DNA of 64,000 bases from Streptomonospora litoralis (GTDB lineage: Bacteria; Actinomycetota; Actinomycetes; Streptosporangiales; Streptosporangiaceae). Both the position numbers and the translations under genes were made by a program. The notes beneath the pieces are model-generated. The model was given only the letters and a program-made list of their open reading frames with translations. It was not told the origin of the DNA and did no database searches. Positions within the stretch are counted from its first letter, which is position 1, and every line of letters begins with the position of its first letter. Below, one piece after another: positions 1-64,000 of this stretch. The stretch covers positions 1,731,101 through 1,795,100 of the forward strand of contig NZ_CP036455.1 of NCBI RefSeq assembly GCF_004323735.1, written 5' to 3'.

Positions 1-972
1 GGCAACCGCTACGCCGAGGTCGCCATGCGGGCCAGCGGCGCGTCCAAGTCCGAGATCACAGGCGCGGGCGGAGGCGTGGCCTCGACGGTCACCGTGACCC
101 GCGGCACCGATCCGTGGACACTGTGCAACGCGGTGCGCGAGCGGTTGCGGCACTGGGTGCTTTCGGGCTGCACCACCGTCGAGGCGAAGACCGGCTATCA
201 CCTCACCCGAGACGGCGAGCTCGCCGACGTGCGGCTGCTGCGGGCCCTGGAGGAGGAGCCGGGCATGCCGCGCCTGCAGGCGACCTTCTTCGCCGCCCAC
301 GCCGTGCCGCCGGAGTACTTCGGCCGCCCCCGCGACTACGTCGGCGCGGTGGCCTCCTGGCTGAGCGACGCCGCCCAGGCCGGTGCCGACGGGGTCGACG
401 TGTACTGCGACAACCACCAGTTCACCACCGAAGACGCAGCCCGCCTGCTGTCGGCGGGGCGCGGGGTGGGGCTGACCACCCACATGCACGCCTGCGCCAA
501 ACCCCGCCACGGCGCGGTGCGCATGGGCGCCGACATGCAGTGCTCCTCCGTCGACCTGCTGCACGAGACCGACGAGGACGACGTCCTCGCGCTGGCCAAG
601 ACCTCCACGCCGGTGGTCGTCTGCCCCACCACCTCGCTGCACGAACGCCGCACACCGCCGGTGCGGTCGCTGCTGGACCACGGGGTTCCGGTCGGCCTGG
701 GCACCGACCACAACCCCGGCCAGTCGGGCACCATGTCGCTGCCGCTGGCGATCTCCATGGCCGTTTCCATGTTCAACATGAGCGTCCTGGAGGCTCTTCG
801 CGCCGCCACTGTCGGCGGCTCCTACGCGCTGGGACTGAGTGACCGCGGCGTCCTGGCGCCGGGGCAGTACGCCGACATCGTCCAGTGGGACGCCGACCAC
901 GAAGGCGCTTTCGCCTGGTCCTACGGCCTCAACACCATCCGCGTCTGGCGCGGCGGCGAGACGATCCGCTAG
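1..972 (+). CDS. Imidazolonepropionase-like amidohydrolase, 5' end missing
   Basis: The reading frame is open from base 1, so the true start lies upstream; 323 codons are visible. The sequence follows the imidazolonepropionase (HutI) pattern: an AGGG...STV segment, TTVEAKTGYHL, VDVYCDN, THMHA, a GLGTDHNPG segment with the late metal-binding Asp, and a C-terminal GVLAPGQYADIV strand typical of amidohydrolase sandwich domains. The early HxH metal site expected in this superfamily would be upstream and is not seen. HutI opens imidazolone-5-propionate in histidine breakdown. Two segments differ from classical HutI: PVVVCPTTSL and DLLHETDE stand where GAFYFLRE and DHLEYTDE are usual. Substrate is therefore less certain than fold. 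No other hut gene is in the window. Confidence 0.6.
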   Translation, partial: GNRYAEVAMRASGASKSEITGAGGGVASTVTVTRGTDPWTLCNAVRERLRHWVLSGCTTVEAKTGYHLTRDGELADVRLLRALEEEPGMPRLQATFFAAHAVPPEYFGRPRDYVGAVASWLSDAAQAGADGVDVYCDNHQFTTEDAARLLSAGRGVGLTTHMHACAKPRHGAVRMGADMQCSSVDLLHETDEDDVLALAKTSTPVVVCPTTSLHERRTPPVRSLLDHGVPVGLGTDHNPGQSGTMSLPLAISMAVSMFNMSVLEALRAATVGGSYALGLSDRGVLAPGQYADIVQWDADHEGAFAWSYGLNTIRVWRGGETIR

Positions 973-1776
973 TAGCGATCGTCACCTCCGCACTCCCGCG
1001 TGTCGGATGAGCGAGCCGGACGGGCGGTGTCCGCAATCGTTCGGCACGCGGCGCTGGCGTCGGTGGGGGCGGTGGGGTTGGTGGGGGCCGCCTCGGTTTG
1101 CTGGGCGGCCTTGTTGGCTGCCTGGATGCGGGTGACCTCGGAAAACCAGCGGCGACGGTAGCGGATGGCCCAGCCCGCACCCATCGGTTCGGGTGCTCGC
1201 CGGTTGGGCATCCGACGGGGGCGGCGAGGACGCCGGCCGGGGCCGGGCCTGGGATGGTCGGGGCGGTGGCAGCCGGGTGGGGGCACGAGATGCACGTACG
1301 TGCGGCGGTATCGGCCTCGGTGTCGCCCCGAGGCGACGCCCTCACCCTGTCATTCCGCGACACGAAACAACACGGGGCGTTTCGTCCACCAATGCCCGAA
1401 TTTCCGGTAGGCCCGCCCCCGCGCCGCGACGGCGACGGCCCACGAGGCGCGCCGAATGGCGCGAAAACAGCCCCGACATCAACTTTTCGTGCGCCTCGTG
1501 GCCACTGCGCCCGCCGAGGCCACCCGCAAAACGGGCATAGACCCCCAAAAGCCCACCCCATCGGGCGGTGGAGCTCCCGGCGGCGACGCCGGGGCGCCAC
1601 GAGCGACGCGTCGTCGCCCCCGGGCCCCGATCCGGCGCACTCCCGGGCCACGCGGGCGCCCGCGACCGCGCCCCGCCGCGCTGCCTCCGCCCTGTGCGGT
1701 CCCGGCAGGGGACACGGCGACACCCAGCCGGCGCACCGGCGCCGGTAGGTCCCCTATGCCGGTCCATCCGGCGATG

Positions 1777-1829
1777 ATCGCGAACTTATGGCCGCGGAAT
1801 ACGCTTACCTGCGACCATAAGTTCGCGAT
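1777..1829. repeat. Hairpin A of repeat element copy 1
   Basis: Two 19-nt arms (1777-1795 and 1811-1829) pair with one mismatch around a 15-nt spacer; the outer part is ATCGCGAACTTATGG with its complement on the other side. The same structure is at 62591-62643, where the outer arms read ATCGTGAACTT and AAGTTCACGAT, so both strands of the stem changed together. Confidence 0.85.
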
Positions 1830-1847
1830 AGACGGGCCAAGCCGCGC

Positions 1848-1903
1848 CGAGTCTGTCTGCAGGGTTGGATTCGACGCCGAATCCAACCCTGCAGACAGAC
1901 TCG
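1848..1903. repeat. Hairpin B of repeat element copy 1, 26-bp perfect arms
   Basis: Arms 1848-1873 and 1878-1903 are perfectly complementary around the 4-nt loop ACGC. The stem contains TCTGTCTGCAGGG and GGATTCG. The counterpart in copy 2 (62527-62582) keeps the fold with about three mismatched pairs. There is no following T-run, and neither neighbouring gene ends into it closely, so a simple terminator role is unlikely. Confidence 0.9.
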
Positions 1904-2117
1904 ATGGGACCGGTGCTACCTATTGCAGGGTTTCGATCAGACAGCGGCCCGCGGCAGCCGAACGCCGCCCTCCGCCGGGTGCGCCACCGGCGAGCACCCG
2001 ATCCGATGCCCGCGGGCCCAGCCCTGCGCCGCCCTCGGCGCCGCGTTCCGTGCAGGCCACCCGCCACCCGGCAGACCGGCAAGGCCGCCCAGCGGACCCG
2101 ACCCGCCGCCTCGTCGG

Positions 2118-2215
2118 CCGCCGTCACCGGCGGGCACCCGGCCCGTTGGGCGCGGGCGCCACCCCGCGGTCTCTTCGCCCCCCTCGGGCGCGTCACCGGC
2201 GAGCATCTTGCACGG
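2118..2215 (+). repeat. Partial extra copies of the element's terminal module
   Basis: Two short pieces resembling the inner part of the terminal module follow copy 1: one with GTCACCGGCGGGCACCC and the stretch after it, and one with GCGTCACCGGCGAGCA. The outer half of the module is missing from both. They suggest repeated insertion or recombination at one site. Confidence 0.5.
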
Positions 2216-2304
2216 ACGTCCACTCCATCCGCACTACCGCGGGGGACGAACCCAGTGGGAAGGCGAACCGGGTGGCTCTGGTTGGCGGCGCGCGCCATGC
2301 CGGG

Positions 2305-3081
2305 TCAGTCCGCTCGGCGGTAGTGGTAATGGCAGACTTCGCTGAACCCGGACCGCTCGTAGAGGCGAAGGGCCGGGGTGTTGTCGCGCAGGACTTGGAG
2401 GTACATGCGCTCGGCCGCCTGCGTCCTGGCCCAGTCGGCGAGTGCGGCGAGCACTGCGCGGCCCGCGCCCAGGCCGCGCGCCCGGGGGAGTGCGGACATA
2501 CCGAACACCCCCGCCCAGCCGGTATCTGCAACCGCGCGGCCCACCGCTACGACGTCGTCACCGAGCACCGCGCAGGCGTAGGCCGAGGGGCCCGGAACGC
2601 GGTCGAGTAGTTCCCGCTCTGCGCGCTGGTCCGCGGTCGGCCCCTGGACGGCCAGCCAGGTGTCGAACCAGGCGCGGCTCGGGCGATCGTCGACGTGTAC
2701 GCGCAGCGGCGCCGCGGATCCGGCGGACACGACTCGGTCGGTAGGCGCCGCCTGCAGCGAAAGCGAACCGTGGCGACGGTAGCCGCGCTGCGCCAGCACG
2801 CCGTCCAGCGCTTGCGGGCAGGCGCCGGGGCTGATCTGGAAACCGGCGGCCGTGCCGCGGGCGGCGTAGAACTTCTCCGCCTCCGCGAGCCGGCGTGCCA
2901 ACTCGCCCGGGCCATCCGTGTCGCCGTGCGGTTGCGCGGTGCCCACCCACCAGGCGCAGCCCGGCGCGTCGCGCAGCACCCATCCCGCGACGTCGACGGC
3001 CTCGCGCGCCGGAAGCGCCCGTGCCGCTCGCTCCTGCAGCCCACGCACCGTCTCCGGGGCGGCGACCTCAGACGGCGGCAT
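2305..3081 (-). CDS. GNAT-family N-acetyltransferase
   Basis: The 258-residue product has a C-terminal Gcn5-related acetyltransferase domain: an acetyl-CoA loop RARGLGAGR at about residue 200, followed by the helix AVLAALADWA and the strand YLQVLRDNTPALRLYERSGF, the usual GNAT C-terminal signature. The N-terminal half looks like a second, degenerate GNAT-like fold. It would transfer an acetyl group from acetyl-CoA to an unknown amine, most likely in the cytoplasm. The ATG is chosen because GGGGAGG lies at good spacing upstream. It is downstream of and co-directional with holA. Confidence 0.8.
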   Translation of the reverse strand: MPPSEVAAPETVRGLQERAARALPAREAVDVAGWVLRDAPGCAWWVGTAQPHGDTDGPGELARRLAEAEKFYAARGTAAGFQISPGACPQALDGVLAQRGYRRHGSLSLQAAPTDRVVSAGSAAPLRVHVDDRPSRAWFDTWLAVQGPTADQRAERELLDRVPGPSAYACAVLGDDVVAVGRAVADTGWAGVFGMSALPRARGLGAGRAVLAALADWARTQAAERMYLQVLRDNTPALRLYERSGFSEVCHYHYRRAD

Positions 3082-3197
3082 CACCGTGCGTCCTCCCCAG
3101 CCTTCTTCCTCGCGGTGGACGCCGGATGCCGGCGTCGGCACGGTGTCCGCGGCGGCGCGGCCGCGCTCGATGCGGCGGCGACGCCTCCGCACGCCTA

Positions 3198-4166
3198 TCA
3201 GTTCCGGCCGCGGGCGCTCGCGATCTCGATGACGGCACGTTCGAGCGCATAGGCGGGGTCGCGGCCCGCGCCCTTGATCAGGGCGTCGGTCTCGGCCACC
3301 ACCGCCATCGCGCGCGCGACGCCCTGCGGCGACCAGCCGCGCGCCTGCTGCCGCAGTGTCTTGAGCTTCCACGGCGGGATCTTGGCGCGCTTGGCCAGAT
3401 CGGCGTCGGCCGCGCCGCGCTGCGGCTGGGCGACCACCGCCAGACCGCGCACCGCCCCCGCCAGCGCGCTGTTGATCAGCACCGGTGCGGTGCCCACCGC
3501 AAGGCACCAGCGCAGCTGCTCCAGCGCTTCGGGCAGGCGGCCCTCCACGGCGCGGTCGGCGACCGTGAACCCCGAGGCTTCGGCCTTTCCGCTGTGGTAG
3601 CGGGCCACCGCGGCCGCGTCGACGCGGCCCTCGGTATCGGACATCAGCTGGGTGCATGCGGCGGCGAGTTCGCGCAGGTCGTTCCCGACCGCGTCGAGGA
3701 GCGCCTGGGCGGCGTCGCCGGTGACCTGGCGGCCGCCCCGGGAGAACTCGCCCTTGATGAACTGGAGGCGCTCGTTCGCCTTGGTGGGCTTCGCGCAGTC
3801 GACCCGGTGGGCACCGGCCTTGACCGCCGCCTCCAGCAGGGTCTTGCCCTTGGCGCCGCCGGCGTGGACCAGCACCAGGACGACGTCGTCGGCGAGATCC
3901 TGCAGCAGGGAGGTCACCGCGGCGGCCGGGTCCTTCGTCAGGTCCTGCGCCGATCGCAGCACCACCACGCGCCGTTCCCCGAACAGCGACGGCGAGGTGA
4001 CCTCGGCCAGTCGGCCTGCGGTGACCTCGGAGGGCATCAGGTCGTGCACGTCGACACCGGGATCGTCGGCCCGTGCCGCGGCGACGATCCCGGCGACGGC
4101 GCGGTCGACGAGCAGTTCCTCGTCGCCGACGACGACGGACAGCGGAGGCGCGGACGTGGAGGCCAT
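3198..4166 (-). CDS. holA: DNA polymerase III delta subunit (clamp loader)
   Basis: The 322-residue product matches the delta subunit of the sliding-clamp loader, which opens the beta clamp during replication. Visible family features are the N-terminal LSVVVGDEELLVDRAV, LFGERRVVVLRSAQ, the DDVVLVLVHAGG strand, FIKGEFSRGGRQV and the C-terminal collar segment AKIPPWKLKTLRQQARGW. The order comEA-comEC-holA then rpsT is standard in actinobacteria. The start is placed at the ATG giving MASTSAPP, but no Shine-Dalgarno sequence is visible before it. The frame also continues upstream without a stop into comEC, so a fused or coupled product is possible. Confidence 0.9.
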   Translation of the reverse strand: MASTSAPPLSVVVGDEELLVDRAVAGIVAAARADDPGVDVHDLMPSEVTAGRLAEVTSPSLFGERRVVVLRSAQDLTKDPAAAVTSLLQDLADDVVLVLVHAGGAKGKTLLEAAVKAGAHRVDCAKPTKANERLQFIKGEFSRGGRQVTGDAAQALLDAVGNDLRELAAACTQLMSDTEGRVDAAAVARYHSGKAEASGFTVADRAVEGRLPEALEQLRWCLAVGTAPVLINSALAGAVRGLAVVAQPQRGAADADLAKRAKIPPWKLKTLRQQARGWSPQGVARAMAVVAETDALIKGAGRDPAYALERAVIEIASARGRN

Positions 4167-6671
4167 AGCTGCAGCATGCCATGCCGTGCAGACCGTTCTG
4201 CGCGGTAGCCGCCGAGCGGGACGCGGTGGGGACGGCCGTCTGCGGCGGCGCGGGGTCCGGCGGGGACCGGGGTCGCGGCAGACGACGGCGGGGTTCGCGG
4301 GGCCGGGGACGACGGCGATGTCACCGTGCAGGTCCGTACGGTAGTTCGCTGCGGAGACCGACTGCAGCAGGGACCAGGTGGCCGGTTCCGGATGGCCGTA
4401 GGCGTTGTCCGCGCCGACCGAGGTCAGTGTGACGGAGGGGCGGGTGGCGGCGATGAATGCGGGTTCCTGGGAGCCGGCGCCGTGGTGGGGGACCTTGAGG
4501 ACGTCGACTCCGCGGACGGCGTGCGTGCTGCGCAGCAGTGCACGTTGCGCGGGCTCCTCGATGTCGCCCGTCAGCAGTACCCGCATCGGCGAGGCGCCGT
4601 CCTGCGCGGTGGGCGACCGACGGGCCAGCAGCACGACACTGCCGTCGTTGCCGCCGGGGGAGTCGCGGCGGGGCCAGAGCACGTCGAGCGTCCACGGGGC
4701 GAGATTCCAGCGCTGGCCCGACACCGCGGTGCGCACAGGGACGTCCGCGCTGCGCAGCAGGCGCGCGGTCGGGGGATGGTCGAAGCGGGGCGGCAGCAGG
4801 ACAGCCCCCACGGTCCGCCCCGACAGCGCCCCCGCGGTGCCGCCCGCGTGGTCGATGTCGCCGTGCGTGATCACCAGCAGGGCGATCGCGTCGATGCGCA
4901 GTTCCGTCAGGCACCGGGACACCGCCACGGGATCGGGGCCGGTGTCGACCACGATCGCCCGCTGCGCACCGGCGCGCAGCACCAACGCGTCGCCTTGGCC
5001 TACGCGGCACGCCACCATCGCCCACCCCGCCGGCGGCCAGGCCGGTGCGACCCAGTGCACGGTGAGTGCAGTCAGGGCCGCCGCCAGCCCGACCGCGCAG
5101 ACCACCCGCCGGACGCGGCCGCGCAGGACCAGCAGCACCACCAGGACGGCGGCGACGGCCGCGGCACCGGCTAACGTGTCGGGCCAGGGCAGCGCACGCC
5201 CGGGCAGCCGCGACGCGGTACCGGCCACCGCGCCGATCCAGAGCACGGCCGCACCCGGTATCCACGCCGCGGCGGCCGCCAGCGGCGGCCACACCTGGGC
5301 GATTCCCGCGACCGCGAACCCGCCGATCGTCGCCACCGGCACGGCCGGAGCCGCAAGCACGTTGGCGGGCACGGCCACCCAGTTGACCTCCGCGGACAGG
5401 ACGACCAGCAGCGGCAGGCACGCCACGTGCGCGGCGAGGGCTACGGCCACCGCCTCGGCGATCCAGCGGGGCACGTACGCCGGTCGGCATTCGCGCCAGC
5501 GCGGCGTCAGGACCATGATCCCGCCGGTGGCCAGCGCCGACAGGGCGAACCCGAACGAGCGCGCGAGTCCGGGGGCGAACAGCAGCAGCCCCAGGACCGA
5601 TGCCGCCAGCGCCGTCAGACCGACGCGCCGGCGCCCCAGCGCCAGGGCCGCCAGCGCGATGGAGGCCATGAAAGCGGCGCGCAGCACACTCGGTTCCGCG
5701 CGTGCCAGCAGCACGAACACCCCGATGGTGACCGCGCCCGCCACCGCCGCCGTCCAGCCCGGCCGCCCCAGGCCGCGGCACACCGCCAGCGCCACGCCCG
5801 TCATGATGGCGAGGTTCGACCCGCTGACCGCCAGCAGGTGGGTCAGCCCGCTGTCCTCGAAGGCGGCGACGGTCGGCGGACGCAGCCCGGAGGTGTCTCC
5901 CACGACGAGCGCCGGCAGCAGTGCGGCGGCGGGCTCGGGCAGGCCCGCCGAAGCTTCGCGCAGCCGATCCCGTGCGCCGCCGGCCCATTCCTGCCACGGC
6001 GACGGCGGGCGGACGCTCGTAGGCGGTCCGCGTACCACCAGCAGGCCGCCGACAAGCCCGCCATCGGCCGGGAACAGTGTGCCCGAAGCGTGCACGCGCT
6101 GGCTGGGCAGCAGTCGCCGCCAGCTTTCGCCCGAGGCCAGCACCACGACCGGTACCCGGGTGCGTACGCGCCCGCCGTTGCCGGAGGCACCGCTGTCCGC
6201 GCTGAGGCCGCGGGCGCGCACGGCTTCGGCGCGCGCCTCGATGACGAGCCGGGCCCGGCCGGGCGCGGGCGGACCGCTGCGGTGACGGGGGTCCGCGGTG
6301 ACCACGAGTTCGACTTCGGCGTACTCCCGCTCGCGGGCCAGTTCGGGCACGGGGCTGCCGGCGACGGCGGCCAGCCGCCCGCCGGTCGCCAGCGCACCCG
6401 CTGCCATGCAGACCAGCACGGCGACGACCACCGCCGCCACACCGCCGCTCGACCAGCGCCGCGTGAGCGTCCACACAGCCCCGGCGCCCAGCGCCAGTAC
6501 GCCCGCTGCGGCGAACGCGACCCCCGGCCCCGCGCCCAGCAGCACCGCCGTGCAGCCCCAGGTTCCCACTGCGGCGGGGACCAGCCGCAGATCCGGTACG
6601 GCGGAGTAGTCGGGGGCGTCGGTTCCCAGGTAGACCATGGACACCTGCTCGGGGAGCGGACAGGGGCGCAT
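4167..6671 (-). CDS. comEC: ComEC/Rec2 DNA-uptake channel, no stop codon before holA
   Basis: This encodes the membrane channel that carries single-stranded DNA across the cytoplasmic membrane in natural transformation. The N-terminal region has two or three membrane segments and an OB-like domain; the Competence domain carries LTHLLAVSGSNLAIMTG and several transmembrane helices; the C-terminal part is a metallo-beta-lactamase-like domain with THGDIDHAGG, GNDGSVVLL, LLTGDIE and KVPHHGAG. The natural end is expected soon after GDIAVV, near 4320, but the frame stays open through an Arg/Pro-rich stretch into holA (1157 residues in total if continuous). An internal start at 6638 (MVYLGTD) is also possible. 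A rare TTA leucine codon lies at 5174-5172. Confidence 0.85.
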
Positions 6672-6835
6672 TTGCGGCGCGGGGGTGCGGGGGTGCTCGC
6701 CGCGGCGGTACCTCCGTGAGCGCGAGCGCCCCGGCGGCCGGCGCGGGCGGCGTCGCCCACAGAGCCCGCCGAGAGCGAAGACGCCGCGACGCCGTGCCGA
6801 GGCGCAGTGGCGGACGACACGATCCGTCGCCGTTC

Positions 6836-8710
6836 CTACGCCCTCCCGGGCGTCCCGGCCACATGGACGAGTTCGGCGATGTCGGCGTACCGCTGCTCAC
6901 CGATTCCGCTGACGTCGCGCAACTGCTCGACGGCGGAGAAACCGCCGTTCTCGGTGCGGTGGGCGGCGATGCGTTCGGCCAGCACGGGGCCCACGCCGGG
7001 CAGTTCCTGGAGTTGGCCGACGGTGGCGGTGTTCAGGTCGATGGGGGTGCCGGGCGCCCCGGCGGGGCCGGGGGCTCCGCCGGGAGCGGGGCCCGCTGCG
7101 GGCGGCGCCGGGGCGGGTGCCCCGACAAGGACCTGTTCGCCGTCGACGAGGGGACGTGCGAGGTTGAGGGTGCCCGGTTCGGCGTCGCGGGTCAGGCCAC
7201 CCGCCTCCTCGACGGCGTCGGCGACGCGCGAGCCGGCGGGGAGCGTGACGAGCCCGGGACTCCGGACGTCCCCGCCGACGTGCACGGTGACATCGGGAGC
7301 CGGGCTGGCGGCCGCCGTACGTGGGGACGGTGCGGGATCGGCACCCGCGGCCGCAGGCACGGGTGAAGCCTGCGCCTGCAGGGTCGGCGGGGGCTCGGGT
7401 TCGGGACGGGCCTGGAGCAGGAACCAGCCGGTGGCGAGGGCTGCCAACACGCACACCCCGATGAGCGCCCGCAAGCCGGCGCGGCCCAGCCGCGGCTGGT
7501 CGGCGAGTCCGGGAAGCAGGCGCTCCACGAGCGCCGACCACCGCCGCCCGCGCAGCAGTTCGGGGCCGACCTCTTCGTACCCTCGCGGAGGCGTCGGGGG
7601 AGGGGGACGGTGTCCACCCGACGGGTCGGCTGAGGGCTGCGGCCGCTCGCTCGGCGGATGCGGGCGGTCAGTGGAGCCGTCGTCCGTCGGGGGCGGCGAG
7701 GGACGACGCTCGGCGCGGGGATGCGGCTCGGAGGCGGGCGGGGCCGGGCGGTGCGGCGGTCGGGCCTCCGCGCAACGGGGGTGGCCGGTAGGCGGCTGCG
7801 CATCGGCGGTTGGACCACGGCTCGGTCGAGGGTGGGATGCGGTGGTCGCCGGAGCTGTCGCCGTCGGGGCCGCAGGCGGCTGCCCTTCGCGGCGGCTGCG
7901 GGCACCGCCTGCGGTGTCCTGGCTGATGCGTGCGTGCCCTCCGTGGTGCCGAGACGCCCGGAGCGGTCGGTCGCGCCGATCGGTGCCGCCGCTCTGCGGG
8001 GCCTCGCTCGTCGGGGCCGCGGCGCGCCTGTGGCGACCGGGGCGGGATTCCCCGCAGGTGCGGGATGTCGAAGGGTGCCCGGGGGAGGAGGCGTCGTCGG
8101 GCGCCGACGGGCCGCTGGGGCCCGAAGGGGCGGCGCCTGGCGCAGTCGTCGCGGTCGGCCGGGACACGTCCGCGACGTCGCGGGGCTGTCGGCGCGACCT
8201 CTGGGGCCCTTGTGGACCGCTGCCTTCCGCTCCCGGCCCGGCGGGAGGCGGCAGGGGCAAGGCCGCCTCCCGGGGCAAAGGCATTGCTTCCTTCGGCGGC
8301 GCCGCCCGGACGGCGATTCCTGGTCCGGGCGGGCTGTGCCGGGACGGAATCGGCGCTGACGGGCTCGTTCGGCGGTAGAGAGCGTAGGGCGGGGGAGGTA
8401 CCGACTCGGCAGCTTCGGCGGCCTCGGATTCCGAAGAGGCCCCCTCACCGGTGGGACCGCGGTGCGGATCCGGCGTCTGCGGCGCGTCTGTGTGCGGGCC
8501 GCCGGGTGTGGATGGTGCCGCCTCTGCTGGAGAGGGTGATGGCGGGAAACGTGTTCGGTCGGTGCCGGCCGGATCGCGGTCGGGATCGGGGGCGGTCTCC
8601 GGCTCCGGGCCGGTTGAGGACCGGTCGGAGAGGGCTTGGAGCCGCCGCAAGGCGGTGATCGAGTCGGAGGGCGGAGCGGCGGGCGGACGGCGGGAACGCG
8701 CAGGCGACAT
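6836..8710 (-). CDS. comEA: ComEA-like DNA-binding competence protein with a long disordered N-terminus
   Basis: The C-terminal ~200 residues are a standard ComEA: one membrane helix (ALIGVCVLAALATGWFLL), an SLBB domain (VTVHVGGDVRSPGLV...), a Pro/Ala/Gly linker, and two helix-hairpin-helix motifs (IDLNTATVGQLQELPGVGP and FSAVEQLRDVSGIGE). ComEA binds double-stranded DNA outside the cell and hands it to ComEC, whose gene follows 164 bp downstream. Unusually, about 420 residues rich in Pro, Ser, Thr and Arg precede the membrane helix and would be cytoplasmic. The ATG at 8710 (MSPARSRR) is my choice; a much later start would give a protein of normal family size, so the length is uncertain. Confidence 0.8.
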   Translation of the reverse strand: MSPARSRRPPAAPPSDSITALRRLQALSDRSSTGPEPETAPDPDRDPAGTDRTRFPPSPSPAEAAPSTPGGPHTDAPQTPDPHRGPTGEGASSESEAAEAAESVPPPPYALYRRTSPSAPIPSRHSPPGPGIAVRAAPPKEAMPLPREAALPLPPPAGPGAEGSGPQGPQRSRRQPRDVADVSRPTATTAPGAAPSGPSGPSAPDDASSPGHPSTSRTCGESRPGRHRRAAAPTSEAPQSGGTDRRDRPLRASRHHGGHARISQDTAGGARSRREGQPPAAPTATAPATTASHPRPSRGPTADAQPPTGHPRCAEARPPHRPAPPASEPHPRAERRPSPPPTDDGSTDRPHPPSERPQPSADPSGGHRPPPPTPPRGYEEVGPELLRGRRWSALVERLLPGLADQPRLGRAGLRALIGVCVLAALATGWFLLQARPEPEPPPTLQAQASPVPAAAGADPAPSPRTAAASPAPDVTVHVGGDVRSPGLVTLPAGSRVADAVEEAGGLTRDAEPGTLNLARPLVDGEQVLVGAPAPAPPAAGPAPGGAPGPAGAPGTPIDLNTATVGQLQELPGVGPVLAERIAAHRTENGGFSAVEQLRDVSGIGEQRYADIAELVHVAGTPGRA

Positions 8711-8883
8711 GTCTATGACGATAGAAAGCGGCACCACCGGCCGTCCGCCCCGATTTCCCGGCTGTGGAAAACCGGCGCCCTTCCGGCCTGGGAAGCAGGG
8801 CCGCCTGACCCCGGGACCTGGGCGGCTACCGCCATATGACGAAAGGGTGCGCGGGCTCGCCGGCTGGAGCGCCGCCACCGCCT

Positions 8884-9902
8884 TTAGCGGATCCCGTCGC
8901 CTCCGTCGGGGTTGGCGGGGTCTGCGGCGGTGATCTCGGTGGTCAAGGCGTCCAGCAGGGACGCGATCTCACGGGTCTGGTCGGGGGAGACCGCCGGGCG
9001 GAGTTCGGGGAACGTGCGGCTCCAGGCGAGGGACCTGCTCAGTTTCGCGAGGCGGTGGCTCGGGGGACCGCCGCGCGCAGGGTGGAGGCCGGGTAGGAAG
9101 CCGTCCAGGGTTCCAGGTAGGCGTCGCGCAGGCGCTGCTCGGTGCGGGAATCGGCGCCGAGGTCGCGTACGGCGATGCGCAGCGGTACCAGGAGGCTGAA
9201 GAAGGGGTGGGCCACCGCCGCGTCGCCCCAGTCGGCGAAGCGGTACCTGCCGTCGAGCACGAAGGCGTTGCCCACGTGCAGGTCGGAGTGGTCCAGCGAC
9301 GGCGGCACGCCCGAGTCGTCGAGTGCCTTGCAGTCGGCGTCGAAGGCGGAGCGATGGCGCATCAGCAGGTCGGCGCCCTCGCCCAGCGCCGCGTTCAATC
9401 CGGGGTCGGCGAGGAACCCGTCGAGCAGCCGTCCCAGCGCGGCCGGACGCAGGTCGGGGACATCGAGCGCGACCAGGTCGCGGGCATGCTCGGCGAGGGT
9501 GCGCTGCATCTCGCTGTAGGCGCCGAGCATGGCCTCCCACACCGCGAAATCGTCGATCGAGGCCATCTGATCGCGCAGCACACGGCCCGCGTCGGGTAGC
9601 AGCGACCAGCCGCGCTGGACGTCGACCCCGAAGGGGGTGAGGACCCGTCCCGGCACCCAGGTGTACAACGCGCCGTGCAGCGCCGCCTCGAACTCGCCGC
9701 CGGGCGCGTTCGCCTTGAACCAGACCGGCCCCGCTGTGGAGGAGAACCGCGCCGTCGTCGACCAGGGGCGCACTCTCACCCGCGGCGGGTCGGGCAGCAG
9801 CCGCTCGCCGCGCTCGGCCAGGCGCGCCTCGACCCAGGAGTGCAGTTCGCCGCGCTGGTCGGGATCGTCCCACAGGGGTAGTCGCAGGTCGGTGAAGTCC
9901 AC
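8884..9902 (-). CDS. Phosphotransferase-family (APH-like) protein, apparent 1-nt frameshift
   Basis: The fold is that of aminoglycoside/choline kinase-like phosphotransferases: PVWFKANAPG, catalytic loop SLDHSDLHVGN, and metal-binding FADWGDA. From the GTG at 9902 the frame runs to a stop at 9039, giving about 287 residues and ending in unrelated residues. The usual family C-terminus (HRLAKLSRSLAWSR and onward) is present in another frame ending at 8884. Adding one base in the G run at 9062-9066 would join the two into a ~339-residue protein. This is either a sequencing slip or an inactivating mutation. The substrate cannot be told from sequence; an antibiotic resistance role should not be assumed. 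Confidence 0.7.
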
Positions 9903-9934
9903 AGCCCCTACGCTAATGTCCGCCGGTGGGCGCG

Positions 9935-9983
9935 GCGGCCGCCACGGGTGTCCGCGCGGTGCGCGGACACCCGTGGCGGCCGC
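9935..9983. terminator. Very strong hairpin between rpsT and the phosphotransferase gene
   Basis: Two perfect 23-nt arms (9935-9957, 9961-9983) with a GGT loop. It lies downstream of rpsT and just upstream of the phosphotransferase start, so it could insulate the two. There is no T-run, as is common for actinobacterial terminators. Confidence 0.65.
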
Positions 9984-10009
9984 GTCGGCACCGCCCCGCA
10001 CAGCACGAA

Positions 10010-10036
10010 GCCGCCTTCCGCGGGGCGGAAGGCGGC
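10010..10036 (-). terminator. Probable rpsT terminator hairpin
   Basis: Perfect 12-nt arms GCCGCCTTCCGC / GCGGAAGGCGGC with a GGG loop, starting 36 bp beyond the rpsT stop codon. It forms a tandem pair with the larger hairpin at 9935-9983. Confidence 0.7.
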
Positions 10037-10071
10037 TCGGATCCCGGTGGCCCGGGTGTGCCTGCTTCGGC

Positions 10072-10344
10072 TCAGCTCGCGTTCTGCAGCTTGTCCAGCC
10101 GCTTGGCGATCGCGCTCTTGCGGTTGGCCGCCTGGTTCTTGTGGATGGCGCCCTTGCTGGCCGCCTTGTCGAGCTGGCGCGCAGCCGCGCGCTGCAGGAC
10201 GACGGCCTGCTCGACGTCACCGCTGTGCGCGGCCACGCGGAACTTGCGGATCGCCGTCTTCAACGAGGAACGCACCGACTGGTTGCGCTGCCGGCGCTCC
10301 TCGTTCTGCCGGATGCGCTTCTTCTGCGACTTGATGTTCGCCAT
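10072..10344 (-). CDS. rpsT: 30S ribosomal protein S20
   Basis: The 90-residue basic protein begins [16 protein letters not shown] and contains [16 protein letters not shown] and [19 protein letters not shown], which are the S20 signature segments. It binds 16S rRNA in the small ribosomal subunit. Length is normal for the family. It stands as a single gene with its own hairpin terminators downstream, in the usual actinobacterial position between holA and lepA. Confidence 0.98.
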
Positions 10345-10554
10345 GCGAAAACGTGCTCCAGTTACTTCTGATGTGCGGCTCGGCGGTGCGTGGCCCGTCC
10401 GCGGGCAGCCGATCCGCGGCAGGCCGGTCGCGCGCCGACGCCAGGTGTGAGTCCGAAGGGCTCAAACTGAACGTGGAACGTTCGAGACACGGGACTACCA
10501 TTATGCCTTGTGCAGGGGAGTGCTCGCGCCCGGCGCCCACACCCCGCAACCTGC

Positions 10555-11562
10555 TCAGCCGTCCTCGCCGCCGCCCGGGCCGACCCAGCCGTCCAGGTAG
10601 GCCTCCCACTGCCCGCGGGTGGCCGAGAAGTCGGCGTACAGGGCGGTGCCGAACTCGTCGCGGCGCCGTCCCCCCTCCGACAGCCCGATGCGGATGGCCC
10701 GTGTCGCCGCGGCGGTCGTCTCCGCCTCGGGATTGCGGGCGGCGTGGTCGTCGGGGTAGGCGGGCACGCCCATGAGCAGTCGCACGTCCGGCGGTACGGC
10801 GTCCATCGCCACCTGTGTCTGGCGGACGACGAACCCCCCGTACATGCCTTCCGTGGGCATCCCGGTGTCATAGGACATGACCGCGACCTGGTCCAGGTGC
10901 TCGGCGACCCGCCCCAGGTACCCGCTGGACCAGAACGGGTCCTTGGACGCCAGCAGCCCCAGCGTGAACGCCAGCCCGCCCAGCGGCTCGACCGTGGGCA
11001 CCGCGCTGGAGAGCAGCACCTCCTCGCCCAGCTCCTCGCGCGTGCTCTCCAGCAGGGCCAACAGGCCGGGGTCGTTGTTGGGCACCGGCTCGAAGTTGTA
11101 GTGGACTCCGTCGAACCCGGCATCGACGAGCCCCGCCGCGGCCTCGATCACGCGCGTCCGCGTCGCCTCGTCGCCGAGGTCCAGCTCGCCCTCCTCCACG
11201 CGCTGGCCCACCCACGCCGAGACCCGGACGTCGGGCAGTTCGCGGCGGAACATCCGCAGGAAGCCCTCCAGCTCGGGGTGCTTGGCCGGGTCCAGGCGCC
11301 CGTCGTAGTCCAGCGGCCCCACGTGCACGTACACATCGCTGATCCCGCCCTCGGTGATCCGCGGCTTCAGCTCGGCCAACTCCCGTTCGCCGTAGCGGCC
11401 GTCGACCCAGGCGTGGCCCATCCACAGCGCGTTGGTCTGGTTGGACACGGCCCAGGAGGCGGGTTCCCCCGTGTACTGCAGCCGCACGAGCAGTGCCGCC
11501 CCCAGCGCCACGACCAGGACCGCGGCGACGGCCGCGAGCACGCGCTGCAGGAACCACTTCAC
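10555..11562 (-). CDS. Membrane-anchored GH18-like TIM-barrel protein
   Basis: The 335-residue product starts with one hydrophobic helix (VLAAVAAVLVVALGAALLV) that would act as signal anchor. The remaining domain resembles glycoside hydrolase family 18: FDGVHYNFEP sits where the chitinase DxxDxDxE motif is expected, and VAVMSYDTGMP matches the later MxYD strand. The first two acidic residues of the classical catalytic motif are not all kept, so enzymatic activity is doubtful; a carbohydrate-binding or modified hydrolase role is possible. The GTG start has GGAGG about 7 nt upstream. It is divergent from lepA and shares a ~180-bp promoter interval with it. Confidence 0.65.
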   Translation of the reverse strand: MKWFLQRVLAAVAAVLVVALGAALLVRLQYTGEPASWAVSNQTNALWMGHAWVDGRYGERELAELKPRITEGGISDVYVHVGPLDYDGRLDPAKHPELEGFLRMFRRELPDVRVSAWVGQRVEEGELDLGDEATRTRVIEAAAGLVDAGFDGVHYNFEPVPNNDPGLLALLESTREELGEEVLLSSAVPTVEPLGGLAFTLGLLASKDPFWSSGYLGRVAEHLDQVAVMSYDTGMPTEGMYGGFVVRQTQVAMDAVPPDVRLLMGVPAYPDDHAARNPEAETTAAATRAIRIGLSEGGRRRDEFGTALYADFSATRGQWEAYLDGWVGPGGGEDG

Positions 11563-11746
11563 GCCTGTCCTCCGATCTCACATAACCTGATGTATGCCGC
11601 GTGAGCCATTCTCGCCCGAAGCGCCTACCGGCGCCGCCTCGGGCGGGTGGGATCATTGACGGCACCACTGCGCAGTTTCGCCGCGACGCCGCGGCCCAGC
11701 GCCCCTGCCATCCTGGCCGACCTGCGAGCTATCCGAACGGAGCACG

Positions 11747-13594
<1,848 letters not shown>

Positions 13595-13636
13595 GGCGGG
13601 CCGGTGCGGTGCCCGGCCGCTCCGGCCCGCCTGGGC

Positions 13637-13672
13637 CCGCTGGGGCCCGCCCGAGGCGGCGGGCCCCAGCGG
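13637..13672. terminator. Bidirectional terminator between lepA and the transporter remnant
   Basis: Perfect 15-nt arms (13637-13651 and 13658-13672) with a 6-nt loop. It lies 42 bp after the lepA stop and ends immediately before the stop of the minus-strand permease remnant, so it can serve both strands. Confidence 0.75.
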
Positions 13673-14006
13673 TCACCCCTTGACGGCGCCGCTGGTCAGC
13701 CCCTCGGCGATGTAGCGCTGCAGGAACCAGAACACCGCCGGCACGGGCAGTGCCAGCAGCAGCGTACCGGCGGAGAACATGCCGAAGTCGGCGTCGCGCT
13801 GGTCGGCGACCATGCCGTACAGCCCCACCGCCACCGTCTTGACCCCGGGGTCGCGCAGGAACACGCTGGCGATCAGGAACTCGTTTACGGTCGCGATGAA
13901 CACCAGCAGCCCGTAGAGCCCGATGCGGCGTCCGGTGAAGCGGAACCGCCGCCGCGAGCGCGAGGGCGGCGGTTCCCGGGAGGACTCCGGCGCTGCGGAT
14001 TCTCAT
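13673..14006 (-). pseudogene. Remnant of a maltose-type ABC transporter (binding-protein start fused to permease tail)
   Basis: At 14006 an ATG with GAAGGGGAG upstream opens a lipoprotein-like leader, MRIRSAGVLPGTAALALAA, then the sequence jumps out of frame into permease sequence. In the permease frame, a SRRRFRFTGRR piece is followed at once by NEFLIASVFL and by the normal MalG C-terminus ending YIAEGLTSGAVKG at 13673. About 76 codons of intact permease tail remain. A substrate-binding protein gene, a MalF-type permease and most of MalG must therefore have been lost, leaving scars. The glucosidase and LacI-type regulator beside it survive. Which deletion came first cannot be told. Confidence 0.7.
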
Positions 14007-14095
14007 GTGTCTCCCCTTCGGGCGTGACGCCGCGGACGCTCCCCCGCTCTGTCCCGGCTTGTCGGTAATAGGAGGTGAGGTGACGCTGGCAACTC

Positions 14096-14120
14096 CTTGC
14101 AAACGCTGAAAGGGCTTGCA
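14096..14120. promoter_or_regulatory. Candidate LacI-family operator at the old transporter promoter
   Basis: Two CTTGCA repeats (14096-14101 and 14115-14120) lie about 95 bp before the leftover leader start. TTGCA/TGCAA elements are typical of sugar-responsive LacI-family sites in actinobacteria, and a similar set is found upstream of the glucosidase. This is pattern matching only. Confidence 0.35.
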
Positions 14121-14215
14121 GAGAACTCCGCTCGCGATGCGGCTGCGCCGAGTATGACGGAGGCGGGCCCGAGCGTCTTCTCCGAGGCCGCCTGGCGGAC
14201 CTCGGGCACGAGAAA

Positions 14216-14252
14216 GGGGCGGTCCGGCGCCGCCCACGCACCGGACCGCCCC
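14216..14252 (-). terminator. Terminator downstream of the alpha-glucosidase gene
   Basis: Perfect 12-nt arms GGGGCGGTCCGG / CCGGACCGCCCC with a 13-nt loop, starting 14 bp past the glucosidase stop. It separates that gene from the transporter remnant. Confidence 0.75.
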
Positions 14253-14265
14253 GTGCCGGTTCGGG

Positions 14266-15930
<1,665 letters not shown>

Positions 15931-15973
15931 AAGGTCGTTCCCTCCATGAGCCTGAGCGGCTGTGCCATCGTCT

Positions 15974-15990
15974 GCAAGCTATTGCGCAAG
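15974..15990. promoter_or_regulatory. Candidate operator between glucosidase and LacI-type regulator
   Basis: GCAAGCTATTGCGCAAG holds the perfect dyad TTGCGCAA (15982-15989) and two GCAAG repeats, in the 111-bp divergent promoter region. It resembles the sites at 14096-14120 and is a plausible target of the adjacent LacI-family protein for control of both genes. Confidence 0.5.
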
Positions 15991-16041
15991 ATTACCTACC
16001 GGTTGCGGGGGTCGGGGGCCAAACTGCATTAGAGTGCTCGC

Positions 16042-17076
16042 ATGGGTCCACGTTTGGCCGACATCGCCCGGCATGCCGACGTGAGCGAGGCCACGGTCTC
16101 CCGCGTGCTGAACAACAAGCCCGGAGTCGGCGCCGATACCAGATCGGCCGTCCTCACTGCGCTCGACGTCCTGGGATACGAGCGCCCCGAGCGGCTGCGG
16201 AGGCGCTCCGCCGGCCTGGTCGGCATGGTCGTCCCCGAGCTGGAGAACCCGGTGTTCCCGATGTTCGCCCAGGCGGCCGAGGGCGCACTCGCCCGGCAGG
16301 GCTACACGCCGGTGCTGTGCACCCGCCCGCCCGGCGGCATCGTCGAGGACGAGTACGTGGAACTCCTCCTGGAACGCAACGTCTCCGGCATCGTCTTCGT
16401 CTCGGGCCTGCACGCCGACGCCACCGCCGATCACGCCCGCTACCACCGCCTCATCGCGCAGAACCTGCCGATCGTGCTGGTCAACGGCTACGCCGAAGAG
16501 GTGCCTGCCGCCTTCGTCTCCTGCGACGACCGCGCAGCCGGCCGACTCGCGGTCAACCACCTCGCCGAGCTGGGCCACGCCCGTATCGGCTTCTCCAGCG
16601 GCCCGGAGCGCTACGTGCCGGTGCAGCGCAAGCTCGTCGGCTACCGTTCCGCCATGGCCGAGCACGGACTCGACTCCGCCGACCTCGTCGAGCTGTCGCT
16701 GTTCGGCGTCGAGGGCGGCCACGCCGCGGCGTCGCGGCTGCTGGAGCGCGGGGTCACCGCCATGGTCTGCGGCTCCGACCTCATGGCGCTGGGCGCGGTG
16801 CGCGCGGCCCGCCAACGCGGGCTGTCGGTGCCCGGCGACTTCTCCGTCGTGGGCTACGACGACTCCCAGCTCATCGCCTTCACCGACCCGCCGCTGACCA
16901 CCGTGCGCCAGCCCGTCCAAGCCATGGCGATGGCCACCGTGCGCACCCTCTGCGACGAGATCGCCGGCCACACCGTCTCCCATACCGAGTACCTGTTCGA
17001 CCCCGAACTCGTCGTGCGCGGATCCACCGCCGCCGCCCCGGCCTCCGCCGCGCCCCGCGCCGTCACGGCGTCCTGA
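16042..17076 (+). CDS. LacI-family transcriptional regulator of the glucosidase locus
   Basis: The 344-residue protein has an N-terminal LacI helix-turn-helix (LADIARHADVSEATVSRVLNN, residues 3-24) with a hinge around residue 50, then a periplasmic-binding-protein-like sugar domain (VGMVVPELENPVFP through TTVRQPVQAMA). It most likely represses the divergent alpha-glucosidase and formerly the transporter, with maltose-type sugars as inducer; the effector is inferred from context. A -10-like TAGAGT lies 11 nt before the ATG, so the transcript may be nearly leaderless. Confidence 0.9.
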   Translation: MGPRLADIARHADVSEATVSRVLNNKPGVGADTRSAVLTALDVLGYERPERLRRRSAGLVGMVVPELENPVFPMFAQAAEGALARQGYTPVLCTRPPGGIVEDEYVELLLERNVSGIVFVSGLHADATADHARYHRLIAQNLPIVLVNGYAEEVPAAFVSCDDRAAGRLAVNHLAELGHARIGFSSGPERYVPVQRKLVGYRSAMAEHGLDSADLVELSLFGVEGGHAAASRLLERGVTAMVCGSDLMALGAVRAARQRGLSVPGDFSVVGYDDSQLIAFTDPPLTTVRQPVQAMAMATVRTLCDEIAGHTVSHTEYLFDPELVVRGSTAAAPASAAPRAVTAS

Positions 17077-17159
17077 GCCCGCGCCCCGGCCGGGCACCGC
17101 CGCGGCTGCGAGGACGGCCACCGTTCCGCGCCCGCGTGCGCTGTTCTAGGCTGGCCGCT

Positions 17160-17798
17160 ATGCCAAGCATCGCTTCGGTCAACACCGGCGCCGCCGTCGA
17201 CGCCGACTGGGCGGGACGCCTCAAGCGCACCGCCATCGACAAGCGCCCGGCCGCCGGGCCGGTCGCCGTGCACACGCTCGGGCTCGCGGGCGACGAGCAG
17301 GCCGACCGCGAGCACCACGGCGGCATCGACAAGGCCGTCTACGCCTACGCCCGCGAGGACCTCGACCTGTGGCAGGAGCGGTTGGGGCGACCGCTGCGCG
17401 ACGGCGTCTTCGGCGAGAACCTCACCACATTCGGCATCGACATGGACGCGGTGCTGATCGGCGAGCGCTGGAGCATCGGCCCGGTGCTGCTGGAGGCCGC
17501 CCTGCCACGCACCCCCTGCGGCGTTTTCCGCAGCTGGATGGAGGAGGCCGGCTGGGTCAAGCGCTTCACCGCGGAAGGCCGCACCGGCGTCTATCTGCGC
17601 GTGCTGGCCGAAGGCGGGATCAGAGCGGGCGACGGCCTCCGCGTGGTGCACCGGCCCCAGCACGGCATCACGGTCGCCGCGGCGTTCCGCGCGCGCTACG
17701 AGCGCGACCGCGATCTGCTGCGCCGCGTCCTGGAGATCCCGGGCCGGTCGCAGGTCTGGGAGGAGTACGCTCCGGCCGCCGGCGCCCAGACGTCCTGA
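17160..17798 (+). CDS. MOSC-domain protein (YiiM-like)
   Basis: The 212-residue protein is a stand-alone MOSC domain: AVHTLGLAGDEQADREHHGGIDKAVYAY, DGVFGENLTTFGID, and the conserved cysteine in ALPRTPCGVFRSW. MOSC proteins bind a sulfur-carrying metal cofactor, usually molybdenum, and YiiM-type members reduce N-hydroxylated compounds. The C-terminal ~50 residues form a short helical tail as in YiiM. A TAGGCT box 10 nt before the ATG suggests a leaderless or nearly leaderless transcript. The neighbours give no further hint. Confidence 0.85.
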   Translation: MPSIASVNTGAAVDADWAGRLKRTAIDKRPAAGPVAVHTLGLAGDEQADREHHGGIDKAVYAYAREDLDLWQERLGRPLRDGVFGENLTTFGIDMDAVLIGERWSIGPVLLEAALPRTPCGVFRSWMEEAGWVKRFTAEGRTGVYLRVLAEGGIRAGDGLRVVHRPQHGITVAAAFRARYERDRDLLRRVLEIPGRSQVWEEYAPAAGAQTS

Positions 17799-17853
17799 TC
17801 ACCGGCCGGGGGAGCCGGACCGTCCGGTCGCCGCCATCGCCGACACTGGGGGT

Positions 17854-19086
17854 ATGCCTTCCGTGCCTCTCGACGGCGATCCCGTACCCGCCGACGGCGC
17901 CCTGCCCCAGGACGCCGCCGCCGGAGCAGGCAGCCGTCCCTTCGGCTTCTACGTGCACGTGCCCTTCTGCGCCACGCGCTGCGGCTACTGCGACTTCAAC
18001 ACCTACACCGCCGCCGAGCTGGTCTCGCGCGACGGCGGGCACACCGCCACCCGCGAAGGCTACGCCGACCTCGCCGTCGCCGAGATCCGCATGGCCCGCC
18101 GCGTTTTGGGCGCCGCCGAGATCCCGGTCGGCACCGTCTTCTTCGGCGGCGGTACGCCCACCCTGCTGCCGCCCGAGGACCTCGGCCGCATCCTCGCGGC
18201 CGTCGACGCCGAGTTCGGCCTGGAACCGGGCGCCGAGGTCACCACCGAGGCCAATCCCGAAACCGTCGACTCCGGCGTGCTGGCGCGGCTTCGCGAACAG
18301 GGCGTCAACCGCGTCTCGTTCGGGATGCAGAGCGCCGCCCCCCGCGTGCTGGCCGTGTTGGAGCGCGCCCACACCCCGGGCCGCCCCGAGAAGTGCGCGC
18401 AGTGGGCGCGCGAGGCCGGGTTCGACGGGGTGAACCTCGACCTGATCTACGGCACACCCGGCGAGACCGGCGCCGACTGGAAGGACTCGCTGCAGGCGGC
18501 GGTCGCGGCCGGCGTGGACCACGTCTCGGCCTACTCGCTGATCGTGGAGGAGGGCACGCGGCTCGCGGCGCGGGTGCGCCGCGGCGAGCTGCACGAGCCC
18601 GACGGCGACGTGCTGGCCGACCGCTACGTCATGGCCGACGACGCCCTGACGGAAGCGGGCATGCACGCCTACGAGGTCTCCAACTGGGCCCGCGGCACCA
18701 CCGCCCGCAGCCGCCACAACCGCCTCTATTGGACCGGCGGCGACTGGTGGGGCGTGGGGCCGGGCGCGCACAGCCACGTCGGCGGAACGCGCTGGTGGAA
18801 CGTCAAGCACCCGGCCGCCTACGCCGCCCGGCTCGCCGAAGGGCGCTCGCCCGGCCACGCGCGCGAAGTCCTCGACGCCGCCGACCGCCGTTTCGAGCGC
18901 ATCATGCTCGAACTGCGCCTGGCCGAGGGCTGCCCGGTGGAGCTCCTCGACGCCCAGGGGCGCGCCGCGGCCGCCCGGGCCGTGGCGGACGGGCTGCTGG
19001 ATCCCGCCGCGCACGCCGACGGCCGGGCCGTCCTCACCCGGCGCGGACGGCTCCTGGCCGACGCCGTGGTCCGCGATCTCACCTGA
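17854..19086 (+). CDS. hemW: Heme chaperone HemW, radical SAM family
   Basis: The 410-residue protein has the radical SAM cluster motif CATRCGYC, with FFGGGTPTLLP, ITTEANPET-like strand and RVSFGMQS downstream, and a C-terminal HemW domain with YEVSNWAR, HNRLYW and GPGAHSH. It resembles coproporphyrinogen dehydrogenase but the family serves as a heme-delivery chaperone; oxygen-independent CPO activity is not supported by the N-terminal sequence, which lacks the extra Cys-rich signature. Its place between lepA and hrcA is conserved in actinobacteria. Confidence 0.93.
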   Translation: MPSVPLDGDPVPADGALPQDAAAGAGSRPFGFYVHVPFCATRCGYCDFNTYTAAELVSRDGGHTATREGYADLAVAEIRMARRVLGAAEIPVGTVFFGGGTPTLLPPEDLGRILAAVDAEFGLEPGAEVTTEANPETVDSGVLARLREQGVNRVSFGMQSAAPRVLAVLERAHTPGRPEKCAQWAREAGFDGVNLDLIYGTPGETGADWKDSLQAAVAAGVDHVSAYSLIVEEGTRLAARVRRGELHEPDGDVLADRYVMADDALTEAGMHAYEVSNWARGTTARSRHNRLYWTGGDWWGVGPGAHSHVGGTRWWNVKHPAAYAARLAEGRSPGHAREVLDAADRRFERIMLELRLAEGCPVELLDAQGRAAAARAVADGLLDPAAHADGRAVLTRRGRLLADAVVRDLT

Positions 19087-19140
19087 CTCCGCGGGACGCC
19101 CGAATGTGCTCCGGGCACCCGCGGGTCGGCGCGGCGGCGA

Positions 19141-19746
19141 CTACTGCAGCATCGGGATGGCCAGTGCCTTCGGGTACCGGTACCACTCGCCCTTGTTGGC
19201 CGCCACGGCGGCGATGATGGCGAAGATGACCGCGCAGGCGAACACGACGAGAATCGTCAAGAGGCCGATGATGACGAACATCAGGACCCACGAGATGACG
19301 TAGCCGATGAGCATCGTGATCTGGAAGTTGAACGCCTGGGCCGCCTGGTCGCGGACGAAGGGCGACTCCTCCTTCTTCACCAGGAAGAGGATCAGCGGGA
19401 GCAGGAACCCGGTGAGGAGTCCGCCGAGGTGCGCCACGAGCGCCATGGTGCGGTCGTCGGCGGAAGGAGCGTACTGCCCGCCGGGGTGGCCGTAGGGCTG
19501 CTGGTAGCCGTACATCGGCGCGGGGTACTGCGGCTGCTGGTAGCCCTGGCCGTAGCCGGGCTGCGGCCCCGACTGCGAGGCGTAACCCGGCTGGGGGCCC
19601 GCCTGAGGGCCGTAACCGGGCTGGGGGCCCGACGGAGGGCCGTAGTTGGGGTCGCCCCCGGGCGGCGGGCCGTATCCGCCGGGGTGGTCGGGGTAGCCGC
19701 CGTTCTGCCCGTAACCGGGCTGTTCGGGCTGCGGTGGGTAGCTCAT
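19141..19746 (-). CDS. DUF4870-domain membrane protein with a PGYG-rich N-terminus
   Basis: The 201-residue protein starts MSYPPQPEQPGYGQNGG; residues 1-100 are low-complexity, with PGYG repeated many times. The C-terminal ~100 residues hold three membrane segments with DRTMALVAHLGGLLTGFLLPLILFL, SPFVRDQAAQAFNFQ and a final aromatic-basic GEWYRYP, the pattern of DUF4870 (Tic20-like) proteins of unknown function. GAGGAG stands just before the ATG. The next gene upstream is a paralogue with a longer repeat region. Confidence 0.85.
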   Translation of the reverse strand: MSYPPQPEQPGYGQNGGYPDHPGGYGPPPGGDPNYGPPSGPQPGYGPQAGPQPGYASQSGPQPGYGQGYQQPQYPAPMYGYQQPYGHPGGQYAPSADDRTMALVAHLGGLLTGFLLPLILFLVKKEESPFVRDQAAQAFNFQITMLIGYVISWVLMFVIIGLLTILVVFACAVIFAIIAAVAANKGEWYRYPKALAIPMLQ

Positions 19747-19955
19747 GGTCTCCTCTTTCGAAAATCGGCCGGGCAGCCGCATCGGGACTGCCGTCGGGGC
19801 TCGTGCGCCGGACTCCGCCACCGGGCGGGGCCGCTGCCCGGCGCCCGATCGCTGCAGGTCTCGATGGTGAGACTCTTTCACGCAAGCCGCGGTTCCCACA
19901 GGGGCCGGGACGTGGAATCCCTACCGGTCGTCCCCGTCCCGGAACCGGAGAACGG

Positions 19956-21050
19956 TCACTTCACCATCCGGATGGACACCGGGTACCGGTACGCGGCGCC
20001 CTTCGCGGCACTCCTTGCGGCCAGCACGCCCAGCACGATGCCGACCAGCGGGACCGCACCGACGAACAGCGAACCGATCCAGGAGAGCGCCGGCGAGAAG
20101 ACGCCGAGGCCGAGGAAGACCACCCACGCGACGAAGTACGGGAGCAGCAGCGTGAGCTGGAAGTTCAGCGCCTCGCTCGCGTGGCTGCGCACGAACGGGG
20201 AGTCCTTGCGCTTGGCCGAGTACACGATGAGGGCGGGGACCCAGCCGAGTACGAGGGGGGAGAAGAGCAGGCTCACCAGGTGGGCGATCATCGCCCAGGT
20301 GATGTCGTCGGAGGCGCCGGGCCGGGGAGCGTAGCCGGGGCCGGGGAAGCCTGCCGTGCCCGGCTGGGCCGGGGCTCCGTAGCCGGGCTGAGCCGGTCGG
20401 CCGGGTCCGCCGGGCTGGGCGGGTGCACCGTAGCCCGGTTGGCCGCCGGGGTAGGCGCCGGGCGGCTGCTGCTCGTACCCCTGCGGAGCCTGCGGCGCGC
20501 CGGGCTGCTGCCCGTATACCGGTTGCCCGTAGCCGGGCTGCGGCTGCTGCGGGGCGTAGCCGGGCTGGGCGTAGCCCGATTGGGCGTAGCCGGGGTGCTG
20601 CTGTGCGGCCTGCTCAGGGGCGTAGGGGGACTGCGGTCGGCCGTACGGGTCCGGGCCGCCGGGCGCTCCGCCGGCGGGTTGGCCGTACCCCGGCTGCGGC
20701 TGCGGCTGCTGTCCGGCGTAGCCGGGCTGTCCGCCACTGGGGTGGCCGTACCCCGGCTGCGGCGGGCCGTACCCCGGGTGGCCGTACCCCGGTCGGCCCT
20801 CGTCCGGTCGGCCGTAGCCGGGCTGTCCGCCGCTCTGGTCGCCGTGCCCGGGCTGGGGCTGGGCGTAGCCGGGCTGTCCGCCACTGGGATGGCCGTACCC
20901 CGGCTGCGGCTGGACACTCCCGGCCTGCTGCTCCTCGGCGCCCGCCTGCCCCTGGCCGGGCTGCCCGCCGGACGGGGCGCGGCCGGGTGCCGACTGGTCA
21001 CCGGAGGGCCCCTCCTGGGGCTGCGGTCGGTTGGGCGGCGTCTCGCTCAT
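19956..21050 (-). CDS. DUF4870-domain membrane protein with a long PGYG-repeat N-terminus
   Basis: The 364-residue protein begins MSETPPNRPQPQEGPSG. About 235 residues are Gln/Pro/Gly/Tyr repeats such as QPGYGHPSGGQPGYA and QPGYGQP, with almost no hydrophobic residues. The C-terminus repeats the DUF4870 plan of its neighbour: ITWAMIAHLVSLLFSPLVLG, SPFVRSHASEALNFQ, and AAYRYP. The two genes are therefore a tandem duplication whose repeat arms changed length. The cytoplasmic or extracellular disordered arm could drive clustering; function is unknown. Confidence 0.85.
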   Translation of the reverse strand: MSETPPNRPQPQEGPSGDQSAPGRAPSGGQPGQGQAGAEEQQAGSVQPQPGYGHPSGGQPGYAQPQPGHGDQSGGQPGYGRPDEGRPGYGHPGYGPPQPGYGHPSGGQPGYAGQQPQPQPGYGQPAGGAPGGPDPYGRPQSPYAPEQAAQQHPGYAQSGYAQPGYAPQQPQPGYGQPVYGQQPGAPQAPQGYEQQPPGAYPGGQPGYGAPAQPGGPGRPAQPGYGAPAQPGTAGFPGPGYAPRPGASDDITWAMIAHLVSLLFSPLVLGWVPALIVYSAKRKDSPFVRSHASEALNFQLTLLLPYFVAWVVFLGLGVFSPALSWIGSLFVGAVPLVGIVLGVLAARSAAKGAAYRYPVSIRMVK

Positions 21051-21142
21051 CTTGTCCCTTGGCTGTGCCGATTTCGTTTGGCCGATAGTGCCATCCGGTG
21101 CCCCGGCAGGCCACCGCGCGAGGGCGGCGTCCCCGGACACGC

Positions 21143-21982
21143 CTAGTCTTGCACCCCGCGTGCCGCGGTGACGAAGTCGATGAGCTCTTCGACGCGGCCG
21201 AGTAGTTCGGGCTCCAGGTCGGCGTACGTGCGTACCGACCCCAGGATGCGCTGCCACGCCTCACCGGTCTCCTCGCGGCTTCCCAGCGCCTTCAGCACCC
21301 CTTCCTTCCACGGGACGCCCCGCGGGACCTCGGGCCAGGCGGAGATGCCCACGACCGACGGCTTGACCGCCTGCCAGATGTCCACGAAGGGGTGGCCGGT
21401 CACCAGCACATCGGGCGAGGCGACCTGTTCGGCGATCCGGCTCTCCTTGGAGCCCGGCACCAGATGGTCCACCAGGACGCCCAACCGCCGCCCCGGCCCC
21501 GGACCGAACTCCGCGACGATCGCCGGCAGGTGGTCGACACCCTCCAGGTACTCCACGACCACGCCCTCCACGCGCAGGTCGTGGCCCCAGATCCGCTCCA
21601 CGAGCTCGGCGTCGTGCACGCCCTCGACGTAGATTCGGCTCTCCCGGGCCACCCGCGAGCGCGCACCCCGCACCGCGATCGAGCCGGAGGCGCTGCGAGT
21701 CGGCCCGGTAGGCGCCGCGGCGGGGCGGACCGCCGTTGTCGGCCGGCCGTCCACGAGGAACGCCGCCGGCTCCAGGTCGAAGACGCGATGGCGGCCGTTC
21801 CGGTCCTCCAGGGTCACCGTCCGCTTGTCCCAGCCGACGACGGCGCCGCAGAACCCTTCGTCGGCCGACTCCAGGACGAGCCCGTGCTCCAGGGCGACCT
21901 CGGCGACGGCGCCCTTGCGCGGCCGCCGCCAGTCGCCTGCCAGGACGTCCTCGCCGTACCTCTTGCCCGAGTCGCTGTGCAC
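21143..21982 (-). CDS. DUF3097-family protein
   Basis: The ~279-residue protein matches the actinobacterial DUF3097 family: [16 protein letters not shown] at the start, a small SH3-like segment ([26 protein letters not shown]), then a Toprim-like domain with [35 protein letters not shown] and [13 protein letters not shown]. The Glu of VEGVHDAE and DHL are the acidic residues one would expect of a Toprim fold, so nucleic-acid processing is possible but unproven. The GTG start at 21982 is tentative; an in-frame ATG at 22051 would overlap the hrcA promoter. Confidence 0.85.
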
Positions 21983-22067
21983 GGCGGGGATTCTATCGGC
22001 GCCCGGCCGGTGCGCCTCGGCCCGGTGCTCCGTCGGCCCGTTTTCGATCACTCCTTGCGCTACGGCT

Positions 22068-22073
22068 TAGAAT
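22068..22073 (+). promoter_or_regulatory. -10 element of the hrcA-dnaJ promoter
   Basis: TAGAAT matches the vegetative sigma factor consensus and touches the start of the CIRCE operator, so bound HrcA would block RNA polymerase. A clear -35 box is not obvious. Confidence 0.5.
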
Positions 22074-22099
22074 TAGCACTTGGAACCATGGAGTGCCAG
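22073..22099 (+). promoter_or_regulatory. CIRCE operator upstream of hrcA
   Basis: TTAGCACTT, nine spacer bases, then GAGTGCCAG: the left half matches the CIRCE consensus TTAGCACTC in eight of nine positions and the right half matches GAGTGCTAA in seven. The spacing is the canonical nine. The right half runs into the ribosome binding site AGGAGG, so HrcA could in principle affect both transcription start and translation. Confidence 0.85.
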
Positions 22100-22110
22100 G
22101 AGGTGAGAGC

Positions 22111-23124
22111 GTGCTCGACGACCGGAAGCTGGCGGTTCTGCGTGCGATCGTCGAGGATTACGTATCCACGAACGAACCGGTGGGGTCGAAGGCGCTCTCC
22201 GACCGCCACACGTTGGGCGTGTCTCCTGCCACCATCCGCAACGACATGGTCTCGCTGGAGGAAGAGGGCTACATCGCCCAGCCGCACACCAGCGCGGGGC
22301 GCGTTCCGACCGACAAGGGCTACCGGTTGTTCGTCGACCGGCTGTCCACGGTGAAGCCGCTCTCCGGCGCGGAGCGGCGCGCCATCGAGACGTTTCTCGG
22401 CGGGGCGGTCGACCTCGACGAGATCGTGGGGCGCACGGTGCGCCTGCTGGCCCAGCTCACCCGGCAGGTGGCGGTCGTCCAGTACCCGTCGCTCACCCGC
22501 TCCTCGGTGCAGCACGTGGAGTTGGTGCCGCTGGCGCCGCAGCGTGTGATGATGGTGTTGATCACCGACACCGGGCGTGTGGAGCAGCGGGTCATCGACG
22601 GGCTGGAGCCGGTGAACGAGGAGGCCGTCGAAAGCCTGCGCCAGATGCTGAACCGGGCGCTTGTGGGCAAATGGCTCACCGACGTCCCCACCGCCGTCGA
22701 GGACCTCCCCGCCCAGATAGCGCCGGACGATCGCGCCTTGGCGGCGGCCGTGCTGTCGGTGCTCCTGGAGAGTCTCGTCGAGCGGCACGAGGAGAAGATC
22801 GTCCTCGGAGGAACGGCGAATCTCGCCGCGATGGATTTCTCGGCTAGCCTGCGGGAGGTACTGGAGGCTTTGGAAGAAAACGTCGTCCTGCTCCGTTTGC
22901 TCGGGGAGATGGGCGACCCTTCCATGCTGACGGTGCGCATCGGCGCCGAGAACTCTCACGAGGGTCTGCACTCCACATCGATCGTCTCGGCCGGCTACGG
23001 CATCGGCGACCAGCCGTTGGCCAAGATCGGTGTGGTGGGTCCGACCCGGATGGACTATCCAGGAACGATGGGAGCGGTACGCGCTGTGGCTCGGTACCTC
23101 GGACAGATACTTGCGGGGCAGTAA
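22111..23124 (+). CDS. hrcA: Heat-inducible transcription repressor HrcA
   Basis: The 337-residue protein starts with a winged helix ([23 protein letters not shown] and [11 protein letters not shown]) and continues with the HrcA GAF-like dimerisation domain, including [21 protein letters not shown] and the C-terminal [10 protein letters not shown] segment. It represses chaperone genes through the CIRCE element just upstream and is released on heat shock when chaperonin is titrated. The GTG is set by an AGGAGG seven nt upstream. dnaJ begins directly after its stop codon. Confidence 0.97.
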
Positions 23125-24285
23125 GTGGCGAGAGACTACTACGAGATCCTCGGGGTGCGGCGCGACGCATCCCAGGACGAGATCAAGAAGGCGTATCGGC
23201 GGCTCGCCCGCGAACTCCACCCGGACGTCAACCCGGACCCGGCCACCCAGGATCGCTTCAAGGAAGTGACCCAGGCCTACGAGGTCCTATCCGACGACAG
23301 CAAGCGGCGCATGTTCGACATGGGCGCCGACCCCTTCGCTCCTTCCGGCGGCGGCGGCGGCGGTGGCGGCGCGGGCGCCGGCGGATTCGGCGCCTCGGGC
23401 TTCCCCTTCGACGACATCATGAACGCGTTCTTCGGCGGCGGGCAGGCCGGCGCCGGGCGCGGCCCCCGCGACCGGGTGCGGCGCGGACGCAGCATCAAGG
23501 TCCGCATCGAGATGGACCTCTCCGAGACCGCGTTCGGCGTCACCAAGGACGTGACCTTCCCCACGGCCGTGCTGTGCGACACCTGCCAGGGCGAGGGCGC
23601 GGCCAAGGGCAGCCAGCGCCACACCTGCGACATGTGCCAGGGCCGCGGTGAGGTCTCCCAGGTGGCGCGGTCGTTCCTCGGCCAGGTCATGACCACCCGC
23701 CCGTGCCCGCAGTGCTCGGGGCAGGGCACGATCATCACCGACCCCTGCGCGGACTGCGCCGGCGAGGGCCGGGTGCGCGAGAAGGTCACCCGCAAGGTGC
23801 AGATTCCCGCGGGCGTCGAGGACGGCACCCAGATCCAGCTGGCCGGCGAGGGCGAGGTCGGACCCAACGGCGGGCCGCGCGGCGACATCTTCCTGGAGAT
23901 CGTGCAGCGCCCGCACCCGACCTTCGAGCGGCGCGGCGACGACCTGCACTGCACGATAACCGTGCCGATGACCGCCGCCGCGCTGGGCGCCTCGTTCACC
24001 TTCGAGACGCTCGACGGCACCGAGGAGATCGACCTGCGCCCGGGCACCAGTTCGGGACACGTCATCACCCTCTCCGGGCACGGCACCCGGCACCTCGACA
24101 GCAGCGGGCGCGGCGACCTGATGATCCAGGTCGACGTCGAGACTCCCGCGAAGCTGGACGAGGAGCAGGAGGCGCTGCTGCGCAAGTTCGCCGAACTGCG
24201 CGGCGAGGACCAGCCTCCGGGCAAGTTCAGCCCGGGCCACGGCGGCCTGTTCTCCCGGCTGCGCGACGCCTTCAGCGCCCGCTGA
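23125..24285 (+). CDS. dnaJ: Chaperone protein DnaJ
   Basis: The 386-residue co-chaperone has all type I DnaJ parts: J domain (residues 1-65) with the HPD triad in ELHPDVNPD, a Gly/Phe-rich linker with a run of nine or more glycines, a zinc-binding region with four CxxCxG repeats ([32 protein letters not shown]), and the C-terminal substrate domains. It stimulates DnaK. The GTG start immediately follows the hrcA stop with no gap, so it is translated by coupling and shares CIRCE control; no dnaK or grpE is adjacent, which fits the second dnaJ copy of actinobacteria. Confidence 0.97.
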
Positions 24286-24312
24286 GGCGGCGGGCCCCGG
24301 CAGCTGCTTTCC

Positions 24313-24351
24313 GGCGCCGCCGCGACCGCCTCCGAGCGGTCCGGCGGCGCC
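24313..24351 (+). terminator. Hairpin after dnaJ
   Basis: Arms GGCGCCGCCGCGACCGC and GCGGTCCGGCGGCGCC pair with one bulged base, followed by TTCTTG. It lies 28 bp after the dnaJ stop and may reduce read-through into rsmE. Confidence 0.55.
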
Positions 24352-24445
24352 TTCTTGCGCCGCGCGCATCCGTGGGCGCGGGAGCGCACCCGTGCCCGAC
24401 GGCTGTGCCGCCTCCGGGGCGCTCGGCCATGGAATCGAGGTATGC

Positions 24446-25234
24446 GTGACAGCTCCGGTCTTCCTGAGCGAGCCGGGCGAGCTCGACGGCACCACCGCGG
24501 TGCTGACCGGCGCCGAGGGCAGGCACGCGGCGGCCGTGCGGCGCATGGCCGTGGGCGAGACCGTGCACCTGGTCGACGGAGCCGGCACCCGCGCGCGCTG
24601 CCGGGTGGTCGAGGTCGGCAAAGAACGCGTCGTGTGCGCCGTGGAAGAGCGCGGCACCGACCCGCAGCCGAGCCCGCCGCTGACCGTCGTGCAGGCGCTG
24701 CCCAAGGGCGACCGCGGCGAACTGGCGGTCGAGGTCATGACGGAGGCCGGCGTCGACCGCATCGTGCCCTGGGCGGCCGAGCGGTGCATCACACGCTGGA
24801 AGCCCGAACGCGCGGCCAAGTCGCTCGGCAAGTGGCGTTCGACGGCGCGGGAGGCCGCCAAGCAGTCCCGGCGCAGCCGGATCCCCGAAGTCGCCGACCT
24901 GGCCGGGATCGGGGACGTGTGCGCACGGATCGCGTCGGCCCGAGTGGGCATCGTGCTGCACGAGGAGGCCGACAGTCGGCTCTCGCAGCTGCCGCTGCCC
25001 GTTGGGAGCGCCGCTGCCGCGGGGGATCCGCCTCGGGCCGAGGACGCCCCCGCGGCCGTCCCGGACGGGATCGTCGTCGTGGTTGGTCCGGAAGGCGGTT
25101 TCGCCGAGAGCGAACTGCGGGCTCTGGACGCGGCGGGCGCGGTGCGTGCGCTGCTGGGGTCGACCGTGCTGCGCACCTCCACCGCGGGAGTGGCCGCGCT
25201 GGCGGTGCTCCAGGCACGCTGCGGGCGATGGTGA
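24446..25234 (+). CDS. rsmE: 16S rRNA m3U1498 methyltransferase RsmE
   Basis: The 262-residue protein is a SPOUT methyltransferase: an N-terminal PUA-like domain (APVFLSEPG, LTGAEGRHAAAVRRMAVGE), then KGDRGELAVEVMTEAGVDRIVPWAAERC, and the knotted C-terminal domain with VVVVGPEGGFAESE and LLGSTVLRTSTAGVAAL that binds S-adenosylmethionine. It methylates U1498 of 16S rRNA. An insertion of about 25 Ala/Gly/Pro-rich residues sits before the last strand. The GTG at 24446 has GAGG upstream and starts at the normal family position; rsmE directly after dnaJ is usual in actinobacteria. Confidence 0.95.
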   Translation: MTAPVFLSEPGELDGTTAVLTGAEGRHAAAVRRMAVGETVHLVDGAGTRARCRVVEVGKERVVCAVEERGTDPQPSPPLTVVQALPKGDRGELAVEVMTEAGVDRIVPWAAERCITRWKPERAAKSLGKWRSTAREAAKQSRRSRIPEVADLAGIGDVCARIASARVGIVLHEEADSRLSQLPLPVGSAAAAGDPPRAEDAPAAVPDGIVVVVGPEGGFAESELRALDAAGAVRALLGSTVLRTSTAGVAALAVLQARCGRW

Positions 25235-25320
25235 GCAGCCTCTCCCGGGAGAGCGCCGACGCGGCGCCGAACCGGAGCGGGCGCCGCGCTCCTAGGGGGT
25301 CGGCGGATCCCGAAGACGGC

Positions 25321-25371
25321 GGACGCGGTCGGGGCGGTGCTCTACTCGTGAGCTCCGCCCCGACCGCGTCC
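25321..25371. terminator. Convergent terminator between rsmE and the sigma-partner gene
   Basis: Perfect 17-nt arms (25321-25337, 25355-25371) with a 17-nt loop, in the 150-bp gap between two genes whose 3' ends face each other. Confidence 0.8.
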
Positions 25372-25387
25372 GCGTGCCGTTCGCGGC

Positions 25388-26143
25388 TCAGTCGGTTTCG
25401 AGCACCGGGTCGCTGCCGATCGTGCCCGAGGAGCCGTTCTCCGGACCCGTGGTGGGTGGCGTGGTGCCGTCGGCGCCCTGGTCGCCGTCGCCGGGCGGCG
25501 GGGTGGAGCCGCCGGTGGAACCGTCGCCGGGATCGGACTGCGAGGGCTCCTCGGTCGGAACCGTGGGCTCGTCGGTGGACTCGCACTCGGAGTCCGGCGC
25601 GCCGGGCTTACCGCCGGGCCTGGCCTGGGTCGTGCCCGGCGAAGGGCTGGGTGCCGGGGTGGGCGGCGGAGCGGAGCCGGCGCAGTGCTGGGTGGTGCCG
25701 AAGGGAGCCGCACTGCCGCCCGTGGACTCGGGCTCGGGCGGACGCCGGGTGGGCTCCGCGCCCCCGCTGGGGCGGTCGGCCGGGTCCGGCTCGGGTTCGG
25801 CCTTGCCGGAGACGTCGTCCTCGTCCTGGCCGGGACCGCCCTCGCCGCGCTCGGGCGCGGGCTCGTGCTCCTCGGCGGGGGTGGTCAGCGACTGCGGCAG
25901 GATCTGGTCGCGGACCTGCGGCGTGCCCAGAAGCACCGACCCCGCGATCACCGCCGCGGCGCCCACCGCCAGCGAGGGCCGCAGCCACGAGGCGTTGAGC
26001 AGAGCGGAGAACCAGTTGCTCCCGCGCTGCGTGCGCGACCGGATCGCGTTCAGCGCCTCGGGAGAGGGGTCGACGGAGTCGGCTTCGGCGCGCAGTAGGG
26101 CGCGAAGCCGCTCTTCGAAGGCGTCGTCGGGTGGTTCGGTCAT
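25388..26143 (-). CDS. Membrane protein coupled to an ECF sigma factor (possible anti-sigma factor)
   Basis: The 251-residue protein has a ~55-residue cytoplasmic part (MTEPPDDAFEERLRALLRAE...), one membrane helix (LAVGAAAVIAGSVLLG) and a ~165-residue outer part rich in Pro, Ser, Thr, Glu and Gly. Its ATG overlaps the stop of the sigma factor gene by ATGA, a strong sign of coupled expression. The order sigma then membrane protein is that of ECF sigma/anti-sigma pairs, but no HxxxCxxC zinc motif is visible, so the anti-sigma role rests on context and topology only. Confidence 0.65.
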   Translation of the reverse strand: MTEPPDDAFEERLRALLRAEADSVDPSPEALNAIRSRTQRGSNWFSALLNASWLRPSLAVGAAAVIAGSVLLGTPQVRDQILPQSLTTPAEEHEPAPERGEGGPGQDEDDVSGKAEPEPDPADRPSGGAEPTRRPPEPESTGGSAAPFGTTQHCAGSAPPPTPAPSPSPGTTQARPGGKPGAPDSECESTDEPTVPTEEPSQSDPGDGSTGGSTPPPGDGDQGADGTTPPTTGPENGSSGTIGSDPVLETD

Positions 26144-26727
26144 GTCGTGTGCTCCAGAACCGAGCGGAGCGCGGCTATCCCCCGTGCGGTGTGACTCTTG
26201 ACTGCGCCGCGGCTGATGCCCATCGCGTCGGCGATCTGCGCCTCGGACAGGTCGCCGTAATACCGGAGCACGATCGCCTCACGCTGGCGGGTGGGCAGGT
26301 CGCGCAGGGCCTCGATGACGGCCGCTCGCTCCAGTTCGCCCATCGCGCCCTGCTCGGCGCTGGGTGCGTCGGGAAGGGCCTTGGGCGCGTGCTTTTCTAC
26401 CACGGCCCGGTGCCGAAGCACAGAGCGGGCGCGGTTGACTACCGACTGCCGCAGGTAGGACAGCGCCTTGTTGGGGTCGCGCAGCCGGCGCCAGGCGCCG
26501 TGCATGGCGACGAAGGCGTCCTGCACGACCTCTTCGGCCGTGGCGGAGTCGCGGACGAGCAGGGTGGCCAGCCGGACCAGCGGGCGGTACTGCGTGCTGT
26601 AGAGCTGGGTGACGGCCTGGTCGGCGTCCCAATCGACCGAGACCGACGCCGCCGGGGCCCCTGCGACCATAGTTTCAGTCACGTCGGTTTGACGCGCGCC
26701 CTTGTCGCCGGGTTTACGAAAGGGCAT
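26140..26727 (-). CDS. ECF-type RNA polymerase sigma factor (SigE family)
   Basis: The 195-residue protein has sigma region 2 (YRPLVRLATLLVRDSATAEEVVQDAFVAMH, with the -10 recognition helix around ALSYLRQSVVNRARS) and region 4 (LPTRQREAIVLRYYGDLSEAQIADAMGISRGAVKSHTARGI) as expected for a SigE-type extracytoplasmic function sigma factor. It would direct transcription of a small stress or surface regulon. The start is set at MPFRKPGDKG; a later start at MVAGAP is possible. The downstream membrane protein overlaps its stop and is the likely controller. Confidence 0.9.
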   Translation of the reverse strand: MPFRKPGDKGARQTDVTETMVAGAPAASVSVDWDADQAVTQLYSTQYRPLVRLATLLVRDSATAEEVVQDAFVAMHGAWRRLRDPNKALSYLRQSVVNRARSVLRHRAVVEKHAPKALPDAPSAEQGAMGELERAAVIEALRDLPTRQREAIVLRYYGDLSEAQIADAMGISRGAVKSHTARGIAALRSVLEHTT

Positions 26728-27204
26728 ACCTGTACTTCTCGTTCCGCCTCGTCGTCGCCGAAATCCTGCGGCATCCGCCAACAACCGCATGCCGTCCCCG
26801 GCGCGCGGCACACCCGCGCCCCGCCGCCCGAATGCCTCTGGCGGAGTGCCGACAGTACAGGACGGCGCGGCCGAAGTTACGCAAAGCAACAGAATAGCCC
26901 GAGACTCGGCGGAACGGACGCGGCGGCGGGGACAAGCCCGGGGGAGCGGGCCGGTGGGGAGGCCTCATGCGGAACACCACCTGCTGAGGGGAAGACGGCA
27001 CGAGGCTCACCGTAGGAGATGGCGCATGCGCTTGGCAGCCGGACGGTCGAACAGAGGCGGGCTTCACGCACCGAGCCGTCGATCGGGCAGGTGCGCCCGG
27101 CATCCGCGCGGCACCATGCGCCACTGGGGCATCATGGGAAGGATCCGCGGGGCGACTCGCTGCCCGCGGGACCGCAACGACAACGGAGACGGAGGGGCCC
27201 GACG
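26728..27204. other. Divergent intergenic interval of 477 bp
   Basis: It separates the sigma factor and HIT protein genes, which are transcribed away from each other. AT-richer stretches (around 26870-26900) may contain the sigma gene promoter. I see no repeat, hairpin or credible small gene. Confidence 0.5.
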
Positions 27205-27561
27205 GTGACCACGAGCGAGCCCGACTGCCTGTTCTGCAAGATCGTCGCGGGCGGCGTGCCCGCCGAGATCGTCCGAGAGGGCGAGCGCGTGCTGGCCTTC
27301 CGCGACATCAACCCGCAGGCGCCCACGCACGTGCTGGTCATTCCGCGCGAGCACTACCCCGACGCGGCATCGGCCGCCCGCGCCGGAACGGGCCTGCTGG
27401 ACGAGATCGCCGCCGAGGCCCACGCCATCGCCGAGGCCGAGGACATCGCCTCCACCGGCTACCGCCTCGTCTTCAACACGGGCTCGGGCGCCGGGCAGAC
27501 GGTGTTCCACCTGCACTGCCACCTGCTGGGCGGACGGGGCATGGAGTGGCCCCCCGGCTAG
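27205..27561 (+). CDS. HIT-family nucleotide-binding protein
   Basis: The 118-residue protein has the HIT fold: DCLFCKIVAGGVPAEIV near the N-terminus, FRDINPQAPTHVLVIPREHY, and the catalytic histidine triad in HLHCHLLGG. Such proteins hydrolyse purine nucleoside phosphoramidates or related dinucleotides in the cytoplasm. Length is typical. The GTG at 27205 has GGAGGGG at 9-10 nt upstream. It precedes phoH as in other actinobacteria, though a 360-bp gap suggests separate transcription. Confidence 0.93.
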   Translation: MTTSEPDCLFCKIVAGGVPAEIVREGERVLAFRDINPQAPTHVLVIPREHYPDAASAARAGTGLLDEIAAEAHAIAEAEDIASTGYRLVFNTGSGAGQTVFHLHCHLLGGRGMEWPPG

Positions 27562-27620
27562 CGACAAGCCCCTCCGGCAACCGTCCGGCTAGCCGGCAAG
27601 CCAGCTAGCCAGCTAGAAAC

Positions 27621-27740
27621 CGGGCGCGGAGCGCTTCCGTTAGGGGCGGTGGGGGGTGACGGTGCGGGCCGGGCGCGGAGCGCCTCCGTTGGGGGTGGTG
27701 GGGGGTGACGGGCGGGCGCGGAGCGGCTCCGCCAGGGCCC
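27621..27740. repeat. Short tandem repeat between the HIT gene and phoH
   Basis: A unit beginning CGGGCGCGGAGCGC and including CTCCGTT and GGTGGGGGGTGACGG is present at 27621-27669 and 27670-27712, and a third copy breaks off after about 20 bp. Just upstream, 27590-27616 is rich in GCTAGC/CCAGCTAG repeats. The role is unknown; replication slippage is the likely origin. Confidence 0.7.
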
Positions 27741-27922
27741 GGACAACGGGCGGGAAATCGCTCGGGAGTGCTGCGGCGGCGTTGGTAGACTCGAAATCGA
27801 CGACAGAGTTCGCTTTCGATCACTGCGGCCACGGTGATCACGTCCCCGATACGGGGCCGCGCGACAGGCGAACCGACTCCAGATCGCGAGAGGCAGGGGC
27901 GAGACGGCCGCAAGGCCACATC

Positions 27923-28969
<1,047 letters not shown>

Positions 28970-29067
28970 CGGCGGCCGTGGGCGCCGTCACCCGCGCGCA
29001 GCGCCGGGGCGCAGGTGCCCGCGTTCCGCCGCTCCCTACCGAGCACGAGATGAAGGCGCACTGAGCA

Positions 29068-29565
29068 ATGAGTATCGACGTCGCGAACGAGTCCGGCGTC
29101 CCCGCCGACGAGGAACGCCTGTCGCGGCTGGCCCGCTACGTCCTCGACGCCATGCGGATCCACCCGCTGGCGGAGTTGTCCGTGGTGCTGGTCGACGAGG
29201 AGCCCATGACAGAGCTGCACGTGCGCTGGATGGATGAGCCCGGGCCCACCGACGTGCTGTCCTTCCCGATGGACGAGCTCCGACCCGGCGGCCAGGACCG
29301 CCCCTCCGAGCCCGGTGTGCTGGGCGATGTGATCCTCTGTCCGCAGGTCGCCGCCCGCCAGGCCGACAAGGCGGGCCACAGCGCCCAGGAGGAGATCGAC
29401 ATGCTGTGCACGCACGGCATCCTCCACCTGCTGGGCTACGACCACGCCGAGCCCGACGAGCACAAGGAGATGTTCGGGCTGCAGGGGGAGCTGCTCGCGG
29501 GCTGGCGTGCCGATGAGGGCGCGTCCGGCGGCCGGGCGCAGGAGAGAGAAGACAGCGCCCGATGA
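29068..29565 (+). CDS. ybeY: Endoribonuclease YbeY, rRNA maturation factor
   Basis: The 165-residue metalloprotein has the zinc motif [11 protein letters not shown] (residues 113-123), preceded by DVLSFPMDE and LGDVILC, all diagnostic of YbeY. It takes part in 16S rRNA 3'-end maturation and ribosome quality control. Its last codons overlap the start of the CBS-domain protein gene (ATGA), so the two are translationally coupled. phoH lies just upstream. Confidence 0.96.
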
Positions 29566-30950
29566 TCCCCGGTTTGCCGGGGACGGGATCCGCCGCGGTC
29601 CCGGGCCACGTGGACCTCGCCGCGGCGGTTGCGGGTCAGAGCGGCCCGGCCCCGGTCGTCGCCCTGCCCGCTGCGGTGCTCTTCGCCGCGGCCGCGGCGT
29701 TCTTCGTCAGCGCGGAGGTGGCCGTCACCCGGACCGCGGGCATGGAGGCCGAGGCCCCCGACGACGACAGCGCAGGCGCGCGGCGGCTGCGCGCCGTGCT
29801 GGCCGACCCCACCGAACATCTGAACGCCGTGCTGCTGCTGCGCGTGGCCTGCGAAGTGGTGGCCGCGGTCGCTCTCACGCTGGGCTTCGCCGGCTGGCTG
29901 GGGCCCGGGTGGGCGGCAGCGGGGTGTGCGGTCGTGCTCATGACCGTCGCCGACTACGTCCTCGTCGGCGTCACCCCGCGCATCCTGGGCCGTCAGTTCG
30001 CTCCGTCGGTGGCGTCGGCGAGCGTCACCGCGCTGGCACCGCTGTCCCCGGTGCTCGGTCCGGTCTCGCGCCTGCTGGTCCGGTCGGGCCGCGCGCTCAC
30101 GCCGCGCAATATCGGCGACCGCAGCGGCCCGTTCACCAGCGAGAGCGAGCTGCGCCGCCTGGTCGATCTGGCCGAGCGCGGCCACGTCATCGACGCCGAC
30201 GAGCGGCAGATGATCCACTCGGTGTTCAAGCTCGACGACACATCGGTGCGCGAGGTGATGGTGCCGCGCACCGACATCGTCTTCGTCGAGCGCGACGCTT
30301 CGCTCGACGACGCGCTCTCGCTGGCGCTGCGCAGCGGCTTCTCCCGCATCCCGGTCCTGGGCGAGGACGAGGACGACGTGGTCGGCATCGTGTACCTCAA
30401 GGACGTCGTCGCCCGGATCCGGCGGGAGTGGGCGCGCGGCGGGGCCGCGGACGAGGCCGCGGAGAAGACCGAGACCGTGGGTGAGGTGATGCGCGCCGCC
30501 TCCTACGTGCCCGACTCCAAGCCGATCGACGAGCTGCTGCGGGACATGCAGCAGCGCCGCATCCACGTGGCGGTGGTGATCGACGAGTACGGCGGGACCG
30601 CCGGGCTGGTCACGATCGAGGACATCGTCGAGGAGATCGTCGGCGAGATCACCGACGAGTACGACGACGAGGTCCCGCCCATCGAGCGCCTGGACGAGCA
30701 CCGTGCCCGCGTCACCGCCCGGCTGCCGCTGGGCGAGTTGTCCGAGCTGTTCGGCACCGAGTTGGACGCACCCGATGTGGAGACGGTCGGCGGGCTGCTG
30801 GCCTACGCTCTGGGACGGGTGCCCATCACCGGCTCCGAGGCCGTCTACGCTGGATTGCGGCTGACCGCCGAGGACACGGTTGGACGCCGCAACCAGACCG
30901 CCACTGTGCTGGTGGAGGAGCTGGAACCGGCCCAGGCCGAGGAGACGTGA
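29562..30950 (+). CDS. CNNM/CBS-domain membrane protein (CorC/HlyC family)
   Basis: The 462-residue protein has an N-terminal membrane region of three to four helices (DUF21/CNNM), a central CBS pair with [35 protein letters not shown] and [29 protein letters not shown], and a C-terminal CorC/HlyC domain ending in [10 protein letters not shown]. Members transport or sense magnesium or cobalt; the old name hemolysin is misleading. ATGA overlap with ybeY and position before era follow the conserved phoH-ybeY-CBS-era order. Confidence 0.92.
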
Positions 30951-31110
30951 GGCCCTCCGGAGGGGCGCTCGGCCCGCGCCGGCCGGGCCGAAGCACCCGC
31001 TTCCGCGCTTCTACCGCCGCCCCTGTGCGTCCCGGCACCGGGGCGGCGGGCGGGGCAGCCGAACCTGCGCCGCCCACACCGACGAGCTTGCAGCGAGGAG
31101 AGTGCAGACC

Positions 31111-31464
31111 GTGACCGAGACCGCCGCGCCCGAAGGGATCGATCCCGAGGACGAGAAGCTGATCACCCTTGCGCGCGCCTCCCGCGCCCGCACCGGCGCC
31201 GCCGAGGGCGCCGCCGTGCGCGACGAGACCGGCCGCACCTACACGGCGGCCACGGTCGCGCTGCCGTCGTTGCAGCTCACTGCGCTACAGGCGGCGGTTG
31301 CGGCGGCCGTCTCCAGCGAGGCCGAGGCACTGGAGGCCGCGGCGGTCGTCACCACGGCCGCCGATGCGGCGGCGGCCGACCGCGGGGTGGCGGCCGACAT
31401 GAAGACCCCGCTGGTGGTGCTGGCCGCGCCCGACGGCACACCCACCGCAGCCCTGCGCTCCTGA
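31111..31464 (+). CDS. Cytidine deaminase-like protein lacking zinc ligands
   Basis: The 117-residue product has the size and strand order of the small cytidine-deaminase-like proteins found between the CBS protein and era in actinobacteria (ARASRARTGAAEGAAVRDETGRTY, VALPSLQLTALQAAVAAAV). The HAE and PCxxC zinc-binding motifs of active deaminases are both absent, so it is unlikely to deaminate cytidine. A GAGGAG stands ~10 nt before the GTG at 31111; a GTG at 31102 is too close to it. Confidence 0.7.
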   Translation: MTETAAPEGIDPEDEKLITLARASRARTGAAEGAAVRDETGRTYTAATVALPSLQLTALQAAVAAAVSSEAEALEAAAVVTTAADAAAADRGVAADMKTPLVVLAAPDGTPTAALRS

Positions 31465-31524
31465 GCGGGCGCGCCCGACCCCGCGCCGGTGGCGTCCGCC
31501 GCGGGAGCAGACGAGACTGGAGAG

Positions 31525-32493
31525 ATGGACGACCTCGACCTGGACAAGCTGCGTACGCCGCTGGCGATGCCCTCCTACCCGGAGGGCTTCCGCAGCGGGT
31601 TCGCCTGCTTCGTCGGCCGACCCAATGTGGGCAAGTCGACCTTGATGAACGCGCTGGTGGGGGAGAAGGTGGCCATCACCAGCACCCGGCCGCAGACCAC
31701 GCGGCGCACCGTGCGGGGGATCGTGCACCGCGACGACGCCCAGCTCATCGTCGTGGACACCCCGGGCCTGCACAAGCCGCGTACGCTGCTGGGTGAGCGG
31801 TTGGACAGCCTGGTGCGCTCGACCCTGGTCGAGGTCGACGTGATCGGATTCTGCATCCCCGCCGACGAGCCGATCGGCCGCGGCGACACCTACATCGCCC
31901 GCGAACTGGCCGCTCAGCGGCAGACGCCGGTGGTCGCGCTGGTGACCAAGACCGACCGCGCCGGCCGGGCGGCCGTCTCCGAGCAGCTGGTGGCCGTCGA
32001 GCGGCTGGGGGAGTGGGCCGACATCGTGCCCGTCTCGGCGCAGAGCGGCTTCCAGGTCGACACGGCCGCCGACGTGCTGTGCGGGCACCTGCCCGAGGGG
32101 CCGCCGCTCTACCCCGGCGGCGACCTCACCGACGAGCCCGAGGAGATGCTGGTGGCGGAGCTGATCCGCGAGGCGTCGCTGGAGGGCGTCCGCGACGAGC
32201 TGCCGCACTCCATCGCGGTCGTCGTCGAGGAGATGCTGCCGCGCGAGGACTCCCGCGACGACCGGGAGATGGTGGACATCTACGCGTCGCTGTACGTGGA
32301 GCGGCCCAGTCAGAAGGCGATCGTCATCGGCGCCAAGGGGGCCCGGCTGCGCGAGGTCGGCTCGGTCGCCCGCCGGCACATCGAGGCGCTGCTGGGCACC
32401 AAGGTGTATCTGGACCTGCGGGTGCGGGTCGCCAAGGACTGGCAGCGCGACCCCAAGCAGCTGCGGCGGCTGGGCTTCGACCAGCAGACCTGA
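31525..32493 (+). CDS. era: GTPase Era, 16S rRNA-binding assembly factor
   Basis: The 322-residue protein has GTPase motifs GRPNVGKST, DTPGLHKPR and TKTD, and a C-terminal KH domain with IVIGAKGARLREVG and the closing VRVAKDWQRDPKQLRRLG. Era binds the 3' end of 16S rRNA and helps small-subunit assembly. The ATG at 31525 is preceded by GGAG with short spacing; a GTG at 31489 in the same frame would add 12 residues. It ends the phoH-ybeY-CBS-era cluster. Confidence 0.95.
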   Translation: MDDLDLDKLRTPLAMPSYPEGFRSGFACFVGRPNVGKSTLMNALVGEKVAITSTRPQTTRRTVRGIVHRDDAQLIVVDTPGLHKPRTLLGERLDSLVRSTLVEVDVIGFCIPADEPIGRGDTYIARELAAQRQTPVVALVTKTDRAGRAAVSEQLVAVERLGEWADIVPVSAQSGFQVDTAADVLCGHLPEGPPLYPGGDLTDEPEEMLVAELIREASLEGVRDELPHSIAVVVEEMLPREDSRDDREMVDIYASLYVERPSQKAIVIGAKGARLREVGSVARRHIEALLGTKVYLDLRVRVAKDWQRDPKQLRRLGFDQQT

Positions 32494-32499
32494 GGTGAA

Positions 32500-32527
32500 A
32501 GGCGGCGCGCCCGCGGCGTCGCCGCCT
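32500..32527. terminator. Convergent terminator between era and the IclR regulator gene
   Basis: AGGCGGCG at 32500-32507 pairs with CGCCGCCT at 32520-32527, in the 33-bp gap between two genes facing each other. Its right arm includes the first base of the iclR stop codon. Confidence 0.6.
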
Positions 32528-33336
32528 CAGTCCCGGTGATCCAGATCGCCCGCCAGCTGCAGCGCTGTGTGGCGCACGATCGGGGCGGCACGCTCGACGA
32601 AGTCCCAGCTCACACGCGCTTCGGGGCCGGAGATCGACACCGCCGTCAGCGCGGGGCCGCCCTGCACCGGCACCGCGAGGCAGCGCACCCCCACCTCCTG
32701 CTCGCCGTCGTCGATGGCGTAGCCGCGCTCGCGGATGCGGTTCATCTCGGCGACGAAGTCCTCGGGCGCGGTGATGGTGCGGTCGGTGGCGGCGGGCATG
32801 CCCGTCCGGCGCAGGGTCGACAGCGCGTCCCGTTCCGGCAGCTGGGCCAGCAGCGCCTTGCCCACACCCGCCGAGTGCGCGGGTACGCGCCGACCTACCT
32901 CGGTGAACATCCGCATCGCGTGCTGCGAGGGCACCTGCGCCACGTAGACCACCTTGTCGCCGTCGAGCATCGCGAGGTTGGCCGTCTCGCCCAGCTCGTC
33001 GACGAGGTGGGTCAGGTGGGGCCGCGCCCACGTGCCCAGCATCCGCGACGCGCTGTCGCCCAGGCCGATGAGCCGGGGCCCCAGCGCATAGCGGCGCGAG
33101 GGGAGTTGGCGGACATAGCCGTTGGACAGCAGGGTGCGGATGATGCGGTGGATGGTGGGCAGCGGAAGTCCCGATGCGTCGGCGAGCCGGCTCAGCGAGA
33201 CCTCGCCGCCGGCGTCGGCCATGATCTCCAGCAGGGAGAACGCGCGGTCGAGCGACTGCACGCCGCCCGATCGCGACTTGGGCTCGGATGCGGCGTCCGG
33301 CGCCGCCGGTGACGTGGCCACGTGCGCTGCTCCCAT
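32527..33336 (-). CDS. IclR-family transcriptional regulator of the glyoxylate operon
   Basis: The 269-residue protein has an N-terminal winged helix (SLDRAFSLLEIMADAGGEVSLSRLADASGLPLPTIHRIIRTLLSNGYV, residues ~30-80) and the C-terminal IclR effector domain (YVAQVPSQHAMRMFTEVGRRVPAHSAGVGKALLA...). It is divergent from hyi-glxR-gcl, the layout seen for AllR-type repressors of glyoxylate and allantoin use, so it likely represses that operon; the effector is probably glyoxylate or a related acid. An AT-rich promoter region lies right upstream. Confidence 0.9.
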   Translation of the reverse strand: MGAAHVATSPAAPDAASEPKSRSGGVQSLDRAFSLLEIMADAGGEVSLSRLADASGLPLPTIHRIIRTLLSNGYVRQLPSRRYALGPRLIGLGDSASRMLGTWARPHLTHLVDELGETANLAMLDGDKVVYVAQVPSQHAMRMFTEVGRRVPAHSAGVGKALLAQLPERDALSTLRRTGMPAATDRTITAPEDFVAEMNRIRERGYAIDDGEQEVGVRCLAVPVQGGPALTAVSISGPEARVSWDFVERAAPIVRHTALQLAGDLDHRD

Positions 33337-33442
33337 CGACTAGTGCGCCGGTGGACGCGGCGCCCGGTCCGCGCCGGGCGTCCGCCGACTCTTGTTGTTT
33401 TCGAATTGTAAAAGTTGATGTCCGCTATATAGAAGCCATAGT

Positions 33443-33452
33443 CCGAAATCGG
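33443..33452. promoter_or_regulatory. Candidate IclR autoregulatory site
   Basis: CCGAAATCGG, a short dyad in the AT-rich leader of the regulator gene, resembles the centre of the TTCCGAAATACGGAA dyad at the hyi promoter. It may be a weaker site for the same protein. Confidence 0.35.
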
Positions 33453-33639
33453 GTCGGCTCCGGATCGGAGGCATCAAGGAGGCGGTCGCCGCATGGGCCG
33501 AAGCCGGCGGGGCAGGACCCCGTCCGGGAGGTCCCTCGGCGGATGCCGGCACGTGGCCGACCGTACCCAGTCGGGAGAGGCGGTGGCGCAGCGATGGGCG
33601 CGATCTGCGGTGCGGGCGAGCGTTCGCCGGCACCGGCCT

Positions 33640-33710
33640 TCGTGCCTTCGTGCTCAAATTCCCAAACCCAGGGCCTGGTTTTCGTTGTTCGCGCACGAAG
33701 GCGCCCCCGC
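33640..33710. repeat. Cruciform-forming inverted repeat in the iclR-hyi interval
   Basis: CCTTCGTGC near 33642 is mirrored by GCACGAAGG near 33692-33700, enclosing a smaller near-palindrome AAACCCAGGGCCTGGTTTT. It lies directly beside a solo copy of the repeat module. No obvious gene or terminator role. Confidence 0.55.
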
Positions 33711-33730
33711 AGGCTCGGCGCCCCATCGGG

Positions 33731-33853
33731 CGCGCCACCGGCGGGCACCCTGTCCGGTGGGCGCGGGTCCGGCCATCCGCCGGCGTCGCCGCTTCTCCTG
33801 CAGGCCCCCGTCGCCCGGCAGGCCACAAGGCCGCCCAGCGGGCCCGAGCCGCC
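33731..33853 (+). repeat. Solo terminal module of the repeat element
   Basis: One copy of the ~125-bp module (GCCACCGGCGGGCACCC...AGGCCACAAGGCCGCCCAGC) without the rest of the element. It stands in the 745-bp gap between the IclR regulator and hyi, about 120 bp upstream of the operon's operator. Similarity to 1981-2109 is clear in both halves. Confidence 0.6.
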
Positions 33854-33974
33854 CCCGGTCGGGCCGCACTCCGACTGCCCGTGGCCACCGACGTCATCGG
33901 GCTCACTCATCTTGGGAGGTTGACAAGCCCATGGGCGTCCCGCAGACTCACATCATTCCTTTAAGTGAAAACTG

Positions 33975-34006
33975 ATTTCCGAAATACGGAATTTTTCTGT
34001 ATACAG
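33975..34006 (+). promoter_or_regulatory. Promoter and operator of the glyoxylate operon
   Basis: The dyad TTCCG-AAATA-CGGAA (33977-33991) overlaps a -35 element TTCCGA (33977-33982); 17 nt further is a -10 element TATACA (34000-34005) inside the palindrome CTGTATACAG. Binding of a dimeric repressor here would block RNA polymerase. The spacing, dyad and divergent regulator fit IclR-family control. Confidence 0.7.
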
Positions 34007-34081
34007 TAGACCGCACCGGCTATCCCGTGGCCCTCCTTCCCGATCCCCACTCTCGGTCCGCCCTCTACGAGGAGGCGAGCG

Positions 34082-34885
34082 ATGAGCCACTCGCTGCCCT
34101 ATACCGTCAACTGCTCCCTGCTGTTCACCGAGCTTCCGCTGAACCGGCGCCCCGCCGCGGCGCGTGCGGCCGGGTTCGACGCCGTCGAGTTCTGGTGGCC
34201 CTTCGAAAGCGCCGTCCCCGGTGACGCCGAGGTCGACGCGTTCGTCACCGCCATCGGCGACGCCGGTGTCAGTCTCACCGGGCTGAACCTCTTCGCCGGC
34301 CGGCTGCCCGGGCCCGACCGCGGTGTCCTCTCCCACCCCGACCGGGTGCCGGAGTTTCGCGACAACCTCGACGTCGTGGCCTCGATCGCCGATCGCACCG
34401 GCACCACCGGTTTCAACGCGCTCTACGGCCTGCGCCAGGAGGGCGTCGACCCGGCCGAGCAGGACGAGACCGCCCTGCAGAACACCGTGGCCGCCGCCAA
34501 GGCCCTGGAGCCGGTCGGCGGCACGGTGCTCATCGAGCCGATCAGCGGGTCCGCCGACTACCCCCTCGTCACCGCCGCCGACGGCCGTGCGTTCGTCGCC
34601 GCGGCGCGCGAGGCCGGCGGACCGGTCGACGTCGCGCTGCTGGCCGACTTCTTCCACCTCGCCGTCAACGGCGACGACGTCGCCGCCGTCGTCCGCGACC
34701 ACGCCGCCGAGTTCGGCCACATCCAGATCGCCGACGCCCCCGGCCGCGGTGAGCCCGGCAGTGGCGAGCTGCCGCTGATGGATCTGCTCGCCGCCGCGCA
34801 GCAGGGCGGCTACCGCGGCCACGTCGGCCTGGAGTACAAGCCCACCGCCGCCACCGAGGACAGCTTCGCCTGGCTGCGCCGCTGA
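34082..34885 (+). CDS. hyi: Hydroxypyruvate isomerase
   Basis: The 267-residue protein is a xylose-isomerase-like TIM barrel: YTVNCSLLFTELPLNRRPAAARAAGFDAVEFWWPF at the start, GFNALYGLR, VLIEPISGSADYPL with metal-binding Glu, DFFHLAVNGDDV and GHIQIADAPGRGEPGSGEL, and YRGHVGLEYKPT with the second Glu. It interconverts hydroxypyruvate and tartronate semialdehyde. It is the first gene of hyi-glxR-gcl; gaps of 50 and 137 bp with clear GAGGAG before the next ATG suggest one operon. Confidence 0.92.
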   Translation: MSHSLPYTVNCSLLFTELPLNRRPAAARAAGFDAVEFWWPFESAVPGDAEVDAFVTAIGDAGVSLTGLNLFAGRLPGPDRGVLSHPDRVPEFRDNLDVVASIADRTGTTGFNALYGLRQEGVDPAEQDETALQNTVAAAKALEPVGGTVLIEPISGSADYPLVTAADGRAFVAAAREAGGPVDVALLADFFHLAVNGDDVAAVVRDHAAEFGHIQIADAPGRGEPGSGELPLMDLLAAAQQGGYRGHVGLEYKPTAATEDSFAWLRR

Positions 34886-34935
34886 CCGCGCCCCCGCGAC
34901 CGTTCGACCCATCCGCATCGAGGAGGGAGTCCGCC

Positions 34936-35823
34936 ATGTCCCAGTCCCGCACGATCGCCTTCATCGGACTCGGCATCATGGGCCTGCCCATGGCCGCCAA
35001 CCTGGTCTCCGCCGGGTTCACCGTCCGCGGCTACGACCGCAGCCCGCAGCAGGCCGACCGGCTCGCCGGCAAGGGTGGTACCGCCGCCGCGACCCCCGCC
35101 GAGGCCGTTTCCGGCGCCGACGTCGTCATCACGATGGTCCCCGACTCGCCCGACGTCGAGGAGGCCGTGTTCTCCACGGGCGGCGTCTTCGACAGCGCCG
35201 CCCCCGGAACGCTGGTCGTCGACATGAGCACCGTCCGCCCCGACACCGCGCGCGCCGTGAACGAGGAAGGCGCCAAGCGCGGCCTGCGGGTGTTGGACGC
35301 ACCCGTCAGCGGTGGAGAGGCCGGCGCCGTCGAAGGCGTGCTGTCCATCATGGTCGGCGGCGACCCGGCCGACTTCGACGCCGCGGCCGGCGTGTTCGCC
35401 CCCATGGGCAGCGCCGTCCTCGTGGGACCGGCGGGCGCGGGCCAGACGGTCAAGGCCGCCAATCAGCTCATCGTGGCCGGCAACATCCAGCTCGTGGCCG
35501 AGGCGCTGGTCTTCCTGGAGGCACACGGGGTGGAGACCGAGGCCGGCCTGCGCGTGCTGAACGGCGGACTGGCCGGCAGCACCGTGCTCACCCGCAAGGC
35601 CGAGTCCATGCGCCACCGCCGCTTCGAACCGGGGTTCCGCATCGAGCTGCACGACAAGGACATGGGCATCGTCACCGCCGCCGCCCGCGAGGTCGGGGTT
35701 CCCGTGCCGATGGGGGCGCTGGTGGCCCAGTTCATCGGCGCGCTCAAGGCTCAGGGCCACGGCGGCCTCGACCACTCCGCGCTGCTCAAGCTCGTCGACC
35801 AGCTCGCGGCGGAGCAGAAGTAA
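34936..35823 (+). CDS. glxR: 2-hydroxy-3-oxopropionate (tartronate semialdehyde) reductase
   Basis: The 295-residue beta-hydroxyacid dehydrogenase has the Rossmann motif IGLGIMGLPMAANL (residues ~11-24), substrate-binding LDAPVSGGEAGA and the catalytic lysine segment QTVKAANQLIVAGNI. It reduces tartronate semialdehyde, made by the Gcl encoded next door, to D-glycerate using NAD(P)H. Its neighbours make this substrate much more likely than 3-hydroxyisobutyrate, which related enzymes use. Confidence 0.92.
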   Translation: MSQSRTIAFIGLGIMGLPMAANLVSAGFTVRGYDRSPQQADRLAGKGGTAAATPAEAVSGADVVITMVPDSPDVEEAVFSTGGVFDSAAPGTLVVDMSTVRPDTARAVNEEGAKRGLRVLDAPVSGGEAGAVEGVLSIMVGGDPADFDAAAGVFAPMGSAVLVGPAGAGQTVKAANQLIVAGNIQLVAEALVFLEAHGVETEAGLRVLNGGLAGSTVLTRKAESMRHRRFEPGFRIELHDKDMGIVTAAAREVGVPVPMGALVAQFIGALKAQGHGGLDHSALLKLVDQLAAEQK

Positions 35824-35960
35824 CCGGCGACCGGGACCGCCGGCGGACGGCGCTCCCGCCTCGCGGCGCGGCCGCGACAGGGGCGCCCGGGTGTTGGCCG
35901 CACCCGGACAAGGCCGCCGGCGGCCCGGAAACCCCACTAGCACCGAAGGGTTCAGCGAAC

Positions 35961-37682
35961 ATGGTACAGATGCCCGCGATGAACGCCGTGGTCGAGGTCC
36001 TCAAGTCCGAGGGCGTCGACACCGCGTTCGGCTGCCCCGGCGCGGCCGTTCTCCCTCTCTACAAGGCGCTGGAGGAGGTGGGCGGCATCGAGCACCTGAC
36101 CGTCCGCCACGAAGAGGGCGCTACCCACATGGCCGACGGCTGGGCGCGCACCAACGGCGGCGTCGGGGTGGCCATCGGCACCTCCGGTCCCGCCGGCACC
36201 AACATGATCACCGGTCTCTACACCGCCATGGCCGACTCCATCCCGATGGTCTGCATCACCGGACAGAACGTCTCCACCAAGCTCCACCAGGAGGCGTTCC
36301 AGGCGGTCGACATCGTCGAGATCGCCGCGCCGGTGACCAAGTGGGCCGTTCAGCTGAAGGAGGCCGGCCAGGCGCCGTGGATCTTCCGCGAGGCCTTCCG
36401 GATCGCCCGCGAGGGCCGGCCCGGGCCGGTGCTGGTCGACCTTCCGCTGGACGTCGCCCAGCAGAGCATCACCTACGATCCCGCCATCGACGCGCCGCTG
36501 CCCGTCCACCCCGTGGTCCCGCACCCGCCGCGCGTCGAACGCGCCCTGGACCTGCTGCTGGCCGCCGAACGCCCGCTGATCCTCGCCGGAGGCGGCGTCG
36601 TCATCGCCGAGGCGGCCGACGACTTGCGCCAGGTCGCCGAGTACCTGAGCGTCCCGGTGCAGACGACGCTCATGGGCAAAGGCGCCTTCGACGAGGAGAG
36701 CCCGCTCTACGCGGGAATGACCGGCATCCAGACCTCGCAGCGCTACGGCAACGCCTCGTTCCTGGAATCGGATCTGGTGCTGGCGGTGGGCGCCCGCTTC
36801 GGCGACCGCCACACCGGCACGCTCGACGTCTACCGCGGCGAGCGCAGGTTCGTCCACGTCGACATCGAGCCCACCCAGATCGGCAAGGTCTTCGAACCCG
36901 ACCTGGGCGTGGTCTCCGACGCCGGACTGTTCCTCAAAGCCCTGGCCGAGCGCGCCGCGCGCCGCGGACCCGCCCGCGACCCCGGCGCCTGGGTCGCCCG
37001 CGTCAACGGCCTCAAGGCCGACCTGGGCCGCAGGGAGGACTTCGACTCCACGCCCATCAAGGCGCCCAGGGTCTACAAGGAGATCAACGAGGCGTTCGGA
37101 CCCGAGACCTACTTCGTCACCGCCATCGGCCTCTACCAGATCTGGGGCGGCCAGCACCAGAAGGCCCACCTGCCCCGCCACTACCAGGTCTGCGGCCAGG
37201 CGGGCCCGCTCGGCTGGGAGATCCCGGCGGCCATCGGGGTGAAGAAGGCGCTCAAGCGCACCGAGCCCGAGGCCGAGGTCGTCGGTGTCGTCGGCGACTA
37301 CAGCTTCCAGTACACCGTGGAGGAGTTGGCCGTCGCCGCCCAGTACGACGTGCCCTTCGTGCTCATCATGCTCAACAACGAGTACCTGGGGCTGATCCGC
37401 CAGGCCGAGATCGGCTACGGCATGAACTACCAGGTCGACATCCACTACGACCAGTACGGCACCGACAACGTCAAGATCATGGAGGCCTACGGGTGCTCCG
37501 GCCGCCGGGTCACCGAGCCCGGCGACATCCGCGCCGCCATCGACTGGGCCCGCAAGGAGGCCCAGCGGACCTCGCGTCCGGCGCTCGTGGAGATCATGAT
37601 CGAACGGGAGGCCAACACGCCCCACGGTCCGGCCATCGACGCCGTCAAGGAGTTCGAGCCGCTGCCCGGCGCCACCGCCTGA
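35961..37682 (+). CDS. gcl: Glyoxylate carboligase (tartronate semialdehyde synthase)
   Basis: The 573-residue thiamine diphosphate enzyme condenses two glyoxylate molecules to tartronate semialdehyde and CO2. The three domains of the acetolactate synthase family are seen: N-terminal PYR domain (TAFGCPGAAVLPLYKALEEV, GTSGPAGTNMITG), central FAD-like domain (ILAGGGVV...), and C-terminal PP domain with GDYSFQYTVEELAVA and NNEYLGLIRQ. Gcl-like features include VCGQAGPLGWEIPAA and VDIEPTQIGKVFEPDLGVVSDA. Its RHEEGATHMADG has Glu where E. coli Gcl has Val51. A 15-bp-arm hairpin follows. Confidence 0.88.
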   Translation: MVQMPAMNAVVEVLKSEGVDTAFGCPGAAVLPLYKALEEVGGIEHLTVRHEEGATHMADGWARTNGGVGVAIGTSGPAGTNMITGLYTAMADSIPMVCITGQNVSTKLHQEAFQAVDIVEIAAPVTKWAVQLKEAGQAPWIFREAFRIAREGRPGPVLVDLPLDVAQQSITYDPAIDAPLPVHPVVPHPPRVERALDLLLAAERPLILAGGGVVIAEAADDLRQVAEYLSVPVQTTLMGKGAFDEESPLYAGMTGIQTSQRYGNASFLESDLVLAVGARFGDRHTGTLDVYRGERRFVHVDIEPTQIGKVFEPDLGVVSDAGLFLKALAERAARRGPARDPGAWVARVNGLKADLGRREDFDSTPIKAPRVYKEINEAFGPETYFVTAIGLYQIWGGQHQKAHLPRHYQVCGQAGPLGWEIPAAIGVKKALKRTEPEAEVVGVVGDYSFQYTVEELAVAAQYDVPFVLIMLNNEYLGLIRQAEIGYGMNYQVDIHYDQYGTDNVKIMEAYGCSGRRVTEPGDIRAAIDWARKEAQRTSRPALVEIMIEREANTPHGPAIDAVKEFEPLPGATA

Positions 37683-39941
<2,259 letters not shown>

Positions 39942-39983
39942 GGCGGGTACGGCCGGCGCGCCCGGCCGGTCGGCTCACCGATA

Positions 39984-40029
39984 CGGCGGCGCCGGGCGCG
40001 GGCTGCGCAGCCCGCGCCCGGCGCCGCCG
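39984..40029. terminator. Bidirectional terminator after leuA, 46-bp perfect palindrome
   Basis: Arms 39984-40006 and 40007-40029 are perfectly complementary without a loop. It sits between leuA (plus) and the CAP-domain gene (minus), which converge. Confidence 0.8.
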
Positions 40030-40043
40030 CATGTGTCCGCTGA

Positions 40044-40973
40044 CTACTCGCTTCCGAAGTTCTGCGCCCACTTGGTGTCGGTCTCGCCGACACCCACCTC
40101 GGTGTTGCCGCAGTCGAGGATGTTGGCGCGGTGGCCGGGGCTGTTCATCCAGCCTTCCATCACCGACTCGGGCGAGGTGTAGCCCGCGGCCACGTTCTCG
40201 CCGGACCACGCGTCGTATCCGGCGTCCTCCGCGCGCTCGGCCGGCCCCTCGCCTTCAGGGGTCTCGTGGGCCATGTAGTCGCGTTCCGCCATGTCCCGGC
40301 TGTGGGCTTCGGAGGCGGCGGTCAGCCGCCGATCCACGCGCAGCGGGGCGCAACCGGCATCGGCCCGCTCCTCGTTGGCGATGGCCACCACCTGCTGGGC
40401 CATGGTCGAGGGCGCGGAGCCGCCCGACGAGGAGTCCGACTGGCCGCCGCCGGTATCGCCGTTGTCTCCGGAGCCGTCGGAATCCTGCCCGGATCCGGAG
40501 TCCGGGGCCGAGCCCGAGTCCTGCTCTTGCTGCTCGGGCTCCTGCGAGGGGGCCAGCGTGGCGCCGCCTTCGGCGATCGCGCCGGGCGGCGAAGCGGTCC
40601 CCGCGGAGCCGCCGGGGGCGGGGTTTGGCGAGCCACCGCCCGGTGATCCGCGGTCCTGCCCGCCCTGCTGCGTGCCTGCGCTCTGGTCGCCGTCGAAGAA
40701 GTCGTCGGCGGCCGGCGGCAGCGCCTCGTCGGCGCCGGGTGCGGCCTCCCCGTTCGCCTGGGCGCCTTGCGTGAGGGGGTTGGCGGAGGGCGGGCCGGCG
40801 GCCACGATCAGTGCGGCGGCCAGGCCCAGGCCCACGGGCAGGGCAACCAGTGCCCCGATCAGCGGCTGACGCAGGCGGGTCCCGCGTTCGGCCGGTGCCC
40901 CACGGCGGCGGGAGGCCCGCCGGCTGTCCCGGTGCGCGCTCCTCCTCCGCTGTCCGCGCCGTCCTCGTGCCAT
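40044..40973 (-). CDS. Membrane-anchored CAP/SCP-domain protein
   Basis: The 309-residue protein has a basic N-terminus (MARGRRGQRRRSAHRDSRR), one membrane helix (LIGALVALPVGLGLAAALIVAAG), a ~115-residue Gly/Ser/Asp/Gln-rich linker and a C-terminal CAP (SCP-like) domain: IANEERADAGCAPLRVDRRL, SRDMAERDYMAHETPEG, GENVAAGYTSPESVMEGWMNSPGHRANIL. This is the bacterial YkwD-type layout of an extracellular protein tied to the membrane. CAP proteins bind lipids or act on the cell wall; activity is unproven. The ATG at 40973 is preferred; one at 41030 has no clear ribosome site. Confidence 0.85.
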   Translation of the reverse strand: MARGRRGQRRRSAHRDSRRASRRRGAPAERGTRLRQPLIGALVALPVGLGLAAALIVAAGPPSANPLTQGAQANGEAAPGADEALPPAADDFFDGDQSAGTQQGGQDRGSPGGGSPNPAPGGSAGTASPPGAIAEGGATLAPSQEPEQQEQDSGSAPDSGSGQDSDGSGDNGDTGGGQSDSSSGGSAPSTMAQQVVAIANEERADAGCAPLRVDRRLTAASEAHSRDMAERDYMAHETPEGEGPAERAEDAGYDAWSGENVAAGYTSPESVMEGWMNSPGHRANILDCGNTEVGVGETDTKWAQNFGSE

Positions 40974-41200
40974 GGCGTCGAGCCCCCGTTCGATTGGGAA
41001 TGTGGTTGCTCGCGCGTGATCGTAGAGCAAATCGAGATAGAAGGGGAGTATTGGCCGTGATATGTCTGATTTAGGGCGTTCGTCGGATAGGGGGCATCTC
41101 CGGCGTCTTCCCGTGCGCGCGCCGCGGCGCCGCTGCGGCCGTCGTCCGCCCGCCTCGCCCGACGTGCACGTTCGGCCCCGGGATCCGCGACAATGGGAGG

Positions 41201-41932
41201 GTGAGCCTTTACCGTGACGAAGGAGTCGTGCTGCGCACCCGGAAGCTGGGCGAGGCCGACCGCATCGTCACCCTGCTGACCCGGCGCACCGGCCTGGTGC
41301 GGGCCGTGGGCAAGGGCGTGCGGCGCACCAAGTCGCGCTTCGGCGCCCGCCTGGAGCCCTTCAGCCACGTCGACCTGCAGCTCTACACCGGCCGCACGCT
41401 CGACGTCATCACCCAGGCCGAGTCCGTGCGCTCCTACGGTGAGTCCATCGTCGACGACTACTCGCGCTACACCGCGGCCACCGCCATGGTGGAGACCGCC
41501 GAGAAGATCGTCGTCGTCGAGAAGGACCCCGCCCTGCGGCAGTTCCTGCTGCTCATCGGGGCACTGCGTACTCTGGGCGAAGGCACGCACGACTCCCGCC
41601 TGGTGCTGGACGCCTACCTGCTGCGCGCTCTGGCCGTCGCCGGCTACGCGCCCGCCCTGCAGGAGTGCGCCCAGTGCGGTTCGCGCGGGGAGCACCGCTC
41701 CTTCGCCGTGCACGCCGGCGGAACGGTGTGCACGGTGTGCCGCCCCCACGGCGCCACCCATCCCGCCCCGGAGACGCTCCGGCTGATGCTGGCTCTGCTC
41801 GGCGGCGACTGGCCCGAGGCCGACGCCAGCCAGGAGCGCCACCGCAACGAGTGCAGCGGGCTGGTGGCCGCCCACCTCCAGTGGCACCTGGAGAACGGAA
41901 TCCGATCGCTGCGTCTTGTGGAGCGCTCTTGA
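41201..41932 (+). CDS. recO: DNA repair protein RecO
   Basis: The 243-residue protein begins [27 protein letters not shown] (OB fold) and has the Cys4 zinc site in [13 protein letters not shown]...CTVC, both RecO features. It helps RecF and RecR load RecA at gaps. GGGAGG directly abuts the GTG start at 41201, which is too close for normal initiation, so the mRNA could be leaderless. The stop TGA overlaps the TTG start of uppS (TTGA). Confidence 0.95.
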
Positions 41933-42765
41933 GCCTGTTCAACACCTCCTCCACCGCGTCGGCCAACCGGCCGCCGAACCCGCACCCCAGCGGAGCCCGG
42001 CCGCCGGAGCTGCCCAAGGAGCTGATCCCCCAGCACGTGGCGATCGTGATGGACGGCAACGGCCGCTGGGCCAAGGAGCGCGGACTGGCCCGCACCGAGG
42101 GCCACCGGGCCGGTGAGAGCTCGCTGTTCGACGTCGTCGAGGGCGCGCTGGAGCTGGGTGTGGGCCACCTCTCCGCCTACGCCTTCTCCACCGAGAACTG
42201 GAAGCGCTCGCCCGACGAGGTGCGCTTCCTCATGGGCTTCAACCGCGAGGTCATCCGCCGAAGGCGCGACGAGCTGCACGCCATGGGTGTCCGGGTCCGC
42301 TGGGCGGGGCGGCGCGGACGGTTGTGGAAGAGCGTCATCTCCGAGTTGGAGGACGCCGAGGAGATGACCAAGCACAACACGGCGCTGACCCTGCAGTTCT
42401 GCGTCAACTACGGCGGCCGCGCCGAGATCGCCGACGCCGCGGCGGCGCTCGCCCGCAAGGCCGCCGAGGGCCGCCTCAACCCCGACCGCATCACCGAGGC
42501 CATGCTGGCCAAGCACCTCGACGAGCCCGACATCCCCGACGTCGACCTGTTCCTGCGCTCCTCCGGCGAGCAGCGCACGTCCAACTTCCTGCTGTGGCAG
42601 TCGGCCTACGCCGAGATGGTCTTCCTCGACACCCTCTGGCCCGACTTCGACCGCCGCCACTTCTGGCACGCCTGCCAGGTCTACGCCAGCCGCGACCGCC
42701 GCTACGGCGGCGCCGTGCCCAATCCCGTCGAGCCCCGACCGACGACCACCGAGGAGGCGCGTTGA
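41929..42765 (+). CDS. uppS: Isoprenyl transferase (undecaprenyl diphosphate synthase family)
   Basis: The 278-residue cis-prenyltransferase has the catalytic [13 protein letters not shown] (residues ~45-57), [12 protein letters not shown], and [22 protein letters not shown] with the substrate-binding Arg and Ser. It makes the polyprenyl carrier lipid used for peptidoglycan and teichoic acids, the latter relevant to the large TagF-type gene 5 kb away. Start is TTG at 41929, overlapping the recO stop; no other start in frame fits the N-terminus. It also overlaps the next gene. Confidence 0.93.
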
Positions 42766-43616
42766 GCCCGCTGGACCTCGACACCGACGCGCTGGACTAC
42801 GTGGCGCTGGGGGACAGCTTCACCGAGGGCGTGGGCGACCCCTACCCGCCCGAGCAGACGGCGGGCCGCCCCGCGTATCGCGGCTGGGCGGACCGCTTCG
42901 CCGAGCACCTGGCCGCCCACGTGCCCGGTCTGCGCTACGCCAACCTCGCGGTCCGCGGCAAGCTGATGCGCCAGATCGTCGCCGACCAGCTGCCGCGCGC
43001 CGCGGAGCTGAAGCCGGATCTGGCCTCCCTGTCGGCGGGCGGAAACGACCTGCTGCGGCCCGGCGCCGACCCCGACCGGCTCGCCCGCATCCTGGAGCGG
43101 GCCGTGCACCGGCTGCAGGAGGCCGGCGCCGATGTCGTGCTGTTCACCGGCGTGAACTTCAGTAGCGGTTTCATGCGCCTGCGCATCGGCACGTTCGCCC
43201 GCTACTACTTGAATGTCCGCTCGATCGCCGACCGCAACGGCTGCTATCTGGTCGACCAGTGGTCCATGCGCTCGCTGACCGACCCGCGTGCCTGGGATAC
43301 CGACCGCCTCCACATGTCGCCGGAGGGGCACCGCCGCCTGGCGCTGAAGGTGTGCGAGACCCTCGGCGTCCGGGCCGAGGGCAGCGGCGACGACGACTGG
43401 CCGCCCGCGCCCCCGCTCGACCGGCGCGCCGCCCGCCGGGCCGACGCGCAGTGGGCGCGGGAGTACTTCGTCCCGTGGGTGGGCCGGCGGCTGACCGGGC
43501 GCTCGTCCGGGGACAGTGTCGCCGCCAAGCGCCCGGAGCCGCTGCCGGTCGGCGCGCCGTGGACCACCGGAACGCGCACCGGTGCAGGCGGCGAGGCAGC
43601 CGACCACACGCGGTAG
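42762..43616 (+). CDS. SGNH-hydrolase, first of two tandem paralogues
   Basis: The 284-residue protein is a SGNH/GDSL esterase: block [12 protein letters not shown], block [14 protein letters not shown], and catalytic Asp/His in [14 protein letters not shown]. The substrate is unknown; related enzymes remove acyl groups from lipids or glycans. No signal peptide is seen. It starts TTG at 42762, overlapping the uppS stop (TTGA), so it is translated in a chain with recO and uppS. Its C-terminus ([19 protein letters not shown]) is shared with the next gene. Confidence 0.85.
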
Positions 43617-43727
43617 CCGGCACCCGGAGCGTGCCCGCCCGGGCGGGGGTGACAGTGGTTACAGAATCCGCCCGCGCCGGAACCTACCGTCGCGTAACCC
43701 GCGGCGGAAGCGGCATCATCGGTCATC

Positions 43728-44543
43728 ATGAGCGGGTTTGGGAACGGGCGCGACATCATCTCCTACGTGGCTCTCGGTGACAGCTTCACCGAGGGCATGA
43801 ACGATCCCTACGCCGAGAGCACCGGCACCGGGCAGGAGCGCTATCGCGGCTGGGCGGACCGCCTCGCCGAGCATCTCGCCCGGACGTGCGGCGAGGTCCG
43901 ATACGCAAACCTGGCCGTGCGGGGCAAGCTGATCCGCGAGATCGTGCAGCGGCAGGTGCCGCGGGCCGTGGAGCTCGCCCCGGACCTGGTGACCCTCTGC
44001 GCCGGCGGCAACGACATCATCCGCCCCGGCGGCGATCCCGACGCCACGGCGCGGATCTTCGAGGCGGCCGTGCGGCGGCTGGCGGCCACCGGCTCGCGCA
44101 TCGTCGTCTTCACCGGGATGGACACCGGTTTTCAGCCGGTCATGCGCCACCTGCGCGGCAAGATCGCCACCTACAACATGCATCTGCGCGCCGTCGCCGA
44201 CGAACACGGCTGCGACGTGGTCGACCTGTGGAGCATGCGGGTGCTGCAGGACCGGCGGGCCTGGAGCGGCGACCGGCTGCACCTGTCCGCCGAAGGGCAC
44301 CGGCGGATCGCGCTGCGCGTCTGCGAGCTGCTGGACGCCTGCCCGCCGGCGGACTGGCGCGATCCCTGGCCAGCCGAGGAGCCGCTGCCGTGGAGGGCCG
44401 CACGCCAGGATGACCTGCACTGGGCCCGGGAGTTCCTGGTGCCGTGGATCGGCCGCCGCTTGACGGGACGCTCCTCGGGCGACGGGCGCACCGCGAAGCG
44501 GCCCGAGCTGGAGCGGTTGGAACCCGCGCGGTACCGGAACTGA
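43728..44543 (+). CDS. SGNH-hydrolase, second of two tandem paralogues
   Basis: The 271-residue protein repeats the plan of its upstream neighbour: [44 protein letters not shown] and a shared C-terminus [19 protein letters not shown]. The catalytic Ser, Gly, Asn and His residues are all retained. A 111-bp gap and its own ATG suggest independent initiation. The pair looks like a tandem duplication with both copies kept active. Confidence 0.85.
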   Translation: MSGFGNGRDIISYVALGDSFTEGMNDPYAESTGTGQERYRGWADRLAEHLARTCGEVRYANLAVRGKLIREIVQRQVPRAVELAPDLVTLCAGGNDIIRPGGDPDATARIFEAAVRRLAATGSRIVVFTGMDTGFQPVMRHLRGKIATYNMHLRAVADEHGCDVVDLWSMRVLQDRRAWSGDRLHLSAEGHRRIALRVCELLDACPPADWRDPWPAEEPLPWRAARQDDLHWAREFLVPWIGRRLTGRSSGDGRTAKRPELERLEPARYRN

Positions 44544-44554
44544 CGGGTGTTGGC

Positions 44555-44578
44555 CACCGCGCCGGGCCCGGCGCGGTG
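44555..44578. terminator. Convergent terminator between the SGNH gene and zur
   Basis: CACCGCGCCGGG followed at once by CCCGGCGCGGTG, a perfect 24-bp palindrome in the 103-bp gap between genes that face each other. Confidence 0.75.
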
Positions 44579-44646
44579 CCCGACGGCGCGCCGCAGCGGT
44601 CGGCGCCGAGCGCCGGGCAGTGCCGGAGCAGCGGCGGCGCCGGACC

Positions 44647-45027
44647 TCAGTGCGCGGCGGCGCAGTTCGCGCAGGTGCCGAAGACCTCGACGGTGTGCGT
44701 GATGTCGGTGAACCCGTTCTGGGCGGCCACGGAGTCGGCCCAGCGCTCGACCGCCGGGCCCTCGACCTCGACAGCCTTGCCGCATCGGCGGCAGACCAGA
44801 TGGTGGTGGTGGGTCTCGGTGATGCAGGCGCGGTAGACGGCCTCGCCGTCGTCCGTGCGCAGAACGTCGATCTCACCGGAGTCGCTGAGGGCCTGCAGCG
44901 CCCGGTAGACGGTGGTCAGGCCGATTTTGGAGCCCTCCGAGCGGAGGTCCGCATACAGGTCCTGGGCGCTGCGGAATCCGGTGCTCTCGTTGAGGGCCTG
45001 GCGTACGGTCTCGCGTCGTGTGCTCAT
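44647..45027 (-). CDS. zur: Fur-family zinc uptake regulator
   Basis: The 126-residue protein has the Fur winged helix (LNESTGFRSAQDLYADLRSEGSKIGLTTVYRALQAL) and the metal-binding C-terminal half with THHHHLVCRRCGK and the closing CANC, i.e. two CxxC pairs that form the structural zinc site. Gene context with znuB and znuC and a matching operator upstream support Zur over Fur. With zinc it represses the operon. Its start overlaps the znuB stop by 4 bp. Confidence 0.92.
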   Translation of the reverse strand: MSTRRETVRQALNESTGFRSAQDLYADLRSEGSKIGLTTVYRALQALSDSGEIDVLRTDDGEAVYRACITETHHHHLVCRRCGKAVEVEGPAVERWADSVAAQNGFTDITHTVEVFGTCANCAAAH

Positions 45028-45923
45028 CTTGCTACGCCCCCCTGCTCGGTCTGGGGAATCGTATCGGGCGCGTCCGCCTCCCCGCCTCCCCGGGGGCGGC
45101 CGCCGAGGCCCCGCGCGCCGCGCAGCAGATACCCGGCGCCCACGGCGATCGCGAACACGGCGAGGGTGAGCAGCACGATGGCCGCGCCCGGTGCGACGTC
45201 GGCGTAGTAAGCGGTGGAGAGCCCGCCCAGCGCCGAAGCCGTGCCGATGACCACGGCCAGCGCCAGGGTGACCTTGAAGCTGCGGCTGAGCTGCTGTGCG
45301 GCCGCCACGGGAACCACCATCAGTGCACTGACCAGCAGCACACCCACCACGCGCATGGCCAGGACCACGGTCAGGGCGGCGGTGATCGCGATGACCAGGC
45401 TCAGCAGGCGCACCGGCAGGCCGTGGGCGCGGGCGACCTCCTCGTCCTGGCAGAGGACGAACAGTTCGCGGCCGAAGTAGCCGACGGTGCCCAGCACCAG
45501 TGCCGCCAGCACGGCGACCAGCACGATGTCGCCGCCGGTGACCGTGCTGACCGAGCCGAACAGGTAGGCGGTGAGGGTGGCGGTGGTGGTGCCCGGCGCG
45601 AGGCCGATCAGCAGCACCCCACCCGCGATCCCGCCGTAGAACAGCAGCGCCAGCGCGACGTCGCCGCTTGTGCGCGCGCGGACCCGGACCAGTTCGATCA
45701 GCCCGGCGCCCACCGCGGCGACGACGGCAGCGGTGGCGACCGGAGACGTGCTGGTCAGAAATCCCAGCGCGACGCCGGTGAGGGCGACGTGGCCGATCCC
45801 GTCGCCCAGCAGGGCGAGCCGGCGCTGCACCAGGAAGGTGCCGATGACCGGCGCGACCATGCCCACCAGTACGGCGGCCAGCAGTGCCCGGCGCATGAAG
45901 TCCAGCTGGAGCATCTCAGCCAC
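45024..45923 (-). CDS. znuB: Zinc ABC transporter permease
   Basis: The 299-residue protein is an ABC-3 type metal permease with eight or nine membrane helices; FMRRALLAAVLVGMVAPVIGTFLVQRRLALLGDGIGHVALTGVALG is the family's N-terminal signature. It forms the membrane channel for zinc import together with ZnuC, whose gene overlaps its 5' end by 8 bp. A final charged Gly/Arg-rich tail is cytoplasmic. No periplasmic-type binding protein gene is adjacent. Confidence 0.93.
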   Translation of the reverse strand: MAEMLQLDFMRRALLAAVLVGMVAPVIGTFLVQRRLALLGDGIGHVALTGVALGFLTSTSPVATAAVVAAVGAGLIELVRVRARTSGDVALALLFYGGIAGGVLLIGLAPGTTTATLTAYLFGSVSTVTGGDIVLVAVLAALVLGTVGYFGRELFVLCQDEEVARAHGLPVRLLSLVIAITAALTVVLAMRVVGVLLVSALMVVPVAAAQQLSRSFKVTLALAVVIGTASALGGLSTAYYADVAPGAAIVLLTLAVFAIAVGAGYLLRGARGLGGRPRGGGEADAPDTIPQTEQGGVAR

Positions 45924-46749
45924 GGCGGGGAACCTCGATGTCGGGCAGGGCGGGCGGGGCGGGCTCGTGACCGGCGTGCGGGTGCACGTGGTCGTGTCCG
46001 GGACGGGCGCATTCGCCCTCGGGCGGGGGAGGGGCGCCGTCGTGGGCGACGCGGCCGCCGGAGAGGACGACGCTGCGGCCGATCAGCGGCTCCAGAGGGC
46101 CGAGTTCGTGCAGGACCAGCACGACGGTGGCGCCCCGGGCGCTCAGCCGGGTGACGGTGCGGGCGAGCGCCCGCTGGCTGGCGGCGTCCACACCGGCCAT
46201 CGGCTCGTCCATCAGGAAGGTGTCGGGACGGGCGGCCAGCGCCCGGGCGATGAGCACCCGCTGCTGCTGTCCGCCGGAGAGTTCGTGGACGGAGTCGCGG
46301 GAGCGGTCGGCGAGGTCGACCGCCTCCAGCGCCTCGGTGACGGCGGACCGCTGCGCGGCGGTGGTGCGGTGCAGCCGGCGCCGCCGGGACACCTGTCCCG
46401 AGGCCACGACTTCGCGCACCGTGGCGGGTACGCCCCCGCCCGCGGAGAGCCGCTGGGGCACATAGCCGATCCGGCTCCAGTCGCGGAAGCGGCGCGGCTG
46501 CGCGCCGTGCAGTTCGATCCGGCCGGCGGAGAGCGGGACCAGGCCGAGCATCGCGCGCATGAGCGTGGACTTGCCCGAACCGTTGGGGCCGAGGATGGCC
46601 AGGGTCTCGCCGGCGGCGACCTCCAGGTTCACCCCGCCGAGGACGGGGGTGCGGTCATAGGAGACCGAGGCGTCGACCACGCGGACGGCGGGAGGCGCAC
46701 CGGAGGCGGTGCGGCCGGGTGCGGCGGTGCCGGTGGCAAGGGTGGACAC
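45916..46749 (-). CDS. znuC: Zinc ABC transporter ATP-binding protein with a His-rich tail
   Basis: The 277-residue ATPase has Walker A GPNGSGKST, Q-loop region GYVPQ, signature LSGGQQQR, Walker B TFLMDEP and the H-loop LHELG. It powers zinc import with ZnuB. The C-terminal 25 residues contain HDHVHPHAGHEP, a probable metal-binding cluster that is more typical of binding proteins. The GTG at 46749 follows the Zur box. A start further upstream would run through the operator. Confidence 0.9.
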   Translation of the reverse strand: MSTLATGTAAPGRTASGAPPAVRVVDASVSYDRTPVLGGVNLEVAAGETLAILGPNGSGKSTLMRAMLGLVPLSAGRIELHGAQPRRFRDWSRIGYVPQRLSAGGGVPATVREVVASGQVSRRRRLHRTTAAQRSAVTEALEAVDLADRSRDSVHELSGGQQQRVLIARALAARPDTFLMDEPMAGVDAASQRALARTVTRLSARGATVVLVLHELGPLEPLIGRSVVLSGGRVAHDGAPPPPEGECARPGHDHVHPHAGHEPAPPALPDIEVPRRG

Positions 46750-46768
46750 ACTTCGAGTATGAAGAAAA

Positions 46769-46783
46769 CGAAAACGGTTGTCA
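46769..46783 (-). promoter_or_regulatory. Zur box upstream of znuC
   Basis: Read on the minus strand TGACAACCGTTTTCG; this resembles the actinobacterial Zur consensus TGAAAATGATTTTCA, with the same inverted TGNNAA/TTNNCN arrangement. It lies 20 bp before the znuC start in an AT-rich patch, in the expected operator position. Confidence 0.65.
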
Positions 46784-46854
46784 AAATTGGCGAAAGTCCT
46801 CGAAGGCGTGCCCTTCAACGGCCGGCGCCGCCCCGCCCGCCGCCACAGGCGCGC

Positions 46855-47268
46855 TCAGAACAGCCCGGTCTGCAGTACGCCCAATCCCAGCAGCACCGCG
46901 ATCGCCACCACCCGCATGGCCCGCTCGCCGGTGCGCAGGCGCGGCCAGGTGAGGAACGCCAGCCAGGCGAAGAACGCCGCGATCAGCACCAGCGGCAGCG
47001 TGCCCAGTGCCCCCGGCAGCACCAGGCCCGCGATGAGGGCCGCGCCCATGACCGCCGGCAGCAGGAGGCGCGGAGCGTTGTGCAGCCACACCAGCGGCAC
47101 CGCGCTGCGCCGCTCCACCTCTTGGCGGAAGCGGCCGGAACCGGGCGTGTAGAGCGTGTCGCCGGGCGGCAGGGGACGCGACGCGCCCGACGCCCCGGAC
47201 GTAGGGGCGGAGCCGGTGGACCCGCCCGCTGCCCGCTTCTTGCGCTTGGCCGACACCTTCTCCTCCAC
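46855..47268 (-). CDS. Small membrane protein of unknown function (DUF6703-like)
   Basis: The 137-residue protein has a basic N-terminus (MEEKVSAKRKKRAAGG), a central conserved patch PLVWLHNAPRLLLPAVMGAALIAGLVLPG, and two further membrane helices ending in VLQTGLF. Tryptophan-rich WLHRLPR-like segments before helices mark a small family common in actinobacteria beside znu/zur and glyS. The family match is from memory and moderately sure; function is unknown. Confidence 0.65.
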   Translation of the reverse strand: MEEKVSAKRKKRAAGGSTGSAPTSGASGASRPLPPGDTLYTPGSGRFRQEVERRSAVPLVWLHNAPRLLLPAVMGAALIAGLVLPGALGTLPLVLIAAFFAWLAFLTWPRLRTGERAMRVVAIAVLLGLGVLQTGLF

Positions 47269-47828
47269 CCTGACCGCCGGTGCACCCGCCGCTGCGGTTC
47301 CTGCCCGAAAAAGTCTAGGTCGTCGACGGGAGTTCTCGGAGCCCTGCGGATCCCCCGAAATCGCCCGGCTCCGCCCGAGGCGCTCCCGGGAACCACGTGC
47401 GACGCCGCGGACCGGGCCGGTGCGCCCGCGAAGCGGCCGCAGCGTGGCGGTGCCGCCCCGCCGAAGCGGCGGCTGTTCGAACGGCGGCGCGCCGGCCGCG
47501 CTATCCTGTCCGTTGCGTGGGGCCTTCCGGCGTCGGACGAAGGCGCCTCGCCCCGCGCTCGCCGCGTTCGCCCCGGGGCGGTGCCGTCACAGCGAACACC
47601 AAGCTTCGGACGATACACAGGGACGGTCGCCTTCGGGCGGCGGCGACCGTGAACGCCGGCGGAGTCGGGGGAGGACCACGCGGCCGGGCGGGCCGGGGGC
47701 TGTCTCGGCGACGCTGTGCTGTTTACCGGGCACTTACGCACAGTGACCTAGGTTGGCTCCCCACCGCCGCAGGCCCCCGGTCCGATCCTCGTGCTCCGCA
47801 AGCGCCACGTCGGGAGAGTAGTTTTTCC
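47269..47828. other. Gap of 560 bp upstream of the TagF-like gene
   Basis: Open frames cross it in several phases but none looks real. A -10-like TAGGTT near 47749 lies 80 bp before the GTG, and the gap holds no copy of the repeat module. It is the probable promoter region of the wall-polymer gene. Confidence 0.45.
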
Positions 47829-50800
47829 GTGCCGAAGTTCAGCGTCATCGTGACTTTCGACGTCACCGAACCGCACCTGCAGGACAGCCTCGACTCGCTG
47901 GCGCGCCAAGACCAGCGCCGCGACGAGGCGGAAGTGGTCCTGGTGCCGGTGGCTGCCCGCGCCGGAGAGGATGCGGGCGAGGCGGATACCGGACACGCGG
48001 AACCGCATTCGGCGGATTCGGGGGAGTCGGCCGCACCGGCCGACGGCGCCGGCGACCCGGTCCCGCCGCCCGTCGCCGCGGGCGTCTCCAGCGCCGCCGG
48101 CACGGACGAGGCCGACGAGTACGACGCCGACCCCGACGATGCCGAAGACGCGGGTACAGCTGCACAGCAGCCGCAGGAGGCCCCCGACGAGGAGAGCGAC
48201 GAGGCCGTGGACACGGCCCGGACCGAAGGACTCTCAACGGCGCGCGAGTTCGCCGCGGCCCCGCCCGCGGGGCTGCGCACCACACTGGCCGAGCGGTCCG
48301 CGCCGTCCCACGGCGCCGCGCGCGCCGCCGGAGCCGCCGCCTCCACCGGCGAATACCTGATGTTCGTACAAGGCGGGGACATGCTGAGCAGCTACGCCCT
48401 GTCCTACCTGGGCGGCTGCCTCGACGACTCCGGCTCCGACCTCGCCACCGGCGACGTCTACCGCTTCAACGAGCTGGGCACGCGGCCGTCCGCCGCCCAC
48501 CGCAAGGTCTTCGCCCGCACCCGCACCGGCGTCGACGTGCGCGCACATCCCGCCCTGCTGTCCGACCGCCTGCACGGCAACAAGCTCTGGCGCCGCTCGT
48601 TCTGGGACCATCTGCCCGCCGGCTCGTTCGTCCTCCGCACCGATGCCGGAGGGGACCCGGACCGCGACACCGACCTGGACGTGGTCCGCGCGTTGTTCGC
48701 CGCCTGCTCGATCGACGTGCTCGTCGCCCCCGTGCACCTGCTGCGCGACCGCGACGCCGTCGACGACCTCGCCACCGCGCCGGGGCTGTCCCGCCGCCTC
48801 ACCGCCCTGACCGAGCTCTCCACCGCGCTGAGCGGGCCCGATCGCGAAATCTGGGACTCGCGCGCGCTGCGCAGCGACGTGCGGTCCATCCTGCTGCGGA
48901 TGGACGGCGCCGACGACGACGCGCGCAGGGTGTTCCTCGACCTGGCCAACGCCTACCTGGACACGGTCGCGCGCAGCGTGCTGGACAGCCTGGGCCCGCT
49001 GCACCGGCTGAACTACTTCCTGGTCCGCAAGCGCCAGGAGGAGCGCCTGCTGGAGACGGTCACCTTCCAGAAGAGCGTCGAGCTGAAGAAGGCGCCGGTC
49101 GTACGCCGCGGACTGCACTACTACCTGCGCTACCCCTTCTTCGAGGACGCCGCGGCAGGGGTGCCGCGCGAGGTCTACCGAGCCGACAGCGAACTCAAGG
49201 TCCGGCAGAAGACAGAGTCCGTCGAGTGGCGCGACGGCCGTCTGGTGGTCTCCGGCCGGGTCGGCGTGGTGCATCTGCGGGCGGCCCGCCGCTGGCACCA
49301 GCAGATCCTCGCGTTCGCCGTCGACACCGAGACCGGGCGGCGCACCCCCGTCCCCGTCAAGGTCCGCAGGGCCGCCGAGTACCGACTGCCCGACCTGCCC
49401 ACCGCGGCCCGCCACGACTTCGGCGGCTTCGAGATCACCCTCGACCCGGAGCGGCTGCGCACGGGCGGCGGGTGGCAGTCCGGGAGCTGGCAGTTGGAGC
49501 TGGTGGTGGTCAACCGCGGCCTGGTGCGCCGCCGCATCGTGGGCAATCCGGTCAGCGGACCGGTGGAACGGCCTCCCTACCAGCGCGTCGACGAGGACGT
49601 GTGGGTCCGCCCGGCTTGGGACGGCGACCGCCGGCTCGCCGTGGAGGTCGCCCCTGCCAAGGCGCGTCTGGACGGGCACCGCATCAACCGGGCCGGGGCC
49701 CGTCCCGAGCTCGTGCTCAGCGGCGAGTTCGTCGCCCCGCCCGCGGCGGAGGCGCGGTGGCTGCGGCTGACCCGCGCACCGGGCACGGCCCGGCTGGAGT
49801 ATCCGCTGGAGGTCGACGGCGCGCGCTTCTGCACGCGGGTGCCGGTCGACGACATCGTCGACAACGCCGTTGACGAGGGCACCCGGTTGCTGCGCCAGGA
49901 GCACTGGACCGCCGACCTGGTCACCCCCGATGGCCAACTCGCCCCCGTCGCCCTGCCCGACGAGGTGGAGTCCGCCGCCTACGAGGCCGTGGACGGCTAC
50001 CACGAGCTCGCCGTGCAGCGCACCGGCAACGGCTATCTGCGGGTGCGCGGCGGCTGGGCCCACCCCGTGGTACGCGAGGTGTCCTGGTCGGGCCGCAACC
50101 TCGTGCTGGAGGGCCGCTACTCCGCACCGGCCGGCGCCGGACTCGTCTTCAAGGCCCTGGGCCGCGACGAGGAGCACCCCGTCTCGCTCACCCGCGACGG
50201 CGCCGCCTTCCGGGCCGCGTTCACCCCGGCCGACATCCCCACGCTGTCGGGCACGCTGCCGCTGTCCGCCGGCAGCTACCAGCTCTGGGCGCGGGTGCGC
50301 CGCGGCGACGGCCCCGCCACCGACGTCGGCGCCGAGGTCGACGCCGAACTGCTGCACCGCCTGCCGCTGCGCATGGAGACCCCCGAGCGCACCTACACCT
50401 TCGAGGACACCGGCAGCGAGATGCCCGTGCTGCGCGTGGCCAGCGACCTGCGTCCCGAGGAGAAGGGAACCTTCGCCCAGCAGCGGCTGCGCGATTCCGT
50501 CTACCCGGCGCTGCGCGAGGAGCCGCTGCAGCCGGGCATCCTCTTCGACAGCTACACCGGACGCCAGTTCTCCGACAGCCCGCACAGCATCTACGCCGAG
50601 CTGCGCTCCCGGGGGGACTGGGCCGAGTACCCCATGTCGTGGCTGGTCAAGGACGGCCAGGTGAACCTCCCCGGCGACCTGGAGCGGGTGCGCCACAACG
50701 GCGGCGACTTCTACGAGGCGCTGGCGCGCAGCGCCTACCTGGTGACCAACTCCCGCCAGCCGGCCTGGTTCGCCCGGCGCCCCGACCAGGTCGTGGTCCA

Positions 50801-51617
50801 GACCTGGCACGGGTCGATGCTCAAGCGCATCGGCTTCGACATCGAGAACATCCGCGGCAAGGCCCGCGACTACCACGAGAAGCTGGCCTGGGAGACCAAG
50901 CAGTGGGACTACCTCGTCTCGCCGAGCCCGTGGGCCACACCCATCCTGCGGCGCGCGTTCCGCTTCGAAGGCGAGATCCTGGAGACCGGCTACCCGCGCA
51001 ACGACATCTTCTTCTCCCCCGAGCGCGAGGCGATCGCGGCCCGCATCCGGCGCCTGCTGGGCCTGCCCGAGGACAAGAAGGTCGTGCTCTACGCGCCCAC
51101 CTGGCGTGACGACAAGTACTACACCCGCGGCAAGCACAAGCTCGATCTGCACCTGGACCTGCAGCGGATGTACGAGAAGCTGGGCGAGGACCACGTGCTG
51201 CTGGTGCGCCGCCATCCGCGGGTCGTCGACAGCGTGCCGGCCGTGGGCCGCGACTTCGTCTACGACGTGTCGCTCTACCCGGAGATCATGGAGCTGTTCC
51301 TGATCACCGACGTGCTGGTCACCGACTATTCGTCGATGATGTTCGACTTCGCCAACACCGGCCGTCCGATGCTGTTCTTCACTTACGACATCGAGAGCTA
51401 CCGTGACAACCTGCGCGGGTTCTACTTCGACTTCGAGGAGACCGCGCCGGGGCCGCTGCTGAAGACCTCCGACGACGTAATCGGCGCGCTGGTGGACGTG
51501 GACGAGGTGGCCGCGGCCTACGGCGGCAAGTACCGGGAGTTCACCGACCGTTTCTGCCCGCTGGACGACGGCAACGCCTCCGCGCGGGTGGCCGACCGGG
51601 TCTTCGGCGCGGGCTGA
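47829..51617 (+). CDS. TagF-type CDP-glycerol glycerophosphotransferase with a fused GT2-like N-domain
   Basis: The ~1262-residue protein starts with a family 2 glycosyltransferase-like domain (PKFSVIVTFDVTEPHLQDSLDSLARQ, then ARAAGAAASTGEYLMFVQGGD), broken at about residues 40-140 by a Glu/Asp/Ala/Pro-rich insertion. The middle has beta-rich repeats. The C-terminal ~400 residues are a CDP-glycerol glycerophosphotransferase: VVQTWHGSMLKRIG, ETGYPRND, VLYAPTWRDD, LLVRRHPR and VLVTDYSSMMFDFA. It should polymerise glycerol- or ribitol-phosphate onto lipid-linked wall teichoic acid. GTG at 47829 is weakly supported by GGGAG upstream. No other wall polymer gene is nearby. Confidence 0.88.
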   Translation: MPKFSVIVTFDVTEPHLQDSLDSLARQDQRRDEAEVVLVPVAARAGEDAGEADTGHAEPHSADSGESAAPADGAGDPVPPPVAAGVSSAAGTDEADEYDADPDDAEDAGTAAQQPQEAPDEESDEAVDTARTEGLSTAREFAAAPPAGLRTTLAERSAPSHGAARAAGAAASTGEYLMFVQGGDMLSSYALSYLGGCLDDSGSDLATGDVYRFNELGTRPSAAHRKVFARTRTGVDVRAHPALLSDRLHGNKLWRRSFWDHLPAGSFVLRTDAGGDPDRDTDLDVVRALFAACSIDVLVAPVHLLRDRDAVDDLATAPGLSRRLTALTELSTALSGPDREIWDSRALRSDVRSILLRMDGADDDARRVFLDLANAYLDTVARSVLDSLGPLHRLNYFLVRKRQEERLLETVTFQKSVELKKAPVVRRGLHYYLRYPFFEDAAAGVPREVYRADSELKVRQKTESVEWRDGRLVVSGRVGVVHLRAARRWHQQILAFAVDTETGRRTPVPVKVRRAAEYRLPDLPTAARHDFGGFEITLDPERLRTGGGWQSGSWQLELVVVNRGLVRRRIVGNPVSGPVERPPYQRVDEDVWVRPAWDGDRRLAVEVAPAKARLDGHRINRAGARPELVLSGEFVAPPAAEARWLRLTRAPGTARLEYPLEVDGARFCTRVPVDDIVDNAVDEGTRLLRQEHWTADLVTPDGQLAPVALPDEVESAAYEAVDGYHELAVQRTGNGYLRVRGGWAHPVVREVSWSGRNLVLEGRYSAPAGAGLVFKALGRDEEHPVSLTRDGAAFRAAFTPADIPTLSGTLPLSAGSYQLWARVRRGDGPATDVGAEVDAELLHRLPLRMETPERTYTFEDTGSEMPVLRVASDLRPEEKGTFAQQRLRDSVYPALREEPLQPGILFDSYTGRQFSDSPHSIYAELRSRGDWAEYPMSWLVKDGQVNLPGDLERVRHNGGDFYEALARSAYLVTNSRQPAWFARRPDQVVVQTWHGSMLKRIGFDIENIRGKARDYHEKLAWETKQWDYLVSPSPWATPILRRAFRFEGEILETGYPRNDIFFSPEREAIAARIRRLLGLPEDKKVVLYAPTWRDDKYYTRGKHKLDLHLDLQRMYEKLGEDHVLLVRRHPRVVDSVPAVGRDFVYDVSLYPEIMELFLITDVLVTDYSSMMFDFANTGRPMLFFTYDIESYRDNLRGFYFDFEETAPGPLLKTSDDVIGALVDVDEVAAAYGGKYREFTDRFCPLDDGNASARVADRVFGAG

Positions 51618-51673
51618 ACCGGCCCGCCCGGCGGCGGGTCCGCGTTGTCGCCGCGGAGTGAGAGGATGGGCGG

Positions 51674-52021
51674 GTGGTCGTGATCACCCGTTTCACCGTT
51701 TCCCTCGGCGGCGAGGACGCTTTCGTCGCCCGTGCCGAGGCCGCCGTCGAGGCTATGGCTCGGCGCCCCGGCTTCCGCGGTTCGCGCATCGGGCGCGCCG
51801 CCGACGACCCGCAGTTGTGGACGGTGGTCACCGAGTGGGAGGGGCCCGGGGCCTACCGCCGGGCCCTGTCGAACTTCGACGTACGCGTGGCCGCGGTGCC
51901 GCTGCTGTCGGAGGCCCGCAACGAGCCGAGCGCGTTCGAGGTGGTCGCCCGCCGCGACGCGGCCGACGAGCAGGCCGGTGCCGGGGGAGGGGCGCCGGGC
52001 TCCGGGGGCTCCGCGGTCTGA
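51674..52021 (+). CDS. Antibiotic biosynthesis monooxygenase-domain protein
   Basis: The 115-residue protein fits the ABM dimeric alpha-beta barrel: VVITRFTVSLGGEDAFVARAEAAVEAMARRPGFRGSRIGRAADDPQLWTVVTEWEGPGAYRRALS. Family members oxidise aromatic compounds or act as heme-degrading enzymes, but many are of unknown role; the name does not imply an antibiotic pathway here. The last 25 residues are a Gly/Ala tail. It stands between the TagF-like gene and glyQS, as in related actinobacteria. Confidence 0.85.
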   Translation: MVVITRFTVSLGGEDAFVARAEAAVEAMARRPGFRGSRIGRAADDPQLWTVVTEWEGPGAYRRALSNFDVRVAAVPLLSEARNEPSAFEVVARRDAADEQAGAGGGAPGSGGSAV

Positions 52022-52216
52022 GGTCCCGCGCCCGGTGCGCCGCGGCCCGCGGAAACCGCGCGGGCAGGGGAAAACCGGTCGAAGGGTGCCGTTCCCGTGC
52101 GTATCGTCGTGGTTGCACGTCCGCTCTGAGCAGTCCCTTAAGCTGGGCACTCACCGTCAGTACATCGCGTTGCGCGATCCGCCGACCGCCAGCCGGATGG
52201 AGAATCGAGAGATCTT

Positions 52217-53608
<1,392 letters not shown>

Positions 53609-53681
53609 GTCGATGCGTCCGGTCGCCCGGACGACCGGACGACCGGACGCGGCGCGGCCGGGAGAGCGGCCGGAAAGCGAG

Positions 53682-53722
53682 GAGGCGACCGGACCCGGGG
53701 GGATGTGGTCTCCGGTCGCCTC
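53682..53722. terminator. Terminator hairpin after glyQS
   Basis: Perfect arms GAGGCGACCGGA / TCCGGTCGCCTC around a 17-nt loop. It also lies ~225 bp beyond the 3' end of the convergent trhA gene, which would use it less directly. A 12-bp palindrome AGAACCGGTTCT follows at 53752. Confidence 0.7.
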
Positions 53723-53945
53723 ACCCGGCCTGCCGGGCGCACACACCCGCCAGAACCGGTTCTAACGCTATCCGCGGAACCCTCGCGAGTCGCGCGGTTC
53801 CTGCCCACTCGTCCGATCCTGTAAGTGAATCGTGACGGATCGGGCGCATCTGCCCCGCCGTGTCCCGCAGGCTCGTCCGCCACCCCGGCAGGAACAGGTT
53901 CCAGGGTGGCTTGCTCGGCGTCTTGTCCGTCGGACCGCGGCGGGC

Positions 53946-54683
53946 TCAGCCGGCCGTGTAGACGACGAACGAGACGGCGATGTAGTGGCAGATGTAGGCG
54001 GCGATCGTCATCGAGTGGAAGACCTCGTGGAACCCGAACCAGCGCGGGGCCGGGTCGGGCCGTTTGAGACCGTAGACCACCGCGCCGCCGCTGTAGAGCA
54101 CGCCGCCGACGAGCGTGAGGATCCAGGCGGCCGGATGGGTGCCGCCGATGAGCTGCGGGATGAACAGCAGGGCCACCCAGCCGATCGCCAGGTACAGCGC
54201 CGTGGAAAGCCACCGGGGTGCGTTCAGCCAGAACATCTTGAACACCACGCCGGCGACGGCGCCCGTCCAGATCAGCGCGAGCATCGCCGTCCGCAGCGTG
54301 CCGTCGAGGACCAGTACCACGAAGGGCGTGTAGGTGCCGGCGATGATCAGGTAGATGTTCGCGTGGTCCATGCGGCGCAGCACCGCCACCGCGCCGCTGG
54401 ACCAGCGGCCGACATGGTAGACCGCCGAGGTGGAGAACAGCAGCACCGCTGTGGCGGCGTAGACGGCGGCGGCGATGCGGGCCTGCAGTCCGGGCGCCAG
54501 GCAGACGAGCACGATCCCGGCGGCGAGCGCAGGCGGCGCGGTGCCCAGGTGCAGCCAGCCGCGCAGCCGCGGCTTGACGACCTCGATGAGGTCGGCGGCG
54601 AGACCTAGGGCCCCGTCCTGCTGCTGGTCGGGGGGTCCCGGGTCCGGGCGCGTCGCGGTGTCATCGGATCGCTGTGCGCACAC
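53946..54683 (-). CDS. trhA: Hemolysin III (TrhA/YqfA) family membrane protein
   Basis: The 245-residue protein has seven membrane helices in the PAQR/hemolysin III pattern, including STSAVYHVGRWSS (first conserved His), RMDHANIYLIIAGTYTP (Asp-His), and GFHEVFHSMTIAAYICHYIAV (HxxxH). The histidines and Asp fit a metal-dependent hydrolase site in the membrane. Physiological role in bacteria is little known; YqfA is linked to membrane energetics. GTG at 54683 with GGAGGAG upstream. Confidence 0.9.
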   Translation of the reverse strand: MCAQRSDDTATRPDPGPPDQQQDGALGLAADLIEVVKPRLRGWLHLGTAPPALAAGIVLVCLAPGLQARIAAAVYAATAVLLFSTSAVYHVGRWSSGAVAVLRRMDHANIYLIIAGTYTPFVVLVLDGTLRTAMLALIWTGAVAGVVFKMFWLNAPRWLSTALYLAIGWVALLFIPQLIGGTHPAAWILTLVGGVLYSGGAVVYGLKRPDPAPRWFGFHEVFHSMTIAAYICHYIAVSFVVYTAG

Positions 54684-54904
54684 CTGCTCCTCCGTCCTCC
54701 TGTGTGCCGGTCGCGGCCGGGCCGCGCGGGCGCGGGGTGGTGGGCCTCGTGCGGCGTCGGCGGCCAAGCGCCGCCGCGAAGGCGCCTCAGCGGCGATCCT
54801 AACCTACGGACGCGTAGGTTACTCGCCGGTAGTGATGTGTCTCCGGGCACAGGCCGACCGGGTTGCCGCCGCCGGCGCCGACCGGCCTGCGCCGCGGCCT
54901 GCGG

Positions 54905-56266
54905 TCACGCGTAGGATCTCGCGGACCGCGTCGAGTGCACACCCGGGATGGCGTTGTTGCGGAACGCGTCGACGAACAGGGCGCGGTCCTTGCGCGCCTG
55001 TTCGGCGTACTGCCGGGCGAACTCGGTGTTCCAGGAGATGAACTCCTCCTCGCGGCCGTCGAGGACGTTCATGAGGGCTTCTTCGGTCTGGAACGGCACC
55101 AGCGACTGGTCGGAGTCGCGGTCGGAGACGCAGTGCGCCTTGGCCGTCGCCCGGCCCAGGTAGGCCGCGACCGGACCGATGTCGTCGGGCTCGGTCAGGT
55201 CGCTCCAGTCCAGGTCGTCGGAGTAGGGGGAGAGCTCGGAGACGACGAAGCCGACGCCGTTCAGCTCCGTGTGGCCCAGCAGCGGGTCGGCGTGGGCCTG
55301 CAGCGCGCGCTGGGACAGGGCCGTGCGGTGGCCGTGGTGCTTGAAGTAGCCCTGAATGGCGGTGTCGGTGACCACGCGGGCCGGCGCGGCCACGTTGCCC
55401 TGCTTCATCGACAGCACGATGTCGTTGTCCAGGGCCTCGCTGAAGCCCTCGATGAGGATGTTGTAGGCGGGCAGTCCGGCGCTGCCGATGCCGAAGCCGG
55501 ACTTGCCCACGACGTCCTTCACCCGGTAGGCGATCGAGTTGTAGCGCTTGTCGTCGGGGATGGTCGCCCGGTAGGCATCGAATGCCGAGCACACCGCGTC
55601 GCGCTCGGCGTCGTTCAGCCGCCGCACGCCCGAGCCTTCGCGGAAGCGGCGGTCGGCGTCCTCCACCCGCGTCATGGAGTCCAGCAGGGAGACGCGGCTG
55701 CTGCGCCGACTGCGCTTGAGGACCTCGCGGATCGCTCCGTCGGTGGTGTCGAGCCGCAGCGAGAACGCCTCGTCCTCGCTGTGCTCGGCGAACCAGCGCA
55801 CCTGGTCGACATAGGCGCGCACGTAGGTACCCACGAGGGCGTCGATGTCGGCGTCGGAGAGCGCCTTGCGCCAGCTGAGCAGGGCGACGCTGGCCACGAA
55901 CCGCCGGACGTCCCAGGTGAAGTGGCCCAGGTAGGCCTCGTCGAAGTCGTTGACGTCGAAGATGAGGGCGCCCTGGGCGTCCATGTAGGTGCCGAAGTTC
56001 TCGGCGTGCAGGTCGCCCTGGATCCACACCCGCGACGTGCGGTCGTCGGCCCAGGGGTCCTCCAGGTCGGCGACGTCGGCGTAGAAGAGGCACGCGCTGC
56101 CGCGGTAGAAGGCGAACGGGTCCGCGGCCATCTTGCGGAACTTGGTCCGGAAGGCGTCGGGGGCGGCCTCCATCAGCTCGGAGAAGGCGTCGACGAGGGT
56201 GGCGACGATCTGCTCCTGGCGCTCGGAGTCGGATGAAGCGGGCACAAGATCAGTGAATTCGGGCAT
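54905..56266 (-). CDS. DUF2252-family protein
   Basis: The 453-residue protein contains the DUF2252 hallmarks FRKMAADPFAFYRGSACLFY, VWIQGDLHAENFGTY and IFDVNDFDEAYLGHFTWDV, then VVGKSGFGIGSAGLPAYNIL and a C-terminal QGYFKHHGHRTALSQRALQ. GDLHAENF and DVNDFD recall the catalytic and metal loops of the APH kinase fold, so an ATP-dependent phosphotransferase is plausible. No substrate is known. The start at MPEFTDL is preceded by GGGAG. Confidence 0.85.
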   Translation of the reverse strand: MPEFTDLVPASSDSERQEQIVATLVDAFSELMEAAPDAFRTKFRKMAADPFAFYRGSACLFYADVADLEDPWADDRTSRVWIQGDLHAENFGTYMDAQGALIFDVNDFDEAYLGHFTWDVRRFVASVALLSWRKALSDADIDALVGTYVRAYVDQVRWFAEHSEDEAFSLRLDTTDGAIREVLKRSRRSSRVSLLDSMTRVEDADRRFREGSGVRRLNDAERDAVCSAFDAYRATIPDDKRYNSIAYRVKDVVGKSGFGIGSAGLPAYNILIEGFSEALDNDIVLSMKQGNVAAPARVVTDTAIQGYFKHHGHRTALSQRALQAHADPLLGHTELNGVGFVVSELSPYSDDLDWSDLTEPDDIGPVAAYLGRATAKAHCVSDRDSDQSLVPFQTEEALMNVLDGREEEFISWNTEFARQYAEQARKDRALFVDAFRNNAIPGVHSTRSARSYA

Positions 56267-56714
56267 GGGCACATACTCCCAGCGCCGCGGTACCCCGTGC
56301 AGCACCCGCGGACAGGCGATTCGCCGCGCGTCCGGGTGTGCACGGTGCGCTTCGAGGCGGTGGGGCGGCAGTGCGCACCGGGCGGGGCGCAGGCCGCGCC
56401 CCCGGGCCTCGCCATCGGCGCAGTGGACCATTTCGGCCTCGTCCGCCCCGGGATACCGCTGTCGGTGATTCGCGGCGGGACGCACCCGTTATCACCTGCA
56501 CATCCGCACGCACCGGGGTCGGGCAGTGTGCTCCGGTGAACGGTGGCGGCGATGATTTGTCCAGACCATTGGTATAGACCTGTTGGAGCGCTTCTACCTG
56601 CGAAAACTTCAGTAGTAGGGTGGGCTGCGAGGTTTTAACGCGTCAGCTGGGTAGAGTCGCGCCCATCCGAGGACGAGCGGCCGTACAAGGTCCTTCCGAG
56701 AGCAGGGAGACACC
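56267..56714. other. Divergent promoter interval upstream of ppdK
   Basis: The 448 bp separate the DUF2252 and ppdK genes. No gene is seen. At 56560-56583 lies an AT-richer patch with ATTGGTATAGACCTGT, described separately. A -10-like TAGGGT is found near 56614. Confidence 0.5.
56568..56583. promoter_or_regulatory. Candidate GntR/DasR-like operator at ppdK
   Basis: ATTGGTATAGACCTGT agrees with the DasR dre consensus (ASTGGTCTAGACCAST, S=C or G) in 13 of 16 positions and is preceded by a related CCAGACCATT. It lies 130 bp before ppdK. No aminosugar gene is near, so this is a weak call. Confidence 0.25.
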
Positions 56715-59393
<2,679 letters not shown>

Positions 59394-59400
59394 GGCGTGC

Positions 59401-59456
59401 GCTCCGGCTGCGCGGCGGCCCATCGGTGGCGCCGGGGCCCGCCGCGCAGCCGGAGC
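59401..59456 (+). terminator. Terminator hairpin after ppdK
   Basis: Perfect 18-nt arms at 59401-59418 and 59439-59456 with a 20-nt loop, beginning eight bases after the stop. Confidence 0.8.
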
Positions 59457-59626
59457 AGAAGACGCGCCGTCGACACACCCGACCGGCGGCGGTTGCGGCC
59501 CGCGACCGGGACCGCGGGGGCCGCGGAGATCGCGGAGAAGGGCGCCGACCGGCCCTCGGCGTACCTTCGGCGGCGGTGCGGAACCCGATGGGCTCACCGG
59601 AGCACGGACCGCGCCGTGAGGCGGCT

Positions 59627-59652
59627 TTCGGCATGCACCTTCGGCATGCACC
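59627..59652. repeat. 13-bp tandem direct repeat
   Basis: TTCGGCATGCACC occurs twice in a row without spacer in the region between ppdK and the YdcF-like gene. It may be a paired regulator site because a dyad follows closely, or simple slippage. Confidence 0.5.
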
Positions 59653-59672
59653 GGGCGGCCCCGGCGTCGGTT

Positions 59673-59694
59673 ATCGTCGGGCGTATCCGACGAT
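59673..59694. promoter_or_regulatory. Dyad upstream of the YdcF-like gene
   Basis: ATCGTCGG and CCGACGAT (perfect 8-bp arms, 6-bp spacer) end 17 bp before the GTG. An operator or small hairpin affecting translation is possible. Confidence 0.35.
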
Positions 59695-59711
59695 CACAGC
59701 GGGGGTGACAG

Positions 59712-60761
59712 GTGCCAGGAGCGGGGGAAGACCGCAGAGGTTCCGCCTGGCAGGAGGAGGCGTCCGGGCATCCGGCCGAGGCCACCCGCGTCTTCACCCG
59801 GCACGCCGGCAGCACCGGCGCGCCGGGCGCCGCAGCGGAGTGGACGCAGCCGCTCTCCCACGCCGATTACACCGATACCGGCACCCCCGGCACCCCCGGC
59901 ACCCCCGGCGCGACCGGCGGCGGCGCGGGCCCGTGGACCGGGGCGTCCGACGGCGACGCCGAACGCGAAGGCCCCGATTCCTTCGACACCCACCCCCCGG
60001 CTCGCGGGGGAGCGCGCCCCGGTGGAGAGCGGACACGCGTCATGCGGCGCCCCGGCCGCGCTCCCGATGCCGCGCCCGACTCGCCGGACGGCCCCGACCG
60101 CGGCGGCGGGAGCCGCCCGCCCGCGCCGCGCCCCGTCCGCCGGCGCCGCTTCCGACTGCGCTGGATCGTCACGTTCGTGCTGCTGGCCGTGCTCGCCGCT
60201 CCTCCCGCCACCTGGGCGTGGGTTTGGTACACGGCTCGGGCCGACGAGCGCCCGGCCTCCGACGCGATCCTGGTGCTGGGCGCCAGCCAGTACAACGGGC
60301 GGCCGTCGCCGATCTTCGAAGCGCGGCTCGCCCACGCCGAGACCCTCTACCGCGAGGGCGTCGCGCCGGTGCTGATCACCGTCGGCGGCAACCAGCCCGG
60401 CGACAACTACACCGAAGGCGGCTCCGGGCGGGACTGGCTGGTCGAGCAGGGCGTACCCGCCGACGACGTCATCGCCATCAAGCAGGGCAGCGACACCCTG
60501 CAGAGCGTCGAGGCCGTCTCCGGCGTCTACGAGCGGCGCGGATGGTCCAGTGTGGTGATCGTCACCGACCCCTGGCACAGCCTGCGTTCGCGCGAGATGG
60601 CCGAGGACCACGGCATGGAGGCGGCCACCTCGCCGTCCCGGTCGGGTCCGGCGGTGATCAAGCGGGAAACCCAGTTGTGGTACATCACCCGCGAAACCGC
60701 ATCGCTCTGGTACTACTGGATCTTCGGCGACAGCAGCGACATCGAGGTCGACGCCGCCTGA
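59712..60761 (+). CDS. YdcF/SanA-like (DUF218) membrane protein
   Basis: The 349-residue protein has a ~140-residue disordered Gly/Pro/Thr/Arg-rich N-terminus, one membrane helix (WIVTFVLLAVLAAPPATWAWVWY) and a DUF218 domain outside: SDAILVLGASQYNGRPSPIFEARLAHAETLYREGVAPVLITVGGN, SDTLQSVEAV, VVIVTDPWHSLRSREMAE. SanA/ElyC members are tied to envelope integrity. GTG at 59712 has a GGGGGTGA upstream, and the length of the disordered N-terminus makes an internal start possible. It is next to dgt with ~130 bp between. Confidence 0.8.
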   Translation: MPGAGEDRRGSAWQEEASGHPAEATRVFTRHAGSTGAPGAAAEWTQPLSHADYTDTGTPGTPGTPGATGGGAGPWTGASDGDAEREGPDSFDTHPPARGGARPGGERTRVMRRPGRAPDAAPDSPDGPDRGGGSRPPAPRPVRRRRFRLRWIVTFVLLAVLAAPPATWAWVWYTARADERPASDAILVLGASQYNGRPSPIFEARLAHAETLYREGVAPVLITVGGNQPGDNYTEGGSGRDWLVEQGVPADDVIAIKQGSDTLQSVEAVSGVYERRGWSSVVIVTDPWHSLRSREMAEDHGMEAATSPSRSGPAVIKRETQLWYITRETASLWYYWIFGDSSDIEVDAA

Positions 60762-60888
60762 GCCGACCCCCCCCCGGGCCGGCCGGAGCCGAGGCGGCCG
60801 CGGACCGATCGGCGGCACCCGGTGCCGCCGGCCTGCGGTGTCGCAGCCGAGCGCAGCGGGCGCACGTTGCATAGAGTCGACATCGACC

Positions 60889-62217
60889 ATGGCAGCCATC
60901 GACGAGACCCCACCGCGCGGCTACAGCGCCCACGACCGGCGGCGCTGGGCCGCCGAACCGGCCAAGAGCCGCGCCCGCGGCCCCTTCGAGCGCGACCGCG
61001 CCCGCGTGCTGCACAGCTTCGCGCTGCGCCGCCTGGCCGCCAAGACCCAGGTCGTGCAGCCGGGCGCGAGCGACTTCCCGCGCACCCGGCTGACCCACTC
61101 GCTGGAATGCGCCCAGATCGGCCGCGAGCTGGGCGGGTCGCTGGGCTGCGATCCCGATCTGGTCGAGGCGGCGTGCCTGGCCCACGACCTCGGGCACCCG
61201 CCGTTCGGCCACAACGGGGAGAAGGCGCTGGACGCCGCCGCAGCGGAGTGCGGCGGCTTCGAAGGCAACGCGCAGAGCCTGCGGCTGCTCACCCGCTTGG
61301 AGGGCAAGGTCGTCGTCGAGGACGATAGGCCCGGCGGCGCCGGCGATGCGGTTCCGGGACAGGTGCCGGGCTCCGGCCCGCCGGAGCCGTCCAGCGCCGG
61401 TCTCAACCTCACCCGCGCCACGCTCGACGCCACCCTCAAATACCCCTGGCCGCGGGACAGTGCGGGCTCCGGCCGGAAGTTCAACTGCTATCCCGACGAC
61501 CTGGCGGTCTTCGAGTGGATCCGCGCCGACGCGCCTGCCCCGCGTGTCGGCGGACTGCCGCCGACCTGCTTCGAGGCCCAGGTCATGGACTGGGCCGACG
61601 ACGTCGCCTACTCCGTGCACGACCTGGAGGACGCGCTCTACGCCGGGATGATCCAATTACCGGAGCTGCACAGCCGCGCCGAGCGCAACGGCGTGTGCGC
61701 GGTGGCGGCCGACCTCTACGCCGACGCCGGCGCGGGCGAGTTGGAGGAGGTCTTCGCCGACCTCATGGCCGAACCGTTCTGGCCCGCGGACTTCGCGGGC
61801 GACCTCGGCTCGCTGGCGGCGTTGAAGAACCTCACCAGCGAGCTCATCGGACGCCTGTGCCGAGCCGCCGAGCAGGCCACCCGCGCGGCGTGCGGGCCCG
61901 AACCCATCACCCGCTACGCCGCCGACCTCGTCGTCCCGCGCCGCAACCTGCTGGAATGCGCGCTGCTCAAGGCCCTCACCGCCCACTACGTAATGGGTCG
62001 CTCCGAAGCGGTGGCCTACCAGGCCCGCGAACGCGAAATCGTTGCCGAACTGGTCGACGCGGTCCGCCGCGGCGCCCCGGCAACCCTCGACGGCCCGTTC
62101 CGCACGGCCTATGAGCGGTCCCCCGACGACGCCGCCGCCCTGCGTGTCGTCATCGACCAGGTCGCCTCGCTCACCGACACCTCCGCACGAACGTGGCATG
62201 ACCGGCTGGTCTCCTGA
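60889..62217 (+). CDS. dgt: Deoxyguanosinetriphosphate triphosphohydrolase-like protein
   Basis: The 442-residue HD-domain enzyme has RVLHSFALRRLAAKTQVV, DFPRTRLTHSLECAQIGREL, the metal-binding HD pair in CLAHDLGHPPFGHNGE, and ADDVAYSVHDLEDAL. It cleaves dNTPs to deoxynucleoside and triphosphate. The ATG at 60889 (MAAIDETPPRGY) follows the usual family N-terminus. At 61657-61659 it uses the rare Leu codon TTA. Immediately downstream is a copy of the repeat element, where dnaG would be expected in related genomes. Confidence 0.93.
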   Translation: MAAIDETPPRGYSAHDRRRWAAEPAKSRARGPFERDRARVLHSFALRRLAAKTQVVQPGASDFPRTRLTHSLECAQIGRELGGSLGCDPDLVEAACLAHDLGHPPFGHNGEKALDAAAAECGGFEGNAQSLRLLTRLEGKVVVEDDRPGGAGDAVPGQVPGSGPPEPSSAGLNLTRATLDATLKYPWPRDSAGSGRKFNCYPDDLAVFEWIRADAPAPRVGGLPPTCFEAQVMDWADDVAYSVHDLEDALYAGMIQLPELHSRAERNGVCAVAADLYADAGAGELEEVFADLMAEPFWPADFAGDLGSLAALKNLTSELIGRLCRAAEQATRAACGPEPITRYAADLVVPRRNLLECALLKALTAHYVMGRSEAVAYQAREREIVAELVDAVRRGAPATLDGPFRTAYERSPDDAAALRVVIDQVASLTDTSARTWHDRLVS

Positions 62218-62526
62218 CGGGGAGCGCGGCGGTCGGGGCCGGTGTCGGTTGCCATGGGCGACCGGGGCGCGCGGCGGATGGCGGGTCGGGTGTTGTGCGG
62301 CCTTGTTGGTCTGCCGGGGTGCGGGTGGCCTTCACGGGAAAGCGGAGGCGAGGGCGGTGGTGGGCTGGGCCTGCGGTTGTCGGGTGGGGTGCTTGCCGGT
62401 GGCGCGTGCGGCGGGGGCGGCGTTCGGGGGCCGCCGCAGGGTCGGTCGGCGCATCCAATGCGCGGTTTCCACCGGATTCCGGCCGCTGTCTGGACGGAAC
62501 CCTGCGTTGGTCGACAGCGGTGCCAT

Positions 62527-62582
62527 CGAGTCTGTCTGCAGGGACGGATTCGGCGCCGAATCCCACCCTGGAGACAGACTCG
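62527..62582. repeat. Hairpin B of repeat element copy 2
   Basis: The 56-bp dyad keeps CGAGTCTGTCT at the base and GGATTCGG/CCGAATCC at the tip, with about three mismatched pairs in the middle of the stem. It corresponds to the perfect dyad 1848-1903 of copy 1. Confidence 0.8.
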
Positions 62583-62590
62583 ACGCGTCT

Positions 62591-62643
62591 ATCGTGAACT
62601 TATGGTCGCAGGAAAGCGCATTCCGCGGCCATAAGTTCACGAT
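62591..62643. repeat. Hairpin A of repeat element copy 2
   Basis: Arms 62591-62609 and 62625-62643 pair with one mismatch around a 15-nt spacer. Outer pairs are ATCGTGAACTT and AAGTTCACGAT, a compensatory change relative to the ATCGCGAACTT/AAGTTCGCGAT of copy 1. Confidence 0.85.
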
Positions 62644-63215
62644 CATCGCCGGATGGACCGGCATACCGGACACACCGGCAGCGGTGGGCCGGCTGAGTGT
62701 CGCCGTGTTCCGGTCGGGCCCGCACCGGCCGGAGGCCGCGCCGCGGGGCGCGGTCGCGGGCACCCGCGCGGCCCGGGGGTGCGCCGGATCGGGGGCCCGG
62801 GGGGCGACGACACGTCGCTCGTGGCGCCCGGGCGCGGCCGAGGGGAGCTCCACCGCCCGATGGGGTGGGCTTTTGCGGGCCGATGCCCGTTTTACGGGCG
62901 ACCCCGGCGGACGCCGCGGCCACGAGGCGCACGAAAAGTCGACGCCGGGGGCGGTTTTCGCGCCATCCGGCGCACCTCGTGCGCCACCGCCGCCGCAGCA
63001 CGGGCGCGGGCCCACCGGAAACTCGGGCATTGGCGGGCAAAACACCCCGTGCTGTTCCGTATCACGGAATTGCGGTGCGAGGGCGACACCTCGGGACGAC
63101 ACCGAGGCCGATGCCGCCGCACCTACGTGCAACTCGTGACCCCGACCCGGCCGCAGGACCGCCGCCGACCACCGCAGGCCGGCCCCGCCGGCCCCGCCGG
63201 CGTCGTCGTCGCCCC

Positions 63216-63275
63216 CGTCGGGCGCGCCACCGACGAGCACCGGAACCGACGTCCGCGGCCCCGGCCCTGTTGCTG
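63216..63275 (+). repeat. Partial terminal module within copy 2
   Basis: CCCCGTCGGGCGCGCCACC and GACGAGCACC match the inner part of the module, followed by about 25 bp of lower similarity, then the full module at 63298 begins. The outer half is missing. Confidence 0.5.
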
Positions 63276-63437
63276 CCGTCGCCGCCCCCGCCGACCACCG
63301 CCACCGGCGAGCACCCGAACCGTTGGGCACGGGCCCCGCCCACCGCCGCCCTCGGCGCCGCTTTTCAGTGAAGGCCACCCGCACCCGGCAGACCAACAAG
63401 GCCGCACAGCAGACCCGAGCCGCCGATCCGTCAGGCA

Positions 63438-63562
63438 CGCCACCGGCGAGCACCCGAACCGGTGACCGCAAGCCCAGCCATCCGCCACCGTCGCCGCGGC
63501 TTTCCCGCGAGGTGCCTGTTTCCCGGTAGACCGGCAAGGCCGTCCAGCGGAGCCGAGCCGCC
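63438..63562 (+). repeat. Extra terminal module after copy 2
   Basis: A full-length module (GCCACCGGCGAGCACCCG through GGCAAGGCCGTCCAGCGG) directly follows the one ending copy 2, in the same orientation, making a tandem pair. Confidence 0.65.
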
Positions 63563-63778
63563 TCGCCGCTTGCTGGCGCCGCCCGAAGAAATTCGGCGCG
63601 ATCCACCGGGAGGTTTTCCGCCCGGTCGCTGCGACCGTCCGGGTGCTAACCTGGCGGGCGACCGAGGAGGCGGGCCCGGTTCCCGTTGAAGCGCACAGGG
63701 CGCCGCCCGGCTGCGGGTGCTCCGCCGGTGTGGTGCCTGGGCGGAGGCGGTGGTCCACGGAGACCTCAGAGGGGCGCC

Positions 63779-64000
63779 ATGCCGGATCCGTCCGCACCTG
63801 TACCCGCCTCGTCCTCCGCCGTATTCACCGACACCGTCTGCAGGTTGCGGAAGGCGGGCTGTGTCTTCGCCGAGGACGAGGCCGGGATTCTTCTCTCCGC
63901 AGCACACGCGGACCGCGACCTCGCCGCGATGGTCGAGCGGCGCGCCGCCGGGGTTCCGCTCGAACACGTCGTCGGTTGGGCTGTGTTCCGGGGGAGGCGC
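63779..64000 (+). CDS. PrmC-like glutamine methyltransferase, N-terminal fragment cut by window end
   Basis: From the ATG at 63779 the frame is open to the end, giving 74 residues: CRLRKAGCVFAEDEAGILLSAA, then ERRAAGVPLEHVVGWAVF. This resembles the N-terminal helical domain of the HemK/PrmC-type family, where a GEPLEHVLG-like segment precedes the AdoMet domain. The AdoMet-binding motif and NPPY lie outside the window, so the call relies on this segment only. A GGAGG-like AGAGGGGC lies upstream of the ATG. Confidence 0.65.
   Translation, partial: MPDPSAPVPASSSAVFTDTVCRLRKAGCVFAEDEAGILLSAAHADRDLAAMVERRAAGVPLEHVVGWAVFRGRR

Follow-up and report, generated by a model that had tools for sequence, protein, structure and literature searches.

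The two copies of a composite repeat present in a stretch of 64,000 nucleotides of the Streptomonospora litoralis chromosome (the window) belong to a family of at least 112 elements, which is very probably a non-autonomous, MITE-like element of the IS5 type with a foldback anatomy that was moved in trans by an IS5-family transposase. A MITE or another non-autonomous element had already been considered in a first-pass annotation of the window, which named the number of copies per genome, empty sites, and short target duplications at the ends as checks on this view. At the level of the family, the view is supported by 65 cores, by terminal inverted repeats that are bounded by TA on both sides in 11 of 16 elements with two preserved ends, by IS5-family relatives with the same ends, and by an element-free orthologous site in sister species.

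In the window, copy A spans 1087-2177 and copy B, which is reversed, spans 62291-63562. Both copies have the same order of parts, in which an inverted module is followed by the core, hairpin I, hairpin II, and a module in plus orientation (Table 1). The inverted end modules, the two big hairpins, and the same plan in reversed order in copy B, all of which the first-pass annotation had described, were recovered by repeat finding, blastn, and profiles. Its statement that a transposase gene is lacking also holds, and no conserved reading frame was seen either. Copy A, annotated as 1086-2109, has a further partial module at 2111-2177, and copy B is longer than the annotated 62281-63426 because it reaches 63562 with one partial and two full right-hand modules. 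The description of the middle as diverged has to be abandoned: between A and B, identity reaches 85% in the core (399 of 468 aligned positions) and 90% in the hairpins, compared with 81% in the modules. The solo module between the two copies is probably a remnant of another family member. In most copies, hairpin I (window 1777-1829 and others) has a C-A mismatch (G-T on the other strand) at one arm position, the stem being otherwise nearly perfect.

Table 1. Parts of the two family members and a solo module in the window.
Feature	Position in window	Strand	Evidence
Copy A, left module, outward-pointing	1087..1219	-	nhmmer module profile, 91 bits
Copy A, non-coding core	1276..1744	+	nhmmer core profile, 442 bits
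Copy A, hairpin I, GAACTTATGG type, 3' end of core	1777..1829	+	repeat finding and hp1 profile, 87 bits
Copy A, hairpin II, 26-bp perfect arms	1848..1903	+	repeat finding and hp2 profile
Copy A, right module	1971..2105	+	nhmmer module profile, 93 bits
Copy A, second right module, partial	2111..2177	+	nhmmer module profile, 21 bits
Solo module	33723..33852	+	nhmmer, 66 bits; blastn match to A and B
Copy B, left module	62291..62414	-	nhmmer, 72 bits
Copy B, hairpin II	62526..62583	-	repeat finding and hp2 profile
Copy B, hairpin I	62591..62643	-	repeat finding and hp1 profile
Copy B, non-coding core	62676..63146	-	nhmmer, 434 bits
Copy B, partial right module	63214..63285	+	nhmmer, 29 bits
Copy B, right module	63299..63423	+	nhmmer, 101 bits
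Copy B, outer right module	63427..63562	+	nhmmer, 88 bits

A DNA search of the host genome (G000) yielded 348 matches, at least 40 of them long. The core motif occurs at 66 places (31 forward, 35 reverse; reversed control, 0), which greatly exceeds chance, and all of them are located on contig C1. A core is recognized by profile at 65 of these loci, the exception (L132) being the sole place with three mismatches. Annotation with profiles of the 66 core-motif loci and of 40 further loci picked from pattern listings resulted in at least 112 elements with 366 modules. The elements amount to 98,322 bp; number and length are lower bounds, with 10 more loci (L250-L259), nine of which have a family part beside a terminus, standing outside the count.

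The shared plan consists of tandem modules of about 138 bp that face away from a centre formed by the core and/or hairpins. Modules are found on both sides in 78 of the 112 elements, the outward order is broken in none, and all modules keep to their proper side of a centre; 16 one-sided remnants without a centre are outside the scope of this order check. Members range from the complete series of module, core, hairpin, and module through forms with partial cores to a hairpin and a module alone. Many lack part or all of the core, and degenerate and deleted members are common. The hairpin slot can be filled by hairpin I, by hairpins I and II, or by a third, distinct hairpin. Locus L128 (4683-8953) holds two members with different hairpin types, whose cores are only about 2.8 kb apart. 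In L088, a stretch of 1.3 kb (5888-7199) lies between an element and three more right-hand modules with a terminus; this stretch may have been inserted into a longer element.

Outside the last module, the sequence turns unique, and many members end in TTCTTRAACACGGC-N-TA. Members with preserved ends carry a terminal inverted repeat of about 14 bp, GCCGTGTTYAAGAA, which is mostly flanked by TA, usually within CTAG. This terminus with a G after the TA occurs at 62 places genome-wide at up to two mismatches (control, 0). At up to three mismatches, it was found in 54 of 224 element-end segments, compared with 2 of 224 for the reversed control. As 170 of the 224 segments have no recognizable terminus and the repeat is absent at up to three mismatches from both window copies, the case for terminal repeats and target duplication rests on the better-preserved members. 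Both ends are kept in 16 elements of 377-1841 bp, 11 of which exceed 1 kb. TA is present on both sides of 11 of these 16 two-ended elements, the background frequency of TA being 0.0097, and it is missing on at least one side in five. The TA is preceded by C in 10 and followed by G in eight of the 11, which indicates insertion at CTAG with duplication of TA. The ends are of two types, type I being joined directly to the module and type II having some 40-50 bp extra. On the 5' side of the core, or of hairpin I if the core is gone, type I was found 23 times and type II three times; on the 3' side, type II was found 12 times and type I six times.

The same terminus was searched at up to one mismatch in 297 genomes of the family, which were selected from a larger group. 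It is present in 30 of them including the host, mostly with a single match; such single matches are possibly due to chance because the reversed control matched in seven of the family genomes. Repeated matches were found in the host (39), G004 (16), G005 (10), G023 (5), G304 (4), G155 (2), and G254 (2). Five loci, namely L205 (G005), L183 (G023), L198 (G254), L197 (G307), and L202 (G155), have two termini at a distance of 1029-1044 bp with a CTAG at either end; the related genomes bearing these insertion sequences include one of the host's genus. The transposases of L205, L183, and L198 have 302, 302, and 325 amino acids and match the IS5-family model NF033580 of NCBIfam with 245-257 bits (cut-off, 110) as well as PF13340/PF01609 of Pfam. 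Thus, autonomous relatives with the same ends as the host elements exist as IS5-family elements in G005, G023, and G254. Judged by eye, the similarity is limited to about the first 18-20 terminal bases, and neither modules nor hairpin parts were found in the three IS loci. A tblastn search of the host genome with the G023 transposase, run without a positive control, gave no match. The same was the case for all three transposases against 116 host loci (1.04 Mb), in a search whose positive controls worked: the transposases matched one another and the copies in L197 and L202 at 67-93% identity, partial alignments included. As an enzyme of this kind was seen in related species only, the IS5-type transposase is a putative mover of the host family.

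Evidence of insertion also comes from an individual site. For one element (L078), which is situated between two convergent genes, the orthologous site was compared in five sister species (G001-G005) and is element-free in all of them, most clearly in G005 and G001. Between the flank matches, the host has 1,367 bp, G005 has 57 bp, and G001 has 225 bp. In G001, a CTAG containing the TAG stop of the gene lies within three bases of the insertion point, and in G005 there is a TGA stop and no CTAG. The host site exceeds by three bases the length expected of a simple insertion, and it has no TA on the right. In G002, G003, and G004, the left flank match breaks off at this same point, and 250, 340, and 232 bp separate it from the following one; these gaps are too short for the element, the next gene of the host is absent in between, and family parts were not found in the stretch of G004 (L232).

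Gene stop codons and convergent gene pairs are favoured by the elements, and divergent neighbours are avoided. Seven of 14 two-ended elements abut the stop of a called gene exactly, compared with 32 of 208 CTAG sites elsewhere (Fisher p=0.004); one of the seven (L078) adjoins TGA and not a TA-derived stop. Convergent gene neighbours are found for 41 of 112 elements versus 52 of 364 gene pairs with gaps over 50 bp that served as background (p=1e-6), and divergent neighbours for 10 of 112 versus 88 of 364 (p=3e-4), the genes having been called with a simple Markov caller and not with a standard gene finder. In 111 of the 112 elements, any overlap with a called gene is limited to 60 bp at most. 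This intergenic position, the bias toward convergent 3' ends, and the strong hairpins would also suit chromosome-organising or protein-binding sites (macrodomain, terminator, or nucleoid) that are kept intergenic by selection. Such a role appears very improbable for the family, as the position bias fits insertion at CTAG stops, the 31 forward and 35 reverse cores show no overall strand bias, and degenerate and deleted members are frequent. In addition, the host core is represented in the five sister species by short pieces only (31-121 bp, E not below 3e-6), and it is absent, by two exact patterns, from 84,980 species genomes, the host's own genome being left out.

The host core looks non-coding. 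No reading frame stays open throughout 40 host cores, which have a median of one or two stops in each of the six frames, and the variation over these copies has no period of three (0.116, 0.104, 0.111); on these grounds, a coding core was rejected. Some individual copies are open end to end, the longest frames having 197-203 codons; long chance open frames are frequent in GC-rich DNA. A structural RNA locus had been offered as an alternative by the first-pass annotation, and in this case the family would be one of structured non-coding RNAs with incidental flanking arrays. The better conservation of the core relative to the modules between A and B would agree with this, as would the fold of the core with -89.1 (plus) and -103.2 (minus) versus a shuffle mean of -73.3 (sd 8.6), which is derived from 14 column shuffles of the plus alignment only. 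Furthermore, the arms of hairpin I co-vary at one position (CG 45, TA 41, and mixed 30 of 118 rows, which pool both strands and count each hairpin twice); this fits arms pairing in DNA or RNA, or arm-to-arm conversion. However, in an alignment of 36 host copies out of 40 (L073, L084, L098, and L100 left out), the compensatory pairs, five on the plus and seven on the minus strand, are in no clear excess over the shuffle mean of 4.9, and the covariation term of RNAalifold amounts to just -2.11 in -100.69. Neither the window nor four loci gave an Rfam match at gathering score, many members lack the core partly or completely, and sister species G004 has a different one. The RNA alternative is thus not supported and very unlikely.

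Exchange between copies has contributed to the present state of the family. Among separate pairs, L099 and L100 are the closest, with 99.4% identity over 1,089 bp. Their shared tract stops within modules at either side and does not reach the termini, and the other pairs listed break off within modules or close to the end of the core, which indicates that gene conversion or recombination between copies contributes. The L099/L100 tract looks like gene conversion and not like fresh transposition. An origin of the entire family by segmental duplication and gene conversion alone, without transposition, would account for these tract ends; it is nevertheless highly improbable in view of the terminal repeats, the TA flanks, the differing flanks at the copies listed, and the element-free orthologous site. 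The first-pass annotation had named a restriction to two copies with identical flanks as an argument for an ancestral segmental duplication, and this does not apply to a family with 65 cores and at least 112 elements. Its suggestion of mobility is supported for past insertion by the termini, the TA flanks, and the L078 site; present-day movement is not supported by the shared tract of the closest copies, which stops within modules.

An IS630-family (Tc1/mariner-like) MITE, the first supposition in view of the TA duplication in CTAG and of an IS630-family insertion sequence with three host copies (NF033545), can be practically discounted because the ends of these copies, GTGTTCTGCGCCTGAAATCC, are unlike the element termini, which are shared by IS5-type elements of relatives. 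This IS630-family element has 1147 bp and its three copies are near-identical (L177, G000:C1 about 1968.6-1969.8 kb; L178; L179); the L177 copy sits at the right terminus of a family element (module 1170-1314, terminus 1355). A REP/BIME repeat moved by a Y1 (RAYT-like) transposase was also rejected: the host genome has three Y1 transposase matches, one of them below the family cut-off, and the loci of about 3.1-3.4 kb around them contain no family parts. The well-matching Y1 transposase (IS200/IS605-type) at L174 (G000:C1:2617763-2618125) has an open frame, and its locus is devoid of any part of the repeat family.

A parallel family with related modules, the same inverted layout, and a different core is present in G004. 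Its arrays, examined in 16 of 18 fetched stretches (L233-L248), match one half, of about 72 bp, of the host module. They are located on both sides in 15 of the 16 stretches and always point outward; in the remaining one, L247, the array is cut by a contig end. L247 and L248 are identical over 848 bases at contig ends and possibly represent a single element. The best pairwise pieces of the G004 core are 77-100% identical, mostly 80-91%. This core looks non-coding as well, and a coding function was rejected since 12 copies have no open frame in common, their variation lacks a clear period of three (0.110, 0.119, 0.126), and none of three long frames matched Pfam. A profile of the G004 core did not match the host cores. 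Blastn yielded short pieces only, the best E among the matches listed being 3e-6, and some blocks look alike by eye in reversed order; together, these similarities point to a possible distant and rearranged relation of the two cores. At six G004 loci, a terminus-like motif is found inside the arrays at one core end. L249 (G004:C2 about 132.7-133.0 kb) is a two-ended MITE of 285 bp with termini of the same type, and its interior resembles, by eye, the part of the G004 core with the terminus-like motif. In the comparison of the L078 site, G001, G002, G003, and G005 gave 15-44 matches each, and the minority of them that was listed consists of flank genes. Phage and plasmid collections gave no match, and neither did viral contigs searched with the hairpin pattern.

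Modules and layout are common to the host and G004, and the core as a whole is not. On this basis, a class of bacterial foldback elements can tentatively be considered, in which the frame of outward arrays and IS5-type termini is inherited within the genus and the non-coding core is replaced between species; at present, this appears possible but doubtful. If it were true, the frame would serve as a platform on which internal DNA is captured, exchanged, or rearranged again and again, and the inverted arrays would persist because transposition or conversion from copy to copy is helped by their folding or pairing.

According to the reading as a MITE-like IS5-type element, an IS5-family transposase would have acted in trans by recognizing the terminus (N)GCCGTGTTYAAGAA, and the elements would have been inserted at CTAG with duplication of the TA target, often exactly at the stop codon of a gene. 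Since the stop stays in place upon insertion into TAG, the CTAG target suggests how elements land harmlessly in stop codons. Inside the termini, opposed tandem arrays of modules of about 138 bp form a foldback round the non-coding core with its interchangeable hairpins. The arrays presumably arose by unequal recombination, and their later growth and shrinkage were probably due to unequal recombination between modules or to slippage; small members would have arisen by internal deletions. For want of the enzyme, the family would now be immobile or nearly so in the host, where it makes up some 0.1 Mb of the intergenic DNA of a single chromosome. Foldback elements with arrays of subrepeats have been described in eukaryotes. 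With a bacterial family, the question of how such arrays originate can be tested in a small genome, as about 100 copies of differing age, a matching insertion sequence in relatives, and a sister species with another core are available.

Among known systems, the IS5-family insertion sequences of the relatives (NF033580, transpos_IS5_3; L205, L183, L198) are like the host elements in their terminal repeat near CTAGGCC[GC]TGTTTAAGAA and their CTAG site. They differ in having about 1.04 kb and a transposase of 302 amino acids, and neither modules nor hairpin parts were recognized in the three loci, whereas the host family has no gene. The RUP and BOX elements of Streptococcus pneumoniae are dispersed intergenic repeats, RUP with a TA duplication and BOX with a modular structure and a variable number of its middle unit. 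Both are much smaller than the host family, are not known to have inverted arrays flanking a core, and possess different termini. Neither a bacterial foldback element with inverted subrepeat arrays nor a description of the host family was found in the literature searched, in which subscription journals were thinly covered.

BrickBuilt of Porphyromonas gingivalis is a non-autonomous MITE with IS5-like terminal repeats and internal tandem repeats, and thus resembles the host family as a non-autonomous bacterial element with such ends and repeats (PMC4596501). In BrickBuilt, 23-nt units form a single direct array that is placed between a leader and a tail, in contrast to the two opposed arrays of units of about 138 bp round a core of about 0.5 kb with hairpins in the host family. 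For MITEs, size ranges of 50-500 bp (PMC10969869) and 50-1000 bp (PMC4596501) are given. The host family has terminal inverted repeats, TA duplication, no functional transposase, and an autonomous relative with the same ends, as expected for a MITE; its two-ended elements exceed these ranges in many cases (377-1841 bp, 11 of 16 above 1 kb), and for this reason it is termed MITE-like and not plainly a MITE. The foldback element Tetris of Drosophila virilis is apparently non-autonomous and modular with rearranged forms; its terminal inverted repeats contain internal tandem repeats of about 220 bp, and portions of its ends are shared with a MITE (PMC4079207). Tetris is eukaryotic and the host family is bacterial with IS5-type ends and TA duplication; the likeness is one of layout, and no common descent is claimed. 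In this layout, the host family conforms to a foldback element, with long inverted ends of tandem subrepeats round a middle domain that are two-sided in 78 of 112 elements and nowhere violate the outward order.
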